Part shown: positions 1 through 47,517 of the stretch, one piece after another | Layout of the letters: each line of letters opens with the position of its first letter | Position numbering within the stretch: the first letter of the stretch is position 1 | Origin: an uncultured Clostridia bacterium | GTDB taxonomy: Bacteria > Bacillota > Clostridia > Christensenellales > Borkfalkiaceae | Length of the DNA: 47,517 nt | Direction of reading: 5' to 3' | NCBI GenBank assembly: GCA_947627955.1 | Contig: CANQXZ010000007.1 | Location: 1 to 47,517 of the forward strand | Position numbers and translations under genes: made by a program | The notes under the pieces: generated by a model | What the model saw: only the letters and a program-made list of their open reading frames with translations | Told to the model about the DNA's origin: nothing | The model's database searches: none

Positions 1-303
1 CTCACGCCAGAGAATGCGGTCGGTATCCACACCTAACCCGGGGCAGTTACCGCGCCCATCGAGCCAGCCGGTATCGCCGCCCCATGCCGCCGCCATAACT
101 CTGTTCCATCCGTCCTGAGAATAATCAACGCAGGTGCCGTCGTTCAAAACGGGAAGATAAAGGCTGCGCCCTTCGGTGCGGAACGCATAGCCTCCCCTTT
201 TGAGCTCGGCTATCACCGCTCTGTCCACGCAGGGCGAAATGAAACCGTGCATGGGGTATCTCGCATCGCAGGGATACGTCCAGCCGATCACCTCGTATTT
301 CAT
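1..303 (-). CDS. Hypothetical protein, N-terminal part (cut by window edge)
   Basis: The first 101 residues are visible, starting MKYEVIGWTY and running off the window edge. I do not recognise the family. The segment is rich in Gly, Asp and aromatic residues with several Cys, and has no signal peptide or membrane segment in the visible part, so a cytosolic protein is likely. Its ATG overlaps the stop codon of the upstream gene as ATGA, so the two are probably translationally coupled in one operon. No function can be given. Confidence 0.6.
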   Translation of the reverse strand, partial: MKYEVIGWTYPCDARYPMHGFISPCVDRAVIAELKRGGYAFRTEGRSLYLPVLNDGTCVDYSQDGWNRVMAAAWGGDTGWLDGRGNCPGLGVDTDRILWRE

Positions 304-1493
304 ACGGCGCTACCGACGTTCTTTTCGGGGAAAGCGGGTCTTTCGCCCGTCTCTTTTATCTTCACGAGCCCCTCTTCCAGCAGTTCACGCGTAGTCTTAT
401 AGGGCAACTTGTAGTCGGCTGTGGGCTCCTCTGCCTTTTGCACTCCCAAACGCTCCATCAGAACTGCCGTAAGCGCGACAGCGTACGAAGCGGAACGGGC
501 GCGCCTTATTTTCAGCATTGCGGGCGTGTCGGCATATCTCGCCTTATCGGACAGATCCTTGACGTGATATTTTTCTTCGACCGCCTCAGGGTCGAGGGCA
601 AAATATATGTAGAGCGATTTGCCGCGGAACTGCATCCTGATACATCTGTTTCTGCCGACGTTATATGTCTCGAAATGCCAGCTTATGCGCGATTTTACCC
701 CCTTATAGGAGAGGATCGCGCGCTTTACGCGAGAATAGAACTCCTTGAGCTCCTCGTCCGCCTGCGAAAGACGGGCGGTGTAGCTCTTGTCGTACGTATA
801 GCGTTTGCCCTCCTCGCCCACGAATTCTTCATAGGACTCTTCCTGCGGCGCGGCGGTTTCCGCTTCTGCTTCCTCGACGTATTCGGATTCTTTGCTCGCG
901 GTTTCAGCCGCCGCATATTCCTCCGAAACGGGCTCCGCTTTGACCTCTTCTTCCGAGACGGGCTCGCTTTCGGGCTCCTCAGCCGCGGAAAGCTCCTCTT
1001 CTGCACCCCCTTCTTCGGGCTCAACCGCGTCGGTTACCGTCTCCTCTTCGCCGTCCGAGGCTTCATTCCCGCCGACGTCTTCTATGATCACTGTATCCTT
1101 TTCCGCGGCGTCCGCCTTATCCGTCTTCCGCAGAATGAGCACGATAAGGGTGACGATCGCCACGAGAAGCACGCCTATCACGACGACGAGGATCCACAGC
1201 CACGTGGGCATTACGCCCGACCCTTCCCCGCCGTTATCGCTTTCCGAAGCGACTCTGACGGGCGACGACGCGCGCTCTGCGCGGTCATAGCCGTAGTCGC
1301 TCAGCCCGATATGAGCCGGGATGTCGGTAGCTTCGCCGCGCTCCTCATATGAGCAAACCTCCGCTGCGGCGGTAAGCCCTGCGCTATCACGTTCGCTCCA
1401 CGCGGCGCCCATTGAAAACGCCGCGGTCAGCAAGACCAATACCGCAAACAGAAATGCCGCCGCCGAAAAAATTATCCTCTTTGACCTATTCAT
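300..1493 (-). CDS. Membrane-anchored acidic protein with conserved C-terminal domain of unknown function
   Basis: 397 aa. An N-terminal hydrophobic segment (about 8-28) and a second one (about 95-118) frame a short extracytoplasmic region. A long Glu/Ala-rich acidic linker (about 125-225) follows. The C-terminal part (about 230-360) has the pattern YTARLSQADEELKEFYSRVK, then KSRISWHFE, GRNRCIRMQFRGKSLYIYFAL and DKARYADTP. From memory this domain recurs in Clostridia with no assigned function. I chose the ATG at 1493 because GGAG sits 8 nt upstream; a TTG five codons earlier has no ribosome site. It is first in an operon with the partial gene at 1-303 (ATGA overlap). The function is unknown; an envelope-linked scaffold or sensor is only a guess. 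Confidence 0.8.
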   Translation of the reverse strand: MNRSKRIIFSAAAFLFAVLVLLTAAFSMGAAWSERDSAGLTAAAEVCSYEERGEATDIPAHIGLSDYGYDRAERASSPVRVASESDNGGEGSGVMPTWLWILVVVIGVLLVAIVTLIVLILRKTDKADAAEKDTVIIEDVGGNEASDGEEETVTDAVEPEEGGAEEELSAAEEPESEPVSEEEVKAEPVSEEYAAAETASKESEYVEEAEAETAAPQEESYEEFVGEEGKRYTYDKSYTARLSQADEELKEFYSRVKRAILSYKGVKSRISWHFETYNVGRNRCIRMQFRGKSLYIYFALDPEAVEEKYHVKDLSDKARYADTPAMLKIRRARSASYAVALTAVLMERLGVQKAEEPTADYKLPYKTTRELLEEGLVKIKETGERPAFPEKNVGSAV

Positions 1494-1581
1494 AAAAACA
1501 CTCCGCAAAAAATTTTTATGCCGCGGACAAAATCAGCTTTCGCCCGCGCAAACCGTCACGTAAAAACTCCGTTACGGCATT

Positions 1582-1610
1582 ATTTTATACTTTTTTGTAG
1601 CCGCTGTCAA
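1582..1610 (-). promoter_or_regulatory. Promoter of the 397-aa membrane protein operon
   Basis: TTGACA (1605-1610), 17-bp spacer, TAAAAT (1582-1587), reading leftward. It leaves a leader of about 80 nt before the ATG at 1493. Confidence 0.7.
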
Positions 1611-1677
1611 TATATTAAAGAATTTTAGGCTTTGATGGCAAACGGCAATAAATAAACTTTTTTGCGCCCGCAATGGA

Positions 1678-1706
1678 TTGACAACCGCGGTCTTTTATGT
1701 TATATT
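1678..1706 (+). promoter_or_regulatory. Promoter of tRNA-Gly
   Basis: TTGACA, 17-bp spacer, TATATT, ending 20 nt before the tRNA. Confidence 0.75.
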
Positions 1707-1725
1707 ATATCGGAAACTGAGATTT

Positions 1726-1800
1726 GCAGGTGTCGCCTAGCGGTATGGCGTCAGCTTCCCAAGCTGATTTCGGCGGGTCCGACTCCCGTCACCTGCTCCA
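1726..1800 (+). tRNA. tRNA-Gly (anticodon CCC), CCA encoded
   Basis: Acceptor GCAGGTG pairs with CACCTGC at the 3' end. The anticodon loop TTCCCAA gives anticodon CCC. The 3' CCA is encoded. Unlike the other three tRNA genes here, no copy of its 3' end is seen downstream. Confidence 0.93.
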
Positions 1801-1808
1801 CATTGTAC

Positions 1809-1834
1809 GCCCCGCAATGCGGGGCAATTTTTTT
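1809..1834 (+). terminator. Terminator of tRNA-Gly
   Basis: Perfect 7-bp stem GCCCCGC/GCGGGGC with an AAT loop, followed by a T run. Confidence 0.8.
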
Positions 1835-1840
1835 GACCTG

Positions 1841-1863
1841 AAAAAAAGCGCCCGTCCGGGCGC
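1841..1863 (-). terminator. Terminator of the AEC transporter gene
   Basis: Reading leftward, a GCGCCCG/CGGGCGC stem is followed by seven T. Confidence 0.75.
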
Positions 1864-1882
1864 GCCAATGCATCTTTTTACT

Positions 1883-2953
1883 TCAAACTGCCAACAGCCC
1901 CGCATACATAAGTATGCACACGGTGACGAAAATCGTCACTATGGAGCCGACGCTCGTCCACACTACGAGCTGGGTCGCAAGCTGCTCGTCGCTCTTCATC
2001 TCAGCCGCCATGATCGCGCTCGATACGGCGACGGGCGAGCCGAACAGCGCGACAAGAGCGGGATATTCTGCAACGCCAAACGTGAAAAGGTCGGTATATG
2101 CGCTCAAAAGCGCGGCGCAGCCTATACCGATAAGGGGCGCGAGTATTATTCGCCAGCCCGTGCCGACCAGAATCTCCTTCAGCATTCCCTTAGCCGCGGA
2201 GAATTGGAACTGCCCGCCGAGCACTATCAGGGCGAACGGCGAAGTCACGTCCTTTATCTGCGAGAGCGCCTTATATACGAAAGTTAAGTTATCCTTTAAG
2301 GTGAACACCGTCCTGTGAAATATCGCCGTCTCGGCAGAGCGTACGCCTAAAAAACACAGCCCGATGGCAACGCCTATTATCAGTGGATTTGTGACTATCC
2401 CTTTCAGCACGTTTTTTATCCCGCTTCCCCCGCGGCGCGCGGTCTTTACGCCCTCTTCACCCTCCGCAGCGGGCTCAGCCGTCTCCTTTTCGGCAAACAC
2501 CGTGAGCGCAATGACAGCAAGTATGTTGAAAAAGGGGATCGAAAACGCCTGCAACAGCGCAACCGTGCCCTTGACGAGTTCGTTGCCGCCCGCGAGCGAC
2601 TGCGCGAGCGAGGTTCCGATTATTGCAAAATTGCTTCTGAAAGTGCATTGCAGGATAACCCCCCGCCTTTCCGCTTTTTTCGTGGTCGCGACGCAGGTAA
2701 TAAGCCCAAGGGAGAATATAAGCAGCACCACAATGAGGCAGTACAGTATGAGATCCCAGCGGAAATCGGACCAATCGGAATCATAGATATTTACAAAGAG
2801 CATGACGGGAAGGAGAACCTTAAAAACGAGTTTGTTGCCCGCTTTCAGAAAGTCCCCCGAAAAAAACTTTATCCGCTTTAAGACATAGCCCAGAAGTATC
2901 AGCAGGATAATGGGCGCTATGGCGTTTACCGCCGTCAGTATAATGTGCGACAT
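1883..2953 (-). CDS. AEC family transporter (auxin efflux carrier-like permease)
   Basis: 356 aa with about ten hydrophobic segments in two halves separated by a charged cytosolic loop (Glu/Ala/Arg-rich, around residues 165-190), the layout of the AEC (Mem_trans) family. The N-terminus IILLILLGYVLKR and the motif FRSNFAIIGTSLA are typical. Bacterial members carry small organic anions such as malate or malonate; the substrate here cannot be told. A TTG 11 codons earlier keeps the frame open, but the ATG at 2953 gives the normal family N-terminus, so I prefer it. It is a single-gene unit with its own promoter and terminator. Confidence 0.88.
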   Translation of the reverse strand: MSHIILTAVNAIAPIILLILLGYVLKRIKFFSGDFLKAGNKLVFKVLLPVMLFVNIYDSDWSDFRWDLILYCLIVVLLIFSLGLITCVATTKKAERRGVILQCTFRSNFAIIGTSLAQSLAGGNELVKGTVALLQAFSIPFFNILAVIALTVFAEKETAEPAAEGEEGVKTARRGGSGIKNVLKGIVTNPLIIGVAIGLCFLGVRSAETAIFHRTVFTLKDNLTFVYKALSQIKDVTSPFALIVLGGQFQFSAAKGMLKEILVGTGWRIILAPLIGIGCAALLSAYTDLFTFGVAEYPALVALFGSPVAVSSAIMAAEMKSDEQLATQLVVWTSVGSIVTIFVTVCILMYAGLLAV

Positions 2954-2970
2954 ATCTGATTCCACGAAAT

Positions 2971-2999
2971 ACTCTATCACATTCAAAACGCGTTGTCAA
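2971..2999 (-). promoter_or_regulatory. Putative promoter of the AEC transporter gene
   Basis: TTGACA (2994-2999), 17-bp spacer, TAGAGT (2971-2976). The -35 is perfect, the -10 weak. The leader would be only about 10-12 nt. Confidence 0.45.
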
Positions 3000-3044
3000 G
3001 GGCGCGCCGCACGCTCAGGCGCATACGCCGCGCTCTTTATTAAA

Positions 3045-3074
3045 GGGCGGCGGGGCGAACCCGCCCCGCCGCCG
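3045..3074 (-). terminator. GC-rich hairpin after gdhA
   Basis: Long stem GGCGGCGGGGCG/CGCCCCGCCGCC just past the gdhA stop codon. The following T run is weak on the gdhA strand, so termination here is probable but not textbook. Confidence 0.5.
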
Positions 3075-3092
3075 TTGCAGCGTTTTATGATG

Positions 3093-4505
<1,413 letters not shown>

Positions 4506-4598
4506 ACGTTCGCCCAACCAATAAATATCACTATAATTTATGGCGCATATAAGCTGTGATTATGGAAACGCGCGTGCGGCGACCTGCACCGCGAAATC

Positions 4599-4627
4599 AT
4601 TATAGCACAGCCCCGAAAGAAATACAA
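4599..4627 (-). promoter_or_regulatory. Second leftward promoter upstream of gdhA
   Basis: TTGTAT (4622-4627), 17-bp spacer, TATAAT (4599-4604). It points toward gdhA, so it may add a long-leader gdhA transcript or make a small RNA. The intervening DNA (4506-4598) shows no gene. Confidence 0.5.
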
Positions 4628-4642
4628 GACGGTTTCTGGCAA

Positions 4643-4680
4643 AACTTTCCGCAGACTCTTCTCTGCGCCACGAAAAAAGG
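4643..4680. repeat. 38-bp direct repeat, copy 1, holding an inverted tRNA-Ser 3' end
   Basis: Identical to 4815-4852. Bases 4656-4672 are the inverted complement of the last 17 nt of the tRNA-Ser region (its 3' end through CCA and CG). The 170-bp period between the two copies contains no gene. Confidence 0.85.
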
Positions 4681-4814
4681 CTCCCCAGAAAGGGCTCTGA
4701 ATTTTACGGAGGAGGATTTTGCGCTACGCGCAAAGCGTCGTCGCCGAAAAGTTACTCCCCTTTGCTTTTTTACTCCTTTCGTCCGGCGGCTCGCGTGAAC
4801 CTCCGCTAATGCCG

Positions 4815-4852
4815 AACTTTCCGCAGACTCTTCTCTGCGCCACGAAAAAAGG
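4815..4852. repeat. 38-bp direct repeat, copy 2, holding an inverted tRNA-Ser 3' end
   Basis: Identical to 4643-4680. Bases 4828-4844 are inverted relative to the tRNA-Ser 3' end at 4873-4889. With the terminator stem between them, the whole 4828-4889 stretch could fold into one long hairpin. Confidence 0.85.
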
Positions 4853-4870
4853 ACACGTTTCCGTGTCCTT
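4844..4870 (-). terminator. Terminator of tRNA-Ser
   Basis: Reading leftward: stem GGACACG/CGTGTCC with a GAAA loop, followed by TTTTTT. Confidence 0.85.
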
Positions 4871-4874
4871 GCCG

Positions 4875-4965
4875 TGGCGCAGAGAAGAGGATTTGAACCT
4901 CCGGACGGGTATCAGCCGTCACACGATTTCCAATCGTGCGCCTTAAACCGCTCAGCCATCTCTGC
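4875..4965 (-). tRNA. tRNA-Ser (anticodon GGA), CCA encoded
   Basis: 91 nt with the long variable arm of serine tRNAs. Acceptor GCAGAGA pairs with TCTCTGC, and the anticodon loop gives GGA. CCA is encoded. A leader hairpin (GTCGGGC/GCCCGAC) lies between its promoter and the 5' end. Confidence 0.93.
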
Positions 4966-5000
4966 ATCGCCGTCGGGCATTTTTCAGCCCGACCTTTACT

Positions 5001-5029
5001 ATGATATAAAATTCGCAGAAAAAAATCAA
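5001..5029 (-). promoter_or_regulatory. Promoter of tRNA-Ser
   Basis: TTGATT (5024-5029), 17-bp spacer, TATCAT (5001-5006). Confidence 0.65.
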
Positions 5030-5132
5030 GTGTTTTTGAACGGCTATCGAGAATTTTCGCCCGCGGCAGGGCGTTTTTTTGACGGCGCGGCGGATTTATG
5101 GAACGCAAAAACCGCAAAAATTATTTTGCATA

Positions 5133-5161
5133 TTGACTTTATCCATTAAAAATTATATAAT
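5133..5161 (+). promoter_or_regulatory. Promoter of ilvA-ridA
   Basis: TTGACT, 17-bp spacer, TATAAT, about 21 nt upstream of the expected transcription start-to-ATG interval. Confidence 0.8.
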
Positions 5162-5189
5162 TTTAGCGAATAAAACAAGAGGCGTACAT

Positions 5190-6392
5190 ATGTTGACACT
5201 TGAAAAAATTTACCACGCCCGCGAGGTGCTCAAAGAAGCTACGCGCGTGACGGATATCATCCACTCGCATGTACTTTCGTCCATTTCGGGCTACGATATA
5301 TATCTCAAACCCGAAAATCTGCAGCGCACGGGGTCGTTCAAGATCCGCGGCGCGTATTACAAGATCTCGCAGCTCACCGACGAGGAAAAAGCCAAGGGCA
5401 TCATAGCCTGTTCGGCGGGCAACCACGCGCAGGGCGTGGCGCTCGCCTCCGCCAAATTCGGGGTGAAAGCAAAAATCTGCATGCCCGACGGCGCGCCCAT
5501 CTCCAAAGTGGAAGCGACGAAAGGTTACGGCGCGGAAGTCATTCTCGTCCCCGGCGTCTACGACGACGCCCACAACGAAGCCGAAAGGCTGAAAGAAAAA
5601 TACGGCTACACCTTCATCCACCCCTTCGACGACGAGGACGTTATAGCAGGTCAGGGAACGATAGGCGTCGAGATAATCGAACAGCTCAAAGACGTTGACG
5701 TTATAGTGGCTCCCGTCGGCGGCGGCGGACTCATTTCGGGCGTGGCTTTCGCCGCAAAGGCGTTGAAGCCCGACGTAAAAATATATGGCGTGCAGGCTTC
5801 GGGCGCGCCGAGCATGGTCAACTCCTTCCACGACGGAAAGATAGAGACCCTGCCCTCCGTTTCCACCATTGCTGACGGCATTGCCGTAAAGGAGCCCGGT
5901 CCGCTCACCTTTAAGCTGTGCTCGCAATACGTGGACGACATAGTCTCCGTGACGGACGACCAGATCTCGAGCGCGATTTTGGCGCTGATAGAAAAGCAGA
6001 AGATGATAGCCGAGGGCGCGGGCGCAGTGTCTCTCGCCGCGGTGCTCTTCCGCAAGATACCCGATCTGGACGGAAAAAAGGTGTGCTGCCTTATTTCGGG
6101 CGGGAACATAGACGTGAATATCCTCTCCCGCGTTATCAACCGCGGTCTTTTGACGGCGGGCAGATGCTGCACCCTCACCATCGACCTTCTGGACAGACCC
6201 GGGCAGCTGATGGAAGTTTCCGCGGCGGTCGCCAAGTGCGGCGGCAACCTCACGAGCGTGCTCCACGAGCGCACGAACGAGGGCTCGGACATAAACGGCT
6301 GCTACCTTAAGATCTCGATAGAGACGAGAAACTTCGAGCACATAGAAAAAATCAAAAACGAGCTGAAAGCGCGCGGCTTCAAGCTCGTATAA
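5190..6392 (+). CDS. ilvA: Threonine ammonia-lyase (threonine deaminase) with C-terminal ACT domain
   Basis: 400 aa. A PLP-dependent cytosolic enzyme that turns threonine into 2-oxobutanoate and ammonia, feeding isoleucine synthesis or threonine catabolism. The PLP lysine is Lys51 in TGSFKIRGA. SAGNHAQG and the phosphate-binding GGGGLISG are present. An ACT-type regulatory domain (about 325-400, TIDLLDRPGQLMEVSAAVAK) ends the protein. This is the shorter single-ACT form common in Firmicutes, not the roughly 510-aa biosynthetic form. The start at 5190 follows AGAGG; the frame is open upstream but has no ribosome site. It is the first gene of a two-gene operon with ridA 11 nt downstream. Confidence 0.95.
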   Translation: MLTLEKIYHAREVLKEATRVTDIIHSHVLSSISGYDIYLKPENLQRTGSFKIRGAYYKISQLTDEEKAKGIIACSAGNHAQGVALASAKFGVKAKICMPDGAPISKVEATKGYGAEVILVPGVYDDAHNEAERLKEKYGYTFIHPFDDEDVIAGQGTIGVEIIEQLKDVDVIVAPVGGGGLISGVAFAAKALKPDVKIYGVQASGAPSMVNSFHDGKIETLPSVSTIADGIAVKEPGPLTFKLCSQYVDDIVSVTDDQISSAILALIEKQKMIAEGAGAVSLAAVLFRKIPDLDGKKVCCLISGGNIDVNILSRVINRGLLTAGRCCTLTIDLLDRPGQLMEVSAAVAKCGGNLTSVLHERTNEGSDINGCYLKISIETRNFEHIEKIKNELKARGFKLV

Positions 6393-6403
6393 GGAGATAT
6401 GAC

Positions 6404-6775
6404 ATGAAGACAGTTGAAACTTTAAACGCCCCGTCGGCGATAGGTCCCTATTCGCAAGCCAAAATATGCGGCAACCTCGTGTATTGTTCTGGGCAGATAC
6501 CCGTCGACCCCGCCACTTCGGCGATAGACGGCAAAACCGTGACCGAGCAGACCCGCCGTGCCTGCCTGAACGTGGCTGCGCTCTTAAAGGCGGCGGGCAC
6601 CTCAATTGAAAATACCGTAAAGACTACCTGTTTTCTTTCGGACATAGCCGACTTCGCGGAGTTCAACGCCGAATACGAAAAGCACTTCACCTCCAAGCCC
6701 GCAAGGAGCTGCGTCGCCGTGAAAGATATCCCTAAGGGCGCGCTCGTGGAGATAGAAGTCATTGCCGAATTATAA
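6404..6775 (+). CDS. ridA: RidA family reactive imine/enamine deaminase
   Basis: 123 aa, full family length. RidA speeds the hydrolysis of reactive 2-aminoacrylate and 2-aminocrotonate, the intermediates released by PLP dehydratases such as IlvA. Signature segments: IGPYSQAKICGNLVYCSGQIP, LKAAGTSIENTVKTTCFLSD, and PARSCVAVKDIPKGALVEIE with the conserved Arg. AGGAG precedes the ATG, which lies 11 nt after the ilvA stop. Its position makes direct sense: it clears the product of the enzyme encoded just before it. Confidence 0.95.
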   Translation: MKTVETLNAPSAIGPYSQAKICGNLVYCSGQIPVDPATSAIDGKTVTEQTRRACLNVAALLKAAGTSIENTVKTTCFLSDIADFAEFNAEYEKHFTSKPARSCVAVKDIPKGALVEIEVIAEL

Positions 6776-6800
6776 TATTTCGACAAATGCGGCAATTTTG

Positions 6801-6828
6801 TTGACTAATTTAAAAATAAACGTATAAT
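6801..6828 (+). promoter_or_regulatory. Promoter of the degV-family gene
   Basis: TTGACT, 16-bp spacer, TATAAT, then an AGGAG site before the ATG at 6861. Confidence 0.8.
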
Positions 6829-6860
6829 TAGATACGTATTATTTTACGAGGAGAAATTTT

Positions 6861-7733
6861 ATGAAAGTTGCGGTAATAACCGACAGTAACTGCGCGATAG
6901 TTCCCGAGGAAGCCAAGGAGCTCGGGATATACGTTGCGCCCACCCCCGTTATCATCGACGGAGAGATGTTTTTCGAGGAAGTCACCCTCACGCAGGATAA
7001 ATTCTACGAAAAGCTGAAAGCCGACGCCAACGTATCCACTTCCCAGCCCAATCCCGAGGAAGTGTGCGAGCTGTGGAGAAACGTTTTAAAGGATAATGAC
7101 CAAATAGTATATATCCCCCTTTCGAGCGGGCTCTCCGAAACGGGGCTCACCATGCTGCACATTTCCGAGACGGACGAAGAGTTCAAGGGCAAGGTATTTG
7201 TGGCAAACAACCAGAGAGTTTCGATAACCCAGAGGCAGAGCGTTATGGACGCCCTCAAAATGAGAGACGAGGGCAAAACCGCAAAGGAGATAGTCGACTG
7301 GCTGATGGAGACGAAAATGCAGTCCTCCATATATATAATGGTCGATACCCTCAAATACCTCAAAAAGGGCGGCAGGCTCACTCCCGCCGCCGCGGCGATA
7401 GGCACTCTTTTGAAGATAAAGCCCGTTTTGCAGATACAGGGCGGAAAGCTCGACCAATACAAGAAAGTCAGAAAGATCGCCGACGCGAAGACGGAGATGA
7501 TCGGCGCGCTGCAACACGATATGGACACGCGCTTCAAAGAGCTGTACGAGGCGGGCAAGATGACCGTTGCGGTAGCCCACACGCAGAACTTCGAAGAGGC
7601 GGAAAAATTCAAGCAGGAACTCATTGCCGCGTTCCCCAAGGCGGAATTCACGTTTGTGAACCCCCTCTCCCTCAGCGTTTCCGTGCACATAGGCCCCGGA
7701 GCGCTCGCGGCGGCATGCTCTGTAAAATACTGA
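6861..7733 (+). CDS. DegV family fatty-acid-binding protein
   Basis: 290 aa, normal DegV length. DegV/FakB-type proteins bind a fatty acid and can present it to the kinase FakA for phosphorylation. Visible motifs: N-terminal AVITDSNCAI, STSQPNPEE (the conserved TSxPS-type loop), IPLSSGLSETG, the central LKYLKKGGRLT and the C-terminal HIGPGALA. GAGGAG is 9 nt before the ATG. It is a single-gene unit; no fakA is visible, so its exact partner is unknown. Confidence 0.93.
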   Translation: MKVAVITDSNCAIVPEEAKELGIYVAPTPVIIDGEMFFEEVTLTQDKFYEKLKADANVSTSQPNPEEVCELWRNVLKDNDQIVYIPLSSGLSETGLTMLHISETDEEFKGKVFVANNQRVSITQRQSVMDALKMRDEGKTAKEIVDWLMETKMQSSIYIMVDTLKYLKKGGRLTPAAAAIGTLLKIKPVLQIQGGKLDQYKKVRKIADAKTEMIGALQHDMDTRFKELYEAGKMTVAVAHTQNFEEAEKFKQELIAAFPKAEFTFVNPLSLSVSVHIGPGALAAACSVKY

Positions 7734-7745
7734 AAAAATCTTTGA

Positions 7746-7784
7746 AAGGCGGGGCGCCGAAAACGGCGCGCCCGCCCTTTTTTA
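7746..7784 (+). terminator. Terminator of the degV-family gene
   Basis: Strong GC stem (GGCGGGGCGCCG with CGGCGCGCCCGCC, AAAA loop) followed by six T. It also sits at the 3' end of the convergent yihY-family gene. Confidence 0.85.
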
Positions 7785-8567
7785 TAACCGCCTTTTAAGC
7801 TCCTTTTCTGTCAGTTCGGAGCCGTTTTTTATCATGCCGATGACGAGACAGCACATCATGAAATAGCACCATAACAGGAACACTATCACCGAGGCTATCG
7901 CGCCGTACAGCTTGCCGGGCGAGCCGAATTTAAGGTACACGGCGAATCCCGCCGCAAAGGCTATCCAGAGCGCGGTGGTGAGCGCGCTCCCCTTCACCGC
8001 TTCGGAAAACCTCAGCTTATAGGGACAGGCGAAAAGATTGAGTAAAACGGCGGTGAAGAATGCGACAGCCGCAAAAAACAGAAAGGAAAACACCGCTATG
8101 GGGACGGCGGGCATAAATATGCCGAGCACGCGCCCGAACGCCACGCCTGCCGCCGCCACGACCGCGAGCAGCAGAATTGACAGGATTATCAGGGCGGCGG
8201 AAATTATCCTGAGCTTTACTCCCCCTTTCACGGCGCGGGTGCCGTAGATTATTTCGCCGCTCCTCCTCAGGTGATAGAAAAAATTTGTGGACGAATAGAG
8301 GGAAGTTATGAGGAGTATTATCCCCGCCCCGCCCGCCGCGGACTGCGCCGTCTCGTTCAGATACTCCAAAAAGGGCGCGACGCTCCCGAAAACGGCGTCG
8401 GGCAGAACGCGGCTCAAATCCACCTGTCCGAGGAGCAGGGTAAGCCATACTATAAAGGGCGCCAGACTCATTAAAAAAAAGTATGCGAGAGTGCCCGCAA
8501 TCGTCGAAAATCTCTTTTCCGTGTAGTGCCCGACGGTGGACATGATCTTTTCCGCGGTCTCTTTCAT
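7782..8567 (-). CDS. YihY/BrkB family inner-membrane protein
   Basis: 261 aa with about six membrane segments. The N-terminal RFSTIAGTLAYFFLMSLAPFIVW and the central SSTNFFYHLRRSGEIIYG are characteristic of the YihY/BrkB family, formerly misnamed RNase BN. The biochemical role of the family is not settled. There is no ribosome site: TAAAAT lies 6 nt before this ATG, so the mRNA may be leaderless. An alternative ATG at codon 9 also lacks a good site. Confidence 0.9.
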   Translation of the reverse strand: MKETAEKIMSTVGHYTEKRFSTIAGTLAYFFLMSLAPFIVWLTLLLGQVDLSRVLPDAVFGSVAPFLEYLNETAQSAAGGAGIILLITSLYSSTNFFYHLRRSGEIIYGTRAVKGGVKLRIISAALIILSILLLAVVAAAGVAFGRVLGIFMPAVPIAVFSFLFFAAVAFFTAVLLNLFACPYKLRFSEAVKGSALTTALWIAFAAGFAVYLKFGSPGKLYGAIASVIVFLLWCYFMMCCLVIGMIKNGSELTEKELKRRL

Positions 8568-8573
8568 ACCGAT

Positions 8574-8603
8574 ATTTTAGGCAAAAAAACGCCGCATATG
8601 CAA
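8574..8603 (-). promoter_or_regulatory. Promoter of the yihY-family gene, leaderless type
   Basis: TTGCAT (8598-8603), 18-bp spacer, TAAAAT (8574-8579). The ATG begins 6 nt after the -10, at the predicted transcription start. Confidence 0.55.
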
Positions 8604-8623
8604 AAGCGCCCCTTTCGGGGCGC
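8602..8623 (-). terminator. Terminator of the Cys/Gly-rich gene
   Basis: GCGCCCC/GGGGCGC stem with a GAAA-type loop and TTTT. It overlaps the -35 of the yihY-family promoter. Confidence 0.7.
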
Positions 8624-8640
8624 CCGTAATTTACATGGGG

Positions 8641-9003
8641 TCAGCCGCATACGTTACAGCCGCAGGAAGAGCCGTAGACCGCGCTGCCCGAAGCCGTAAA
8701 ATAGCCGTATCCGTCGGGCGTTAAGGCTGAAACCGCGGAATACGAACCGCCGCACGGACAGCCACAGCCGTTAAGGGCATATTGGGCGGCATAATATGCG
8801 TCGTAGCAGCCGCAGCCGTTATTGGAACGTCCTGCGCCGCAACCGCAACCGTTGCTTTGCTGCCCGTTACAGCCGCAGCCGGACCTGCCGCTGCCGCCGC
8901 AACCGTTGTTACAGCCGCAGCCGCCGTTCGAACGCCCCTGACAGCATTGTCCGAACAGGATATTCAGAAGTCCGCGGCAACCGCCGTTACAGGAATTACA
9001 CAT
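8641..9003 (-). CDS. Small cysteine/glycine-rich protein of unknown function
   Basis: 120 aa starting MCNSCNGGC. It has about two dozen Cys, many as NGCGC or GCGC units spaced 8-15 residues apart, with Asn, Gly, Gln and Ser between; the C-terminal third is richer in Tyr, Ala and Ser. There is no signal peptide. I start it at the ATG at 9003, which has AAAGGA upstream. An in-frame ATG at 9057 lies only 5 nt after a TATAAT and would add an implausible leader peptide. No radical-SAM or other maturase is next to it, so it does not look like a standard modified-peptide precursor. A metal-binding, spore-coat or disulfide-rich structural role is possible. Confidence 0.65.
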   Translation of the reverse strand: MCNSCNGGCRGLLNILFGQCCQGRSNGGCGCNNGCGGSGRSGCGCNGQQSNGCGCGAGRSNNGCGCYDAYYAAQYALNGCGCPCGGSYSAVSALTPDGYGYFTASGSAVYGSSCGCNVCG

Positions 9004-9071
9004 TTGTACATTCGTCCTTTTATCGTAAGTTAAGCAAAGGTTTTCCCCCTTGCCCATACTTCATTATACGT

Positions 9072-9100
9072 AAAACGCGGCCGGGAAGTTCCGACCGCGC
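9072..9100 (-). terminator. Terminator of the rubrerythrin gene
   Basis: GCGCGG/CCGCG-type stem containing CGGAACTTCCCG, followed by TTTT on the leftward strand and also flanked by TTTT on the other. Confidence 0.65.
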
Positions 9101-9120
9101 TTTTAAACGTATTTATGAAA

Positions 9121-9654
9121 TTATTTACCGAAATATCTCTTGAGGAGACCCGCAAAACCCGCGCCGTGACGGGCTTCATCCTTAGCCATTTCGTGAACGG
9201 TGTCGTGAATGGCGTCGTACCCGAGCTGTTTTGCGCGCTTTGCGATGGCGAGCTTGCCCTCGCATGCGCCCGCTTCGGCAGCCGCGCGGAGTTCGAGATT
9301 CTTCTTTGTGGAAGGGGTTACCACTTCGCCCAAAAGTTCGGCGAACTTCGCAGCATGCTCAGCCTCTTCATAGGCATAGCGCTTGAACGCTTCTGCAACT
9401 TCGGGATAGCCCTCGCGCTCTGCCGCCCTCGACATGGCAAGATACATTCCCACTTCGGTGCACTCGCCGCTGAAATGAGCGCGCAGTCCCTCCATTATCT
9501 CCTCGTCCTCGACTACGCCGTCGCCGATAACGTGCTCGCACGCATAGGCGGGCTTTTTGTCCTCTTCGACGGGGACAAACTTCTTTGCCTTGCAGACGGG
9601 GCATACTTCTACGTCGTCTTCTACGATTTCACCGCAAACTACACATCTTTTCAT
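9121..9654 (-). CDS. Rubrerythrin with N-terminal rubredoxin domain (reverse rubrerythrin)
   Basis: 177 aa. A rubredoxin-like iron site comes first (Cys4, Cys7, Cys18, Cys21), followed by a ferritin-like di-iron domain with the carboxylate/His motifs [30 protein letters not shown] and [11 protein letters not shown]. This order is reversed relative to classical rubrerythrin. In anaerobes these cytosolic proteins reduce hydrogen peroxide using reduced rubredoxin or NADH partners. AGGAG is about 10 nt upstream of the ATG. It is a single-gene unit with a near-consensus promoter. It supports an anaerobic host. Confidence 0.94.
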
Positions 9655-9692
9655 TTTTATATACTCCTGAATTTAATTTGTTCGTTGAAAAA

Positions 9693-9721
9693 ATTATAGC
9701 ACAACCGAAACCCAATATCAA
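9693..9721 (-). promoter_or_regulatory. Promoter of the rubrerythrin gene
   Basis: TTGATA (9716-9721), 17-bp spacer, TATAAT (9693-9698). Confidence 0.82.
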
Positions 9722-9738
9722 CAAAATTTCGAAATTGT

Positions 9739-10389
9739 TTACGATTTTCCGAAAATGATATTTTGAAGCTCCGCATAGCTGTGCGCGAATGTCTTTGCGC
9801 CGCATTTTATAAGCTCTTCACGCGCCCTGTAACCCCACAGCGCGGACACGCATTCTATGCCCGCCGCGCGCGCCGTCAAAACGTCCGTTTCACCGTCGCC
9901 CACAAAGACGCATTCCTCTTTTTTTACGCCCAGCTTCCCGATTATTGCCAAAGTAGAGGCGGGATCGGGCTTCAAAGGGTAGTACTCTGTCTGACCAAGT
10001 ACTATGTTAAAGGCGAATTTTGACAGAAAACTGCCGTAAACGTTGTCCGTTGCGGGCTGCGGCTTGTTTGTAACTATCGCAAGCGCCATTCCCGCCCTTT
10101 TGAATTTTTGAAGCGCTTCCGCCTCCCCCTCATAGAGAGCGGTGCGCAAGTTGCCGCATTTGGAGAACCTTTCGAGATAGTCTTCCAGCACTTCGGGAAA
10201 GAGGTCGAGCCTCCCTTTTAAAGCCCTTTTTATCAGCTCGGCTGCGCCGTTGCCTATGTATTTTACCGTCTCTGCGGGACTTATCGGGGGGAGTAAAAAC
10301 GCCGAAAGGCTCTCATTTACGGTATGGCATATGTCTGCGGATGTGTCGAGCAACGTGCCGTCGAGATCGAATATTATCGCCTTTACCAT
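9739..10389 (-). CDS. HAD family phosphatase, phosphoglycolate phosphatase-like
   Basis: 216 aa. HAD motif I is FDLDGTLLDT with the nucleophile Asp8 and Asp10. Motif II is IVTNKP, the motif III Lys is in LKPDP, and motif IV is VGDGETDV. The small alpha-helical cap between motifs I and II fits the Gph/PGMB subfamily. The substrate is uncertain; phosphoglycolate or pyrophosphate are usual guesses. It starts one base after the argS stop codon, so it is the second gene of an argS operon. Confidence 0.88.
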   Translation of the reverse strand: MVKAIIFDLDGTLLDTSADICHTVNESLSAFLLPPISPAETVKYIGNGAAELIKRALKGRLDLFPEVLEDYLERFSKCGNLRTALYEGEAEALQKFKRAGMALAIVTNKPQPATDNVYGSFLSKFAFNIVLGQTEYYPLKPDPASTLAIIGKLGVKKEECVFVGDGETDVLTARAAGIECVSALWGYRAREELIKCGAKTFAHSYAELQNIIFGKS

Positions 10390-10390
10390 A

Positions 10391-12070
10391 TCACATCTTC
10401 TCGGGCACGCCTATGCCAAGGAGGGCGAGCGCCGTGGAAAGCACGGTGCGGGTCGCCTTTGTGAGGGCAAGGCGGAATTTTTTGGCGTCCCCCTCCGCCG
10501 TAAGTATCTTGCAGCCGATATAGAATTTATTGTATTTCTGAGCGAGGTCTACCGCATAGCGGGCGACAAACGAGGGCTCGTACTTTTCAGCCGCGTCCTT
10601 TACCGTATCGGGGAACGCGGCGAGCATTTTCAGCACCTCGGACTCCTGCGGGTTGGGGGAATACGCCTCGGGCGGGACGACTTCCTCCTCCGCCTTGGCG
10701 AGCACCGAATTCGCCCGCGCGTATGTGTACTGCACATATACGCTCGTTTCGCCCTCGAAAGAGAGCACTTTGTCGTATGAGAAAACTATGTCCTTTATCT
10801 TGCTGTTATAGAGCGCGCCGAATATCACCGCGCCCACGCCGACAATATTCGCCGTGCGTTCCTTGTCGGCAAGTTCGGGGTTCTTTTCGTCGATGACGGC
10901 GTACGCTTTCTCCACGCACTTTGAGATGACGTCTTCGAGCCAGACCACTTTGCCCTTTCTCGTGGACATTGCGCCGTCTTCGAGGGAGACCATTCCGTAG
11001 GCGACGTGAACAAGGTCCCCCGCCCACTCCTTGCCCATGAGTTCGAGCACCTTGAAGACCTGCCTGAAATGCAGGTTCTGCTGGTATGCCACGACGTACA
11101 GGCATTTATAGAAGTCGTATGTGTTCTTTCTGTATATCGCCGCCGCGAGATCGCGGGTAGCATACAGCGAGGCGCCGTCGGAGCGCAAAATGAGGCAGGG
11201 TGGCATTCCGTACTCCTCCAGATCGACTATCTTTGCGCCCTCGCTGTCTTTGAGCAGTCCCTTTTGGGTCAGCTCGTCTATCACGGGCTGCATCTTGTCG
11301 GTGTAGAACCGCTCGCCCGCATAGCTGTCGAAAGTTATATTCAGCTTTTCGTAGATCCCGCGCACGTACGCGAGGGTGAGGTCTTTGAACCACTCAAAGA
11401 GCTCGTTCGCCTCCCTGTCGCCGCTCTCGATAAGGCGGAAATATTCCCGCGCTTCGCTCTCCATCTCCCCGTCCGCCTCGCTGTTGAAGCGCACGTAGAG
11501 ATCGTTTATGGCGTGTATACCGCCCTTTTGCACCTCTTCCCTGTTACCCCATCTCTTGTACGCCGAGATGAGCTTGCCGAACTGCGTGCCGTAGTCGCCG
11601 AGGTGGTTTATCCCCACGACGTTGTAGCCGAGGAATTTATATATCTTGTAGAGCGCGCCGCCTATCACCGTGGTGGAAAGGTGCCCTATATGGAAGGGCT
11701 TGGCGATATTCACGGAGGAATAATCTATACATACGGTCTTGCCCGCGCCCATTTCCGAGGAACCGTATTTTTCGCCCTCCGACAGTATTCTTTTCAGAAC
11801 GCTGTCCGCAAGACCCGCCTTGTTTACCTTGAAATTGAGGTAGCCGTTGACGGCGTTCACCTCGCAAATCACCCCGTCGGTCGGGAAGGAATTTTTCAAC
11901 TCCTCGGCTATAGCCGCGGGAGGTCTTCTGAATATCCTGGCAAACCTGAAACAGGGCAGCGCATAGTCGCCCATCGCGGGGTCGGGCGGAAGCGCCAGCG
12001 ACGAATAAATTTCCTCGCTGCCGACTCCCTCTATCTTCAATTTGTCTGCAATATGCTGTTTATAGTCCAT
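10391..12070 (-). CDS. argS: Arginine--tRNA ligase
   Basis: 559 aa, the normal length for a class I arginyl-tRNA synthetase. The N-terminal Add-1 domain (about 1-100) is followed by the Rossmann fold with HIGH at 127-130 (KPFHIGHLSTT). The KMSKS loop is replaced by the MSTRKGK form common in ArgRS. The C-terminal anticodon-binding helices include YVQYTYARANSVL. It charges tRNA-Arg in the cytosol. AAAGGA precedes the ATG. The gene is divergent from ychF, with both promoters packed in the 129-bp gap, and is followed by the HAD gene. Confidence 0.97.
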   Translation of the reverse strand: MDYKQHIADKLKIEGVGSEEIYSSLALPPDPAMGDYALPCFRFARIFRRPPAAIAEELKNSFPTDGVICEVNAVNGYLNFKVNKAGLADSVLKRILSEGEKYGSSEMGAGKTVCIDYSSVNIAKPFHIGHLSTTVIGGALYKIYKFLGYNVVGINHLGDYGTQFGKLISAYKRWGNREEVQKGGIHAINDLYVRFNSEADGEMESEAREYFRLIESGDREANELFEWFKDLTLAYVRGIYEKLNITFDSYAGERFYTDKMQPVIDELTQKGLLKDSEGAKIVDLEEYGMPPCLILRSDGASLYATRDLAAAIYRKNTYDFYKCLYVVAYQQNLHFRQVFKVLELMGKEWAGDLVHVAYGMVSLEDGAMSTRKGKVVWLEDVISKCVEKAYAVIDEKNPELADKERTANIVGVGAVIFGALYNSKIKDIVFSYDKVLSFEGETSVYVQYTYARANSVLAKAEEEVVPPEAYSPNPQESEVLKMLAAFPDTVKDAAEKYEPSFVARYAVDLAQKYNKFYIGCKILTAEGDAKKFRLALTKATRTVLSTALALLGIGVPEKM

Positions 12071-12092
12071 TACCGTTTCCTTTTACCGCTTT

Positions 12093-12121
12093 ATTTTAAC
12101 ACACGCGGAAATTTTTGGCAA
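12093..12121 (-). promoter_or_regulatory. Promoter of argS and the HAD gene
   Basis: TTGCCA (12116-12121), 17-bp spacer, TAAAAT (12093-12098). No T-box-like leader fits in the short space before the ATG. Confidence 0.75.
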
Positions 12122-12138
12122 GTAAGACGTAATTCGTT

Positions 12139-12167
12139 TTGATTTTTTGTGTATTTTATATTATAAT
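12139..12167 (+). promoter_or_regulatory. Promoter of ychF
   Basis: TTGATT, 17-bp spacer, TATAAT, divergent from the argS promoter 17 bp away. Confidence 0.78.
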
Positions 12168-12199
12168 TTGGTTGAACGAACTTAAAAGGACGCAGTAAC

Positions 12200-13300
12200 A
12201 TGAAATTAGGCGTAGTAGGGCTTCCCAACGTGGGGAAGTCGACTCTCTTCAACGCGATAACGCACGCGGGCGCGGAAGCCGCGAACTATCCTTTCTGCAC
12301 GATAGAGCCCAACGTCGGCGTAGTGGCAGTCCCCGACGAGCGGCTCGATCTGCTCGCAAAACTGTATTCGAGCAAAAAGGTCACCCCCGCCATCGTCGAA
12401 TTCGTGGATATAGCGGGGCTCGTGAAAGGGGCTTCCAAGGGCGAGGGGCTGGGCAATAAGTTTCTCTCCAACATCCGCGAATGCGACGCCATTGTGCACG
12501 TGGTGCGTTGCTTCGAGGACTCCAACATAACGCACGTCAGCAACAGGATAGACCCGACGGACGACATAAAGACCATAACCCTCGAACTCATTCTGGCGGA
12601 CATAGAAGCCGTGGATAAGCGCATGGACAGGATACGCAACGTCGCGCGCGGGAGCTCCAACAAGGAAGCCGCCGCCGAGTACGCGCTGTTGGAGAGGCTT
12701 GAACGGTTTTTGGGCGGGGAAAAGCCCGCGAGGCTCTTCGAATGCACGGACGAGGAAAAGCCCTTCGTAGACAATCTGTTCCTGCTCACGGCAAAGCCCG
12801 TCATATACGCCGCGAACATCTCCGAATTCGACATGGGAAAGCCCGAAGACGACATCCCGTTCGTCGCAGAGGTAAAAAAATACGCCCAAAGCGAGGGCAG
12901 CGAAGTGCTCGTCATCTGCGCAAAGACGGAAGAGGAACTCTCCGCGATGGCGCCCGAGGACGCGCAGATGTTCCTCGAAGAGCTCGGGCTGGAAGAGAGC
13001 GGGCTCAACAGGCTGATAAAAAAGAGCTACTCCCTTTTGGGGCTCATATCCTTCCTCACCGCAGGCGAAAAGGAGACGAGGGCGTGGACGATAGTCAAAG
13101 GCACAAAGGCGCCACAGGCGGCGGGAAAGATACACACCGACTTCGAAAAGGGATTTATCCGCGCCGAGATATGCGATTATAAGACGCTTTTGGAATGCGG
13201 CGGGCTGACGGGGGCGCGCGAAAAGGGTAAAGTGCGCTCCGAGGGCAAAGACTATGTGATAAAGGACGGCGACGTCGTCCTCTTCCGCTTCAACGTATAA
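12200..13300 (+). CDS. ychF: Redox-regulated ATPase YchF (Obg-like)
   Basis: 366 aa, full length. The P-loop GLPNVGKST is at residues 7-15. Switch region FVDIAGLVKGASKGEGLGN and the specificity segment near ANISEFD follow, with a coiled region and the C-terminal TGS domain (TAGEKETRAWTIVKGTKAPQAAG, then IHTDFEKGFIRAE). YchF is an ATP-preferring member of the Obg family that associates with ribosomes and stress responses. AAAGGA precedes the ATG. It is a single-gene unit with a clear terminator. Confidence 0.97.
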   Translation: MKLGVVGLPNVGKSTLFNAITHAGAEAANYPFCTIEPNVGVVAVPDERLDLLAKLYSSKKVTPAIVEFVDIAGLVKGASKGEGLGNKFLSNIRECDAIVHVVRCFEDSNITHVSNRIDPTDDIKTITLELILADIEAVDKRMDRIRNVARGSSNKEAAAEYALLERLERFLGGEKPARLFECTDEEKPFVDNLFLLTAKPVIYAANISEFDMGKPEDDIPFVAEVKKYAQSEGSEVLVICAKTEEELSAMAPEDAQMFLEELGLEESGLNRLIKKSYSLLGLISFLTAGEKETRAWTIVKGTKAPQAAGKIHTDFEKGFIRAEICDYKTLLECGGLTGAREKGKVRSEGKDYVIKDGDVVLFRFNV

Positions 13301-13302
13301 AA

Positions 13303-13337
13303 GCGAGCTCCCCCGATCTGTTTCGGGGGACTTTTTA
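13303..13337 (+). terminator. Terminator of ychF
   Basis: TCCCCCGA/TCGGGGGA stem followed by CTTTTT. Confidence 0.82.
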
Positions 13338-13380
13338 CGCCGAATTCCAGAAATTTGAGATAAATTCCAAGTTTCGGGGC

Positions 13381-13408
13381 TTGTATATTTGTCCGCGTTT
13401 GTTAGAAT
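13381..13408 (+). promoter_or_regulatory. Promoter of the membrane XRE regulator
   Basis: TTGTAT, 16-bp spacer, TAGAAT, with an AGGAGG site shortly after. Confidence 0.6.
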
Positions 13409-13426
13409 AACCGTAGGAGGCAGAAA

Positions 13427-14728
13427 ATGAAACAACCTATCGGAGAATTTTTGGCGACTTTAAGGAAAGCCAACGGATACACCCAGCAGGAGATCGCGGA
13501 TAAACTCGGCTTATCCAACAAGACCGTATCGGCATGGGAACGCGGAACGGTCATGCCAGACGTGCTGCTACTGCCCGCGCTCGCGGAGTTATACGGCGTG
13601 ACCACGGATGAGATCCTCGCAGGCGAGAGAAAGTCGGAGCGCGGAGCCGTCTCTGCGCGGATGTCGGAAAAATCGGAGACAAAACTTTTAAAACTCAAAC
13701 TCGGGAAATTTACCACGCAGGCGTTCATAATCGCGGGCGTGTTCCTCGTGGGCGCGATACTTTTTTACGTCGGCTCCTATCTCAACCTCGTGACCATAAT
13801 GTGGTCGGGCTGGAGATGGTGGCTTTTGCTCCTCTATCTGGGGCTTGCGGCGGCAATAGTGTCCTTAGCGACGCTCCTCGCCCTGTTTTCGGCCGCGATA
13901 AACTCAGCCGACGGCGACGCGGAAAAATTCCCCGCATTCGCCATACTGCTGTACCGCAGGCTCACGGCGTTCGGCTATTTTGCAGCCGCCGTACTGTTTC
14001 TGTTCGCGGTGATAAGCATATTCCTCGCGCTCATACTGACGCCGATCTATGCGGCGGTGGCGCTCGCGGTGTTTTTACTGTGTCTTTTTGCCAACGACCG
14101 CGCGCAGAGGAAATGGAACGGCGAAACCAACGCCGGGCGGAGAAAGCGCAACTTAAAGCTCTACCTGAAAGTCGCGCTGTTCGGGCTCATTCCCTTAGCC
14201 GTGGCGATAGCCGCCGTCCCGCCGTTCTTCTTTTTTAACGTTAAAACCGCGGACCGCACGGTTTACTCCGCAGACATCGCTTCGTTCACTGCGCACATGG
14301 AATCTGTGGAAACGGACGGCAAAAAATACGAGATCCCACTCTCCCAACTCGCAAAATCGAGCGACGAGGGCGTGGAATACGAATACGGCGACGGCGTAAA
14401 ATACACCTTTAACGCTGACGCGTGCACCGTGAAGATAGGCTTGCGCACTTACAGCGCCCCTCTGCTTACGGCGGCGGACGGGTTTTCCGTTTACAATCTG
14501 AGATACTGCGCCGTGCCCGAATATCCCACATATAACGGCGGCACGGCTTATCAATACGTGCGCTATGAATTGCGCTCGGACGGGAACACCGTTTCATACT
14601 GCCGCATAACGGAGGTGAATTTCGGCATGACCGCCGTCGCGTGCGGCACGGCGATAATTGCGGCGGACGTAATAGCCTGCTTCGTGATAGCTGCGGTAAA
14701 GCGCGAAAAAACAGAGATATCGCTGTAA
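13427..14728 (+). CDS. XRE-type DNA-binding protein fused to a multi-pass membrane domain
   Basis: 433 aa. Residues about 5-65 form a Cro/CI-type helix-turn-helix (LRKANGYTQQEIADKLGLS, then VSAWERG and LYGVTTDEIL). After a basic linker come about six hydrophobic segments (around 95-245 and 250-275), a mostly extracytoplasmic stretch (about 275-400) and a final membrane helix near the C-terminus. A DNA-binding domain held at the membrane suggests direct coupling of an outside signal to transcription; the signal and targets are unknown. AGGAGG gives a strong start. It is a single gene, without the transport gene that often accompanies such regulators. Confidence 0.85.
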   Translation: MKQPIGEFLATLRKANGYTQQEIADKLGLSNKTVSAWERGTVMPDVLLLPALAELYGVTTDEILAGERKSERGAVSARMSEKSETKLLKLKLGKFTTQAFIIAGVFLVGAILFYVGSYLNLVTIMWSGWRWWLLLLYLGLAAAIVSLATLLALFSAAINSADGDAEKFPAFAILLYRRLTAFGYFAAAVLFLFAVISIFLALILTPIYAAVALAVFLLCLFANDRAQRKWNGETNAGRRKRNLKLYLKVALFGLIPLAVAIAAVPPFFFFNVKTADRTVYSADIASFTAHMESVETDGKKYEIPLSQLAKSSDEGVEYEYGDGVKYTFNADACTVKIGLRTYSAPLLTAADGFSVYNLRYCAVPEYPTYNGGTAYQYVRYELRSDGNTVSYCRITEVNFGMTAVACGTAIIAADVIACFVIAAVKREKTEISL

Positions 14729-14744
14729 TAAGAAAGGCGCGATA

Positions 14745-14778
14745 AGCCCGCCGACGGGACCCGTCGGCGGGCTTTTCT
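14745..14778 (+). terminator. Terminator of the membrane XRE regulator
   Basis: AGCCCGCCGACGGG/CCCGTCGGCGGGCT stem followed by TTTT. Confidence 0.85.
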
Positions 14779-15019
14779 GCTTCCCGCAAGATAATTCAAT
14801 TTTCCCCTATCCCGCCCTTTGTCCAAAAGTCAGCGTCCGGTAATGACAATACCCTATAAAAGAATTCACATGTGCGCTGTCCGAGCGTAACGATAATGCG
14901 TTTTAACGCGAAGCCTGCTCTTAGGCGTTGAAATCCCAAATTTCAAGTTTGATTTGCGGCTCAGGCAGCCGCCGCCCGACGCTCGCCCTCTATGGACATA
15001 ACCGTATTATTTTGCGGGA
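14779..15019. other. Intergenic stretch with no recognisable content
   Basis: About 240 bp. Reading both strands I see no ribosome-site-supported ORF, no tRNA and no strong hairpin. It may be decayed DNA beyond the 3' end of the DIP1984 gene. Confidence 0.5.
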
Positions 15020-15472
15020 TCAGACGAGGTCGTACTGCCAATTGCTCTGCTGCAACAGATTGTCGAGCTCGCGATACTGCTTTGACATGCCGTCTATCTC
15101 TTTCTGCCACTCCGAAACCTTTACGGTGGGCAATATCTTTATCTCCGTGCCCCTCGCGCGGTCGGAAGCCTGGCTCGCCGCGACGACCATGTCCTTATAC
15201 GCCTGTATCTTGACTGCGAGCGCGTCCTTTTGGGCGATTATCTCCGTCAGAGTTCTGCCGCCCGCCTTTGTGGCGCAATTGGTGTGGTTTATACGCGCGG
15301 TCAAAAACGCCAACCTCTCCACGCAAGCGTCCAATGAACGTTTGAGTTCCGCGGGGTCCTCCGCCGCATTCTCGCCGTCCTGCACGAGCGCGTTCGCCTG
15401 CAAGCGTATGGAGAGCTGGCGGATAGTGCGGTTCAGATCCGCCCTTTCCTGCAATGCTTCGGCAAGTTTCAT
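15020..15472 (-). CDS. DIP1984 family protein (septicolysin-like helical protein)
   Basis: 150 aa, predicted almost entirely helical (coiled-coil-like heptads: MKLAEALQERADLNRTIRQL, then RLAFLTARINHTN, and EWQKEIDGMSKQYRELDNLLQ at the end). INHTN followed by TLTEIIAQKDAL is typical of the DIP1984 family. Its function is unknown. AGGGAGG makes a strong ribosome site. It lies 66 bp downstream of gap past a terminator; no separate promoter is obvious, so it may depend on read-through. Confidence 0.85.
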   Translation of the reverse strand: MKLAEALQERADLNRTIRQLSIRLQANALVQDGENAAEDPAELKRSLDACVERLAFLTARINHTNCATKAGGRTLTEIIAQKDALAVKIQAYKDMVVAASQASDRARGTEIKILPTVKVSEWQKEIDGMSKQYRELDNLLQQSNWQYDLV

Positions 15473-15494
15473 ATCTTCCTCCCTTAATAAAATT

Positions 15495-15526
15495 AAAATA
15501 AAAGCCCGAGACTCGCCCGGGCTTTA
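15495..15526 (-). terminator. Terminator of gap
   Basis: AAAGCCCG/CGGGCTTTT stem around GGCGAGTCT, followed by TTTTATTTT on the leftward strand. Confidence 0.78.
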
Positions 15527-15538
15527 AATGCGTTTCGC

Positions 15539-16555
15539 TTATTTGAGTTCCGCAAAGTACTTGATGGTCCTGACCATCTGCGAGGTGTAGGAATTCTCGT
15601 TGTCGTACCATGCAACGACCTTTACGAGGGTGTTGCCGTCGCCCAAAGGCATACACTTGGTCTGGGTCGCGTCAAACAGAGAGCCGTAGGTCATACCGAT
15701 TATGTCGCTCGAAACGAGTTCCTCTTCGGTGTAGCCGTAGGAAGCGGAAGCCGCCGCCCTCATGGCGTTGTTTACAGCCTGCGCGTCTACCTCGCCCTCG
15801 CATACCGCGATGAGCTGGGTGAGCGAACCTGTGGGAACGGGAACGCGCTGGGCGCAGCCGTCAAGCACGCCGTTGAGCTCGGGAATAACGAGCCCTATCG
15901 CCTTTGCGGCGCCCGTGGAGTTGGGCACGATGTTTACGGCAGCCGCCCTTGCCCTTCTCAGATCGCCCTTTCTGTGGGGTCCGTCGAGGAGCATCTGGTC
16001 GCCCGTGTAGGCGTGAATCGTGGTCATGTAGCCCTTCTTGATCTTGCAGAGCTTGTTGAGGGTGTCAGCCATGGGCGCAAGGCAGTTGGTCGTGCAGCTT
16101 GCGGCGGAGATGACCGTGTCGCTCGGCTTCAGAGTGTTTTCGTTTACGCTGAAAACGATGGTGGGCAAATCGTTGCCTGCGGGTGCGGAGATGACGACCT
16201 TTTTGGCGCCCGCTTTGATGTGGGCGGACGACTTCTCTTTGGAGCAGTAGAAGCCCGTGCATTCCAGAACGACGTCTACGTCAAGCTCGCCCCAAGGGAG
16301 ATTTACCGCGTCCTTTTCGGCATATATTTTGATAGTCTGCCCGTTTACGGTGATGCTGTCCTCCCCCGCTATGACGGAATCGGCATACTTATATCTGCCC
16401 TGTGCCGAATCGTACTTTAAAAGATGCGCAAGCATTTTAGGGCTCGTAAGGTCGTTGATCGCCACTATCTCGTAGCCATCCGCCTCGAACATCTGCCTGA
16501 ACGCGAGACGGCCGATACGACCGAAACCGTTGATTGCAACTTTTACGTTTGCCAT
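15539..16555 (-). CDS. gap: Glyceraldehyde-3-phosphate dehydrogenase, type I
   Basis: 338 aa, full length. NAD-binding GFGRIGR sits at residues 10-16, the NAD-selecting Asp35 in VAINDL, and the catalytic Cys154 in [24 protein letters not shown] lies near the C-terminus. It oxidises glyceraldehyde 3-phosphate with phosphate and NAD in glycolysis. GGAGG is 11 nt before the ATG. It is divergent from fba, another glycolytic gene, across a 271-bp AT-rich gap with a promoter for each. Confidence 0.98.
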
Positions 16556-16596
16556 AAGAATAATTTCCTCCGAGTTTTATATTCTATTCGCTAATC

Positions 16597-16625
16597 ATTA
16601 TAGCAAAATAATTTTTTTAAGTCAA
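16597..16625 (-). promoter_or_regulatory. Promoter of gap
   Basis: TTGACT (16620-16625), 17-bp spacer, TATAAT (16597-16602): close to consensus. Confidence 0.85.
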
Positions 16626-16746
16626 CAGAATTTGATTATTTTGCCGCGCCAACTTGTCTTTCGCGCGCTACAATTAAATTATAACCGCGCAAACCGCCTT
16701 TGAAAAGCATTTTGCCGATATTTATAAAATATTTTTGCAAATGCAC

Positions 16747-16775
16747 TTGAAAAATCGCAAGTTTTCCTTTATACT
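16747..16775 (+). promoter_or_regulatory. Promoter of fba
   Basis: TTGAAA, 17-bp spacer, TATACT; the ATG is about 45 nt downstream of the expected start. Confidence 0.75.
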
Positions 16776-16826
16776 TAAATAAGGTAAATCTTACCGCAAT
16801 ATCAAATGTATGATTCGGAGGTTTTT

Positions 16827-17693
16827 ATGGCTTTGGTTTCGGCAAAGGAAATGCTGGAAAAGGCAAGAGACGGCAAATATGCCGTAGGACAATTCAACAT
16901 CAACAATCTCGAATGGACTAAATCCATTCTGCAAACGGCGGAAGAACTCAGATCCCCCGTTATTCTCGGCGTTTCCGAGGGCGCAGGCAAGTACATGACG
17001 GGGTTCAAGACCGTCGCGGCTATGGTAAAAGCAATGACGGAGTGCCTCGGCATCACCGTTCCCGTAGCGCTCCATCTCGACCACGGCACGTACGAGGGCT
17101 GCTATAAGTGCATAGACGCGGGCTTCTCCTCCATCATGTTCGACGGCTCGCACTTCCCCATCGCGGAAAACGTTGAAAAGACGAAGGAACTCGTCGCCGT
17201 GTGCAACCATCTGGGGCTCAGCCTCGAAGCCGAAGTCGGCGCGATAGGCGGCGAAGAGGACGGCGTTATAGGTAAGGGCGAATGCGCCGATCCCGAAGAG
17301 TGCAAAAAGATAGCCGACCTCGGCGTCACGATGCTCGCGGCGGGCATAGGCAACATTCACGGCAAGTATCCCGCAGATTGGCCCGGGCTCAGCTTCGAAA
17401 CGCTTGCCGCGGTAAAGGCGAAAGTCGGCAACATGCCCCTCGTACTGCACGGCGGTACGGGCATACCCACCGATATGATAAAGAAAGCCATCTCCCTCGG
17501 CGTTGCGAAGATAAACGTAAACACCGAGTGCCAGCTCGCTTTCCAGGCGGCTACGAGAAAGTATGTGGAAGAGGGTAAAGACCTCGTAGGCAAGGGCTTC
17601 GACCCCAGAAAACTGCTCGCGCCCGGCGCGCAAGCCATTAAGGACACCGTCAAGGAAAAGATGGAGATATTCGGCTCCGTCGGCAAGGCGTAA
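16827..17693 (+). CDS. fba: Class II fructose-bisphosphate aldolase
   Basis: 288 aa, typical for the shorter class II enzyme. It splits fructose 1,6-bisphosphate with a zinc ion. Visible: LHLDHG with catalytic Asp85 and zinc ligand His86, the DGSHFP segment, EVGAIGGEEDG, a GNIHGKYP zinc/phosphate loop, LHGGTGIP and INVNTECQ. I take the ATG at 16827, which has GGAGG 6 nt upstream; an ATG seven codons earlier has none. It is divergent from gap. Confidence 0.97.
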   Translation: MALVSAKEMLEKARDGKYAVGQFNINNLEWTKSILQTAEELRSPVILGVSEGAGKYMTGFKTVAAMVKAMTECLGITVPVALHLDHGTYEGCYKCIDAGFSSIMFDGSHFPIAENVEKTKELVAVCNHLGLSLEAEVGAIGGEEDGVIGKGECADPEECKKIADLGVTMLAAGIGNIHGKYPADWPGLSFETLAAVKAKVGNMPLVLHGGTGIPTDMIKKAISLGVAKINVNTECQLAFQAATRKYVEEGKDLVGKGFDPRKLLAPGAQAIKDTVKEKMEIFGSVGKA

Positions 17694-17734
17694 TTCAATA
17701 AATAATATCCCCCGCCGCGGCATTTTAAAGCGCA

Positions 17735-17770
17735 ACCGCCTTTAAAAGCCCCGAGGCGGGGTTATTTTTT
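17735..17770 (+). terminator. Terminator of fba
   Basis: CCGCCT/AGGCGG stem and nested CCCC/GGGG, followed by TTATTTTTT. Confidence 0.65.
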
Positions 17771-17796
17771 GCCGCGTTTTGCGCATACTCCGTTTT

Positions 17797-18213
17797 ATGA
17801 AACGCAAAATACTTTTTCCCGCGGCAATGTTGCTGTGCCTTCTTCTCACTCTCTGTTCCGCCTGCTCCGCCGCAGGCTCCTCTTCGATAAAGGACGTCAC
17901 GCGCCCCTATATCGCGCAGTACGAGTGCGTGGAAGCCAGATACGGGGACGCCGACCTGCTCAAAAATTACGACTATATACGCATAATCCTCACGGACAAG
18001 GAAAATATGGAACTCGACTACAAGCCGAAAGGCGAAGAGCGCAAGGTGTTCAGGGGCAGATACTCCCTCGACCTCTCCACCCGTGAGTTGAGCGGCGAGA
18101 TAGGCGTGCTCGGGTTTAAATACCGCGAAAAGGTGAAGATCGAAAACGGAAGTTTTACCATAACCAAACCGCTCGGCGAGAGGCAGTTCACGGCTAAATT
18201 TCGCGCACAATGA
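17797..18213 (+). CDS. Small lipoprotein, unknown function
   Basis: 138 aa from the ATG at 17797. MKRKILFPAAMLLCLLLTLC is a lipoprotein-type signal with a Cys in CSAC as the likely acylation site. The mature part has alternating charged and aromatic residues (YIRIILTDKENMELDY, VFRGRYSLDLSTRELSG) suggestive of a small beta-sheet domain. The ribosome site is poor and a TTG six codons upstream is also possible. It follows fba after a terminator. It probably sits on the outer face of the membrane; no family recognised. Confidence 0.7.
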   Translation: MKRKILFPAAMLLCLLLTLCSACSAAGSSSIKDVTRPYIAQYECVEARYGDADLLKNYDYIRIILTDKENMELDYKPKGEERKVFRGRYSLDLSTRELSGEIGVLGFKYREKVKIENGSFTITKPLGERQFTAKFRAQ

Positions 18214-18244
18214 AAATGGCGCGGGATTTAGCCGCGCCGCGCCT

Positions 18245-18829
18245 CTATTCTTTTTCTCCGTCGCCGCCGTCCGTGCCGCCGGCTGCCTTTTTTGAATCCC
18301 ACGCCCTGAATACGGCTTTGGCTATAAAGTACGCGCCCACGCCGCAGGCGGAGCCTATCAGCACGCCGCCAAGTACGTCCGTGGGATAATGTACGCACAG
18401 ATATATCCTCGACAGCGCGACGAGAACAGCCACAGCTATCGCGGGCAGCCCTTTCAGCTTATAGCACATAGTCACCGCGACGGCACCCGCAAAGCATGCG
18501 GCGGCGTGACCCGACGGGAAAGACGTATCGGTGGGCACGCGCATGCCGACGGACTTGTAAAAGTCGATAAAGGGCGCCCATTCCGTCCACGGACGGGGGC
18601 GGTTGACGGCGTTTTTGAGTATCACGTTGACGATGAGCACGTCCAGAACAAGGGCTATAGCCACGGTTATGCCCGCGCGCCTCGTCTTTTTTATTATCAG
18701 CAAAACGACGGCAAGCACTATTGCCGCCGCGCCGAATTCGCCGAGCCACGTCACTGCAGACATGATGTAGTTCAGCCATCTCTGCCCGTGGAATACGGCG
18801 TCTACCTTTTTGAGAAATTCTATTTCCAT
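18245..18829 (-). CDS. PAP2 superfamily membrane phosphatase
   Basis: 194 aa with about five membrane helices. The three PAP2 motifs are in order: KNAVNRPRP, FPSGHAA and SRIYLCVHYPTD, with the catalytic His residues present. Such enzymes remove phosphate from lipid phosphates, for example undecaprenyl pyrophosphate or phosphatidylglycerol phosphate, at the outer membrane face. The C-terminal tail is short and charged. It starts 3 bp after the upstream small membrane gene, so they form an operon. Its substrate is not determined by sequence. Confidence 0.92.
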   Translation of the reverse strand: MEIEFLKKVDAVFHGQRWLNYIMSAVTWLGEFGAAAIVLAVVLLIIKKTRRAGITVAIALVLDVLIVNVILKNAVNRPRPWTEWAPFIDFYKSVGMRVPTDTSFPSGHAAACFAGAVAVTMCYKLKGLPAIAVAVLVALSRIYLCVHYPTDVLGGVLIGSACGVGAYFIAKAVFRAWDSKKAAGGTDGGDGEKE

Positions 18830-18832
18830 ATG

Positions 18833-19150
18833 TCACTCGGGCTTATAGGTGCCCGTTATCTCCTCTATGCCCTCTTCGGGAGGCAGCACTGTCTTGTCGA
18901 TCAGTACGTCGTCTATGGAGAGCTGTCCGTCCGCCCTCGCAAAGGACAGCATATGCGCCGATTCCTCGTCGTAAAACGAAAAATCATAGTCCATCTTGCT
19001 CAGCGAAGGGTCGCTGTACATGACTTCCATCTGAAGTCTGAGTCTGCGCTCCTTAACTTTGGCGTTTATATAGCACCCGAGGGCGATGAGGACCAGCAGC
19101 CCGAATACGCCGCCCGCGGAGATCGCGACGATATAAATATAAAATTCCAT
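18833..19150 (-). CDS. Small single-pass membrane protein upstream of the PAP2 gene
   Basis: 105 aa. One N-terminal membrane helix (about 4-28) is followed by a basic stretch (KVKERRLRLQ) and a mostly acidic cytosolic tail. No family recognised. The ATG lies 6 nt after a TAAAAT box whose TTGACA partner is perfect, so this mRNA is probably leaderless. It is the first gene of a two-gene unit with the PAP2 phosphatase, hinting at a shared envelope role. Confidence 0.75.
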   Translation of the reverse strand: MEFYIYIVAISAGGVFGLLVLIALGCYINAKVKERRLRLQMEVMYSDPSLSKMDYDFSFYDEESAHMLSFARADGQLSIDDVLIDKTVLPPEEGIEEITGTYKPE

Positions 19151-19156
19151 ACCTGT

Positions 19157-19185
19157 ATTTTACAACCGGCGCCCCGATATGTCAA
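19157..19185 (-). promoter_or_regulatory. Promoter giving a leaderless mRNA (small membrane protein/PAP2)
   Basis: TTGACA (19180-19185), 17-bp spacer, TAAAAT (19157-19162), then 6 nt (ACAGGT) and ATG. Confidence 0.75.
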
Positions 19186-19193
19186 GTTTTAAT

Positions 19194-19222
19194 TTGCATT
19201 ATTCGTCAAAACGTAGTATAAT
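19194..19222 (+). promoter_or_regulatory. Promoter of the TetR-family gene
   Basis: TTGCAT, 17-bp spacer, TATAAT. It is divergent from the small membrane protein promoter with only 8 bp between the two -35 boxes. Confidence 0.7.
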
Positions 19223-19255
19223 ATACATTGTAACCATAAACTGACGGAGAACACC

Positions 19256-19831
19256 ATGCAGAACGACAAGAGGGTATTGAAGACCAAGACGAGTATAAAG
19301 AGAGCTTTTATGGAGCTCGCCGAGGACAAGGAAATATCTAAGATAACCATTTCCGAGCTGTCGGAAAGGGCGCTCGTGAACCGCTCCACGTTTTACCTCC
19401 ACTATTCCGACGTGGCGGACGTCGCAGCCGATATAGACGAAGAAATTTCGGAAAGGATCTGCTCATGCATAGACGACTATGACATAACCGACATATACGG
19501 CTCCAATTATTCGCTTTTCAGAAAACTGACGAACCGCCTCGAAGGCAACGCGCTCATGAAGCGCTATATTATCTCCTCCACCATTTCCGACGCGGTGATC
19601 GCGCGGATGAAAGAGGTGTTCGTGGATAAGGCCATCCGCACGATCATGCGGAAATTTCCGCACATCTCCGAAAAGAGGCTGACCTACCCCCTCACTTATG
19701 CGGCGGCGGGGATAGTGGACAGCTACGTCAAGTGGGTCAGGCAAGACAAGCCAACTATAACTTTGGAGGAGCTGATAAGGGACACAAGTTTCATAACGGA
19801 GCACATAATCTCGAAGATAACGGAAACTTAA
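19256..19831 (+). CDS. TetR family transcriptional regulator
   Basis: 191 aa. The N-terminal helix-turn-helix spans about residues 9-55 (KTSIKRAFMELAEDKEISKI, TISELSERALVNRSTFYLHY). The C-terminal part is helical, as in TetR proteins with a ligand or dimer domain of the TetR_C_7 kind. CGGAGA precedes the ATG. It is divergent from the PAP2 operon with closely packed promoters, so that operon is a plausible target along with itself. The ligand is unknown. Confidence 0.9.
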   Translation: MQNDKRVLKTKTSIKRAFMELAEDKEISKITISELSERALVNRSTFYLHYSDVADVAADIDEEISERICSCIDDYDITDIYGSNYSLFRKLTNRLEGNALMKRYIISSTISDAVIARMKEVFVDKAIRTIMRKFPHISEKRLTYPLTYAAAGIVDSYVKWVRQDKPTITLEELIRDTSFITEHIISKITET

Positions 19832-19857
19832 AAGGCGGAAACGCCTTTTTTATTTTT
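19829..19857 (+). terminator. Terminator of the TetR-family gene
   Basis: AAAAGGCG/CGCCTTTT stem with a GAAA loop and T run. The -35 of murG lies at its end. Confidence 0.78.
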
Positions 19858-19885
19858 CATATTAAGGGGCAATAATAAATATAAT
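19856..19885 (+). promoter_or_regulatory. Putative promoter of murG, near-leaderless
   Basis: TATAAT (19880-19885) begins 15 nt before the ATG, leaving 9 nt between. A weak TTCATA lies 18 bp upstream. No ribosome site is visible. Confidence 0.5.
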
Positions 19886-19894
19886 TTTATTGCT

Positions 19895-20938
19895 ATGAAA
19901 AAGATCTTATTCTGCGGCGGGGGCAGCGCCGGACATGTTGTCCCGAATATCGCCCTTATCGAGGAACTGCACGGCTACGAATGCGTATATATCGGCACAG
20001 ACGGCATAGAAAGGGACATCTGCGCCGAAAACGGCGTTGAATTTCACCTCTGCCCCGCCCCGAAACTCGTGCGCGGGAAGATACTGTGCAATCTCTCCAT
20101 CCCGTTCAGGCTGATCAAAGCCGTGAAAGAGGCGGGTGCGATAATGGACGGGATCAAGCCCGACCTCGTGTTCTCGAAGGGCGGATACGCGTGCGTGCCC
20201 GCCGTGCTCGCCGCGCACAAAAGGCATATCGATATTATCACCCACGAGTCCGACCTCAACCCCGGGCTTGCGACCAGATTCATATCCAAAAAGTGCCGCA
20301 AGGTGCTCACCTCCTTCCCCTCCGCCGCCGCAATGTTTCCCAACGGCGTGTATACGGGCTCGCCGATAAGGAGAAATCTGTTCTCATGCAACAAGGCGAA
20401 GGCGTTGGAGACCTTCGGGCTGGATTTCCGCCCCACCGTGATAGTGCTCGGCGGGGGAAGCGGTTCGAGGGCGATAAACGAGGCGGTGAGAAAAGCCGTT
20501 CCCGCGCTCTGCAAACAGTATAACGTGCTGCACGTCTGCGGCAAGGGCAATCTCGCAGACAGCAATATCTACGGCTATAAACAGATAGAATTCACCGGGG
20601 AAATGGGCGCCGTCTACGCCTGCGCCGACGCCGCAGTATCCCGCTGCGGCTCCAACACGGCGTTCGAACTGACGGCTTTGAAGATACCCGCGCTGTATAT
20701 ACCGCTCGAAAACTCGGCAAGCCGCGGAGACCAGATAAAAAACGCGGAGTACTTCGCGGGGATAGGCGTTGCCGAAGTCCTGCGCGAAAAACTCATGAAC
20801 GAGGAGACTCTGCGCTCGGGGATAACGGAAGTTCTGAACAGCGCAAAAATAAAAGACGCACTCTCGAAGTGCGCCATAAAGAGCGGAAACGACAGGATCA
20901 GAACGGAAGTGGAACGTACGATCCGACAACGATCTTGA
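19895..20938 (+). CDS. murG: MurG-type UDP-GlcNAc:lipid I N-acetylglucosaminyltransferase
   Basis: 347 aa, slightly short for MurG (about 355-370). The N-terminal glycine-rich loop GGGSAGHVVPN (8-18), SKGGYACVPAVLAA, HESDLNPGLA and the C-terminal GGGSGSRAIN, SRCGSNTAFEL and IPLENSASRGDQ match the GT28 fold and donor site. It adds GlcNAc to lipid I on the inner membrane face, making lipid II for peptidoglycan. It stands alone, not in a division/cell-wall cluster, so a second MurG-like copy elsewhere is possible. Its last 41 bp overlap the end of mntP on the other strand. Confidence 0.9.
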   Translation: MKKILFCGGGSAGHVVPNIALIEELHGYECVYIGTDGIERDICAENGVEFHLCPAPKLVRGKILCNLSIPFRLIKAVKEAGAIMDGIKPDLVFSKGGYACVPAVLAAHKRHIDIITHESDLNPGLATRFISKKCRKVLTSFPSAAAMFPNGVYTGSPIRRNLFSCNKAKALETFGLDFRPTVIVLGGGSGSRAINEAVRKAVPALCKQYNVLHVCGKGNLADSNIYGYKQIEFTGEMGAVYACADAAVSRCGSNTAFELTALKIPALYIPLENSASRGDQIKNAEYFAGIGVAEVLREKLMNEETLRSGITEVLNSAKIKDALSKCAIKSGNDRIRTEVERTIRQRS

Positions 20939-21521
20939 TCCCGATCAGGATGAGCACCGCGCCGCCGACAATTTCGGCAACGCACGCCTTTTTGGCGAAC
21001 AGCTTGCCCACTCTTATACCTATCGTCAAGCCGGCAAGTGATATGAAAAAGGTAGTTACGCCTATTACGGCGACGCTTATCCACGCCCACATCTGTATCG
21101 CGCTGATGCCCTCGAGCATTACGTTGAACGTGAAGCCGACGGCGAGCGCGTCTATGCTCGTGGCGACCCCCTGCACCAGCACTTCGGAAATGGAAAACCG
21201 TTTGGGTCCCACCTGCCCTTCGGGCGAAACGAGTTCGCGTATGCCGTCGAAGATCATCTTACCGCCTATTATAAGGAGCAGGGCGAACGCTATCCAGTGG
21301 TCTACCTCCTCTATTATCTCTATCCGTGAAAGCCCCCACGACACGTAAAAGCCGATAATCGGCATTACCGCCTGAAACACGCCGAACGTGGCGGGAATAA
21401 TTATCCCCCTGGCGCGGGTGAGATCCCTGTACACCATTCCGTCCGTTACGGACACGGCGAACGCGTCGACTGCGAGGGTCAGCCCGGATATGAAGATAGT
21501 CAGAAACAAGGTAAAAGTCAT
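20898..21521 (-). CDS. mntP: MntP family manganese efflux pump
   Basis: 207 aa with six membrane helices in two repeats. The Asp-containing motifs LAVDAFAVSVTDG near the N-terminus and SIDALAVGFTFN in the second half are the family's metal-binding hallmarks. It exports Mn(II). It overlaps murG tail to tail by 41 bp (20898-20938). The ATG lies 6 nt after a TATAAT with TGA just before it, and there is no ribosome site, so the mRNA appears leaderless. No Mn riboswitch can therefore lie in its leader. Confidence 0.93.
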   Translation of the reverse strand: MTFTLFLTIFISGLTLAVDAFAVSVTDGMVYRDLTRARGIIIPATFGVFQAVMPIIGFYVSWGLSRIEIIEEVDHWIAFALLLIIGGKMIFDGIRELVSPEGQVGPKRFSISEVLVQGVATSIDALAVGFTFNVMLEGISAIQMWAWISVAVIGVTTFFISLAGLTIGIRVGKLFAKKACVAEIVGGAVLILIGIKIVVGSYVPLPF

Positions 21522-21527
21522 ACGCCG

Positions 21528-21556
21528 ATTATATCATAAGCGCGGCGCAAAGTAAA
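21528..21556 (-). promoter_or_regulatory. Promoter giving a leaderless mntP mRNA
   Basis: TTTACT (21551-21556), 17-bp spacer ending in TGA, TATAAT (21528-21533), then 6 nt and ATG. Confidence 0.7.
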
Positions 21557-21614
21557 TATGAATATATCAATTTTTACATTTTAAAAAAAATTTCGCAAAA
21601 AGGCATAAAACAAT

Positions 21615-21642
21615 TTGCTTTTTTGCCTTTTTCAAGTATAAT
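21615..21642 (+). promoter_or_regulatory. Promoter of tRNA-Pro
   Basis: TTGCTT, 16-bp spacer, TATAAT. Confidence 0.7.
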
Positions 21643-21655
21643 AATATTGTTGCGT

Positions 21656-21732
21656 TGAGGTGTAGCGCAGTTTGGTAGCGCGTCTGGTTAGGGACCAGAA
21701 GGTCGTGGGTTCAAGTCCCGTCACCTCAACCA
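21656..21732 (+). tRNA. tRNA-Pro (anticodon AGG), CCA encoded
   Basis: 77 nt. Acceptor TGAGGTG pairs with CACCTCA. The D-stem is GCGC/GCGC, the anticodon stem TCTGG/CCAGA with loop TTAGGGA, giving AGG. The proline identity base G37 is present. An A at position 34 is unusual for bacterial tRNA-Pro. The 3' CCA is encoded. Confidence 0.9.
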
Positions 21733-21771
21733 ACAAAGCAGTGCGGACTTTTGTCCGCACTGCTTTGTTTT
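21733..21771 (+). terminator. Terminator of tRNA-Pro
   Basis: Long perfect stem (ACAAAGCAGTGCGGAC and complement) followed by TTTTAT. Part of it recurs at 22195-22219. Confidence 0.85.
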
Positions 21772-21870
21772 ATGGAGCATTGTGACGGGACTTGAGGGTG
21801 GAGACGCGAGCGAGAGCGAGCGGTTTGCGTTTGATTAGCTCGCAAACGATAAAGTTTAAAACGCAAACTG

Positions 21871-22034
21871 AACAGCACAGTGCGCTGTTCATCGGCTCGG
21901 CGGCAGTAAGGATTTTCAGCCGCCTCGGTCACCGCAAACGCTTTTTTGCGTTTGCTCGTCTCATACGGATAAACAGCGGGTGTCCGCTGTTTAATGAAAT
22001 CCGTATTCGTCGCGCCGCCAAAGGCGCAAGTCCC
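21871..22034 (+). repeat. Shared core of the tRNA-linked elements, copy A
   Basis: About 164 bp, near-identical over its right 125-130 bp to 24423-24577. It contains the hairpins GCAAACGC/GCGTTTGC and AACAGCGG/CCGCTGTT and ends GGCGCAAGTCCC. Copy A has a few extra bases after the second hairpin. Confidence 0.85.
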
Positions 22035-22117
22035 GTAGTATTTTTGAAAAATGTGTTTACTACACATAAACCGCTGTTTTTTTGTTGAGGCGACGGGTTA
22101 TTGCCTGTCAAGTCCCG

Positions 22118-22181
22118 TAAGGCTGCGCCTTCGATACGAAAGGCTACTGCCTTCGGTGCGAAAGGCTACCGCCTTCGATAC
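22118..22181 (+). repeat. Three tandem units of about 21 bp
   Basis: Imperfect units of the form AAGGCT(N)3-4GCCTTCG(G/A)T(A/G)C, each able to form a small AGGC/GCCT hairpin, inside the tRNA-Pro element. Confidence 0.7.
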
Positions 22182-22247
22182 AACACCTCAACCAAAAAAG
22201 CAGTGCGGACTTTTGTCTGCCGCGCATTTTGTATATCGCGTTAAAAT

Positions 22248-22793
22248 CTATAACAGCCTTATCAGTTTGCAATTGGGGATACCGAACGACCAGAAATCTT
22301 TAAGCGGAATGTTCTTTATGCGGCAGATAATGCTCAGATTCATGGCGCCGTGCCCCACTATGAGCACGTCCTTGCCCTGCTCCGTGAGCGGGAACGCCAC
22401 CTCCCGCAGAAATTCGCCCGTGCGGGCGAACAGCTCGCCAAAGCTCTCCCCTCCCTCGGGCGGGACATAAGCGGGTGGATCGTTGAAAAAGAGCCGCATA
22501 GGTCCGCCCTTGGCGGGAAAACTGTCCTCGGTTCCCTCGCAGACGCCGAAACTCATTTCGGTCAGCCGTTCGTCGACAATTACGGGCGTTCTGCCGCCCG
22601 CCACTATCACGGCGGTCTCCCGCGCGCGTGACAGAGGCGAACAGTAAATAACGTCCAAATGAATGCCGCCGCACTCCTCCGCCGCCCTTTCAGCCATTTT
22701 TCTGCCCGCTGCGTTCAGGGGAACGTCTGTCCTTCCCTGCAATCTGTGCGCCGCGTTCCAATCGGTCTCGCCGTGCCGCATAATGTATAACAT
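22248..22793 (-). CDS. Histidine phosphatase family protein (phosphoglycerate mutase-like)
   Basis: 181 aa. The catalytic RHGET motif is at residues 6-10 (MLYIMRHGETDWN), with LQGRTDVPLN, CSPLSRARETA and the second active-site His in LIVGHGAMN. The branch includes CobC-like, broad-specificity and phosphoglycerate mutase-like enzymes; the substrate is unknown. The ribosome site is weak. It is divergent from the MBL-fold gene. Confidence 0.9.
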   Translation of the reverse strand: MLYIMRHGETDWNAAHRLQGRTDVPLNAAGRKMAERAAEECGGIHLDVIYCSPLSRARETAVIVAGGRTPVIVDERLTEMSFGVCEGTEDSFPAKGGPMRLFFNDPPAYVPPEGGESFGELFARTGEFLREVAFPLTEQGKDVLIVGHGAMNLSIICRIKNIPLKDFWSFGIPNCKLIRLL

Positions 22794-22834
22794 ATTTACA
22801 CCCGAAAACTTTCAGCCTTATTTTTTCACACGTG

Positions 22835-22863
22835 ATTATAGCACATAGCCGCCGACAAATCAA
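22835..22863 (-). promoter_or_regulatory. Promoter of the histidine phosphatase gene
   Basis: TTGATT (22858-22863), 17-bp spacer, TATAAT (22835-22840). Confidence 0.72.
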
Positions 22864-22894
22864 CGGCAAGCCGCATAAATTTTGTTCAAACCGC

Positions 22895-22922
22895 TTGCAT
22901 CCGAGCGGCTTTGTGCTATAAT
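22895..22922 (+). promoter_or_regulatory. Promoter of the MBL-fold gene
   Basis: TTGCAT, 16-bp spacer, TATAAT; the leader is about 14 nt and has no clear ribosome site. Confidence 0.68.
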
Positions 22923-22942
22923 GAAACAAAGAACGGCAAATT

Positions 22943-24139
22943 ATGACAGAATCGATAAAAATTTTCAATGTGAATTTCGGCGATTGCTTCACTCTGGAAG
23001 CTAAAGAGGGCGGTCCGGCGATGCTCGTGGACTTCGGGAGCACGAGAAGGCTTGACGACAATGTCATAGCTGCGGTAAACCGCACGCTCTACAGAGCCCC
23101 GGAAAGATATCTTATGTTGACCCACTTCCACGCCGACCATTACAGCGGTATTTCAAGGCTCTGTAGAAATCTTTTCTTCAACGAGCTGTATCTGCCCGAC
23201 TTCTTTTCGAGAGGCATAATACGCTTAAACTTTGCGCTGCTCGAGTTTTTAAGCGAAAGAAGCGCAGTGTATAATTTTGCCTACAATATGTTAAACTCTG
23301 TGCCCGTGCTTGCGCCACATTTGGATCCCAACGGGATCATATCGTTTGTCAAGCGGCACGACGTCATAACAAACTCCATCGACAGATACAGAATATTGTG
23401 GCCCGACAATACCCAATACCGCAATAATTTCTATAATGCGGGATACTCCGACGAAGAAGCCGACGAACTGTTTGGCGAATTGATCTCATACTACGGCACG
23501 CGAGATCTTTATGAAATGATAACGGCGCGCGCCGACTCCTTCTCCCGCCCTATCCTACAGCTTATCAACGGCAGCGAACGGGCGGGAGCCAAGACGTTGA
23601 ACGGCGGCGACGCTCTCGTAAGGGCGACAAATGATATGCGCTCCATTTTGCTTTCGGCGACGGCAGAGAAAACGAAGCCCATAAAACACCTGAACAGTTC
23701 GCTGAGAAGAAAAATTTCGGCATTTCAGAATAAGATGTGTTTGTGTTTTGACAATGCTTCCGAAAACACGGTTGATTTGGATAAAAAAGTGCTGTTTTTG
23801 AGCGACATAACGAGAGAAAATTTCAATATCATAACGGCAGGCGCCGATAATATGAAGCTGTGCAGCGCATACTCGGCGATAAAAGTCCCTCACCACGGCA
23901 CGAAAGATTATTTCGTGAATAATCTCCCCCAAAGTTGCTTCATGATGATCTCAAACGGCAACGCGGGCAGCGGAAGCGGTTGGATGATCTCTGCTCTCTA
24001 TGGTCTGCATTATTCTACGCGTGGATTTATCTGCACAAATTACGAAAATACGTGCGACTACTATCTTGCGGACAGGCAATGTTGCGCATCGCAAATATGC
24101 TGCGGCATTGCCTCTCCATATTACCAATTGGAACTTTGA
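22943..24139 (+). CDS. MBL-fold metallohydrolase-like protein, unknown role
   Basis: 398 aa. The N-terminus has the metallo-beta-lactamase metal motif LTHFHADHYSG (His61, His63, Asp65, His66), preceded by MLVDFGS. A long insert (about 100-250) separates it from a second part with VLFLSDI and KVPHHGTKDYF, the later metal ligands of MBL proteins of the ComEC/Rec2-like or phage/defence-linked kind. The tail is Cys-rich. No partner gene is adjacent. It lies between the two tRNA-linked elements, in what looks like accessory DNA. A nuclease or phosphodiesterase role is plausible but unproven. Confidence 0.75.
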   Translation: MTESIKIFNVNFGDCFTLEAKEGGPAMLVDFGSTRRLDDNVIAAVNRTLYRAPERYLMLTHFHADHYSGISRLCRNLFFNELYLPDFFSRGIIRLNFALLEFLSERSAVYNFAYNMLNSVPVLAPHLDPNGIISFVKRHDVITNSIDRYRILWPDNTQYRNNFYNAGYSDEEADELFGELISYYGTRDLYEMITARADSFSRPILQLINGSERAGAKTLNGGDALVRATNDMRSILLSATAEKTKPIKHLNSSLRRKISAFQNKMCLCFDNASENTVDLDKKVLFLSDITRENFNIITAGADNMKLCSAYSAIKVPHHGTKDYFVNNLPQSCFMMISNGNAGSGSGWMISALYGLHYSTRGFICTNYENTCDYYLADRQCCASQICCGIASPYYQLEL

Positions 24140-24183
24140 CCGCCGCCATATAGCAAACTTTTTGAATTATGGCGCGGGAATGC

Positions 24184-24212
24184 TTGACAAAAAACAATGG
24201 ATTTATTATAAT
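24184..24212 (+). promoter_or_regulatory. Promoter of tRNA-Leu
   Basis: TTGACA, 17-bp spacer, TATAAT: perfect boxes. Confidence 0.88.
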
Positions 24213-24224
24213 CTCATTGTTTTT

Positions 24225-24307
24225 GCGGACGTGGCGAAATTGGCAGACGCGCAGGTTTCAGGTTCCTGTGGGAGACCATGGGGGTTCAAGTCCCTTCGTC
24301 CGCACCA
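24225..24307 (+). tRNA. tRNA-Leu (anticodon CAG), CCA encoded
   Basis: 83 nt with a long variable arm. Acceptor GCGGACG pairs with CGTCCGC and the loop TTCAGGT gives CAG. The closing pair of the anticodon stem appears to be T-T. CCA is encoded. Confidence 0.9.
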
Positions 24308-24347
24308 ACCGCCGCCTCGGGCATTTTTGCCCGAGGCGGCGGTTTTT
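24308..24347 (+). terminator. Terminator of tRNA-Leu
   Basis: Very strong 15-bp stem ACCGCCGCCTCGGGC with its complement, followed by TTTT. Confidence 0.88.
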
Positions 24348-24422
24348 CTCAATCGTATGTTAAGGGACTTGAAAGGGAGGTTTGTCCGCGGATTCTACCG
24401 CGGACTTGGCAGCCATCGTCTT

Positions 24423-24577
24423 AACAGCACAGCGCCCCATTTGCTCGGCGTCTGTAAGGAATTTTCAGCCGCCTCGGTCACCGCAAACGCTTTTTTGCGT
24501 TTGCTCGTCTCATACGGATAAACAGCGGGTGTCCGCTGTTTATCCGTATTCGTCGCGCCGCCAAAGGCGCAAGTCCC
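24423..24577 (+). repeat. Shared core of the tRNA-linked elements, copy B
   Basis: About 155 bp matching 21871-22034. The junction bases after GCGCAAGTCCC follow the local tRNA (TTCG here, GTAG in copy A), so the core is constant while the edge copies the host tRNA. Confidence 0.85.
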
Positions 24578-24600
24578 TTCGTCCGCACCATTTTAAACCC

Positions 24601-25363
24601 GAATTGAACCATTACAGAATAACAAGACTCTCAAACTTAATACTGCGGTACAGATAATCAACGGGCGGTTTTAACTACTTACAGAATAACAAGACTCTCA
24701 AACACTTATGATACGTTTAAGCGTGATTCTAAAGTTTTAACTACTTACAGAATAACAAGACTCTCAAACATGCTATTAAGTCTATCTTTTACATCTTGGG
24801 TTTTAACTACTTACAGAATAACAAGACTCTCAAACAAGAGATTTAGCAGGACAATTTTTAAACTCGTTTTAACTACTTACAGAATAACAAGACTCTCAAA
24901 CCGCCCCGGGACGTTTTGAGCCCTCGCGCGTGTTTTAACTACTTACAGAATAACAAGACTCTCAAACGTCCAAAACTTCGTCTATACTGTCAAGCGCGTT
25001 TTAACTACTTACAGAATAACAAGACTCTCAAACTTCTTCATGTGCGCCTCCTGTTATCGTTTAGTTTTAACTACTTACAGAATAACAAGACTCTCAAACG
25101 TGTTGGAGCCGCTTCGTGAGCACGTCGTCGTTTTAACTACTTACAGAATAACAAGACTCTCAAACTGGTGTTGGTTTTAATGATGTTGTTCCTTAGTTTT
25201 AACTACTTACAGAATAACAAGACTCTCAAACACACCGAAAAAGGCTTTTACAAATTCACGAGTTTTAACTACTTACAGAATAACAAGACTCTCAAACCTA
25301 GTGTTCTTCCTAATGTTCAAAAGGGTGGTTTTAACTACTTACAGAATAACAAGACTCTCAAAC
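24601..25363 (-). CRISPR. CRISPR array, type II-A: 12 repeats, 11 spacers
   Basis: Repeats are 36 bp, reading GTTTGAGAGTC...AGTTAAAAC in crRNA sense (leftward). Eleven are identical. The repeat at 24601-24636 has about seven changes in its crRNA-3' part, as expected of the oldest, leader-distal repeat. Ten spacers are 30 nt; the oldest (24637-24667) is 31. Repeats start at 24668, 24734, 24800, 24866, 24932, 24998, 25064, 25130, 25196, 25262 and 25328. Direction is set by the leader next to csn2, by the degenerate far end, and by complementarity to the tracrRNA. Confidence 0.98.
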
Positions 25364-25423
25364 CTCAAATCGGGGAGGCGTGAAAGTGCATATAGACGGT
25401 ATGGTCATTCCGTAAGCAGAATT
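25364..25423 (-). promoter_or_regulatory. CRISPR leader with type II-A anchoring heptamer
   Basis: The last seven bases before the first repeat (25364-25370) read ATTTGAG in crRNA sense, the known leader-anchoring sequence recognised during type II-A spacer integration. The transcribed leader is about 54 nt. Confidence 0.85.
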
Positions 25424-25452
25424 ATTTTATCAGATTCAGCCGTAATTTTCAA
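25424..25452 (-). promoter_or_regulatory. Promoter of the pre-crRNA
   Basis: TTGAAA (25447-25452, inside the csn2 3' end), 17-bp spacer, TAAAAT (25424-25429). It points into the array. Confidence 0.75.
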
Positions 25453-26131
25453 GAATTTCGCACAAATCTTCGGTAATTATTATCGCCCTTTCCTCCGCAA
25501 GAAGAGGGCGCACCTTACTGTGCTCTATAAGTAACAACCCGACTTTTTCGAGTGCGCAGTGATGATACAGCAACTTCAAATCGTTGTCGCACAGTACAGT
25601 TTTAATGTTTATAAACACAAAAAACTTACAATGTTTAAGTTCCACCAGCGCATTGATATAGCAGATGATCTTTTCCAAAAGCGTATCGTAAGTTTTTTCG
25701 AAGTGCAAATCAGTACATTTGAAAATATTTTCTATTGTTGCCTCGCCGTATGTCAGCGAAAATGGCAACGCGTCAAAAAGGTCGGCATAGAGCTGTGCTA
25801 TTGCCGTATTGACCGAAGATAATCCCAACTGCGCATTGCCGTATCTGCACACCGCTGCAAGATTTTTGAAAAGCAAGTTCAGCACCTTTTTGTCATTCAG
25901 ATCAAAATGAAATGGATCGCAGATGATACAACCCTCGGTTTCAGCGGAAATCTGCTTGCCATCCCTTAAAAAACTCAGTCCGCTTTCCTCTCCGCCGATA
26001 CTTTTATCGAACATATCCACGAATTTAAAAAACTCATGCGGGTTCTCAATAATGAGCAACTGAACGCGTCCGCAGGAAAGAATTAAGGGCGTTTCCAGCG
26101 ATGCGTGATAAACCATTGCTATATCGTCCAT
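25436..26131 (-). CDS. csn2: CRISPR adaptation protein Csn2 (type II-A)
   Basis: 231 aa, about the size of short-form Csn2. The C-terminal segment LLLIEHSKVRPLLAEERAI followed by IITEDLCEIL is the family's most recognisable part. Csn2 forms a ring around DNA ends and is needed with Cas1, Cas2 and Cas9 for spacer capture. GAGG precedes the ATG, one base after the cas2 stop. Its presence defines subtype II-A. It is the last gene of the operon; the pre-crRNA promoter starts inside its 3' end. Confidence 0.92.
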   Translation of the reverse strand: MDDIAMVYHASLETPLILSCGRVQLLIIENPHEFFKFVDMFDKSIGGEESGLSFLRDGKQISAETEGCIICDPFHFDLNDKKVLNLLFKNLAAVCRYGNAQLGLSSVNTAIAQLYADLFDALPFSLTYGEATIENIFKCTDLHFEKTYDTLLEKIICYINALVELKHCKFFVFINIKTVLCDNDLKLLYHHCALEKVGLLLIEHSKVRPLLAEERAIIITEDLCEILENYG

Positions 26132-26132
26132 T

Positions 26133-26453
26133 TCAAACCTCTATTATTCTGTCGGGCGAATCTATGACAAGCTGCTGTTCTTCACCCACGAGATATTCGA
26201 TACGCGAGAATTGGTTTTCGGTTATTTCCAAAAGTTCCACCACACCGTCTGCAGGTAGATTGTTCCTTATCCGTTGTTTTACAGCAAGACTCGTGACATT
26301 ATTTATTACCAGCCTTGAATAAACCGATTTCTGCATCATAATGAACCCGTTGCGCACGAGGTACTTATGAAATCTGGCATATTCCTTTCTTTCCCTGTCA
26401 GTCTGCATCGGCAGATCGAAAAAAACAATAAGACGCATAAATTTATAGTTCAT
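26133..26453 (-). CDS. cas2: CRISPR-associated endonuclease Cas2
   Basis: 106 aa. RLIVFFDLPMQTDRERKEYARF is the typical Cas2 ferredoxin-fold start, with the conserved Asp13. With Cas1 it forms the integrase complex that inserts new spacers at the leader end. The first ATG overlaps the end of cas1 by 11 bp; the ATG at codon 6 (26438) gives the more usual family start and is a fair alternative. Confidence 0.96.
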   Translation of the reverse strand: MNYKFMRLIVFFDLPMQTDRERKEYARFHKYLVRNGFIMMQKSVYSRLVINNVTSLAVKQRIRNNLPADGVVELLEITENQFSRIEYLVGEEQQLVIDSPDRIIEV

Positions 26454-27321
26454 TTGACCCCACTTTCGGAAAAATCACGCGCGACGGATCGTTCTCGTTC
26501 AAAGCCGTGATAACGCTCCGGGCATAGTCGCGTATTGCAACGTCGAGCGTGGTGCGTTTGCCGCCGTGCATCACTTCGGCGTTCAGAATATCCGCCATCT
26601 TGCGTTTAAAATCAATGTCTCCGTCCTCTATCGAAAGCGCGCGTCTGTCAACAAACGGGCGCAATGGTTCCATAAGATCGCAACCGAAGTTGAAGTCGTT
26701 GAATTCGTTTTTATGATGTATGCCCATTTGAGTACAATAGCCACAGGCAACTATTTCCCTGTTGCATGCAGAAAGCACGACGGCGTAACCGTAATTGAGG
26801 CAACCGTTCAAAAAGCCGCCCGTCCTGCGCGAATTGTATTCACCGAGGATGCAGTTGAAATACACCTTCGCCGCGTGCCCTTCGCGGTTGGTCGCGTCGT
26901 CGGGTTGCACTTCCTGCGCGTACCCAGTCAGCGTTTGCGCCTGATCGGCAAATCCCGCCGAGAGCAAAACCGACGCTTGTTCAGAAATTTTTCTCCGCAC
27001 TATACTCTGCCAGATTTCGGACTTGATGCGATCGCTCCACTCTGTCTGCATTTTATACTTTTTCGAGGTATTCACCGTACCATAATAGGGCAACAGTTCG
27101 GAACACGGGTTGCATTTCTCGTCGCAGAAAATGACTTTTATGTTTCTGCGCGTAAGTTCGCACAAAAGCGCCGCAGTAAGTGATACCGCCGTGTCGGCGA
27201 CTATCAAAGTGTTTATTTCATTGACGAATATATGTCTTTCCTGTTCGCCGCGGATTATAAGACTGTTAAGGCGGAACTCCAGCTTGCAACGCGACTTTAT
27301 CACCACAACGCGGAATCCCAT
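26443..27321 (-). CDS. cas1: CRISPR-associated endonuclease Cas1 (integrase)
   Basis: 292 aa from the ATG at 27321, which has AAAGGAGG 7 nt upstream; an upstream in-frame extension overlaps cas9 and lacks a site. The active-site Glu147 is in NREGHAAKVYFN, and the later His/acidic ligands are in GIHHKNEFNDFNFGCDLMEP. It catalyses spacer integration. It lies 13 bp after cas9 and overlaps cas2. Confidence 0.97.
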   Translation of the reverse strand: MGFRVVVIKSRCKLEFRLNSLIIRGEQERHIFVNEINTLIVADTAVSLTAALLCELTRRNIKVIFCDEKCNPCSELLPYYGTVNTSKKYKMQTEWSDRIKSEIWQSIVRRKISEQASVLLSAGFADQAQTLTGYAQEVQPDDATNREGHAAKVYFNCILGEYNSRRTGGFLNGCLNYGYAVVLSACNREIVACGYCTQMGIHHKNEFNDFNFGCDLMEPLRPFVDRRALSIEDGDIDFKRKMADILNAEVMHGGKRTTLDVAIRDYARSVITALNENDPSRVIFPKVGSNEL

Positions 27322-27334
27322 TATATCCCCTCCT

Positions 27335-30300
27335 TTATATCTTCCTCTCCTTTTCGTCCAAACCGCAGGGCGAAACATGCACGACCGAAAATTCCAGATC
27401 GGTGATATTTTTATTGATCGTCAGCGTGCCGCAACGCCCGCCTTCACCGAGAAGAGTCAGATCAGAGGTCTCGGCATTGCATTTCAAGAACTTCAAAATC
27501 TGTATGAGCACTTTTGACTGTCCGAAAACTGTAAGCGAAGCGAATTTGTTTTCGGCGTTTTGCAGAACAGCACGGAAGTGCACAGCCCCCGAAATTCCGC
27601 CGTATATCTTTTTGGAAAGTTGCTTCAATATTTTTTGATAGAGTTCCAGATTTTGCTCACGGTCTATTTTAAGTTTAACTTCGCCGAAACGGTTGGTATG
27701 CATAACAAAAACTTCGTCCGAGAGATCTTCGCTTTTACGCGTTTTTTCCGAATCGAGCAATTTGCCGAGGGCTTTGACATACTCGTCCGTCTTTTTGTCG
27801 GCAAACCACTGCACTGCATTATGCAAAATAATCTGCGAGCCCGTAATACCCGCTATATACGCGGGTGACCCATTTATCCTGACAAGCGACTTTTTGCGCA
27901 AGCAGGGCACCAAAAGCTCGGGGTCGGCAAGCCCGCATTTCTCTTTCAGATAGGTAAGAATTTTTTGAACGTCTTTGTGTGCGTTATAATCGACAAGTAC
28001 GGGGATCGCCTCGATAGTCTTAATGGTCCTGCCTTTTTTATCCTTTGAACGGACGATCGCAAAATATGCGGTAGTCAGCGACTTGTATCCGCCGTATTTT
28101 AATACGTCTGAAACAGCCCCCTTCCCCTTTAAAGGCGCACCTATGCCGCCGTCTTTTTTACCGCAGGGCTGTTGGTTATAAAACTCACCGCCGTCGATAA
28201 AGGAATACCTCGTGACTGCCATGCTCGTGCGAGCAACGGTTGAGAGCACGACGGAGAGTGAACTACTGCTATCCCATGCTCCCGGAACGTCGTAGGTAAA
28301 CAGCTTGTCGAGATCTATCCGCCTTTGCGAGCCGTCGCTCTCCCTGCGCCTGAAATAGTCGGCAAGGCGTGTGAAGCGCACGTCGTATACGTTGCCGACT
28401 ACAATATTGAGATATGCGTCGCGGGCGTGATGCAAATCGTTGGTCAAGCGGCATTTGGGAACACCGAATTTATCCCTGAACGCCGAGACATTCGCCGCTT
28501 TGCTGTAAACTATCTTCGTTCCGCTTCCGCCGAACTTGCGATTCAAAAGCTCGGCGACCGCCTTTGCCATTTGGTTGGTATATACGAGCTGCCTGTTGAC
28601 GAACCCCTCGTAATCCTCGTCGGTCAGAGGTTCTCTTCGGGTAAGTCTCGCCCACTTCTCGTCGCTTATGAGCTGTTTTTCGCGCAAAAGTTTCCAAAAC
28701 GGCAGTTGGTCGCTAAATCCGTCCGCAAGCGGATATATATCAGACTTTTCGACATTCTTTGAGCGCAGGACAAGCACTTTGTTGTCGAGGCTGTCGTCTT
28801 TTACGAGCGAACGCGGAACTATGTGGTCGACGTCGTACAGATCGGAATTCAGTTTCAAGGGATCTATACTTGCGCCCGAATACATACACCTTCCGAGTTG
28901 CCGATAGTAAAGATACAGCCTTTCGCTCTTAAGGTCGCCATCCGTTCTTTCCTTCAATTGGTTTTTCAGATCGTCTATACCGTCGACAGTTTCAAGAAGA
29001 GCCGAAAGCTGTTCCTTTCTCGAGACCGTCCGTCTTTTGGGCTCGTCTCCGGACGGTTGGCGGGTCACTTCAACAAAAATCTTGTCGGGGTTGCGTCCGA
29101 GGGCTTTTACGTATTCATCGACCATGACGAGAGACTGCCATATACCCCGTCTGAGCTGAGGCGCAACGTAAAGTTCCTGCACGTCGCCATATCCTACCTC
29201 GCCGTCATTTACGCCGTTGTGTTCGGCAATGGCTTTGCTGAAAGAATATCTTTCGCCGAACAGTATCTCGTTGAGGTTTAAGTTGGTGCGATACAGCTCC
29301 GAGAGCACGGTGTATTTTCTGCCGTCGGGGGCTTCGCCTCCCTCCGTTCCTGTCAGAAATTCGAGCGAAAGCCTTCCGAAATCCTTAAAGAGCGTAAGCC
29401 CCTTTATCCACTTGATGTTTTCGGTTATCTCCCTATAAGCGGAATACTTTTTGAGCAGGTGCGCCTCGACCAGGCTCTTATCGGTACTTATGGTGTGCCA
29501 AAGAATTATGTCCTCGCAAATTTCAGGGTGCCGGTCGACGAATTCGCCCAGCTTGCCCTTTAACGTTATGTACGAGCGCATACTCGCCTTAAAATCGCCA
29601 TCCTTGCCCGAGAGCTCTAACCTCTCACCCTTGCCCGCATAGCCGTGGGATATAAGATAACCAGCGATCTTTTTGTCTGTCACGCGCGGTTCGACGAGAA
29701 AAAGGTTGTTGAAAAGTTCCTGTTTCAACCGTATCGATACGGGTTCGCCGTTTATCCGCAGTTTGTTCAAAGTGTTCAAAACATCGAACGCCTGATAGTA
29801 CATGGAGCACTTCGGCAATACGTCCTCGTCGAACAGATAACTGCATTTGCCCGTCATTTTGCGTATGAATTGCTCGTTGCTTTTTTCAAGGTCGACCATC
29901 TTCTCAAAATTCCACGGCGTTATTCTGCCTCTGCGGCGGACTATCCAACTGTTCGGGCTATGCGGATTGAGGGGACCGACGAAATAGGGTATGCGGAAGA
30001 GGAACACCGAGCGTATCTTTTCAGCCGGGGTAAGCCCGTCGCCGTCCTTAACGCCAAACGCGGGGAAGTCGCGGCAAAGATTTGAAAGAATTTTATCAAG
30101 CTCGTCAAGGTTGAGTTGGTGAGGAAAAAGCCCGTTGTCGGCGTTCAGAATTTTGGGTAAAAACGTGCGTGCGTTGAGTTCGCCCGTGAGTTTTTCCCAT
30201 AATGCACGCCCCTCCACGTCCTCGGGCGGAGTTTTGAGCACTTTCAGAAGATATTTTGCAAACTCGTCGTAAGAGGTACACTTTTTGACTTTGATCTTTT

Positions 30301-31354
30301 TGCGGGAGGGCTTGGTATAGCCTATATAGCTGACGTAATTTGCCCCCTGCGTAGTGCTTTTAAATACTTCACAATACAGATCGTGGGAATAGTATTTCGA
30401 AATAAGTCTTTTCAGATCGGCAAGATCGCTCTTATGCTTATCGTATATCCCCGTCATCGCCTGCGACAAGGTCTTGCTTCCACTGAAGATTTTTTCAAGG
30501 CGTATGAACTTATATATCTTTCTTAGGCTCTCGAAGAGCGCGAAAGTGTCACCAAGCGTCTCGGCAAGGCTGTCGAATTCTTCATCGGGCATATCGAGTG
30601 AAAAACTTTCCTTTGCGCAGTCCTCAAAAATATCCGAAGGCTTGCCCTTGCCGCCAAGCGCAAAGGTGACGACGGCTTTCATGCTACGCGATTCGCCGAA
30701 AAGTTTTTGAAGCTCCCTCTTCTTGTCTGTCATGCCCTTTATGGGATCGACTGCGATATCGAGGAACATTCGGGCAAGGTTCACATCTAAAACGGGCGCG
30801 GCGTCTGAAAGTTGCGCAGCGACAGAGTTAAACTCTTCAAAAAGAGCCGACAGGTCTCGTTTCCCCACCGAATACGAACCATCGAAGAGAAAATGTCCGC
30901 GATATTTTATTATGTGGTGCAGAGCGAGATAATAGAGTCTTAAATCTGTCGAACCGCAGTCGATCAGCCTTTGCCGGAGGTGAAAGATAGTCGGGAACTC
31001 TGCATAGAACTCCCTGTCGGTATAGCCGCCGTCGGCAAACAGTGTAAACCTGGGAAAGCCGTCGGGCTTATCTCCTAAATACAGGGAGCTGTATTTAAGC
31101 CTCAAAAAGAACTGTTCGTCCGTCATATACGGTGCAAACAGCTCCTGCAACAGCGTTATGCGTTCTTTGCGCCTTGATATTCTTTTGCGGGCGGTGCGGA
31201 ATTTTCTGCGCTCGCTTGCATCGCTCGATGGGTCGGAAAGGCGCGTCGCCCAAAGGTCTTTCCTCTTTGCGCGCAAAAGACGATAATTTTCATCGGTGCA
31301 TGCAATTCCCACCGAATCGGTACCTATATCCAACCCCAAATAAAATTTTTCCAT
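27335..31354 (-). CDS. cas9: CRISPR RNA-guided endonuclease Cas9 (type II-A)
   Basis: 1339 aa, within the II-A size class. Asp9 of RuvC-I is in LGLDIGTDSVG. The Arg-rich bridge helix (about 50-75: SERRKFRTARKRISRRKER) follows, then a long REC lobe. RuvC-II has Glu762 (KIFVEVTRQ). The HNH domain has His844 in YDVDHIVP and Asn867. RuvC-III has His976 and Asp979 in HHARDAYLN. The PAM-interacting region forms the C-terminus. All nuclease residues are present, so it should cut both strands. AAAGGAG is 8 nt before the ATG. It needs the tracrRNA encoded just upstream on the other strand. It is the first gene of cas9-cas1-cas2-csn2. Confidence 0.98.
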   Translation of the reverse strand: MEKFYLGLDIGTDSVGIACTDENYRLLRAKRKDLWATRLSDPSSDASERRKFRTARKRISRRKERITLLQELFAPYMTDEQFFLRLKYSSLYLGDKPDGFPRFTLFADGGYTDREFYAEFPTIFHLRQRLIDCGSTDLRLYYLALHHIIKYRGHFLFDGSYSVGKRDLSALFEEFNSVAAQLSDAAPVLDVNLARMFLDIAVDPIKGMTDKKRELQKLFGESRSMKAVVTFALGGKGKPSDIFEDCAKESFSLDMPDEEFDSLAETLGDTFALFESLRKIYKFIRLEKIFSGSKTLSQAMTGIYDKHKSDLADLKRLISKYYSHDLYCEVFKSTTQGANYVSYIGYTKPSRKKIKVKKCTSYDEFAKYLLKVLKTPPEDVEGRALWEKLTGELNARTFLPKILNADNGLFPHQLNLDELDKILSNLCRDFPAFGVKDGDGLTPAEKIRSVFLFRIPYFVGPLNPHSPNSWIVRRRGRITPWNFEKMVDLEKSNEQFIRKMTGKCSYLFDEDVLPKCSMYYQAFDVLNTLNKLRINGEPVSIRLKQELFNNLFLVEPRVTDKKIAGYLISHGYAGKGERLELSGKDGDFKASMRSYITLKGKLGEFVDRHPEICEDIILWHTISTDKSLVEAHLLKKYSAYREITENIKWIKGLTLFKDFGRLSLEFLTGTEGGEAPDGRKYTVLSELYRTNLNLNEILFGERYSFSKAIAEHNGVNDGEVGYGDVQELYVAPQLRRGIWQSLVMVDEYVKALGRNPDKIFVEVTRQPSGDEPKRRTVSRKEQLSALLETVDGIDDLKNQLKERTDGDLKSERLYLYYRQLGRCMYSGASIDPLKLNSDLYDVDHIVPRSLVKDDSLDNKVLVLRSKNVEKSDIYPLADGFSDQLPFWKLLREKQLISDEKWARLTRREPLTDEDYEGFVNRQLVYTNQMAKAVAELLNRKFGGSGTKIVYSKAANVSAFRDKFGVPKCRLTNDLHHARDAYLNIVVGNVYDVRFTRLADYFRRRESDGSQRRIDLDKLFTYDVPGAWDSSSSLSVVLSTVARTSMAVTRYSFIDGGEFYNQQPCGKKDGGIGAPLKGKGAVSDVLKYGGYKSLTTAYFAIVRSKDKKGRTIKTIEAIPVLVDYNAHKDVQKILTYLKEKCGLADPELLVPCLRKKSLVRINGSPAYIAGITGSQIILHNAVQWFADKKTDEYVKALGKLLDSEKTRKSEDLSDEVFVMHTNRFGEVKLKIDREQNLELYQKILKQLSKKIYGGISGAVHFRAVLQNAENKFASLTVFGQSKVLIQILKFLKCNAETSDLTLLGEGGRCGTLTINKNITDLEFSVVHVSPCGLDEKERKI

Positions 31355-31372
31355 GATTTTTCTCCTTTATAC

Positions 31373-31401
31373 TTGACATTATCGCCCCGACGGGTTAAAC
31401 T
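31373..31401 (+). promoter_or_regulatory. Promoter of tracrRNA
   Basis: TTGACA, 17-bp spacer, TAAACT (31396-31401). The -35 lies in the cas9 leader. Confidence 0.75.
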
Positions 31402-31402
31402 G

Positions 31403-31431
31403 AATATACAGAATAACAAGACAGAGTTCAA
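31403..31431 (-). promoter_or_regulatory. Predicted cas9 promoter inside the tracrRNA gene
   Basis: TTGAAC (31426-31431), 17-bp spacer, TATATT (31403-31408). The spacer is the tracrRNA anti-repeat itself. It leaves a cas9 leader of about 40 nt. Confidence 0.6.
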
Positions 31432-31499
31432 ATAAAAATTTATTCTGATCGTATTTCGCAGCGGCGAACCCCCTCTCCTTACAGGAGAGGATTTTTTTG
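31408..31499 (+). ncRNA. tracrRNA
   Basis: About 92 nt, divergent from cas9. The anti-repeat (31407-31432) pairs with the crRNA repeat through a 6-bp lower stem, a bulge (crRNA GA opposite tracr AGAGU) and a 16-bp upper stem, the standard type II-A duplex. A nexus-like region follows and the RNA ends in a CCTCTCC/GGAGAGG terminator with seven T (31472-31499). Confidence 0.9.
31472..31499 (+). terminator. Terminator of tracrRNA
   Basis: CCTCTCC/GGAGAGG stem with a TTACA loop, then ATTTTTTT. Confidence 0.85.
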
Positions 31500-31590
31500 T
31501 TTTTGGGCTTTTATGCAAGGATAGCCTTATGGGATATATGCAGTTTTTATGAGACTTTCACAGCGCTTGTACGATGCGGGCAGCACACTG

Positions 31591-31758
31591 CTACTTAATA
31601 TTAACCCCCGCCGCAACTTTTGTCAATAGGCTAAATATCGCAAATCGACCCGCTACATTACACTTGTTATCGGAACGCTTGAAAATCAGGCCGCTATCCC
31701 TCAACCAACGCAGTTCAGCGAATCTTTTCTTTATGTCAGTAGCGTCTGTATTGTACAT
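31591..31758 (-). CDS. Possible 55-aa small protein, unknown
   Basis: Starts MYNTDATDIKKRFAELRW and ends KVAAGVNIK. It is basic and probably helical (DIKKRFAELRWLRDSGLI), vaguely like a winged-helix or recombinase fragment. There is no good ribosome site or strong promoter. It lies between the tracrRNA and the GNAT gene in lower-GC DNA. It may be a real small gene, a remnant of a longer one, or chance. Confidence 0.25.
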   Translation of the reverse strand: MYNTDATDIKKRFAELRWLRDSGLIFKRSDNKCNVAGRFAIFSLLTKVAAGVNIK

Positions 31759-31812
31759 ATTCCGACAAAATCAACAATACTAAGCCCGATTTTTACTTGA
31801 CAATTATTAATA

Positions 31813-31840
31813 CAAAAAGCGAGGACAAACCGCCCTCGCT
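31813..31840 (-). terminator. Terminator of the GNAT gene
   Basis: AGCGAGG/CCTCGCT stem followed by TTTTT on the leftward strand. Confidence 0.75.
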
Positions 31841-31866
31841 TTCTTTATATTCCGTTAAATTGAAAG

Positions 31867-32289
31867 TTATTGCATGATATCTTTGGTAAAGAACATCTCC
31901 AACGGCTCTTTCGGCAACAAAAGGGCGCCGCATTTGGTATAGCCAAGTTTTCGGTAAAAGAACTGTGCCTTTTCGTTTGCTTGTGTGGAGGTCAGAACGC
32001 GTCGGCACCCCACTTTCGCCATTTCCTTTTCCCAAAACGAGACAAGCGCTGTTCCGAACCCTTTTCCTCTATTCCCATCCAAAATGTACAGCATATTCAT
32101 AAATGGGATATTATCCCAAAACAATCCAAACCGCAACCACCCCATAAATACATCTCCTTGACGCATAATGAGAATTCTCTTTGCGGCGATAATATTTTTC
32201 AATTCAGCTTCAGAAATATGCTTGTCATGTTCCTTTAAAACAGAAAAATCTTGAATATCAGCATATCGAATCATTTCGCTCTTTTCCAT
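31867..32289 (-). CDS. GNAT family N-acetyltransferase
   Basis: 140 aa from the ATG at 32289 (GGAGA 7 nt upstream; the frame is open further but without a site). The acetyl-CoA loop is GNRGKGFGTALVSFWEKE (the R/Q-x-x-G-x-G/A motif), followed by VLTSTQANEKAQFFYRKLGY typical of motif B. The substrate is unknown. The protein shows lower-GC codon use than its rightward neighbours, in line with the accessory region that starts at the CRISPR locus. Confidence 0.9.
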   Translation of the reverse strand: MEKSEMIRYADIQDFSVLKEHDKHISEAELKNIIAAKRILIMRQGDVFMGWLRFGLFWDNIPFMNMLYILDGNRGKGFGTALVSFWEKEMAKVGCRRVLTSTQANEKAQFFYRKLGYTKCGALLLPKEPLEMFFTKDIMQ

Positions 32290-32325
32290 AGCAAACTCTC
32301 CAAACTTCTGTTTATCTGTTTTATG

Positions 32326-32353
32326 ATTATACCATGAAGCGCACACAAATCAA
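32326..32353 (-). promoter_or_regulatory. Promoter of the GNAT gene
   Basis: TTGATT (32348-32353), 16-bp spacer, TATAAT (32326-32331). Confidence 0.7.
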
Positions 32354-32432
32354 ATCCGAACACAGAAAAACTGACAATGACGCTGTGGCAGGGCGCCCGC
32401 GGTGGTTTTTGCATGCATTCAAAAATATCGGG

Positions 32433-33080
32433 TCACCATACGAAGTTGGCGCGCGCGCTTTCACCGTTATCTATTATTATATCCTGAGCGGTCATCGACT
32501 TATTGACGACGGTCAGAAAGTACGCCCACTCGGCTATCTCCCCCTCGCTCGCCCACTTTTTCAAGGGAGTTTCTTCCATGACCCTTTGCCAGAGCGCGGG
32601 AGACGAGATTATGTGCTCATTCGATCCCGTGTTCACGCCGCCCGGGGAAAGGCTGTTCACGGTAGCCCCCCACTCCGCCGCCCTCAGCGCGAGATTCTTC
32701 ATGTAGCTGACTATGCCGCCCTTGCTCGCGGCGTACTCGGGAAATTCGGAGCCCGTGGAGGCGCTTGCCGAAGCTATGAAGAGCACGCTCTTCACATTAT
32801 TGTCCGCGGCGTACTTCTCGCTCACCCTTATTGTGCCCTTCAGGTTCACGTCTATATCGCGCCCGCTGTTCTGCACGCCCGCGTTGTTTATTACTATGTC
32901 GAAAGGACCGAGGTCGGGCAGCGGGTCAGAGAAGATATCGCAGACAGCGTGCCTGTAATTCTTGTCCGAAAGCCCTGCGGGGACCACGTCTATCCCCGTC
33001 ACAGAGTGCCCGCATGCGAGAAACTTTTCCGCTATGGCTTTGCCGATGCCGCGGCTCGCGCCCGTTACGAGTACTTTCAT
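32433..33080 (-). CDS. SDR family oxidoreductase
   Basis: 215 aa. TGASRGIGKA is the cofactor loop, INNAGVQ the NNAG motif, and YAASK the catalytic Tyr-x-x-x-Lys. The Asp in GIDVVP after beta2 hints at NAD preference. The substrate is unknown. It is short for a classical SDR (about 250 aa) but has the full core. The ATG overlaps the stop of the VUT gene as ATGA, so both are made from one mRNA under the preQ1-like leader; a link to queuosine or pteridine metabolism is only inference. Confidence 0.9.
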   Translation of the reverse strand: MKVLVTGASRGIGKAIAEKFLACGHSVTGIDVVPAGLSDKNYRHAVCDIFSDPLPDLGPFDIVINNAGVQNSGRDIDVNLKGTIRVSEKYAADNNVKSVLFIASASASTGSEFPEYAASKGGIVSYMKNLALRAAEWGATVNSLSPGGVNTGSNEHIISSPALWQRVMEETPLKKWASEGEIAEWAYFLTVVNKSMTAQDIIIDNGESARANFVW

Positions 33081-33838
33081 ACCTCTTTCACCTCTTTTTT
33101 GCCGTTTATCAGGGCGAAATAGCTCTCTCCCACGCCCGTCCTCTTCCACCGAACGCATATCCTGTAACCTATGGGCGAAAATACCGCCTCGCACAACAGC
33201 TCGGCCACCATTCCCGTGGCGGCGCATGTGAAGCACTGCAACATGGTCCAGCCGAAGAAGAAATGGCTCACGAGAAGAGCGAACACGAGATTGTCCGCAA
33301 GCTGCGCCACAGCCGTGGAAAGATAGGAACGGCACGCATAGGCTACAAACCCGTCGGGATTTTTGGAAAATATTTTGCCTATACCCCAATTGGCGAAGTT
33401 GTTTATCACCGCCGAGACGATAAAAGCCACGGTGCTGCCCGCCAGCACGTACCACGTGCCGCCCACCGTGGAGTCGAGCGCCTCGTTGACGACGGGCTGT
33501 TCCCCGAAATCGTAAAACGCGCCCCATACCCCCGGTATCAGCTTAGCCGCAAACATTATCAGGCAGGCGAACAGATTCACCACGGTTGCGAACAGCGAAA
33601 AGAGGGTTGCTGCCTTGGGACCGAAGTGTTTTGTGAGGACGTCCATACATAAAAAAGCCACCCACGACACTATTATACCGCAGTCGAGGGCAAGCCAATC
33701 CACACGGACGTCGAGACTCTTGTTTGCGAGCAGGTTCATGAGAAAAACCGCGAGCACGAACAGCGCCGCCGCCGGCGCGGGGACCGCCCTCAAAAGCGCG
33801 GCGTATTCCCCGAAAAAGTCCTTGATCTTCCGTTTCAT
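33077..33838 (-). CDS. VUT family (YhhQ-type) queuosine precursor transporter
   Basis: 253 aa from the ATG at 33838 (AAGGAG 7 nt upstream). About six to seven membrane helices. WVAFLCMDVLTKHFGPKAAT and VNNFANWGIGK-like segments (INNFANWGIGKIF) plus SYLSTAVAQLADNLVF fit the VUT/YhhQ family that imports preQ0, preQ1 or queuine. It is co-transcribed with the SDR gene (4-bp overlap). The leader contains a preQ1-I-like fold whose 3' end covers the ribosome site, matching this role. Confidence 0.88.
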   Translation of the reverse strand: MKRKIKDFFGEYAALLRAVPAPAAALFVLAVFLMNLLANKSLDVRVDWLALDCGIIVSWVAFLCMDVLTKHFGPKAATLFSLFATVVNLFACLIMFAAKLIPGVWGAFYDFGEQPVVNEALDSTVGGTWYVLAGSTVAFIVSAVINNFANWGIGKIFSKNPDGFVAYACRSYLSTAVAQLADNLVFALLVSHFFFGWTMLQCFTCAATGMVAELLCEAVFSPIGYRICVRWKRTGVGESYFALINGKKEVKEV

Positions 33839-33844
33839 TTTTAA

Positions 33845-33900
33845 CTCCTTGTTTTTTATTGCGCTCAAACGCGCTCTCCCCTGAGGGAAATGCGGCTCAG
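33845..33900 (-). promoter_or_regulatory. Candidate preQ1 riboswitch (translational, class I-like)
   Basis: In mRNA sense: stem CUGAG (33896-33900) with CUCAG (33881-33885), loop CCGCAUUUCC, then an inserted small hairpin GCGC/GCGC, then the A-rich tail AAUAAAAAACAAGGAG that contains the ribosome site. Stem, CGCA/CC loop and tail closely recall the Thermoanaerobacter tengcongensis preQ1-I aptamer. The inserted hairpin is atypical, so this is a candidate only. The downstream gene is a predicted queuosine precursor transporter. Confidence 0.5.
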
Positions 33901-33934
33901 ATGGTTTGGCAAGGAACATCTCGCCGCAACGATT

Positions 33935-33963
33935 ATTATACACGGAGCCCCGCCCCGTGTAAA
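33935..33963 (-). promoter_or_regulatory. Promoter of the VUT transporter/SDR operon
   Basis: TTTACA (33958-33963), 17-bp spacer, TATAAT (33935-33940). The leader is about 90 nt, long enough for the riboswitch candidate. Confidence 0.75.
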
Positions 33964-33999
33964 GCGATTTTCGCGCCCGCTCACAAATTAAAATGCGGC

Positions 34000-34035
34000 A
34001 AAACGGGCGGCGGAGAGATATTCTCCGCCGCCCGT
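34000..34035 (-). terminator. Terminator of spo0A
   Basis: ACGGGCGGCGGAGA/TCTCCGCCGCCCGT stem followed by TTTT on the leftward strand. Confidence 0.82.
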
Positions 34036-34048
34036 GCGTTGCCGCGCT

Positions 34049-34819
34049 TTATTCGAGCGATTCGAGCAACAGCTTGTCCGCCACGAGGGCTATGAATTCG
34101 CTGTTTGTGGGGCGCTCGCTCCCTATGTACACCTTTGCGCCGAATATGGAGCTTATGGCGTCCGTCCTGCCCTTGTTCCACGCCACTTCTATCGCGTGGC
34201 GTATGGCGCGCTCCACCTTGCTCGCCGAGGTCTGGTAGCGCTCGCCGATCCTCGGATAGAGTTCCTTCGTCACCCTGTTGATTATGCTCTGGTCCTCCAC
34301 CGTCATCTTTATGCCCTCCCTGAGATAGGTGAAGCCCTTGATGTGGGGCGGAATGCCTATCGTGACGAAGATATTGCTTATCTTTTCGTCGAGGGAGTTT
34401 ATCCTGCGCCTGTCGCGCGTGCCCGCGCCCACCTTGTAGTCTATGGCGCGGCTCTCGGACAAGTCCTTGATCCTGTCCACCACCGTTTCGGCGTCTACGG
34501 GCTTGACAAGATAGTACACCGCGCCGTTTTCGATGGCGGAATTGACTATCTTATCTTCGAGATAGCTGCCGATGGCTATCGGCAGGCAGGAGACGTCGTT
34601 GCCCTTTATGTACTTCAAAACGCTCATGCCGTCCCTGCCGCTCAAAACGAGGTCCACTATGGCAACGTCCGGGCGTGTGGACTTTATCAGCTCTATCGCC
34701 GTGTTGCCGTTGGAGGTCGCCGCGCATACGTTGAAGCCCTCGACGCCCTCTATGTAGTTCTTCAATTCGTTCAAAAATTCCTCATTGTTTTCAAAAATCG
34801 CTATATTCGCTGTTTTCAT
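34049..34819 (-). CDS. spo0A: Sporulation transcription factor Spo0A, with altered receiver pocket
   Basis: 256 aa. The receiver domain (about 4-120) has the phospho-acceptor Asp56 (VAIVDLVLSGRDG) and Lys in YYLVKPVD. The usual acidic pair DD(N) reads FENN here, and the conserved Thr/Ser after beta4 (normally LTA) reads AIG. The C-terminal Spo0A DNA-binding domain is intact: GIPPHIKGFTYLREGI, YPRIGERYQTSASKVERAIR, WNKGRTDA. In Clostridia Spo0A commits cells to sporulation when phosphorylated. GAGAGGG gives the start. No other sporulation gene is in the window, so endospore formation is not shown. Confidence 0.95.
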   Translation of the reverse strand: MKTANIAIFENNEEFLNELKNYIEGVEGFNVCAATSNGNTAIELIKSTRPDVAIVDLVLSGRDGMSVLKYIKGNDVSCLPIAIGSYLEDKIVNSAIENGAVYYLVKPVDAETVVDRIKDLSESRAIDYKVGAGTRDRRRINSLDEKISNIFVTIGIPPHIKGFTYLREGIKMTVEDQSIINRVTKELYPRIGERYQTSASKVERAIRHAIEVAWNKGRTDAISSIFGAKVYIGSERPTNSEFIALVADKLLLESLE

Positions 34820-34853
34820 TGAATTTCCCTCTCTTTTTTTAAATTACAACAGC

Positions 34854-34882
34854 ATTATATAACAATTTTCAGCAAATGTAAA
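34854..34882 (-). promoter_or_regulatory. Promoter of spo0A
   Basis: TTTACA (34877-34882), 17-bp spacer, TATAAT (34854-34859). I see no clear 0A box (TGTCGAA) beside it. Confidence 0.72.
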
Positions 34883-34960
34883 GAAATTTTGTAAAATATT
34901 CAAAATTAAATATTGAATTTTGTGTATTGTTTTGTCTTATTTTGTACAATTAGGTCAGAT

Positions 34961-36538
34961 TCAACCCGTTATTATGTCGAGATATTCGTCGTATGTTACG
35001 GTTTTATCGAAGGTTTTGGTGCCGTTTATCTCGATTATCCTGTTCGCGACGGTGTTCATCAGCTCTTGATCGTGCGAGGTGAACAGCATACAGCCCCTGA
35101 AATTTTTCATTCCGTTGTTGAGGGCGGTTATGGATTCGAGGTCGAGGTGGTTCGTGGGCTCGTCGAATATGAGGAAATTCCCCCCTTCGAGCATCATTTT
35201 GGCGAGCATGCAGCGCACCTTTTCCCCGCCCGAGAGCACTTTTGCCTGCTTCAACGCCTCTTCGCCGGAGAAGAGCATCCTGCCGAGCCAGCCGCGCAGA
35301 TATTCCTCATAGTGGTCTTTCGAGAACTGCGAGAGCCAATCCACGAGGGAATATTCGCAGCCGCTGAAATATTCGTTGTTGTTTTCGGGGAAATAGGAGA
35401 GCGAGATGGTCTTGCCCCACTTCACGGTGCCCGCGTCGGGCTCCGCCTTGCCGCTCAGCACGTCGTACAGCATGGAAACCGTGGTGCTCTTGTCGGAGAC
35501 TATGCCTATCTTCTCGTCCTTTTGCACGGTGAATGAGACGTCTTCGAAATAGCCCTTCTTGGTTAGCCCCTCCACCATCAGGATGTCGTTGCCAATTTCC
35601 TTGTCGAACTTGAAGTCGATATACGGATACTTGCGCAAGGAGGGCTTGAAGTCTGCTATGGTGAGCTTTTCGAGTTCCTTTTTGCGGGAAGTTGCCTGCC
35701 GCGATTTCGAGGCGTTGGCGGCGAAACGGGCTATGAACTCCTGCAATTCCTTGGCGCGCTGTTCGTTTTTCTTGTTCTGGTCGCGCTGCTGGCGGGCTAT
35801 GAGCTGGCTCGTCTCGTACCAGAAATCGTAGTTGCCGAGCATCATGTTGATCTTGCCGTAGTCCACGTCGCAGATATGCGTGCACACCCTGTTGAGGAAA
35901 TGGCGGTTGTGCGAAACTATTATTATCGTGTTTTCGAAGTCGAGCAGATAGTTTTCGAGCCAGCGCGCCGTCTTAATGTCGAGGTTGTTTGTGGGCTCGT
36001 CCAAAAGGAGCACGTCGGGATTGCCGAAGAGCGCCTGCGCGAGCAGTACCTTGATCTTGAGCTTGGCGTCGAGGTCGTGCATCATCATGTTGTGGTATTC
36101 CTCGGGAATGTCGAGGGCGTTGAGAAGGGACTGCGCCTCGAATTCCGCGTCCCAGCCGCCGAGTTCGGCGAATTCGCTCTCGAGCTCGCTCGCGCGCACG
36201 CCGTCCTCTTCCGAGAAGTTCTCCTTGGCGTAGAGGGCGTCCTTTTCGTCCATTATGTCCACGAGTTTTTTGTGTCCGAGCATGACCGCGCGCAGAACGG
36301 TGACGTTGTCAAACGCGTTCTGGTTCTGCTGCAAGACGGACATCCTCTCCGTCTTGTCCAGCGTTACGTCCCCCTTGTTGGGCTCTATTTCGCCGCTCAA
36401 GACCTTTAAAAAGGTGGATTTGCCCGCGCCGTTGGCGCCTATTATGCCGTAGCAATTCCCCTTTGTGAATTTCAGATTGACGTCCTCGAACAGCTTTTTG
36501 CTGCCGTATTGAAGGGATACGTTGTTTACCTGAAGCAT
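34961..36538 (-). CDS. ABC-F family ATPase (YkpA/YbiT-like)
   Basis: 525 aa: two ABC ATPase domains joined by the charged ABC-F linker (about 240-300) and no membrane segment. ABC-F proteins act on the ribosome E site, in translation control or antibiotic protection. Domain 1 has an intact Walker A (GANGAGKST) and Walker B (LLLDEPTNNLD), but its signature reads LDAKLK. Domain 2 has an intact signature (LSGGEKVR) and Walker B (LIFDEPTNHLD), but its Walker A reads VSDKSTTVSML. AGGAG lies upstream. It starts 33 bp after the ABC exporter pair, perhaps in the same transcript. Confidence 0.92.
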   Translation of the reverse strand: MLQVNNVSLQYGSKKLFEDVNLKFTKGNCYGIIGANGAGKSTFLKVLSGEIEPNKGDVTLDKTERMSVLQQNQNAFDNVTVLRAVMLGHKKLVDIMDEKDALYAKENFSEEDGVRASELESEFAELGGWDAEFEAQSLLNALDIPEEYHNMMMHDLDAKLKIKVLLAQALFGNPDVLLLDEPTNNLDIKTARWLENYLLDFENTIIIVSHNRHFLNRVCTHICDVDYGKINMMLGNYDFWYETSQLIARQQRDQNKKNEQRAKELQEFIARFAANASKSRQATSRKKELEKLTIADFKPSLRKYPYIDFKFDKEIGNDILMVEGLTKKGYFEDVSFTVQKDEKIGIVSDKSTTVSMLYDVLSGKAEPDAGTVKWGKTISLSYFPENNNEYFSGCEYSLVDWLSQFSKDHYEEYLRGWLGRMLFSGEEALKQAKVLSGGEKVRCMLAKMMLEGGNFLIFDEPTNHLDLESITALNNGMKNFRGCMLFTSHDQELMNTVANRIIEINGTKTFDKTVTYDEYLDIITG

Positions 36539-36563
36539 ATTTACTCCTTGAAATTTATTTATA

Positions 36564-36579
36564 CGGTATATCTATACCG
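36564..36579. promoter_or_regulatory. 16-bp palindrome between the ABC exporter and ABC-F genes
   Basis: CGGTATA-TC-TATACCG, a perfect 7-bp inverted repeat overlapping the exporter stop codon and lying 26 bp before the ABC-F ATG. It may be an operator or chance. Confidence 0.3.
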
Positions 36580-38350
36580 CGAATTGGCTGTTATACAGTT
36601 CGGCGTAGAAGCCGCCCGCCTCCAAGAGTTCGCCGTGCGTGCCCTTTTCGATTATCTTGCCGTCCTTCATGACGAGGATAATGTCGGCTTCGCGTATGGT
36701 GGAGAGCCTGTGAGCCACTATAAAGCTCGTCCTGCCCTTCATGAGTTGCGCAAACGCGTCCTGAATCTTCTTTTCCGTGTGGGCGTCTATCGAAGAGGTG
36801 GCTTCGTCCAAAATGAGCATGGGCGGCAGGGAGAGCATTATCCTCGTTATGCAGAGAAGCTGTTTCTGACCCTGCGAAAGGTTTCCGCCGTCCTCGGAGA
36901 GCACTGCGTCGTAGCCCCCGTCGAGCTGCATTATGAAGTTGTGCGCGCGCGTGGCTTTCGCCGCCGCAACTATCTCCTCTTCCGTGGCGGAAGGCTTGCC
37001 CATGCGTATGTTGTCGCGCACGGTGGCGTTTTTGAGCCATGTGTCCTGCAACACCATTCCATACGAGGAGCGCAGGGATCTGCGCTTTATGTTCATGACG
37101 TCCTTTCCGTCGACGTATATCGCGCCCTCCTGCGGCTCGTAAAAGCGCATGAGCAGGTTGATAAGAGTGGTCTTGCCGCAGCCCGTGGGTCCCACTATGG
37201 CGACGCGGCTGCCCGCCTTTACGTCGAGACAGAGATCCTCTATCAGCTTTTTGTCCGCGCTGTACGAAAAATATACGCCGTCGAACGAAACCTCCCCCTT
37301 TACGCCGCCGAGGTCCACCGCGGAGGGCAGATCCGGTCTTTGGGGAGGGGCGTCGGTTATCTCATATATCCTGCCCGCGCACACGAGCGCGTTCTGCAAC
37401 TCGGTGACTACCCCAGAGATCTCGTTGAAGGGTTTGGTGTATTGGTTGGCATAGGCGAGCAGGCTGCTCAAAAGCCCCACTGAGAACGCCATGGGCAAGG
37501 GCGTATGCAGAATGAGCATCAGCGCGCCCGCCAGCGCGACAGCCGCGTACACTACGGCGTTTATGAAGCGCGTGGCCGGATTGACGAGAGAGGAAAAGAA
37601 TATGGAATTTAAGGAAGCGTCCGTGAGTTCGCCGTTGACGGCGTCGAACTTTTCGAGGTTTGCCTCCTCGCGAGAGAACGCCTTTACCACTTTCAGATTG
37701 CCTATCATCTCGTCTATGAACGCCGTCTGCCTGCCGCGCACCTCGTTGGTCTTTCCGAACATGGAATACGTGCGCGAGGCGATAAAGCGGGCGACAAACA
37801 GCGAAAGGGGCGTGAGCACGAACACGAGAAGGGCTATCACCCAATTCACGGCGAACATTATCGCGAGGGTGCCGATTATAGTCAAAACCCCCGTGAACAG
37901 CTGCGTAAAGCCCATGAGGAGCCCGTCCGCAAAGGTATCCACGTCGGCTACAGTTCTGCCCACGATATCGCCGACAGGGCGGGAATCGATATAGGAGAGC
38001 GGCAGACGCTGGAGATTGGCGAACGCCTCCCCGCGCACGTCGGCGACTACGCCGTAGGCTATCCTGTTGTTCAGAACGCCCGTAAGCCACTGCGCGAGGC
38101 AGGAAGAGGCGATAAGCCCCCCGATAACGGCGAACTCCGCCAACATTTCGGCAAAGTCCACCTTGCCGCCGTTTTTGGCTATTACCTCTTTGCCGAGCAG
38201 GTCGATCGCCCTGCCGAAGAACACGGGCACCGCGAGGTTGCAAGCGACGGTGACAAGGGAAAATATTATTGTCAGAGCCAGCAAAAATCTGTACTTTTTC
38301 AGCTGTTTCAAAACGCGCTTTACCACCGCGCCGACGTTCTTTTTCATCAT
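36572..38350 (-). CDS. ABC exporter half-transporter, subunit 2 (multidrug type)
   Basis: 592 aa starting MMKKNVGAVV; six membrane helices (about 20-330) then an ATPase domain with Walker A GPTGCGKTT, signature LSQGQ (not LSGGQ) and Walker B LILDEATSSID with the catalytic Glu, plus the switch His in IVAHRLS. With the partner encoded just before it, this fits the BmrCD/TM287-288 type heterodimer that exports drugs or lipids. The start overlaps the partner's stop as ATGA after a GGGGAGGG site. The much longer open frame upstream is not used. Confidence 0.94.
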   Translation of the reverse strand: MMKKNVGAVVKRVLKQLKKYRFLLALTIIFSLVTVACNLAVPVFFGRAIDLLGKEVIAKNGGKVDFAEMLAEFAVIGGLIASSCLAQWLTGVLNNRIAYGVVADVRGEAFANLQRLPLSYIDSRPVGDIVGRTVADVDTFADGLLMGFTQLFTGVLTIIGTLAIMFAVNWVIALLVFVLTPLSLFVARFIASRTYSMFGKTNEVRGRQTAFIDEMIGNLKVVKAFSREEANLEKFDAVNGELTDASLNSIFFSSLVNPATRFINAVVYAAVALAGALMLILHTPLPMAFSVGLLSSLLAYANQYTKPFNEISGVVTELQNALVCAGRIYEITDAPPQRPDLPSAVDLGGVKGEVSFDGVYFSYSADKKLIEDLCLDVKAGSRVAIVGPTGCGKTTLINLLMRFYEPQEGAIYVDGKDVMNIKRRSLRSSYGMVLQDTWLKNATVRDNIRMGKPSATEEEIVAAAKATRAHNFIMQLDGGYDAVLSEDGGNLSQGQKQLLCITRIMLSLPPMLILDEATSSIDAHTEKKIQDAFAQLMKGRTSFIVAHRLSTIREADIILVMKDGKIIEKGTHGELLEAGGFYAELYNSQFAV

Positions 38351-40059
38351 GCGCCCTCCCCGTCCGTCTGGATGCGGTATATTTCGCGGTAGAGCGGGCA
38401 ACCGGCGAGCAATTCGTCGTGGGTGCCTATCCCCACCGCTCTGCCGCCGTCGAGGACTATTATCTTGTCGGCGCCGCGCACCGCGGAGGCGCGCTGGGAA
38501 ACTATGAACACCGTCGGGTCGTAGCCGAGCCCGCCGAGGGACTTTCTGAGCCTTGCGTCCGTGGCGTAGTCGAGAGCCGAAGCGCTGTCGTCGAGAATGA
38601 GTATCTCGGGCTTTTTGACGAGCGCGCGGGCTATGGTGAGGCGCTGGCGCTGTCCGCCGGAGAAATTTCTGCCCCCCTGCTCCACCCACGCGCCGAGACC
38701 TTCACTGCGCGAAGCCACTATGTCGGTCGCCTGCGCCGCCGCGAGAGCTTCCATTATCTCGCCGTCGGTAGCGTCGGGTTTGCCCCATCTGACATTGTCG
38801 CGTATCGTGCCCTCGAAGAGCACGGCGCGCTGTGGCACGATGCCGCACTCCGCGCGCAGGGCTCCGTCCCCCACGGCGTTTACGTTTTTGCCGCGGATGA
38901 GCACCTCGCCCCCGGAGACGTCGTAGAAATGCGGGATCAGGTTTACGAGGGTGGTCTTGCCCGCGCCCGTGCCGCCGATTATGCCTACGGTCTGCCCTTT
39001 AAGGACGGAAAAGGATATCCCGTCCAGCGCGTTTTCGCCACCATAGCTCACCGAGACGTTGTCGAAGCGGATAAACGCGTCGTCGTCGCGCGGATCTCCC
39101 CCCGTCTTCATGTCGGGCTCCATATCGAGTATCTCCGATATCCTGCCCGCCGAGGCGAACGAACGGGTGACGGTTATTATGAGGTTGGCGAGCTTTATCA
39201 GCTCGACGAGTATCTGGGACATATAGTTGTAGAGCGCGATGACGGCGCCCTGCGTCATGAGCCCCGCCTCAACCTTTATCGCGCCCGTATAGATAAGGAT
39301 GATTATAGCCGCGTTGACTACGGCGTACGTCAAAGGATTCATGAGCGCGGAGATCCTGCCGACATGCAGCTGGGACTTCTTCAACGCCGCGTTGCGCGCG
39401 GAAAATTCCTCTGTCTCGTCCTCTTCCTTGCAGAACGCCCTCAAGACCCTCGCGCCCGTCAGCGTTTCGCGCGTGGAAGCCGCCACGAGGTCGAGCTTTT
39501 CCTGCGATCTGCGGTAGAGCGGTATGCTCGCGAGCATGATGGCAAACACGATAACGCACAGCGCGCCTATCGCAGCGGCGAAGACGCCGCCCGCGGAGGG
39601 GCTGATAACAATAGCTGCGGCAAGCGCGCCGAAAACTATGAAGGGCGAGCGCAGAAATAGCCTTAAAACGAGGTTCACGCCCGATTGGAGCTGATTAACG
39701 TCGCTCGTCATGCGGGTTATCATGCGCGGGGTGCCGAGTTTATCTATCTGCGAATAGGATAGAGACTGCATCTTTGCGAACAGGTCGTGACGGAGATCTT
39801 TGGAAAATCCCACGGCGGCGCGGGCGGCGAAGTACTGCGCCGCCACGGCGGCGGCGAGCCCGACGGCTCCCAGCGCGAACAGAATGACGCAAGCCCACAC
39901 CACGTAGGAAACGCCCCTTCCGCCCTCTATGCCGTTATCTATTATCGCGGCGACGATGATGGGCACAAACAGCTCGAATACTACTTCGAGCAGCTTGAAA
40001 AGGGGCGCAAGCACGGCTTGCAATTTGTATTTCCCGAGATATTTCAACAACCTGCGCAT
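38347..40059 (-). CDS. ABC exporter half-transporter, subunit 1 (multidrug type)
   Basis: 570 aa; six membrane helices then an ATPase domain with Walker A GGTGAGKTT, canonical signature FSGGQRQR and Walker B LILDDSASALD, where Asp replaces the catalytic Glu. Together with the LSQGQ of subunit 2 this builds one degenerate and one consensus ATP site, the known pattern of heterodimeric exporters. The start has no ribosome site and lies 8 nt after a perfect TATAAT, so the mRNA is likely near-leaderless. It is the first gene of the exporter operon. Confidence 0.94.
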   Translation of the reverse strand: MRRLLKYLGKYKLQAVLAPLFKLLEVVFELFVPIIVAAIIDNGIEGGRGVSYVVWACVILFALGAVGLAAAVAAQYFAARAAVGFSKDLRHDLFAKMQSLSYSQIDKLGTPRMITRMTSDVNQLQSGVNLVLRLFLRSPFIVFGALAAAIVISPSAGGVFAAAIGALCVIVFAIMLASIPLYRRSQEKLDLVAASTRETLTGARVLRAFCKEEDETEEFSARNAALKKSQLHVGRISALMNPLTYAVVNAAIIILIYTGAIKVEAGLMTQGAVIALYNYMSQILVELIKLANLIITVTRSFASAGRISEILDMEPDMKTGGDPRDDDAFIRFDNVSVSYGGENALDGISFSVLKGQTVGIIGGTGAGKTTLVNLIPHFYDVSGGEVLIRGKNVNAVGDGALRAECGIVPQRAVLFEGTIRDNVRWGKPDATDGEIMEALAAAQATDIVASRSEGLGAWVEQGGRNFSGGQRQRLTIARALVKKPEILILDDSASALDYATDARLRKSLGGLGYDPTVFIVSQRASAVRGADKIIVLDGGRAVGIGTHDELLAGCPLYREIYRIQTDGEGA

Positions 40060-40067
40060 ACCGTTTG

Positions 40068-40096
40068 ATTATAACAAATGCGCGGCAAAAATGCAA
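40068..40096 (-). promoter_or_regulatory. Promoter of the ABC exporter operon, near-leaderless
   Basis: TTGCAT (40091-40096), 17-bp spacer, TATAAT (40068-40073), then 8 nt and ATG. Confidence 0.72.
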
Positions 40097-40112
40097 ATCA
40101 TATTAAATGCGT

Positions 40113-40141
40113 TTGCAATTATTATAATATTTTGGTAAACT
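40113..40141 (+). promoter_or_regulatory. Putative promoter giving a leaderless rRNA methyltransferase mRNA
   Basis: TTGCAA, 17-bp spacer, TAAACT, then 6 nt and ATG at 40148. A TATAAT at 40123-40128 is an alternative -10, which would leave about an 11-nt leader. Neither gives a ribosome site. Confidence 0.45.
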
Positions 40142-40147
40142 TTAAAT

Positions 40148-41311
40148 ATGGGTTACAGCGTATATCTCAAAAAGAACGAAGAAAAGCGCATTTTGGAGGG
40201 GCATAGCTGGGTCTACGCCAACGAAGTAGCGCGCATAGAGGGCAAAGACAAAAACGGTAGCCTCGCCACGGTGTACGCCGCGGACGGAAGATTTATCGGC
40301 AAGGGCTATATAAACCACGCCTCGAAAATACTCGTGAGGATATTTTTGCGCGGCGACGGCGACGATGGAAGGGAATTCTATCTGCAAAAGATACGGGAAG
40401 CCGACGGATACCGCCGCGCGCTCGGCTACGACGACTGTTACAGGGCGGTATTCGGCGAGGCGGACGGGCTGCCCGCACTGATAGTAGACAAGTACGGGGA
40501 ATATCTCTCGGTGCAGTTCCTCTCCCTCGGCATGGATCTGAGAAAAAGCCTTATCACTGACTGCCTTAAAGAAATATTCAGCCCAAAGGGCATTTACGAA
40601 AGGAGCGACGCCGCAGTGCGCAAAAAAGAGGGGCTGCCCGAGACAAAGGGCGCGCTCTACGGCGAAGTGCCCGACTTCTGCCAAATAACCGAAAACGGAC
40701 TGAAAATGCTCGTGGACATAAAAAACGGGCAGAAGACGGGATACTTTTTGGACCAAAAGGAAAACAGGGCGGCAGTAAGGCGGTATTGCCGCGGCGAGGT
40801 TTTGGACTGCTTTTGCAACAGCGGCGGCTTTTCGCTGAACGCCGCGCTCTCAGCCGACAGCGTGACCGCGTTGGATATCTCCGCCGCCGCGCTTGAAAAC
40901 GTGGAGGCGAACGCCGGACTCAACGGGATAAAGAACATAACCGTAAAGCAGGGCGACGTCTTCGAGCTACTGCGCTCGATGCGCAAAGAGGGCAGAAAAT
41001 TCGACGCGATAATCCTCGATCCCCCCGCCTTCTGCAAGACGGCGGACGAGGTGAAGGACGCCTTCCGCGGCTACAAGGACATAAACGTTTCGGCAATGAA
41101 ACTTATAAAGAGCGGCGGGTTTTTGATAAGCTGTTCCTGCTCCCACTACATGACCCCGCAGCTGTTCGAAAAAATGCTTGCGGAAGCCGCGAAGGAGAGC
41201 CGCCGCACAGCGCGGATATGCGAGATAAAAACGCAGGCACCCGACCACCCCGCGCGCCTCGGCTCGGAGGAAACGGGTTACTTAAAATTTTATGTTCTGA
41301 ACGTTTTATAG
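40148..41311 (+). CDS. Class I SAM-dependent rRNA methyltransferase, RlmI/YwbD-like
   Basis: 387 aa. An N-terminal PUA domain (about 1-80: RILEGHSWVYANEV) leads into a middle region (YERSD, KTGYFLDQKENR) and a Rossmann fold with the SAM loop LDCFCNSGGFSL and the catalytic area ILDPPAFCK and SCSCSHYM. The family methylates a cytosine C5 in 23S rRNA (RlmI: C1962). The exact target here is inferred. There is no Shine-Dalgarno before the ATG. It is a single-gene unit divergent from the ABC exporter. Confidence 0.92.
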   Translation: MGYSVYLKKNEEKRILEGHSWVYANEVARIEGKDKNGSLATVYAADGRFIGKGYINHASKILVRIFLRGDGDDGREFYLQKIREADGYRRALGYDDCYRAVFGEADGLPALIVDKYGEYLSVQFLSLGMDLRKSLITDCLKEIFSPKGIYERSDAAVRKKEGLPETKGALYGEVPDFCQITENGLKMLVDIKNGQKTGYFLDQKENRAAVRRYCRGEVLDCFCNSGGFSLNAALSADSVTALDISAAALENVEANAGLNGIKNITVKQGDVFELLRSMRKEGRKFDAIILDPPAFCKTADEVKDAFRGYKDINVSAMKLIKSGGFLISCSCSHYMTPQLFEKMLAEAAKESRRTARICEIKTQAPDHPARLGSEETGYLKFYVLNVL

Positions 41312-41366
41312 GCGGTTTTGAGCCGAAAACGGGCATATTATGCGTGGCATAGTACTATTTAAACGC

Positions 41367-41396
41367 AAAAAAGCGCGGCTTTTGCCGCGCTTTTTT
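41367..41396. terminator. Bidirectional terminator between the methyltransferase and M29 peptidase genes
   Basis: AAAAAAGCGCGGC/GCCGCGCTTTTTT symmetrical stem, usable from both sides. Confidence 0.88.
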
Positions 41397-41408
41397 GCTT
41401 ATTTTTCG

Positions 41409-42635
41409 TCAAATCGCCCAATTGCCCTTTTCGAACACCTTTATGCGCTTGCCGTCCTCTGTGACGCCTACAATGCTCATATCCGCGCTGCCTATCATGA
41501 AGTCCACGTGGATCATGGAGTCGTTTACGCCTGCCGCCTTGCACTCCTCCACCGTCATATTTTCAAAGCCGCAGAGGCACTCGTTGAAGCCCCTGCCGAG
41601 GGCGAGGTGACAGCTCGCGTTCTCGTCGAAGAGCGTATTGTAAAAGAGTATCCCCAGGTTGTTTATGGGGCTGTTATAGGCTATCAGCGCGACCTCGCCG
41701 AGGCGGGAAGCACCCTCGTCCATAGCCACCATCTTTTCGAGCACGTCCTGATTTTTTTCGGCGTGCACTTCGGCGACCTTGCCGTTTTCGAAGCGTATCC
41801 AGAAATTCTCAATGAGCTTGCCCTGATAGGAAAGGGGCTTCGTCGCCACCACCTTCCCCTCTGCGGAGCCGCTCAAAGGCGAGGTAAACACCTCTTCGCT
41901 CGGGATATTGGGATTGAAATAAATTTTTGTGCCCAAAGTGGTTTCGCCGCCGCCCGCGAACCTGCCGCGCGGGTTCAGCCCCACCTTGAAATCTGTGCCG
42001 TTCGCGCTCTTGTATTCGAGGCAGGTAAAGTTGTAGCCGTTGAGCAGTTTGCAGTGCCGCGCGAGCTCGGCGTTGTGCTTTTCCCACGCCGCGATGGGGT
42101 CGTCGTCTACGCGTGAAGCGGTCAAAATGGCTTCCCACAGCCTTTCTATGGCTTTATCGCAGGGAAGGTCGGGGAAAATCTTTTGCGCCCACTCCCTGCC
42201 CGGGACTGCCGCTATACACCATTGATACTTGTTTTCGAGCGCCTCGCGGTAGGGCTTGATTATGGGGAACCGCGCCATGTTCGCGTTGGCTATCTTCTCG
42301 CTGTCGGTGCCGTTGAGCCCGTCGGGGTCGTCGGAATCGAGCCACAGCGTGCAGGTGAGCTTATCCACCTTCCTCTGCCACTCGGCTTTTTCGACTTCGG
42401 TCACCTCGGAGAGGCTTTCGAGCGTTCTGTGATCATAGTGCAGTTTCGTGACGGGCATGTACGACCACTCCACCTTTACGCGCTCGGCGCCGAGCTTGTA
42501 GCACTCCTCCACGCACATGGCGACAAATTCGGGCTGGTCGAGCCCGCAGCGGACAAGCACTTCCTGCCCCTTTTGAACGTTCAGCCCGCACTTCACTATG
42601 AGACGGGCATATTTTTGTAATCTTTCCTGTTGCAT
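41409..42635 (-). CDS. M29 family aminopeptidase (AmpS/PepS-like)
   Basis: 408 aa, the usual length of M29 metallo-aminopeptidases, which release N-terminal residues from peptides in the cytosol using two metal ions. Expected ligands are seen: Glu in NIPSEEVFTSP, Glu in GASRLGEVAL, His in ENASCHLALGRGF, and His/Asp in MIHVDFMIGSADM. AAGGAAA precedes the ATG. Single gene. Confidence 0.94.
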   Translation of the reverse strand: MQQERLQKYARLIVKCGLNVQKGQEVLVRCGLDQPEFVAMCVEECYKLGAERVKVEWSYMPVTKLHYDHRTLESLSEVTEVEKAEWQRKVDKLTCTLWLDSDDPDGLNGTDSEKIANANMARFPIIKPYREALENKYQWCIAAVPGREWAQKIFPDLPCDKAIERLWEAILTASRVDDDPIAAWEKHNAELARHCKLLNGYNFTCLEYKSANGTDFKVGLNPRGRFAGGGETTLGTKIYFNPNIPSEEVFTSPLSGSAEGKVVATKPLSYQGKLIENFWIRFENGKVAEVHAEKNQDVLEKMVAMDEGASRLGEVALIAYNSPINNLGILFYNTLFDENASCHLALGRGFNECLCGFENMTVEECKAAGVNDSMIHVDFMIGSADMSIVGVTEDGKRIKVFEKGNWAI

Positions 42636-42666
42636 AAAAATTTCCTTTTATTTATTTTTCCCCTCT

Positions 42667-42695
42667 ATTATACGGACGAAACGCCCTTTTGGCAA
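42667..42695 (-). promoter_or_regulatory. Promoter of the M29 aminopeptidase gene
   Basis: TTGCCA (42690-42695), 17-bp spacer, TATAAT (42667-42672). Confidence 0.75.
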
Positions 42696-42743
42696 TCAAA
42701 AACGCCGTAGCTCCCTCCGAAAATTTGCGGGGAGCCCGCGGGC

Positions 42744-42788
42744 AAAAAATCCCCTCCCCCGAACGCACCAAAATCCGGGAGAGGGGAC
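42744..42788 (-). terminator. Terminator of the InlB-repeat lipoprotein gene
   Basis: TCCCCTCTCCCG paired with CGGGGGAGGGGA across a short loop, followed by six T. Confidence 0.8.
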
Positions 42789-42825
42789 CATGCAAAGAAT
42801 GTGTGAGCAAATTAAGATCGTTGCG

Positions 42826-44958
42826 TCACTTTGCGGTACGGGTCGTCATGATGCCGCTGAACGTGTCGCAGGAGAAGCTGAACCAGCCTGCTGTTCCGCC
42901 TGCATTCTGCAAGTATGCAAAGGCGACATCGCCAAGCCCCTCGAAAGCGACCGTAAATTCCAATTTCGACGTTGTTCCGCCCGTTATGGTAACTCTCGCT
43001 TCCGACGAGACATATTCCGTGCCGTTAACGGTGAGTGTAATTCTTCCGTTCTCGAATACCAAAGAAGCGCTCTCGCCGTCCGCCGTAGTGCCGCTATACG
43101 ACCACGTATAGTAGTAATTCGGGAACATATGCAAATCGCTTTCTGCCACAAATTCGATCACGATCGTGCTATCCTTCGGGATATAGAACTTATACGTGTT
43201 CCCGATTGCCGAGACCGTTACGTCTGCTCCGTTCACCGTGAGTTTTTTCAAGAAATATCCCTCGGCAGGAGAAATGTTGATCGTGACTTCTTCGTATGCC
43301 GCATACGTATCCTTTCCGCTCGCGGGAGAACTCAATTCATATGTTCCATTGTCGTCACACGTTACAGTGATGGTATATGCCTCTTCGCCCGTGACCCTAT
43401 CACACCAAACCTCATCGGTGTAATCCGAAAGGAAAAGCTGTTTATCGGTAATCGAGAAGAGTTGCCAGAGCTTGCTGCCGCGATAGAAATTATAACCGCT
43501 CATAAGCCCCGAAGTGTCAATGGGGTACACATGGCAGAGCGTTCCATCGAAAGTGAAAGAACCATTCGCGCCGATTTGCACTTCATGATACCCATTCGTG
43601 TAGTAATACCCTGCAAATTCCGTGAAAAATTTCTCATCGGGCGGAATCGTCATTGTATAAACGGCGGCGGAAGAGGCATCTCCCACAATGGTAAGCGTGA
43701 GTGTTTCTTCCTCTTCATTCCACACAAGCGTGTACTCCGTTCCGCCGGCAAGCAGCCTGTACGTCTTTGTCCTTTCATTGTAAGATTGCACGACGGCTTT
43801 ATCGTTCTCAATCGTAAGCCCACTCTCGTCTATCCGGATCGGATATCTCGAAGGGCCTGCATCCCAATCTCCCCACAATTCTTCGGGGAAATCGACGGAA
43901 TAGTTTACTCCCTCTTTCATGCAGGTCTGTACGACCACGCTTTCATCGGGCATGATGATCGTGAGGTTAAGAAGATATTTCCCGGCGCTCACTTCCTCAA
44001 GCGTGAAGGAATAGTGATACACATCCTCGCCCTCCGTCACGGTAAAGGCGAAACCGTCCTCCGTCGCCGTCAAAGGATATTCCGTCCCGTTGAAGGTGAA
44101 GCTGTCCTCTTCTATGACAAGCTCATAGGGAAGCGTCCCCGAACTCACGATAGACGTCCACGTTCCGATATAAGCGTCACGGGATGTAGCCGCCGAGAAG
44201 GAAATGACGATCTCCACATTCGCCGAAACGGTGAACGTGTACTTCCCTTCGACAAGCTCTTCTGCCACGTCTGTGCCGTTCACCATAACGCTCTTTACGG
44301 TGTGTTCTCCGTCTGCCGACACCGTAAGGGTGACTTCATCGCCATATAAGTAGGGGGCTTGTTTGGAAAGCTCGTATTCTCCGCCGTAACCGCAACTCAC
44401 CGTTGCCGTATAGGGGATGGGGGTGAAGGTGATCTCAACCGTCGTATCGCCTTCCAACCGCCATTGATATGTGTTTCCGTTGAAGGTGACGGCTTTCCCG
44501 TTCACCTTTACTTCGCTCGTCTGATAGCCGGCGTCCGGCGTAAGGGTGAGGGTTACGCGGTCTCCAACATGATGGTCCGAGGCAGGATCGAGCGAATATT
44601 TGCCGCCTGTGCCGCAATCTACCGTCACAGAGCATTCTTCGGGCGGAACGATCTCTTCCTCAAAACTGATGGAAATGGAGACATCCTTCGTCACGGTAAA
44701 GATATACCGATTCCCGATAAGTGACACTTTGCCGCCATTGATGAGGACATCGCCCACCGTATAGCCGTCGTCGGGCGTGACCGTAAGCGTGACCTGTGTA
44801 TTTTCGGGCACGGGGTTTTCGTGCGAGAGGGAATACTCGCCTCCGTCACCGCACGATACAGAGATATTGTAGCTCGTGGTCTCGTCGCAAGCTGCGATGC
44901 CGAGAGACAAGCAAATAATAGCAAGCGCGATAAACAGCGCTTTGAAATACTTTCTCAT
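42826..44958 (-). CDS. Large lipoprotein with divergent InlB B-type repeats
   Basis: 710 aa. The signal ends in the lipobox LGIAAC (Cys24). Four similar beta-rich modules can be seen, three in tandem (about 30-265) and one near 520-590; each has the form VSCG-GGEYSL..., VTLTVTPDDGYTV, VLINGG, YIFTVTKDVSISISF. These resemble the divergent InlB B-repeat (Flg_new-like) domain of Firmicutes surface proteins. Between and after them lie lipocalin-like beta segments (IGTWTS, FTFNGTEYPL, WGDW). It is probably exposed on the cell surface; binding partner unknown. AGGAG lies upstream. It follows the collagen-like lipoprotein gene past a terminator. Confidence 0.85.
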   Translation of the reverse strand: MRKYFKALFIALAIICLSLGIAACDETTSYNISVSCGDGGEYSLSHENPVPENTQVTLTVTPDDGYTVGDVLINGGKVSLIGNRYIFTVTKDVSISISFEEEIVPPEECSVTVDCGTGGKYSLDPASDHHVGDRVTLTLTPDAGYQTSEVKVNGKAVTFNGNTYQWRLEGDTTVEITFTPIPYTATVSCGYGGEYELSKQAPYLYGDEVTLTVSADGEHTVKSVMVNGTDVAEELVEGKYTFTVSANVEIVISFSAATSRDAYIGTWTSIVSSGTLPYELVIEEDSFTFNGTEYPLTATEDGFAFTVTEGEDVYHYSFTLEEVSAGKYLLNLTIIMPDESVVVQTCMKEGVNYSVDFPEELWGDWDAGPSRYPIRIDESGLTIENDKAVVQSYNERTKTYRLLAGGTEYTLVWNEEEETLTLTIVGDASSAAVYTMTIPPDEKFFTEFAGYYYTNGYHEVQIGANGSFTFDGTLCHVYPIDTSGLMSGYNFYRGSKLWQLFSITDKQLFLSDYTDEVWCDRVTGEEAYTITVTCDDNGTYELSSPASGKDTYAAYEEVTINISPAEGYFLKKLTVNGADVTVSAIGNTYKFYIPKDSTIVIEFVAESDLHMFPNYYYTWSYSGTTADGESASLVFENGRITLTVNGTEYVSSEARVTITGGTTSKLEFTVAFEGLGDVAFAYLQNAGGTAGWFSFSCDTFSGIMTTRTAK

Positions 44959-44978
44959 TATAACTCCTTATTTTGATG

Positions 44979-45012
44979 AAAAGCCCCTTTCCCCAAACAC
45001 GGGGAAAGGGGG
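44979..45012 (-). terminator. Terminator of the collagen-like lipoprotein gene
   Basis: CCCCTTTCCCC/GGGGAAAGGGG stem followed by TTTT on the leftward strand. Confidence 0.8.
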
Positions 45013-45044
45013 TCATAGTGCTTTTTATAGTCTGTGAGGACTCC

Positions 45045-46364
45045 TCACGATGCAGCCTCAATCTTTACAATAATGTTGCTACCCAACGTTACGCCACCCA
45101 ACTCGAAGCAGAAAGCGACATCATCACCCGAAGGAAGAGTCTTTGTAGCTGTAAATACATCGCTCGACTTCGTAATCGGAGGGGGCGAAACTGTAAAACT
45201 TGATTGGGCACTTGTTTTAGTCGCAAAGAGGATAGACATTACCGAGCTGCTGAAGGTCGATACAGTTATCGTCACGGACTTCCCAAGCAAAGTACTATCA
45301 ATAAGAACACTACTAAACGCGCTGACATTCGTATTGGGCACGTACGTTGGGATCTCAATCTCTTCTCCTGCTTTGATTTCAACAGGAGAATATTCCACCA
45401 ATTTCAATTTAGCACTAATATCCGAAGAAGAAGTTGAAGTTATAACGGGTTGATCAATCGTCGCGATTGTTTCATCAACGACGATGAAACCCTTAAATCC
45501 ATGCGTAGACGGGCTATAGAGGTCGTAGCTCATAGTTCGCGTTTGTGTTATTGACGTAGAACCAGTAGGCGTATTTGCTTTCACCGTAAGAACGCCATAA
45601 TTCGCCTCCGTCTCGGTTTCAACAACAAGCCAATACAATCCCGGAGTCACATCTTTGCAATCAAGGGTATAAGTCCCATTGCCTTCTATCGTGACATTGT
45701 TCCATGTCTTGACTGCGTCATCTGAAGGTTCAACTTCACCACCTGCATCTTTGCCGTCCGCGCCCTTAATATTTCCAACGGGGTTAGCACTCCAACCATC
45801 CGCAGTTTTTTCATATAAATCATAGGTATCAAGATCAAGATACAAATCTCCGTCATTGCCTAAAGTCGAATCGGTGGGCTTCCCATGACCATGACGGAAA
45901 GAGGTGCCATCTTTCCCATTAGTTCCATTAGTTCCGTTTGTTCCGTTCGTACCATCCGTTCCTTTAGGACCTGTCGCAGGAATATGCGTATCCTCTTCGC
46001 CTATGTACCAATTGCCATTTTCACCTATATGGGGGGTTATTCCATTTGTCCCGTTTGTTCCCGCAGCTTTAATACCTGTATTTTTATCGCCTATAAACCA
46101 ATATCCCGTTTCGGAGTCTATATGGGGTGTAATTCCGTCTTCGCCGGGTTCACCTTTTATGGAAGCGAGCCACTCTTCGTATGTCATGGGCTGCTTCCCG
46201 CTCTCCTCGGCGGATGCCACGTAGAGGGAATACACCTCGCGGATATTCGGGTCGTCATAGCCCTGAGGGTCTGTGCCGTTGTCGCATGCCGCAAATCCGA
46301 ACGCCGAGCCCACTGTGAGGGCTGCGCCCACGCAGAATACCGCCAATTTTTTCAACGCTTTCAT
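45045..46364 (-). CDS. Surface lipoprotein with collagen-like Gly-X-Y repeats
   Basis: 439 aa from the ATG at 46364. The signal ends in the lipobox GFAAC (Cys27). Residues about 75-185 hold Gly-X-Y runs (GPKGTDGTNGTNGTNG) and two copies of a module GITPHI(D/G)...YWFIGDKNTG / NWYIGEEDT, a pattern often seen in exported Firmicutes proteins. The C-terminal half (about 220-439) is a Ser/Thr-rich beta domain. It is likely a surface stalk or adhesin. AGGAG is about 13 nt upstream. A 130-nt leader carries a palindrome (46432-46456). Confidence 0.85.
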   Translation of the reverse strand: MKALKKLAVFCVGAALTVGSAFGFAACDNGTDPQGYDDPNIREVYSLYVASAEESGKQPMTYEEWLASIKGEPGEDGITPHIDSETGYWFIGDKNTGIKAAGTNGTNGITPHIGENGNWYIGEEDTHIPATGPKGTDGTNGTNGTNGTNGKDGTSFRHGHGKPTDSTLGNDGDLYLDLDTYDLYEKTADGWSANPVGNIKGADGKDAGGEVEPSDDAVKTWNNVTIEGNGTYTLDCKDVTPGLYWLVVETETEANYGVLTVKANTPTGSTSITQTRTMSYDLYSPSTHGFKGFIVVDETIATIDQPVITSTSSSDISAKLKLVEYSPVEIKAGEEIEIPTYVPNTNVSAFSSVLIDSTLLGKSVTITVSTFSSSVMSILFATKTSAQSSFTVSPPPITKSSDVFTATKTLPSGDDVAFCFELGGVTLGSNIIVKIEAAS

Positions 46365-46431
46365 GGTTCTTTTTTTACTCCTTGCATAAAATTTATAAAT
46401 GTATAAAATGTGCCCCGCCGTACAGAATTTT

Positions 46432-46456
46432 TTCATGGAAAATTATTATCCATGAA
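46432..46456. promoter_or_regulatory. Palindrome 1 in the lipoprotein leader
   Basis: TTCATGGA, 9-bp AT spacer, TCCATGAA: perfect 8-bp arms. It has a near-match at 46567-46591 in opposite orientation. Confidence 0.7.
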
Positions 46457-46500
46457 GTTTTTTTCCATTTTTGGTAAAATAATCTGAAATTTCTTTTATA

Positions 46501-46529
46501 ATTATAAAAATATTGGTTGACATATTCAA
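46501..46529 (-). promoter_or_regulatory. Promoter of the collagen-like lipoprotein gene
   Basis: TTGAAT (46524-46529), 17-bp spacer, TATAAT (46501-46506). It overlaps the opposing promoter at 46517-46545. Confidence 0.72.
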
Positions 46530-46545
46530 AAAAACGGCTTATTAT
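46517..46545 (+). promoter_or_regulatory. Divergent promoter facing rnpB
   Basis: TTGACA, 17-bp spacer, TATTAT. No protein gene follows; it may drive a short RNA. Confidence 0.6.
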
Positions 46546-46551
46546 AGTGAT

Positions 46552-46640
46552 AAGTCGTTGGATTTCTTCATAGATAATAATTTTCCATGAAGATTTGGCG
46601 GGGAGAAGTATTCTCCCCGCCAGATTTCGTTATGTGTTAA
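46552..46640 (+). ncRNA. Candidate small RNA
   Basis: From the predicted start near 46552 the RNA would hold palindrome 2 (46567-46591) and then a 12-bp hairpin (TGGCGGGGAGAA with its complement, 46596-46622). The T run after it is weak. There is no ORF. Existence is inferred only from promoter and structure. Confidence 0.3.
46567..46591. promoter_or_regulatory. Palindrome 2 downstream of the divergent promoter
   Basis: TTCATAGA, 9-bp spacer, TCCATGAA. It is the inverted counterpart of palindrome 1 with one change in an arm, equally placed downstream of its own promoter. Confidence 0.7.
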
Positions 46641-46660
46641 ATATGCAAAAATATATGTTA

Positions 46661-46695
46661 AAGCGGCGGGCGCGGATTTTCGCGCCCGCCGCCTT
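46661..46695 (-). terminator. Hairpin ending RNase P RNA
   Basis: GGCGGCGGGCGCG/CGCGCCCGCCGC stem right after the RNA 3' end; the T tract on the leftward strand is short. Confidence 0.65.
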
Positions 46696-46699
46696 AATG

Positions 46700-47057
46700 A
46701 TATGAGATCGATCTGTAAGCCGAGTTCTGTCGTGTACGGTCATCTATCTACACTTGCAGTCGCCTGCAAGTTCAAGCGATGTTCACGGTTTACGGCGGAC
46801 GGGCAGCCCTTCCCATTTAAGAGAGCCGCAAACCCAATCTTGCATCGGGTGGGGTTTAATTGGCTTGCCCCGTCGCCGGGGCAACGGTGAGCTCTTACCT
46901 CGCCATTCCACCCTTACCGCGCGTTGAGCGCGGCGGTGTATTTCTGTTCACTTTCCTTGAAGTCGCCTCCACCTGCCGTTAACAGGCACCCTGCCCTGCG
47001 ATGCTCGGACTTTCCTCACGCTGCTTTCGGCAGCCCGCGACCGTACGATCGACTCAA
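46700..47057 (-). ncRNA. rnpB: RNase P RNA (class A)
   Basis: About 358 nt. Diagnostic segments in RNA sense: GAGGAAAGTCCGAGC near the 5' end, GGGCAGGGTGCCTG, AGGGTGGAATGGCGAGGTAAG, and the 3' strand ACAGAACTCGGCTTAC that closes P4/P2. It is the catalytic RNA that trims tRNA 5' leaders. Exact ends are approximate. Confidence 0.93.
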
Positions 47058-47114
47058 ATCACGGACATTTTACCACCTTTTGCAAATTTAAAACAACTAT
47101 TTTTGGGTTTGATA

Positions 47115-47143
47115 TTGATTTTTGCCGCAATTTATTTTAAAAT
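47115..47143 (+). promoter_or_regulatory. Promoter of pyk
   Basis: TTGATT, 17-bp spacer, TAAAAT, about 28 nt before the AGGGAG-led ATG. Confidence 0.7.
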
Positions 47144-47177
47144 GGATTAGCAATAAAATATTTTTAGGGAGCTCGAC

Positions 47178-47517
47178 ATGAAAAAGACAAAGATTATATG
47201 CACTCTCGGACCCGCAAGCGACAACGAAGTGGTGCTTTCGGAGATGATCGACGCGGGAATGAACGTTGCGAGGCTCAACTTTTCGCACGGCACGCACGAA
47301 GAGCACGCCGCGAAGATCGCCATGATAAAGAGGGTGAGAGAGCGCAAAAAAGTGCCCCTGCCCATCATGCTCGACACAAAGGGACCCGAATTCAGGATAA
47401 AGACCTTTGCCGACGGCAAGATAACGCTTAAAGACGGCGATCCCTTCACCTTTACGACCGAGGACATAATCGGCGACAAGAACCGCGTTTCCGTCTCCTT
47501 CGAGGGGCTGTGCGAGC
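47178..47517 (+). CDS. pyk: Pyruvate kinase, N-terminal part (cut by window edge)
   Basis: 113 residues visible. The start MKKTKIICTLGPAS, then MNVARLNFSHG and PIMLDTKGPEFRI, is the conserved beginning of the pyruvate kinase barrel, including the Arg and Asn/Ser substrate and potassium ligands. It makes pyruvate and ATP from phosphoenolpyruvate at the end of glycolysis. AGGGAG lies upstream of the ATG. The rest lies beyond the window. Confidence 0.95.
   Translation, partial: MKKTKIICTLGPASDNEVVLSEMIDAGMNVARLNFSHGTHEEHAAKIAMIKRVRERKKVPLPIMLDTKGPEFRIKTFADGKITLKDGDPFTFTTEDIIGDKNRVSVSFEGLCE

What the first reader, a model, noticed from the sequence alone, without database searches (positions are those of the whole stretch)
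21722..24590. Non-coding elements next to tRNA genes that share a core and copy the host tRNA's 3' end
Seen directly: after tRNA-Pro and after tRNA-Leu there is a gene-free element holding the same core of about 155-165 bp (21871-22034 and 24423-24577). Each element starts, just past the tRNA terminator, with an inverted copy of its own tRNA's T-arm (21783-21795; 24362-24373) and ends with a direct copy of that tRNA's 3' end (22184-22194; 24570-24590). The core is constant but the edges are tRNA-specific. That is what tRNA-targeted integration or a tRNA-primed copying process would leave. I know of no named element with this layout, but I cannot search.
Basis: partly seen in the sequence, partly recalled or inferred. 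Interest (0 to 1): 0.8.

Follow-up and report, generated by a model that had tools for sequence, protein, structure and literature searches.

The report
Hairpin cassettes lodged in tRNA genes
Short non-coding DNA cassettes sit just behind tRNA genes in a family of gut Clostridia, each bearing a forward and a backward copy of the end of its own tRNA, and they share their layout with a poorly explained repeat known behind some E. coli tRNA genes.

Summary
A non-coding unit of about 200 bp sits behind tRNA genes in one Clostridia family. Layout: tRNA, perfect hairpin (terminator-like), 12-13 nt inverted copy of tRNA positions 56-67/68, hairpin-rich core ending GCGCCGCCAAAGGCG, then positions 56-76 of the same tRNA again. 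In 47 of 71 places with a tRNA upstream all 21 nt match that tRNA (shuffled labels: mean 3.9, maximum 10). Nearly identical cores sit at different tRNAs of one genome with both edges changed, and orthologous tRNAs are patchily occupied. Closest known: the RtT repeat of enterobacteria, where I find a constant core with tRNA-specific direct copies at E. coli tRNA-Tyr, -Pro and -Arg (inverted copies at Tyr and Pro, weak at Arg), without sequence homology to the Clostridia unit. Best reading: small non-autonomous mobile cassettes that use the tRNA T-loop as attachment site, bring a replacement tRNA end plus terminator, and build arrays. No mobilising enzyme was found; integron-like use of a folded strand is inferred. 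New variant of a known but poorly explained kind.

The parts
21656..21732 (+). tRNA-Pro(AGG), intact host gene
21733..21769 (+). perfect terminator-like hairpin directly after CCA, taken as part of the cassette
   Evidence: I4: 17-bp arms, 100%
21782..21795 (+). inverted copy of this tRNA's T-loop / T-stem 3' strand (14 nt exact)
   Evidence: I12
21796..21895 (+). left part of the cassette core (GGGTGGAG... hairpins)
   Evidence: (L075)
22012..22026 (+). constant right end of the cassette, GCGCCGCCAAAGGCG
22027..22036 (+). partial direct copy of tRNA-Pro from C56 (CAAGTCCCGT)
   Evidence: D4
22108..22118 (+). further partial direct copy of the tRNA-Pro T-loop
   Evidence: D4
22184..22220 (+). 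distal direct copy of the tRNA-Pro acceptor end plus half of the terminator (95%)
   Evidence: D3
24225..24307 (+). tRNA-Leu(CAG), intact host gene
24308..24344 (+). perfect terminator-like hairpin directly after CCA
   Evidence: I6: 17-bp arms, 100%
24362..24373 (+). inverted copy of tRNA-Leu positions 54-65 (12 nt exact)
   Evidence: I16
24374..24443 (+). left part of the cassette core (variant)
24444..24554 (+). same dispersed palindromic repeat nested here too; ends approximate
24555..24569 (+). constant right end GCGCCGCCAAAGGCG
24570..24590 (+). direct copy of tRNA-Leu C56-A76 (21/21)

Best explanation
The units are small non-coding mobile cassettes that use the T-loop of tRNA genes as attachment site. 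A cassette is: [tRNA positions 56-76] + terminator-like hairpin + linker + 12-13 nt inverted copy of positions 56-67/68 + hairpin-rich core ending ...GCGCCGCCAAAGGCG. Placed between T55 and C56, it rebuilds the tRNA with its own 56-76 copy and terminator, so the gene stays functional, and pushes the old 3' end behind itself as the distal direct copy. Repetition gives arrays growing at the tRNA. The inverted copy pairs with the first bases of the cassette, or of the next 3' end, so a single strand folds into a branched hairpin with the attachment point at its foot, as in integron cassettes. Shown: anatomy, tRNA specificity of both edges, conserved pairing, patchy occupation, nearly identical cores at different tRNAs of one genome, arrays. 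Inferred: insertion at 55/56 rather than right after A76, growth at the tRNA end, use of the folded strand, an enzyme acting in trans, and that the inverted copy is rewritten on retargeting (for example by hairpin-templated correction). The same way of working is proposed for enterobacterial RtT repeats.
For: Edges: 47 of 71 places with an upstream tRNA match its last 21 nt fully, 55 of 71 at 18 nt or more; shuffled tRNA labels give mean 3.9, maximum 10 full matches. Inverted copy of 12-13 nt in 43 of 50 aligned units; shuffled mean 4.7, maximum 12. Second sample with only C56 and CCA fixed behind the right end (partly the same genomes): 24 hits in 11 of 396 genomes of the order, all 24 T-loop-like, all in one family (11 of its 34 genomes, 0 of 362 others), G57 tRNAs included; of 13 hits with a tRNA called upstream 12 match it 21/21 and one 20/21. 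Structure: 18 of 35 pairs change on both sides, 98.7% of cells paired, 0 of 500 shuffles as high, slid versions at most 45%. Retargeting: Ser(GCU) and Pro(CGG) of one Gallimonas MAG have cores 98.3% identical with different matching edges; 23 same-genome pairs at different tRNA ends average 85% core identity against 78% (149 pairs, other genome, same end) and 74% (2524 pairs, both different); 0 of 2000 label shuffles as high. Occupation: a direct copy within 900 bp in 11 of 28 Leu loci and 5 of 29 Pro-query loci. Carried hairpin: arms of 11-20 bp directly after CCA in 69 of 71, 0 of 71 shuffled; three units in tandem at tRNA-Ser, then a different terminator. The related loci L146 and L088 differ by an extra unit next to the tRNA.
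Against: No enzyme was found. Y1 (RAYT-type) transposases hit in only 11 of 41 genomes and not in the own genome. Tyrosine recombinases hit in 36 of 37, but I see no one consistent extra gene: G002, which has units, has a single hit. No excision circle or transposition event was observed; nearly all data are MAGs, which break at repeats. In 19 of 58 units the direct repeat is 50 nt or longer, running through the terminator or beyond, which also fits tandem duplication, or duplication of 56-to-terminator on insertion. Different core types in one array can share terminator and linker (L101), which a simple cassette model does not predict. The L088 arrangement could arise by duplication and loss. 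16 of 71 distal copies keep only 12-17 matching bases; 31 of 102 places had no ARAGORN tRNA within 1,500 bp upstream. Three of 53 units had no recognisable inverted copy. Nearest core neighbours are mostly from another genome and another tRNA end (49 of 74). One of the 102 (Chloroflexi, L143) looks like a chance match.
Confidence: 0.6

Rival explanations
1. Functional RNA: the units encode a structured RNA (a decoy or regulator) whose closing stem is the tRNA 3' strand, kept by selection and duplicated in place with the tRNA end.
For: Strong compensatory change in core helices as well as in the tRNA-linked stem; GGGA, GAGA or GCGA loops in 21 of 50 units by a crude scan that found no hairpin in 18. 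E. coli rttR is annotated as a small RNA after tyrV, and one PGAP record calls RtT an sRNA processed from the tyrT transcript.
Against: A terminator-like hairpin lies between tRNA and unit in 69 of 71 cases, so the unit should mostly not be part of the tRNA transcript. A direct copy was found in only 11 of 28 and 5 of 29 orthologous loci. No RNA data were available.
Confidence: 0.15
2. RNA-primed or tRNA-primed copying: a reverse transcriptase or polymerase copies the tRNA 3' end from A76 to the T-loop during insertion, leaving both the inverted and the direct copy.
For: Both copies end at about the same T-loop boundary, and several long direct repeats end just after the terminator, where a transcript would end.
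Against: The encoded CCA does not separate RNA from DNA copying. The one RT seen near a unit (L098) is closest to the defence protein Drt2; RT families were not searched for across genomes.
Confidence: 0.1
3. No mobility: local tandem duplication of the tRNA 3' end, with hairpin-templated repair creating and sharpening the inverted copies and ordinary recombination spreading the core.
For: Successive units of different core type at one tRNA share linker and terminator (L101). Direct repeats are 50 nt or longer in 19 of 58. Quasipalindrome correction is a known mutation process (recalled).
Against: Nearly identical cores at different tRNAs need a move between loci. Unit length is nearly constant: tRNA end to distal copy 180 bp, sd 10, n = 40.
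Confidence: 0.15

Closest known systems
RtT RNA / tyrT 178-bp repeats of enterobacteria (Rfam RF00391)
   Same: In E. coli K-12 repeats of 178 bp follow tRNA-Tyr, each with the last 19 nt of the tRNA (from A58) and a 10-nt inverted copy of its T-stem. At proK the same core carries the last 19 nt of tRNA-Pro and inverted T-arm pieces, 9 nt exact. In argVYZQ the same core motif, by eye, is followed by the last 18-19 nt of tRNA-Arg in three copies. Copy number at tyrTV varies between strains.
   Different: No sequence homology found and no RF00391 hit in 21 genomes of the window's order. Boundary is A58 instead of C56. By eye no hairpin lies between tyrV and its unit.
Integron gene cassettes with attC sites
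   Same: Units in arrays anchored at one site; the end of each unit folds with the start of the next into a branched hairpin whose sequence varies while pairing stays.
   Different: IntI not tested for, no gene cargo seen, attachment site is a tRNA T-loop, and the outer stem is tRNA-specific and 12-13 bp long.
Phage, ICE and island integration into tRNA T-loops
   Same: Direct repeat from T-loop to tRNA 3' end, with tRNA function restored.
   Different: Units of about 200 bp leave no room for an integrase; one core occurs at many different tRNAs.
REP/BIME and other small palindromic mobile repeats
   Same: Non-coding, hairpin-rich, perhaps mobilised in trans.
   Different: REPs are not confined to tRNA genes and copy no target sequence (recalled); Y1 transposases were not detected in the own genome.

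Membership tests
RtT (RF00391) | match to the RF00391 covariance model | tested here: not met
   0 of 21 genomes; no RtT match in the window or in L141, L104, L084
RtT (RF00391) | repeat of about 170-200 bp behind a tRNA, each holding that tRNA's 3' end | tested here: met
   for the Clostridia unit; for E. coli
RtT (RF00391) | inverted copy of the tRNA T-arm between tRNA and core | tested here: met
   (Clostridia, 43 of 50 at 12-13 nt); E. coli Tyr 10 nt, Pro 9 nt, Arg only 8 nt in one of three copies
RtT (RF00391) | core sequence homology | tested here: not met
   local alignment scores within the shuffled range
RtT (RF00391) | transcribed and processed RNA | not testable with these tools
   no transcript data
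Integron cassette | integron integrase IntI and attI | not tested
   only the general tyrosine recombinase family PF00589 was searched
Integron cassette | foldable single-strand site formed by unit end plus next unit start | tested here: met
   closing helix 97.5% paired, 6 of 11 pairs with changes on both sides
REP/RAYT | Y1 transposase in the genome | tested here: not met
   own genome no hit; 11 of 41 genomes hit
tRNA-integrating island or phage | integrase inside the element | tested here: not met
   unit length about 200 bp

The most novel reading that the evidence does not exclude
RtT repeats and these Clostridia units belong to one general, so far unrecognised mode of mobility: tRNA-anchored hairpin cassettes, arisen or spread in distant phyla with unrelated cores, which change tRNA target by rewriting a 12-13 nt stem in themselves to match the new tRNA, through recombination of a folded strand by a trans-acting enzyme.
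Probability: 0.35. Interest if true: 0.82.

Novelty: new variant of a known kind. Interest (0 to 1): 0.62.

Why it matters
The repeats behind E. coli tyrT have long been treated as a local oddity or a small RNA (recalled). Finding the same architecture, with unrelated sequence, at many tRNAs of Clostridia, and tRNA-specific ends at three E. coli tRNA families, turns them into a class with a testable rule and points to DNA mobility rather than a tRNA-Tyr-specific RNA function. It may also explain clusters of partial tRNA copies and assembly breaks at tRNA genes, and it gives a simple target-matching stem whose enzyme can be sought.

Tried and rejected
Rfam search for a known family around the units: tRNAs above threshold, otherwise only matches below the families' gathering scores. 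Y1 transposases and tyrosine recombinases: no consistent partner seen. The RT near the unit in L098 is closest to Drt2, a defence protein, so I do not count it as the mobiliser. A frame with a recombinase zinc ribbon in L083, and sequences in L133, L140, L155 and L108 that run into the same tRNA-Leu tail (only L083 was put to a family search), suggest a separate integrative element. Group I or II intron and casposon readings were considered from the anatomy and dropped for lack of a supporting part; they were not tested by a search. Homology between RtT and the units was tested and not found. TRIP1 was a recalled lead; the passages seen of PMC10888264 do not tie it to tRNA genes.

Literature: ten searches. 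I saw listings, and passages of PMC12306157, PMC2267715, PMC2658671 and PMC10888264; no paper was read whole. The listings show no paper on tRNA-targeted hairpin cassettes, but some lists were cut at 15-25 rows and subscription papers are not held. The classic tyrT papers are known to me by recall only.
Full report
1. The observation. ARAGORN and Rfam agree on tRNA-Pro(AGG) at 21656-21732 and tRNA-Leu(CAG) at 24225-24307. Directly after each CCA lies a perfect 17-bp hairpin. Then comes an exact inverted copy of the tRNA's own T-arm 3' strand (21782-21795, 14 nt; 24362-24373, 12 nt), and later direct copies of the tRNA 3' end (24570-24590, 21 of 21; for Pro a 37-nt copy at 95% at 22184-22220 plus partial T-loop copies). 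The two elements share a stretch of 90% identity. The sequence is as described.

2. What the shared stretch is. Searching 61 genomes with the Leu core gave matches in 29; many of them cover only parts of query positions 23-120, others only the right end. Of the 28 relatives' loci fetched (L009-L036), 17 hold no ARAGORN tRNA in the fetched flanks (a few of these match only the right end). Reading them shows a dispersed palindromic repeat (CTCGGCGGCAG...CGGTCACCG-hairpin-CTCATCTC-hairpin-CTCGTC) that is nested in both window units (the same nesting in L075). The tRNA-linked unit is what surrounds it: inverted T-arm copy, then GGGTGGAG..., hairpins, and the right end GCGCCGCCAAAGGCG followed at once by C56 of the tRNA. 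It is seen un-nested at tRNA-Leu(AAG) of the same genome, where the 21-nt copy is exact. At tRNA-Thr(GGU) another core type also ends at C56 with an exact 21-nt copy.

3. Extent and specificity. The junction pattern (right end plus CAANTCC) occurs at 102 places in 94 loci of GTDB genomes. Nearly all are Clostridia MAGs, among them Candidatus Coproplasma, Gallimonas and Borkfalkia; one record is labelled Alphaproteobacteria (L075, perhaps a mis-binned contig) and one Chloroflexi match (L143) looks like chance. In 71 of 102 there is a tRNA within 1,500 bp upstream on the same strand: Leu, Pro, Ser, Thr, Val or Gly. In 47 of 71 all 21 bases equal that tRNA's 56-76, and in 55 of 71 at least 18 do. 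The pattern itself fixes six of the first seven bases, so shuffling tRNA labels is the control: mean 3.9 full matches, maximum 10, in 2000 shuffles. The other 31 places include contig starts and partial tRNA copies. A second pattern, fixing only C56 and the final CCA behind the right end, was run on 396 genomes of the order, partly the same MAGs (the hits in G168 repeat those of L104 and L081): 24 hits in 11 genomes, all 24 reading C-N-A-N-T-C at the T-loop, all in the window's family (11 of 34 family genomes, 0 of 362 others); the reversed pattern gave one hit. Of 13 hits with a tRNA called upstream, 12 match it 21/21 and one 20/21; the others lie near contig starts or behind partial tRNAs. 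Some have G57. The right end alone (15 bases) also hits 2 of 24 other-family genomes among 61; those two were not examined.

4. Anatomy. Of 53 units with a spacing of 140-190 bp, 50 had a recognisable inverted copy and were aligned (dropped: L092, L122, L147). The inverted copy, counted from C56, is 12 or 13 nt in 43 of 50 and never longer; the other seven have perfect runs of 8-11 nt. Shuffled labels give mean 4.7 and maximum 12 units at 12 nt or more. The consensus fold has 35 pairs, 98.7% of cells paired; 18 pairs change on both sides: 6 in the tRNA-linked helix, 5 in helices 2 and 3, 7 in helix 5. None of 500 shuffles reaches this, and slid structures pair at most 45%. The structure was predicted from this alignment, so paired-cell percentages lean upward; the double changes are the better evidence. 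A hairpin with arms of 11-20 bp starts within 12 nt of A76 in 69 of 71 tRNAs, and in 0 of 71 shuffled stretches. The distance from tRNA end to distal copy is 180 bp, sd 10 (n = 40 with at least 20 of 21 matches and under 230 bp).

5. Movement. Orthologous tRNAs are patchily occupied: a direct copy within 900 bp in 11 of 28 Leu loci (own genome and one other-family genome included) and 5 of 29 loci of the Pro query. In one Pro-query locus a Gly tRNA was read instead, and several loci have short or no flanks, so these are lower bounds. Units carry their own hairpin: in L104 three units in tandem share one, and a different terminator follows the last copy. In 58 units with an upstream copy, the direct repeat is at most 30 nt in 37, 31-49 nt in 2 and at least 50 nt in 19; the long ones are tandem copies or include the terminator. 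In one Gallimonas MAG the Ser(GCU) and Pro(CGG) units (L129, L095) have cores 98.3% identical, each with edges matching its own tRNA. In another MAG the cores of L104 (Ser) and L081 (a Pro-type copy behind a partial tRNA) are identical. Over 74 cores (of 102 places; 27 had no recognisable core and 1 was too short), the 23 same-genome pairs with different tRNA ends average 85% identity, against 78% for 149 pairs from other genomes with the same end and 74% for 2524 pairs differing in both; 0 of 2000 genome-label shuffles reach the observed mean. Nearest neighbours are mostly from another genome and another tRNA end (49 of 74). L146 and L088, 95% identical upstream, read tRNA-A-T and tRNA-T-A-T, where A and T are two unit types: an added unit next to the tRNA, or duplication and loss. 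Within one array, different core types can share linker and terminator (L101), which a simple cassette model does not predict.

6. Enzyme. Units of about 200 bp leave no room for a recombinase gene. Y1 transposases hit in 11 of 41 genomes and not in the own genome. Tyrosine recombinases hit in 36 of 37, five in the own genome, with no common extra gene evident to me from the table. The partner is unknown.

7. Known relatives. The E. coli K-12 tyrTV locus has 178-bp repeats, each with the last 19 nt of tRNA-Tyr and a 10-nt inverted copy of its T-stem. RF00391 (RtT) marks these and also a unit after proK in E. coli and in K. aerogenes. There the core is shared with Tyr, the direct copy is the last 19 nt of tRNA-Pro in E. 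coli (18 nt in K. aerogenes), and a 9-nt inverted piece is Pro-specific, of the T-stem 5' strand. After proL, glyU, proM and leuZ the direct and inverted scan found no such copy. So in E. coli too a constant core carries the end of the local tRNA at three tRNA families; the inverted copy is clear at two. Of 5,426 E. coli genomes 4,695 have a match to the tyrTV repeats, median 4 places, some of which may be pieces of one array. A Salmonella comparison lists rtT RNA as a 175-bp variable-number repeat (passage of PMC2658671). The Clostridia units show no RF00391 match (0 of 21 genomes) and no sequence homology to RtT, so they are not members of that family; they share its layout. A genome of another family of the order (L189) shows a third core with a 176-bp period and a C56 boundary, without an inverted copy by the exact 9-nt test.

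8. Judgement. Tandem duplication alone does not explain one core at many tRNAs, and an RNA function alone does not explain terminators between tRNA and unit or patchy occupation. The best reading is a tRNA-anchored mobile cassette, with the reaction unknown. The integron-like folded-site step and the rewriting of the inverted copy are my inference. The finding is a new variant of a known but poorly explained kind.

Noticed in passing
window 24610-25380 and 25436-31354: A type II-A CRISPR array begins about 20 bp after the Leu unit; cas9, cas1, cas2 and csn2 matches lie on the minus strand beyond it.
   Followed up: partly
window 22943-24139: A metallo-beta-lactamase-fold protein between the two tRNAs, with weak matches to LmuA and RTasMBL defence models.
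   Followed up: no
L055 about 1225-1500 and L047 1600-1692 (own genome): Copies of the 5' part of a tRNA-Ala-like gene (to the D-loop) joined to the dispersed palindromic repeat, upstream of an intact tRNA-Ala and behind tRNA-Val: a mirror-image arrangement at tRNA 5' ends.
   Followed up: no
L067 89-700 (own genome, tRNA-Leu CAA): Four tandem units of about 150 bp, each with TTCGACCCCG of the host tRNA, a further core type.
   Followed up: no
window 22119-22183; L135, L009, L027: Displaced tRNA-Pro 3' copies are interrupted near position 65 by small hairpin repeats (AAGGC...GCCTTCG...).
   Followed up: no
L083, L108, L133, L140, L155: Sequences ending in the tRNA-Leu tail GGTGCACCA; the L083 frame has a recombinase zinc ribbon, suggesting an integrative element that uses the tRNA-Leu 3' end.
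   Followed up: partly
L098 1519-2847: A Drt2-like defence reverse transcriptase upstream of a unit at a displaced tRNA-Pro end.
   Followed up: partly
L088, L095, L146: A second unit type with boundary near A58 and an inverted T-arm copy (GGTTTGAACCAC) resembles RtT in layout more than the main type does, but showed no sequence similarity to RtT.
   Followed up: partly
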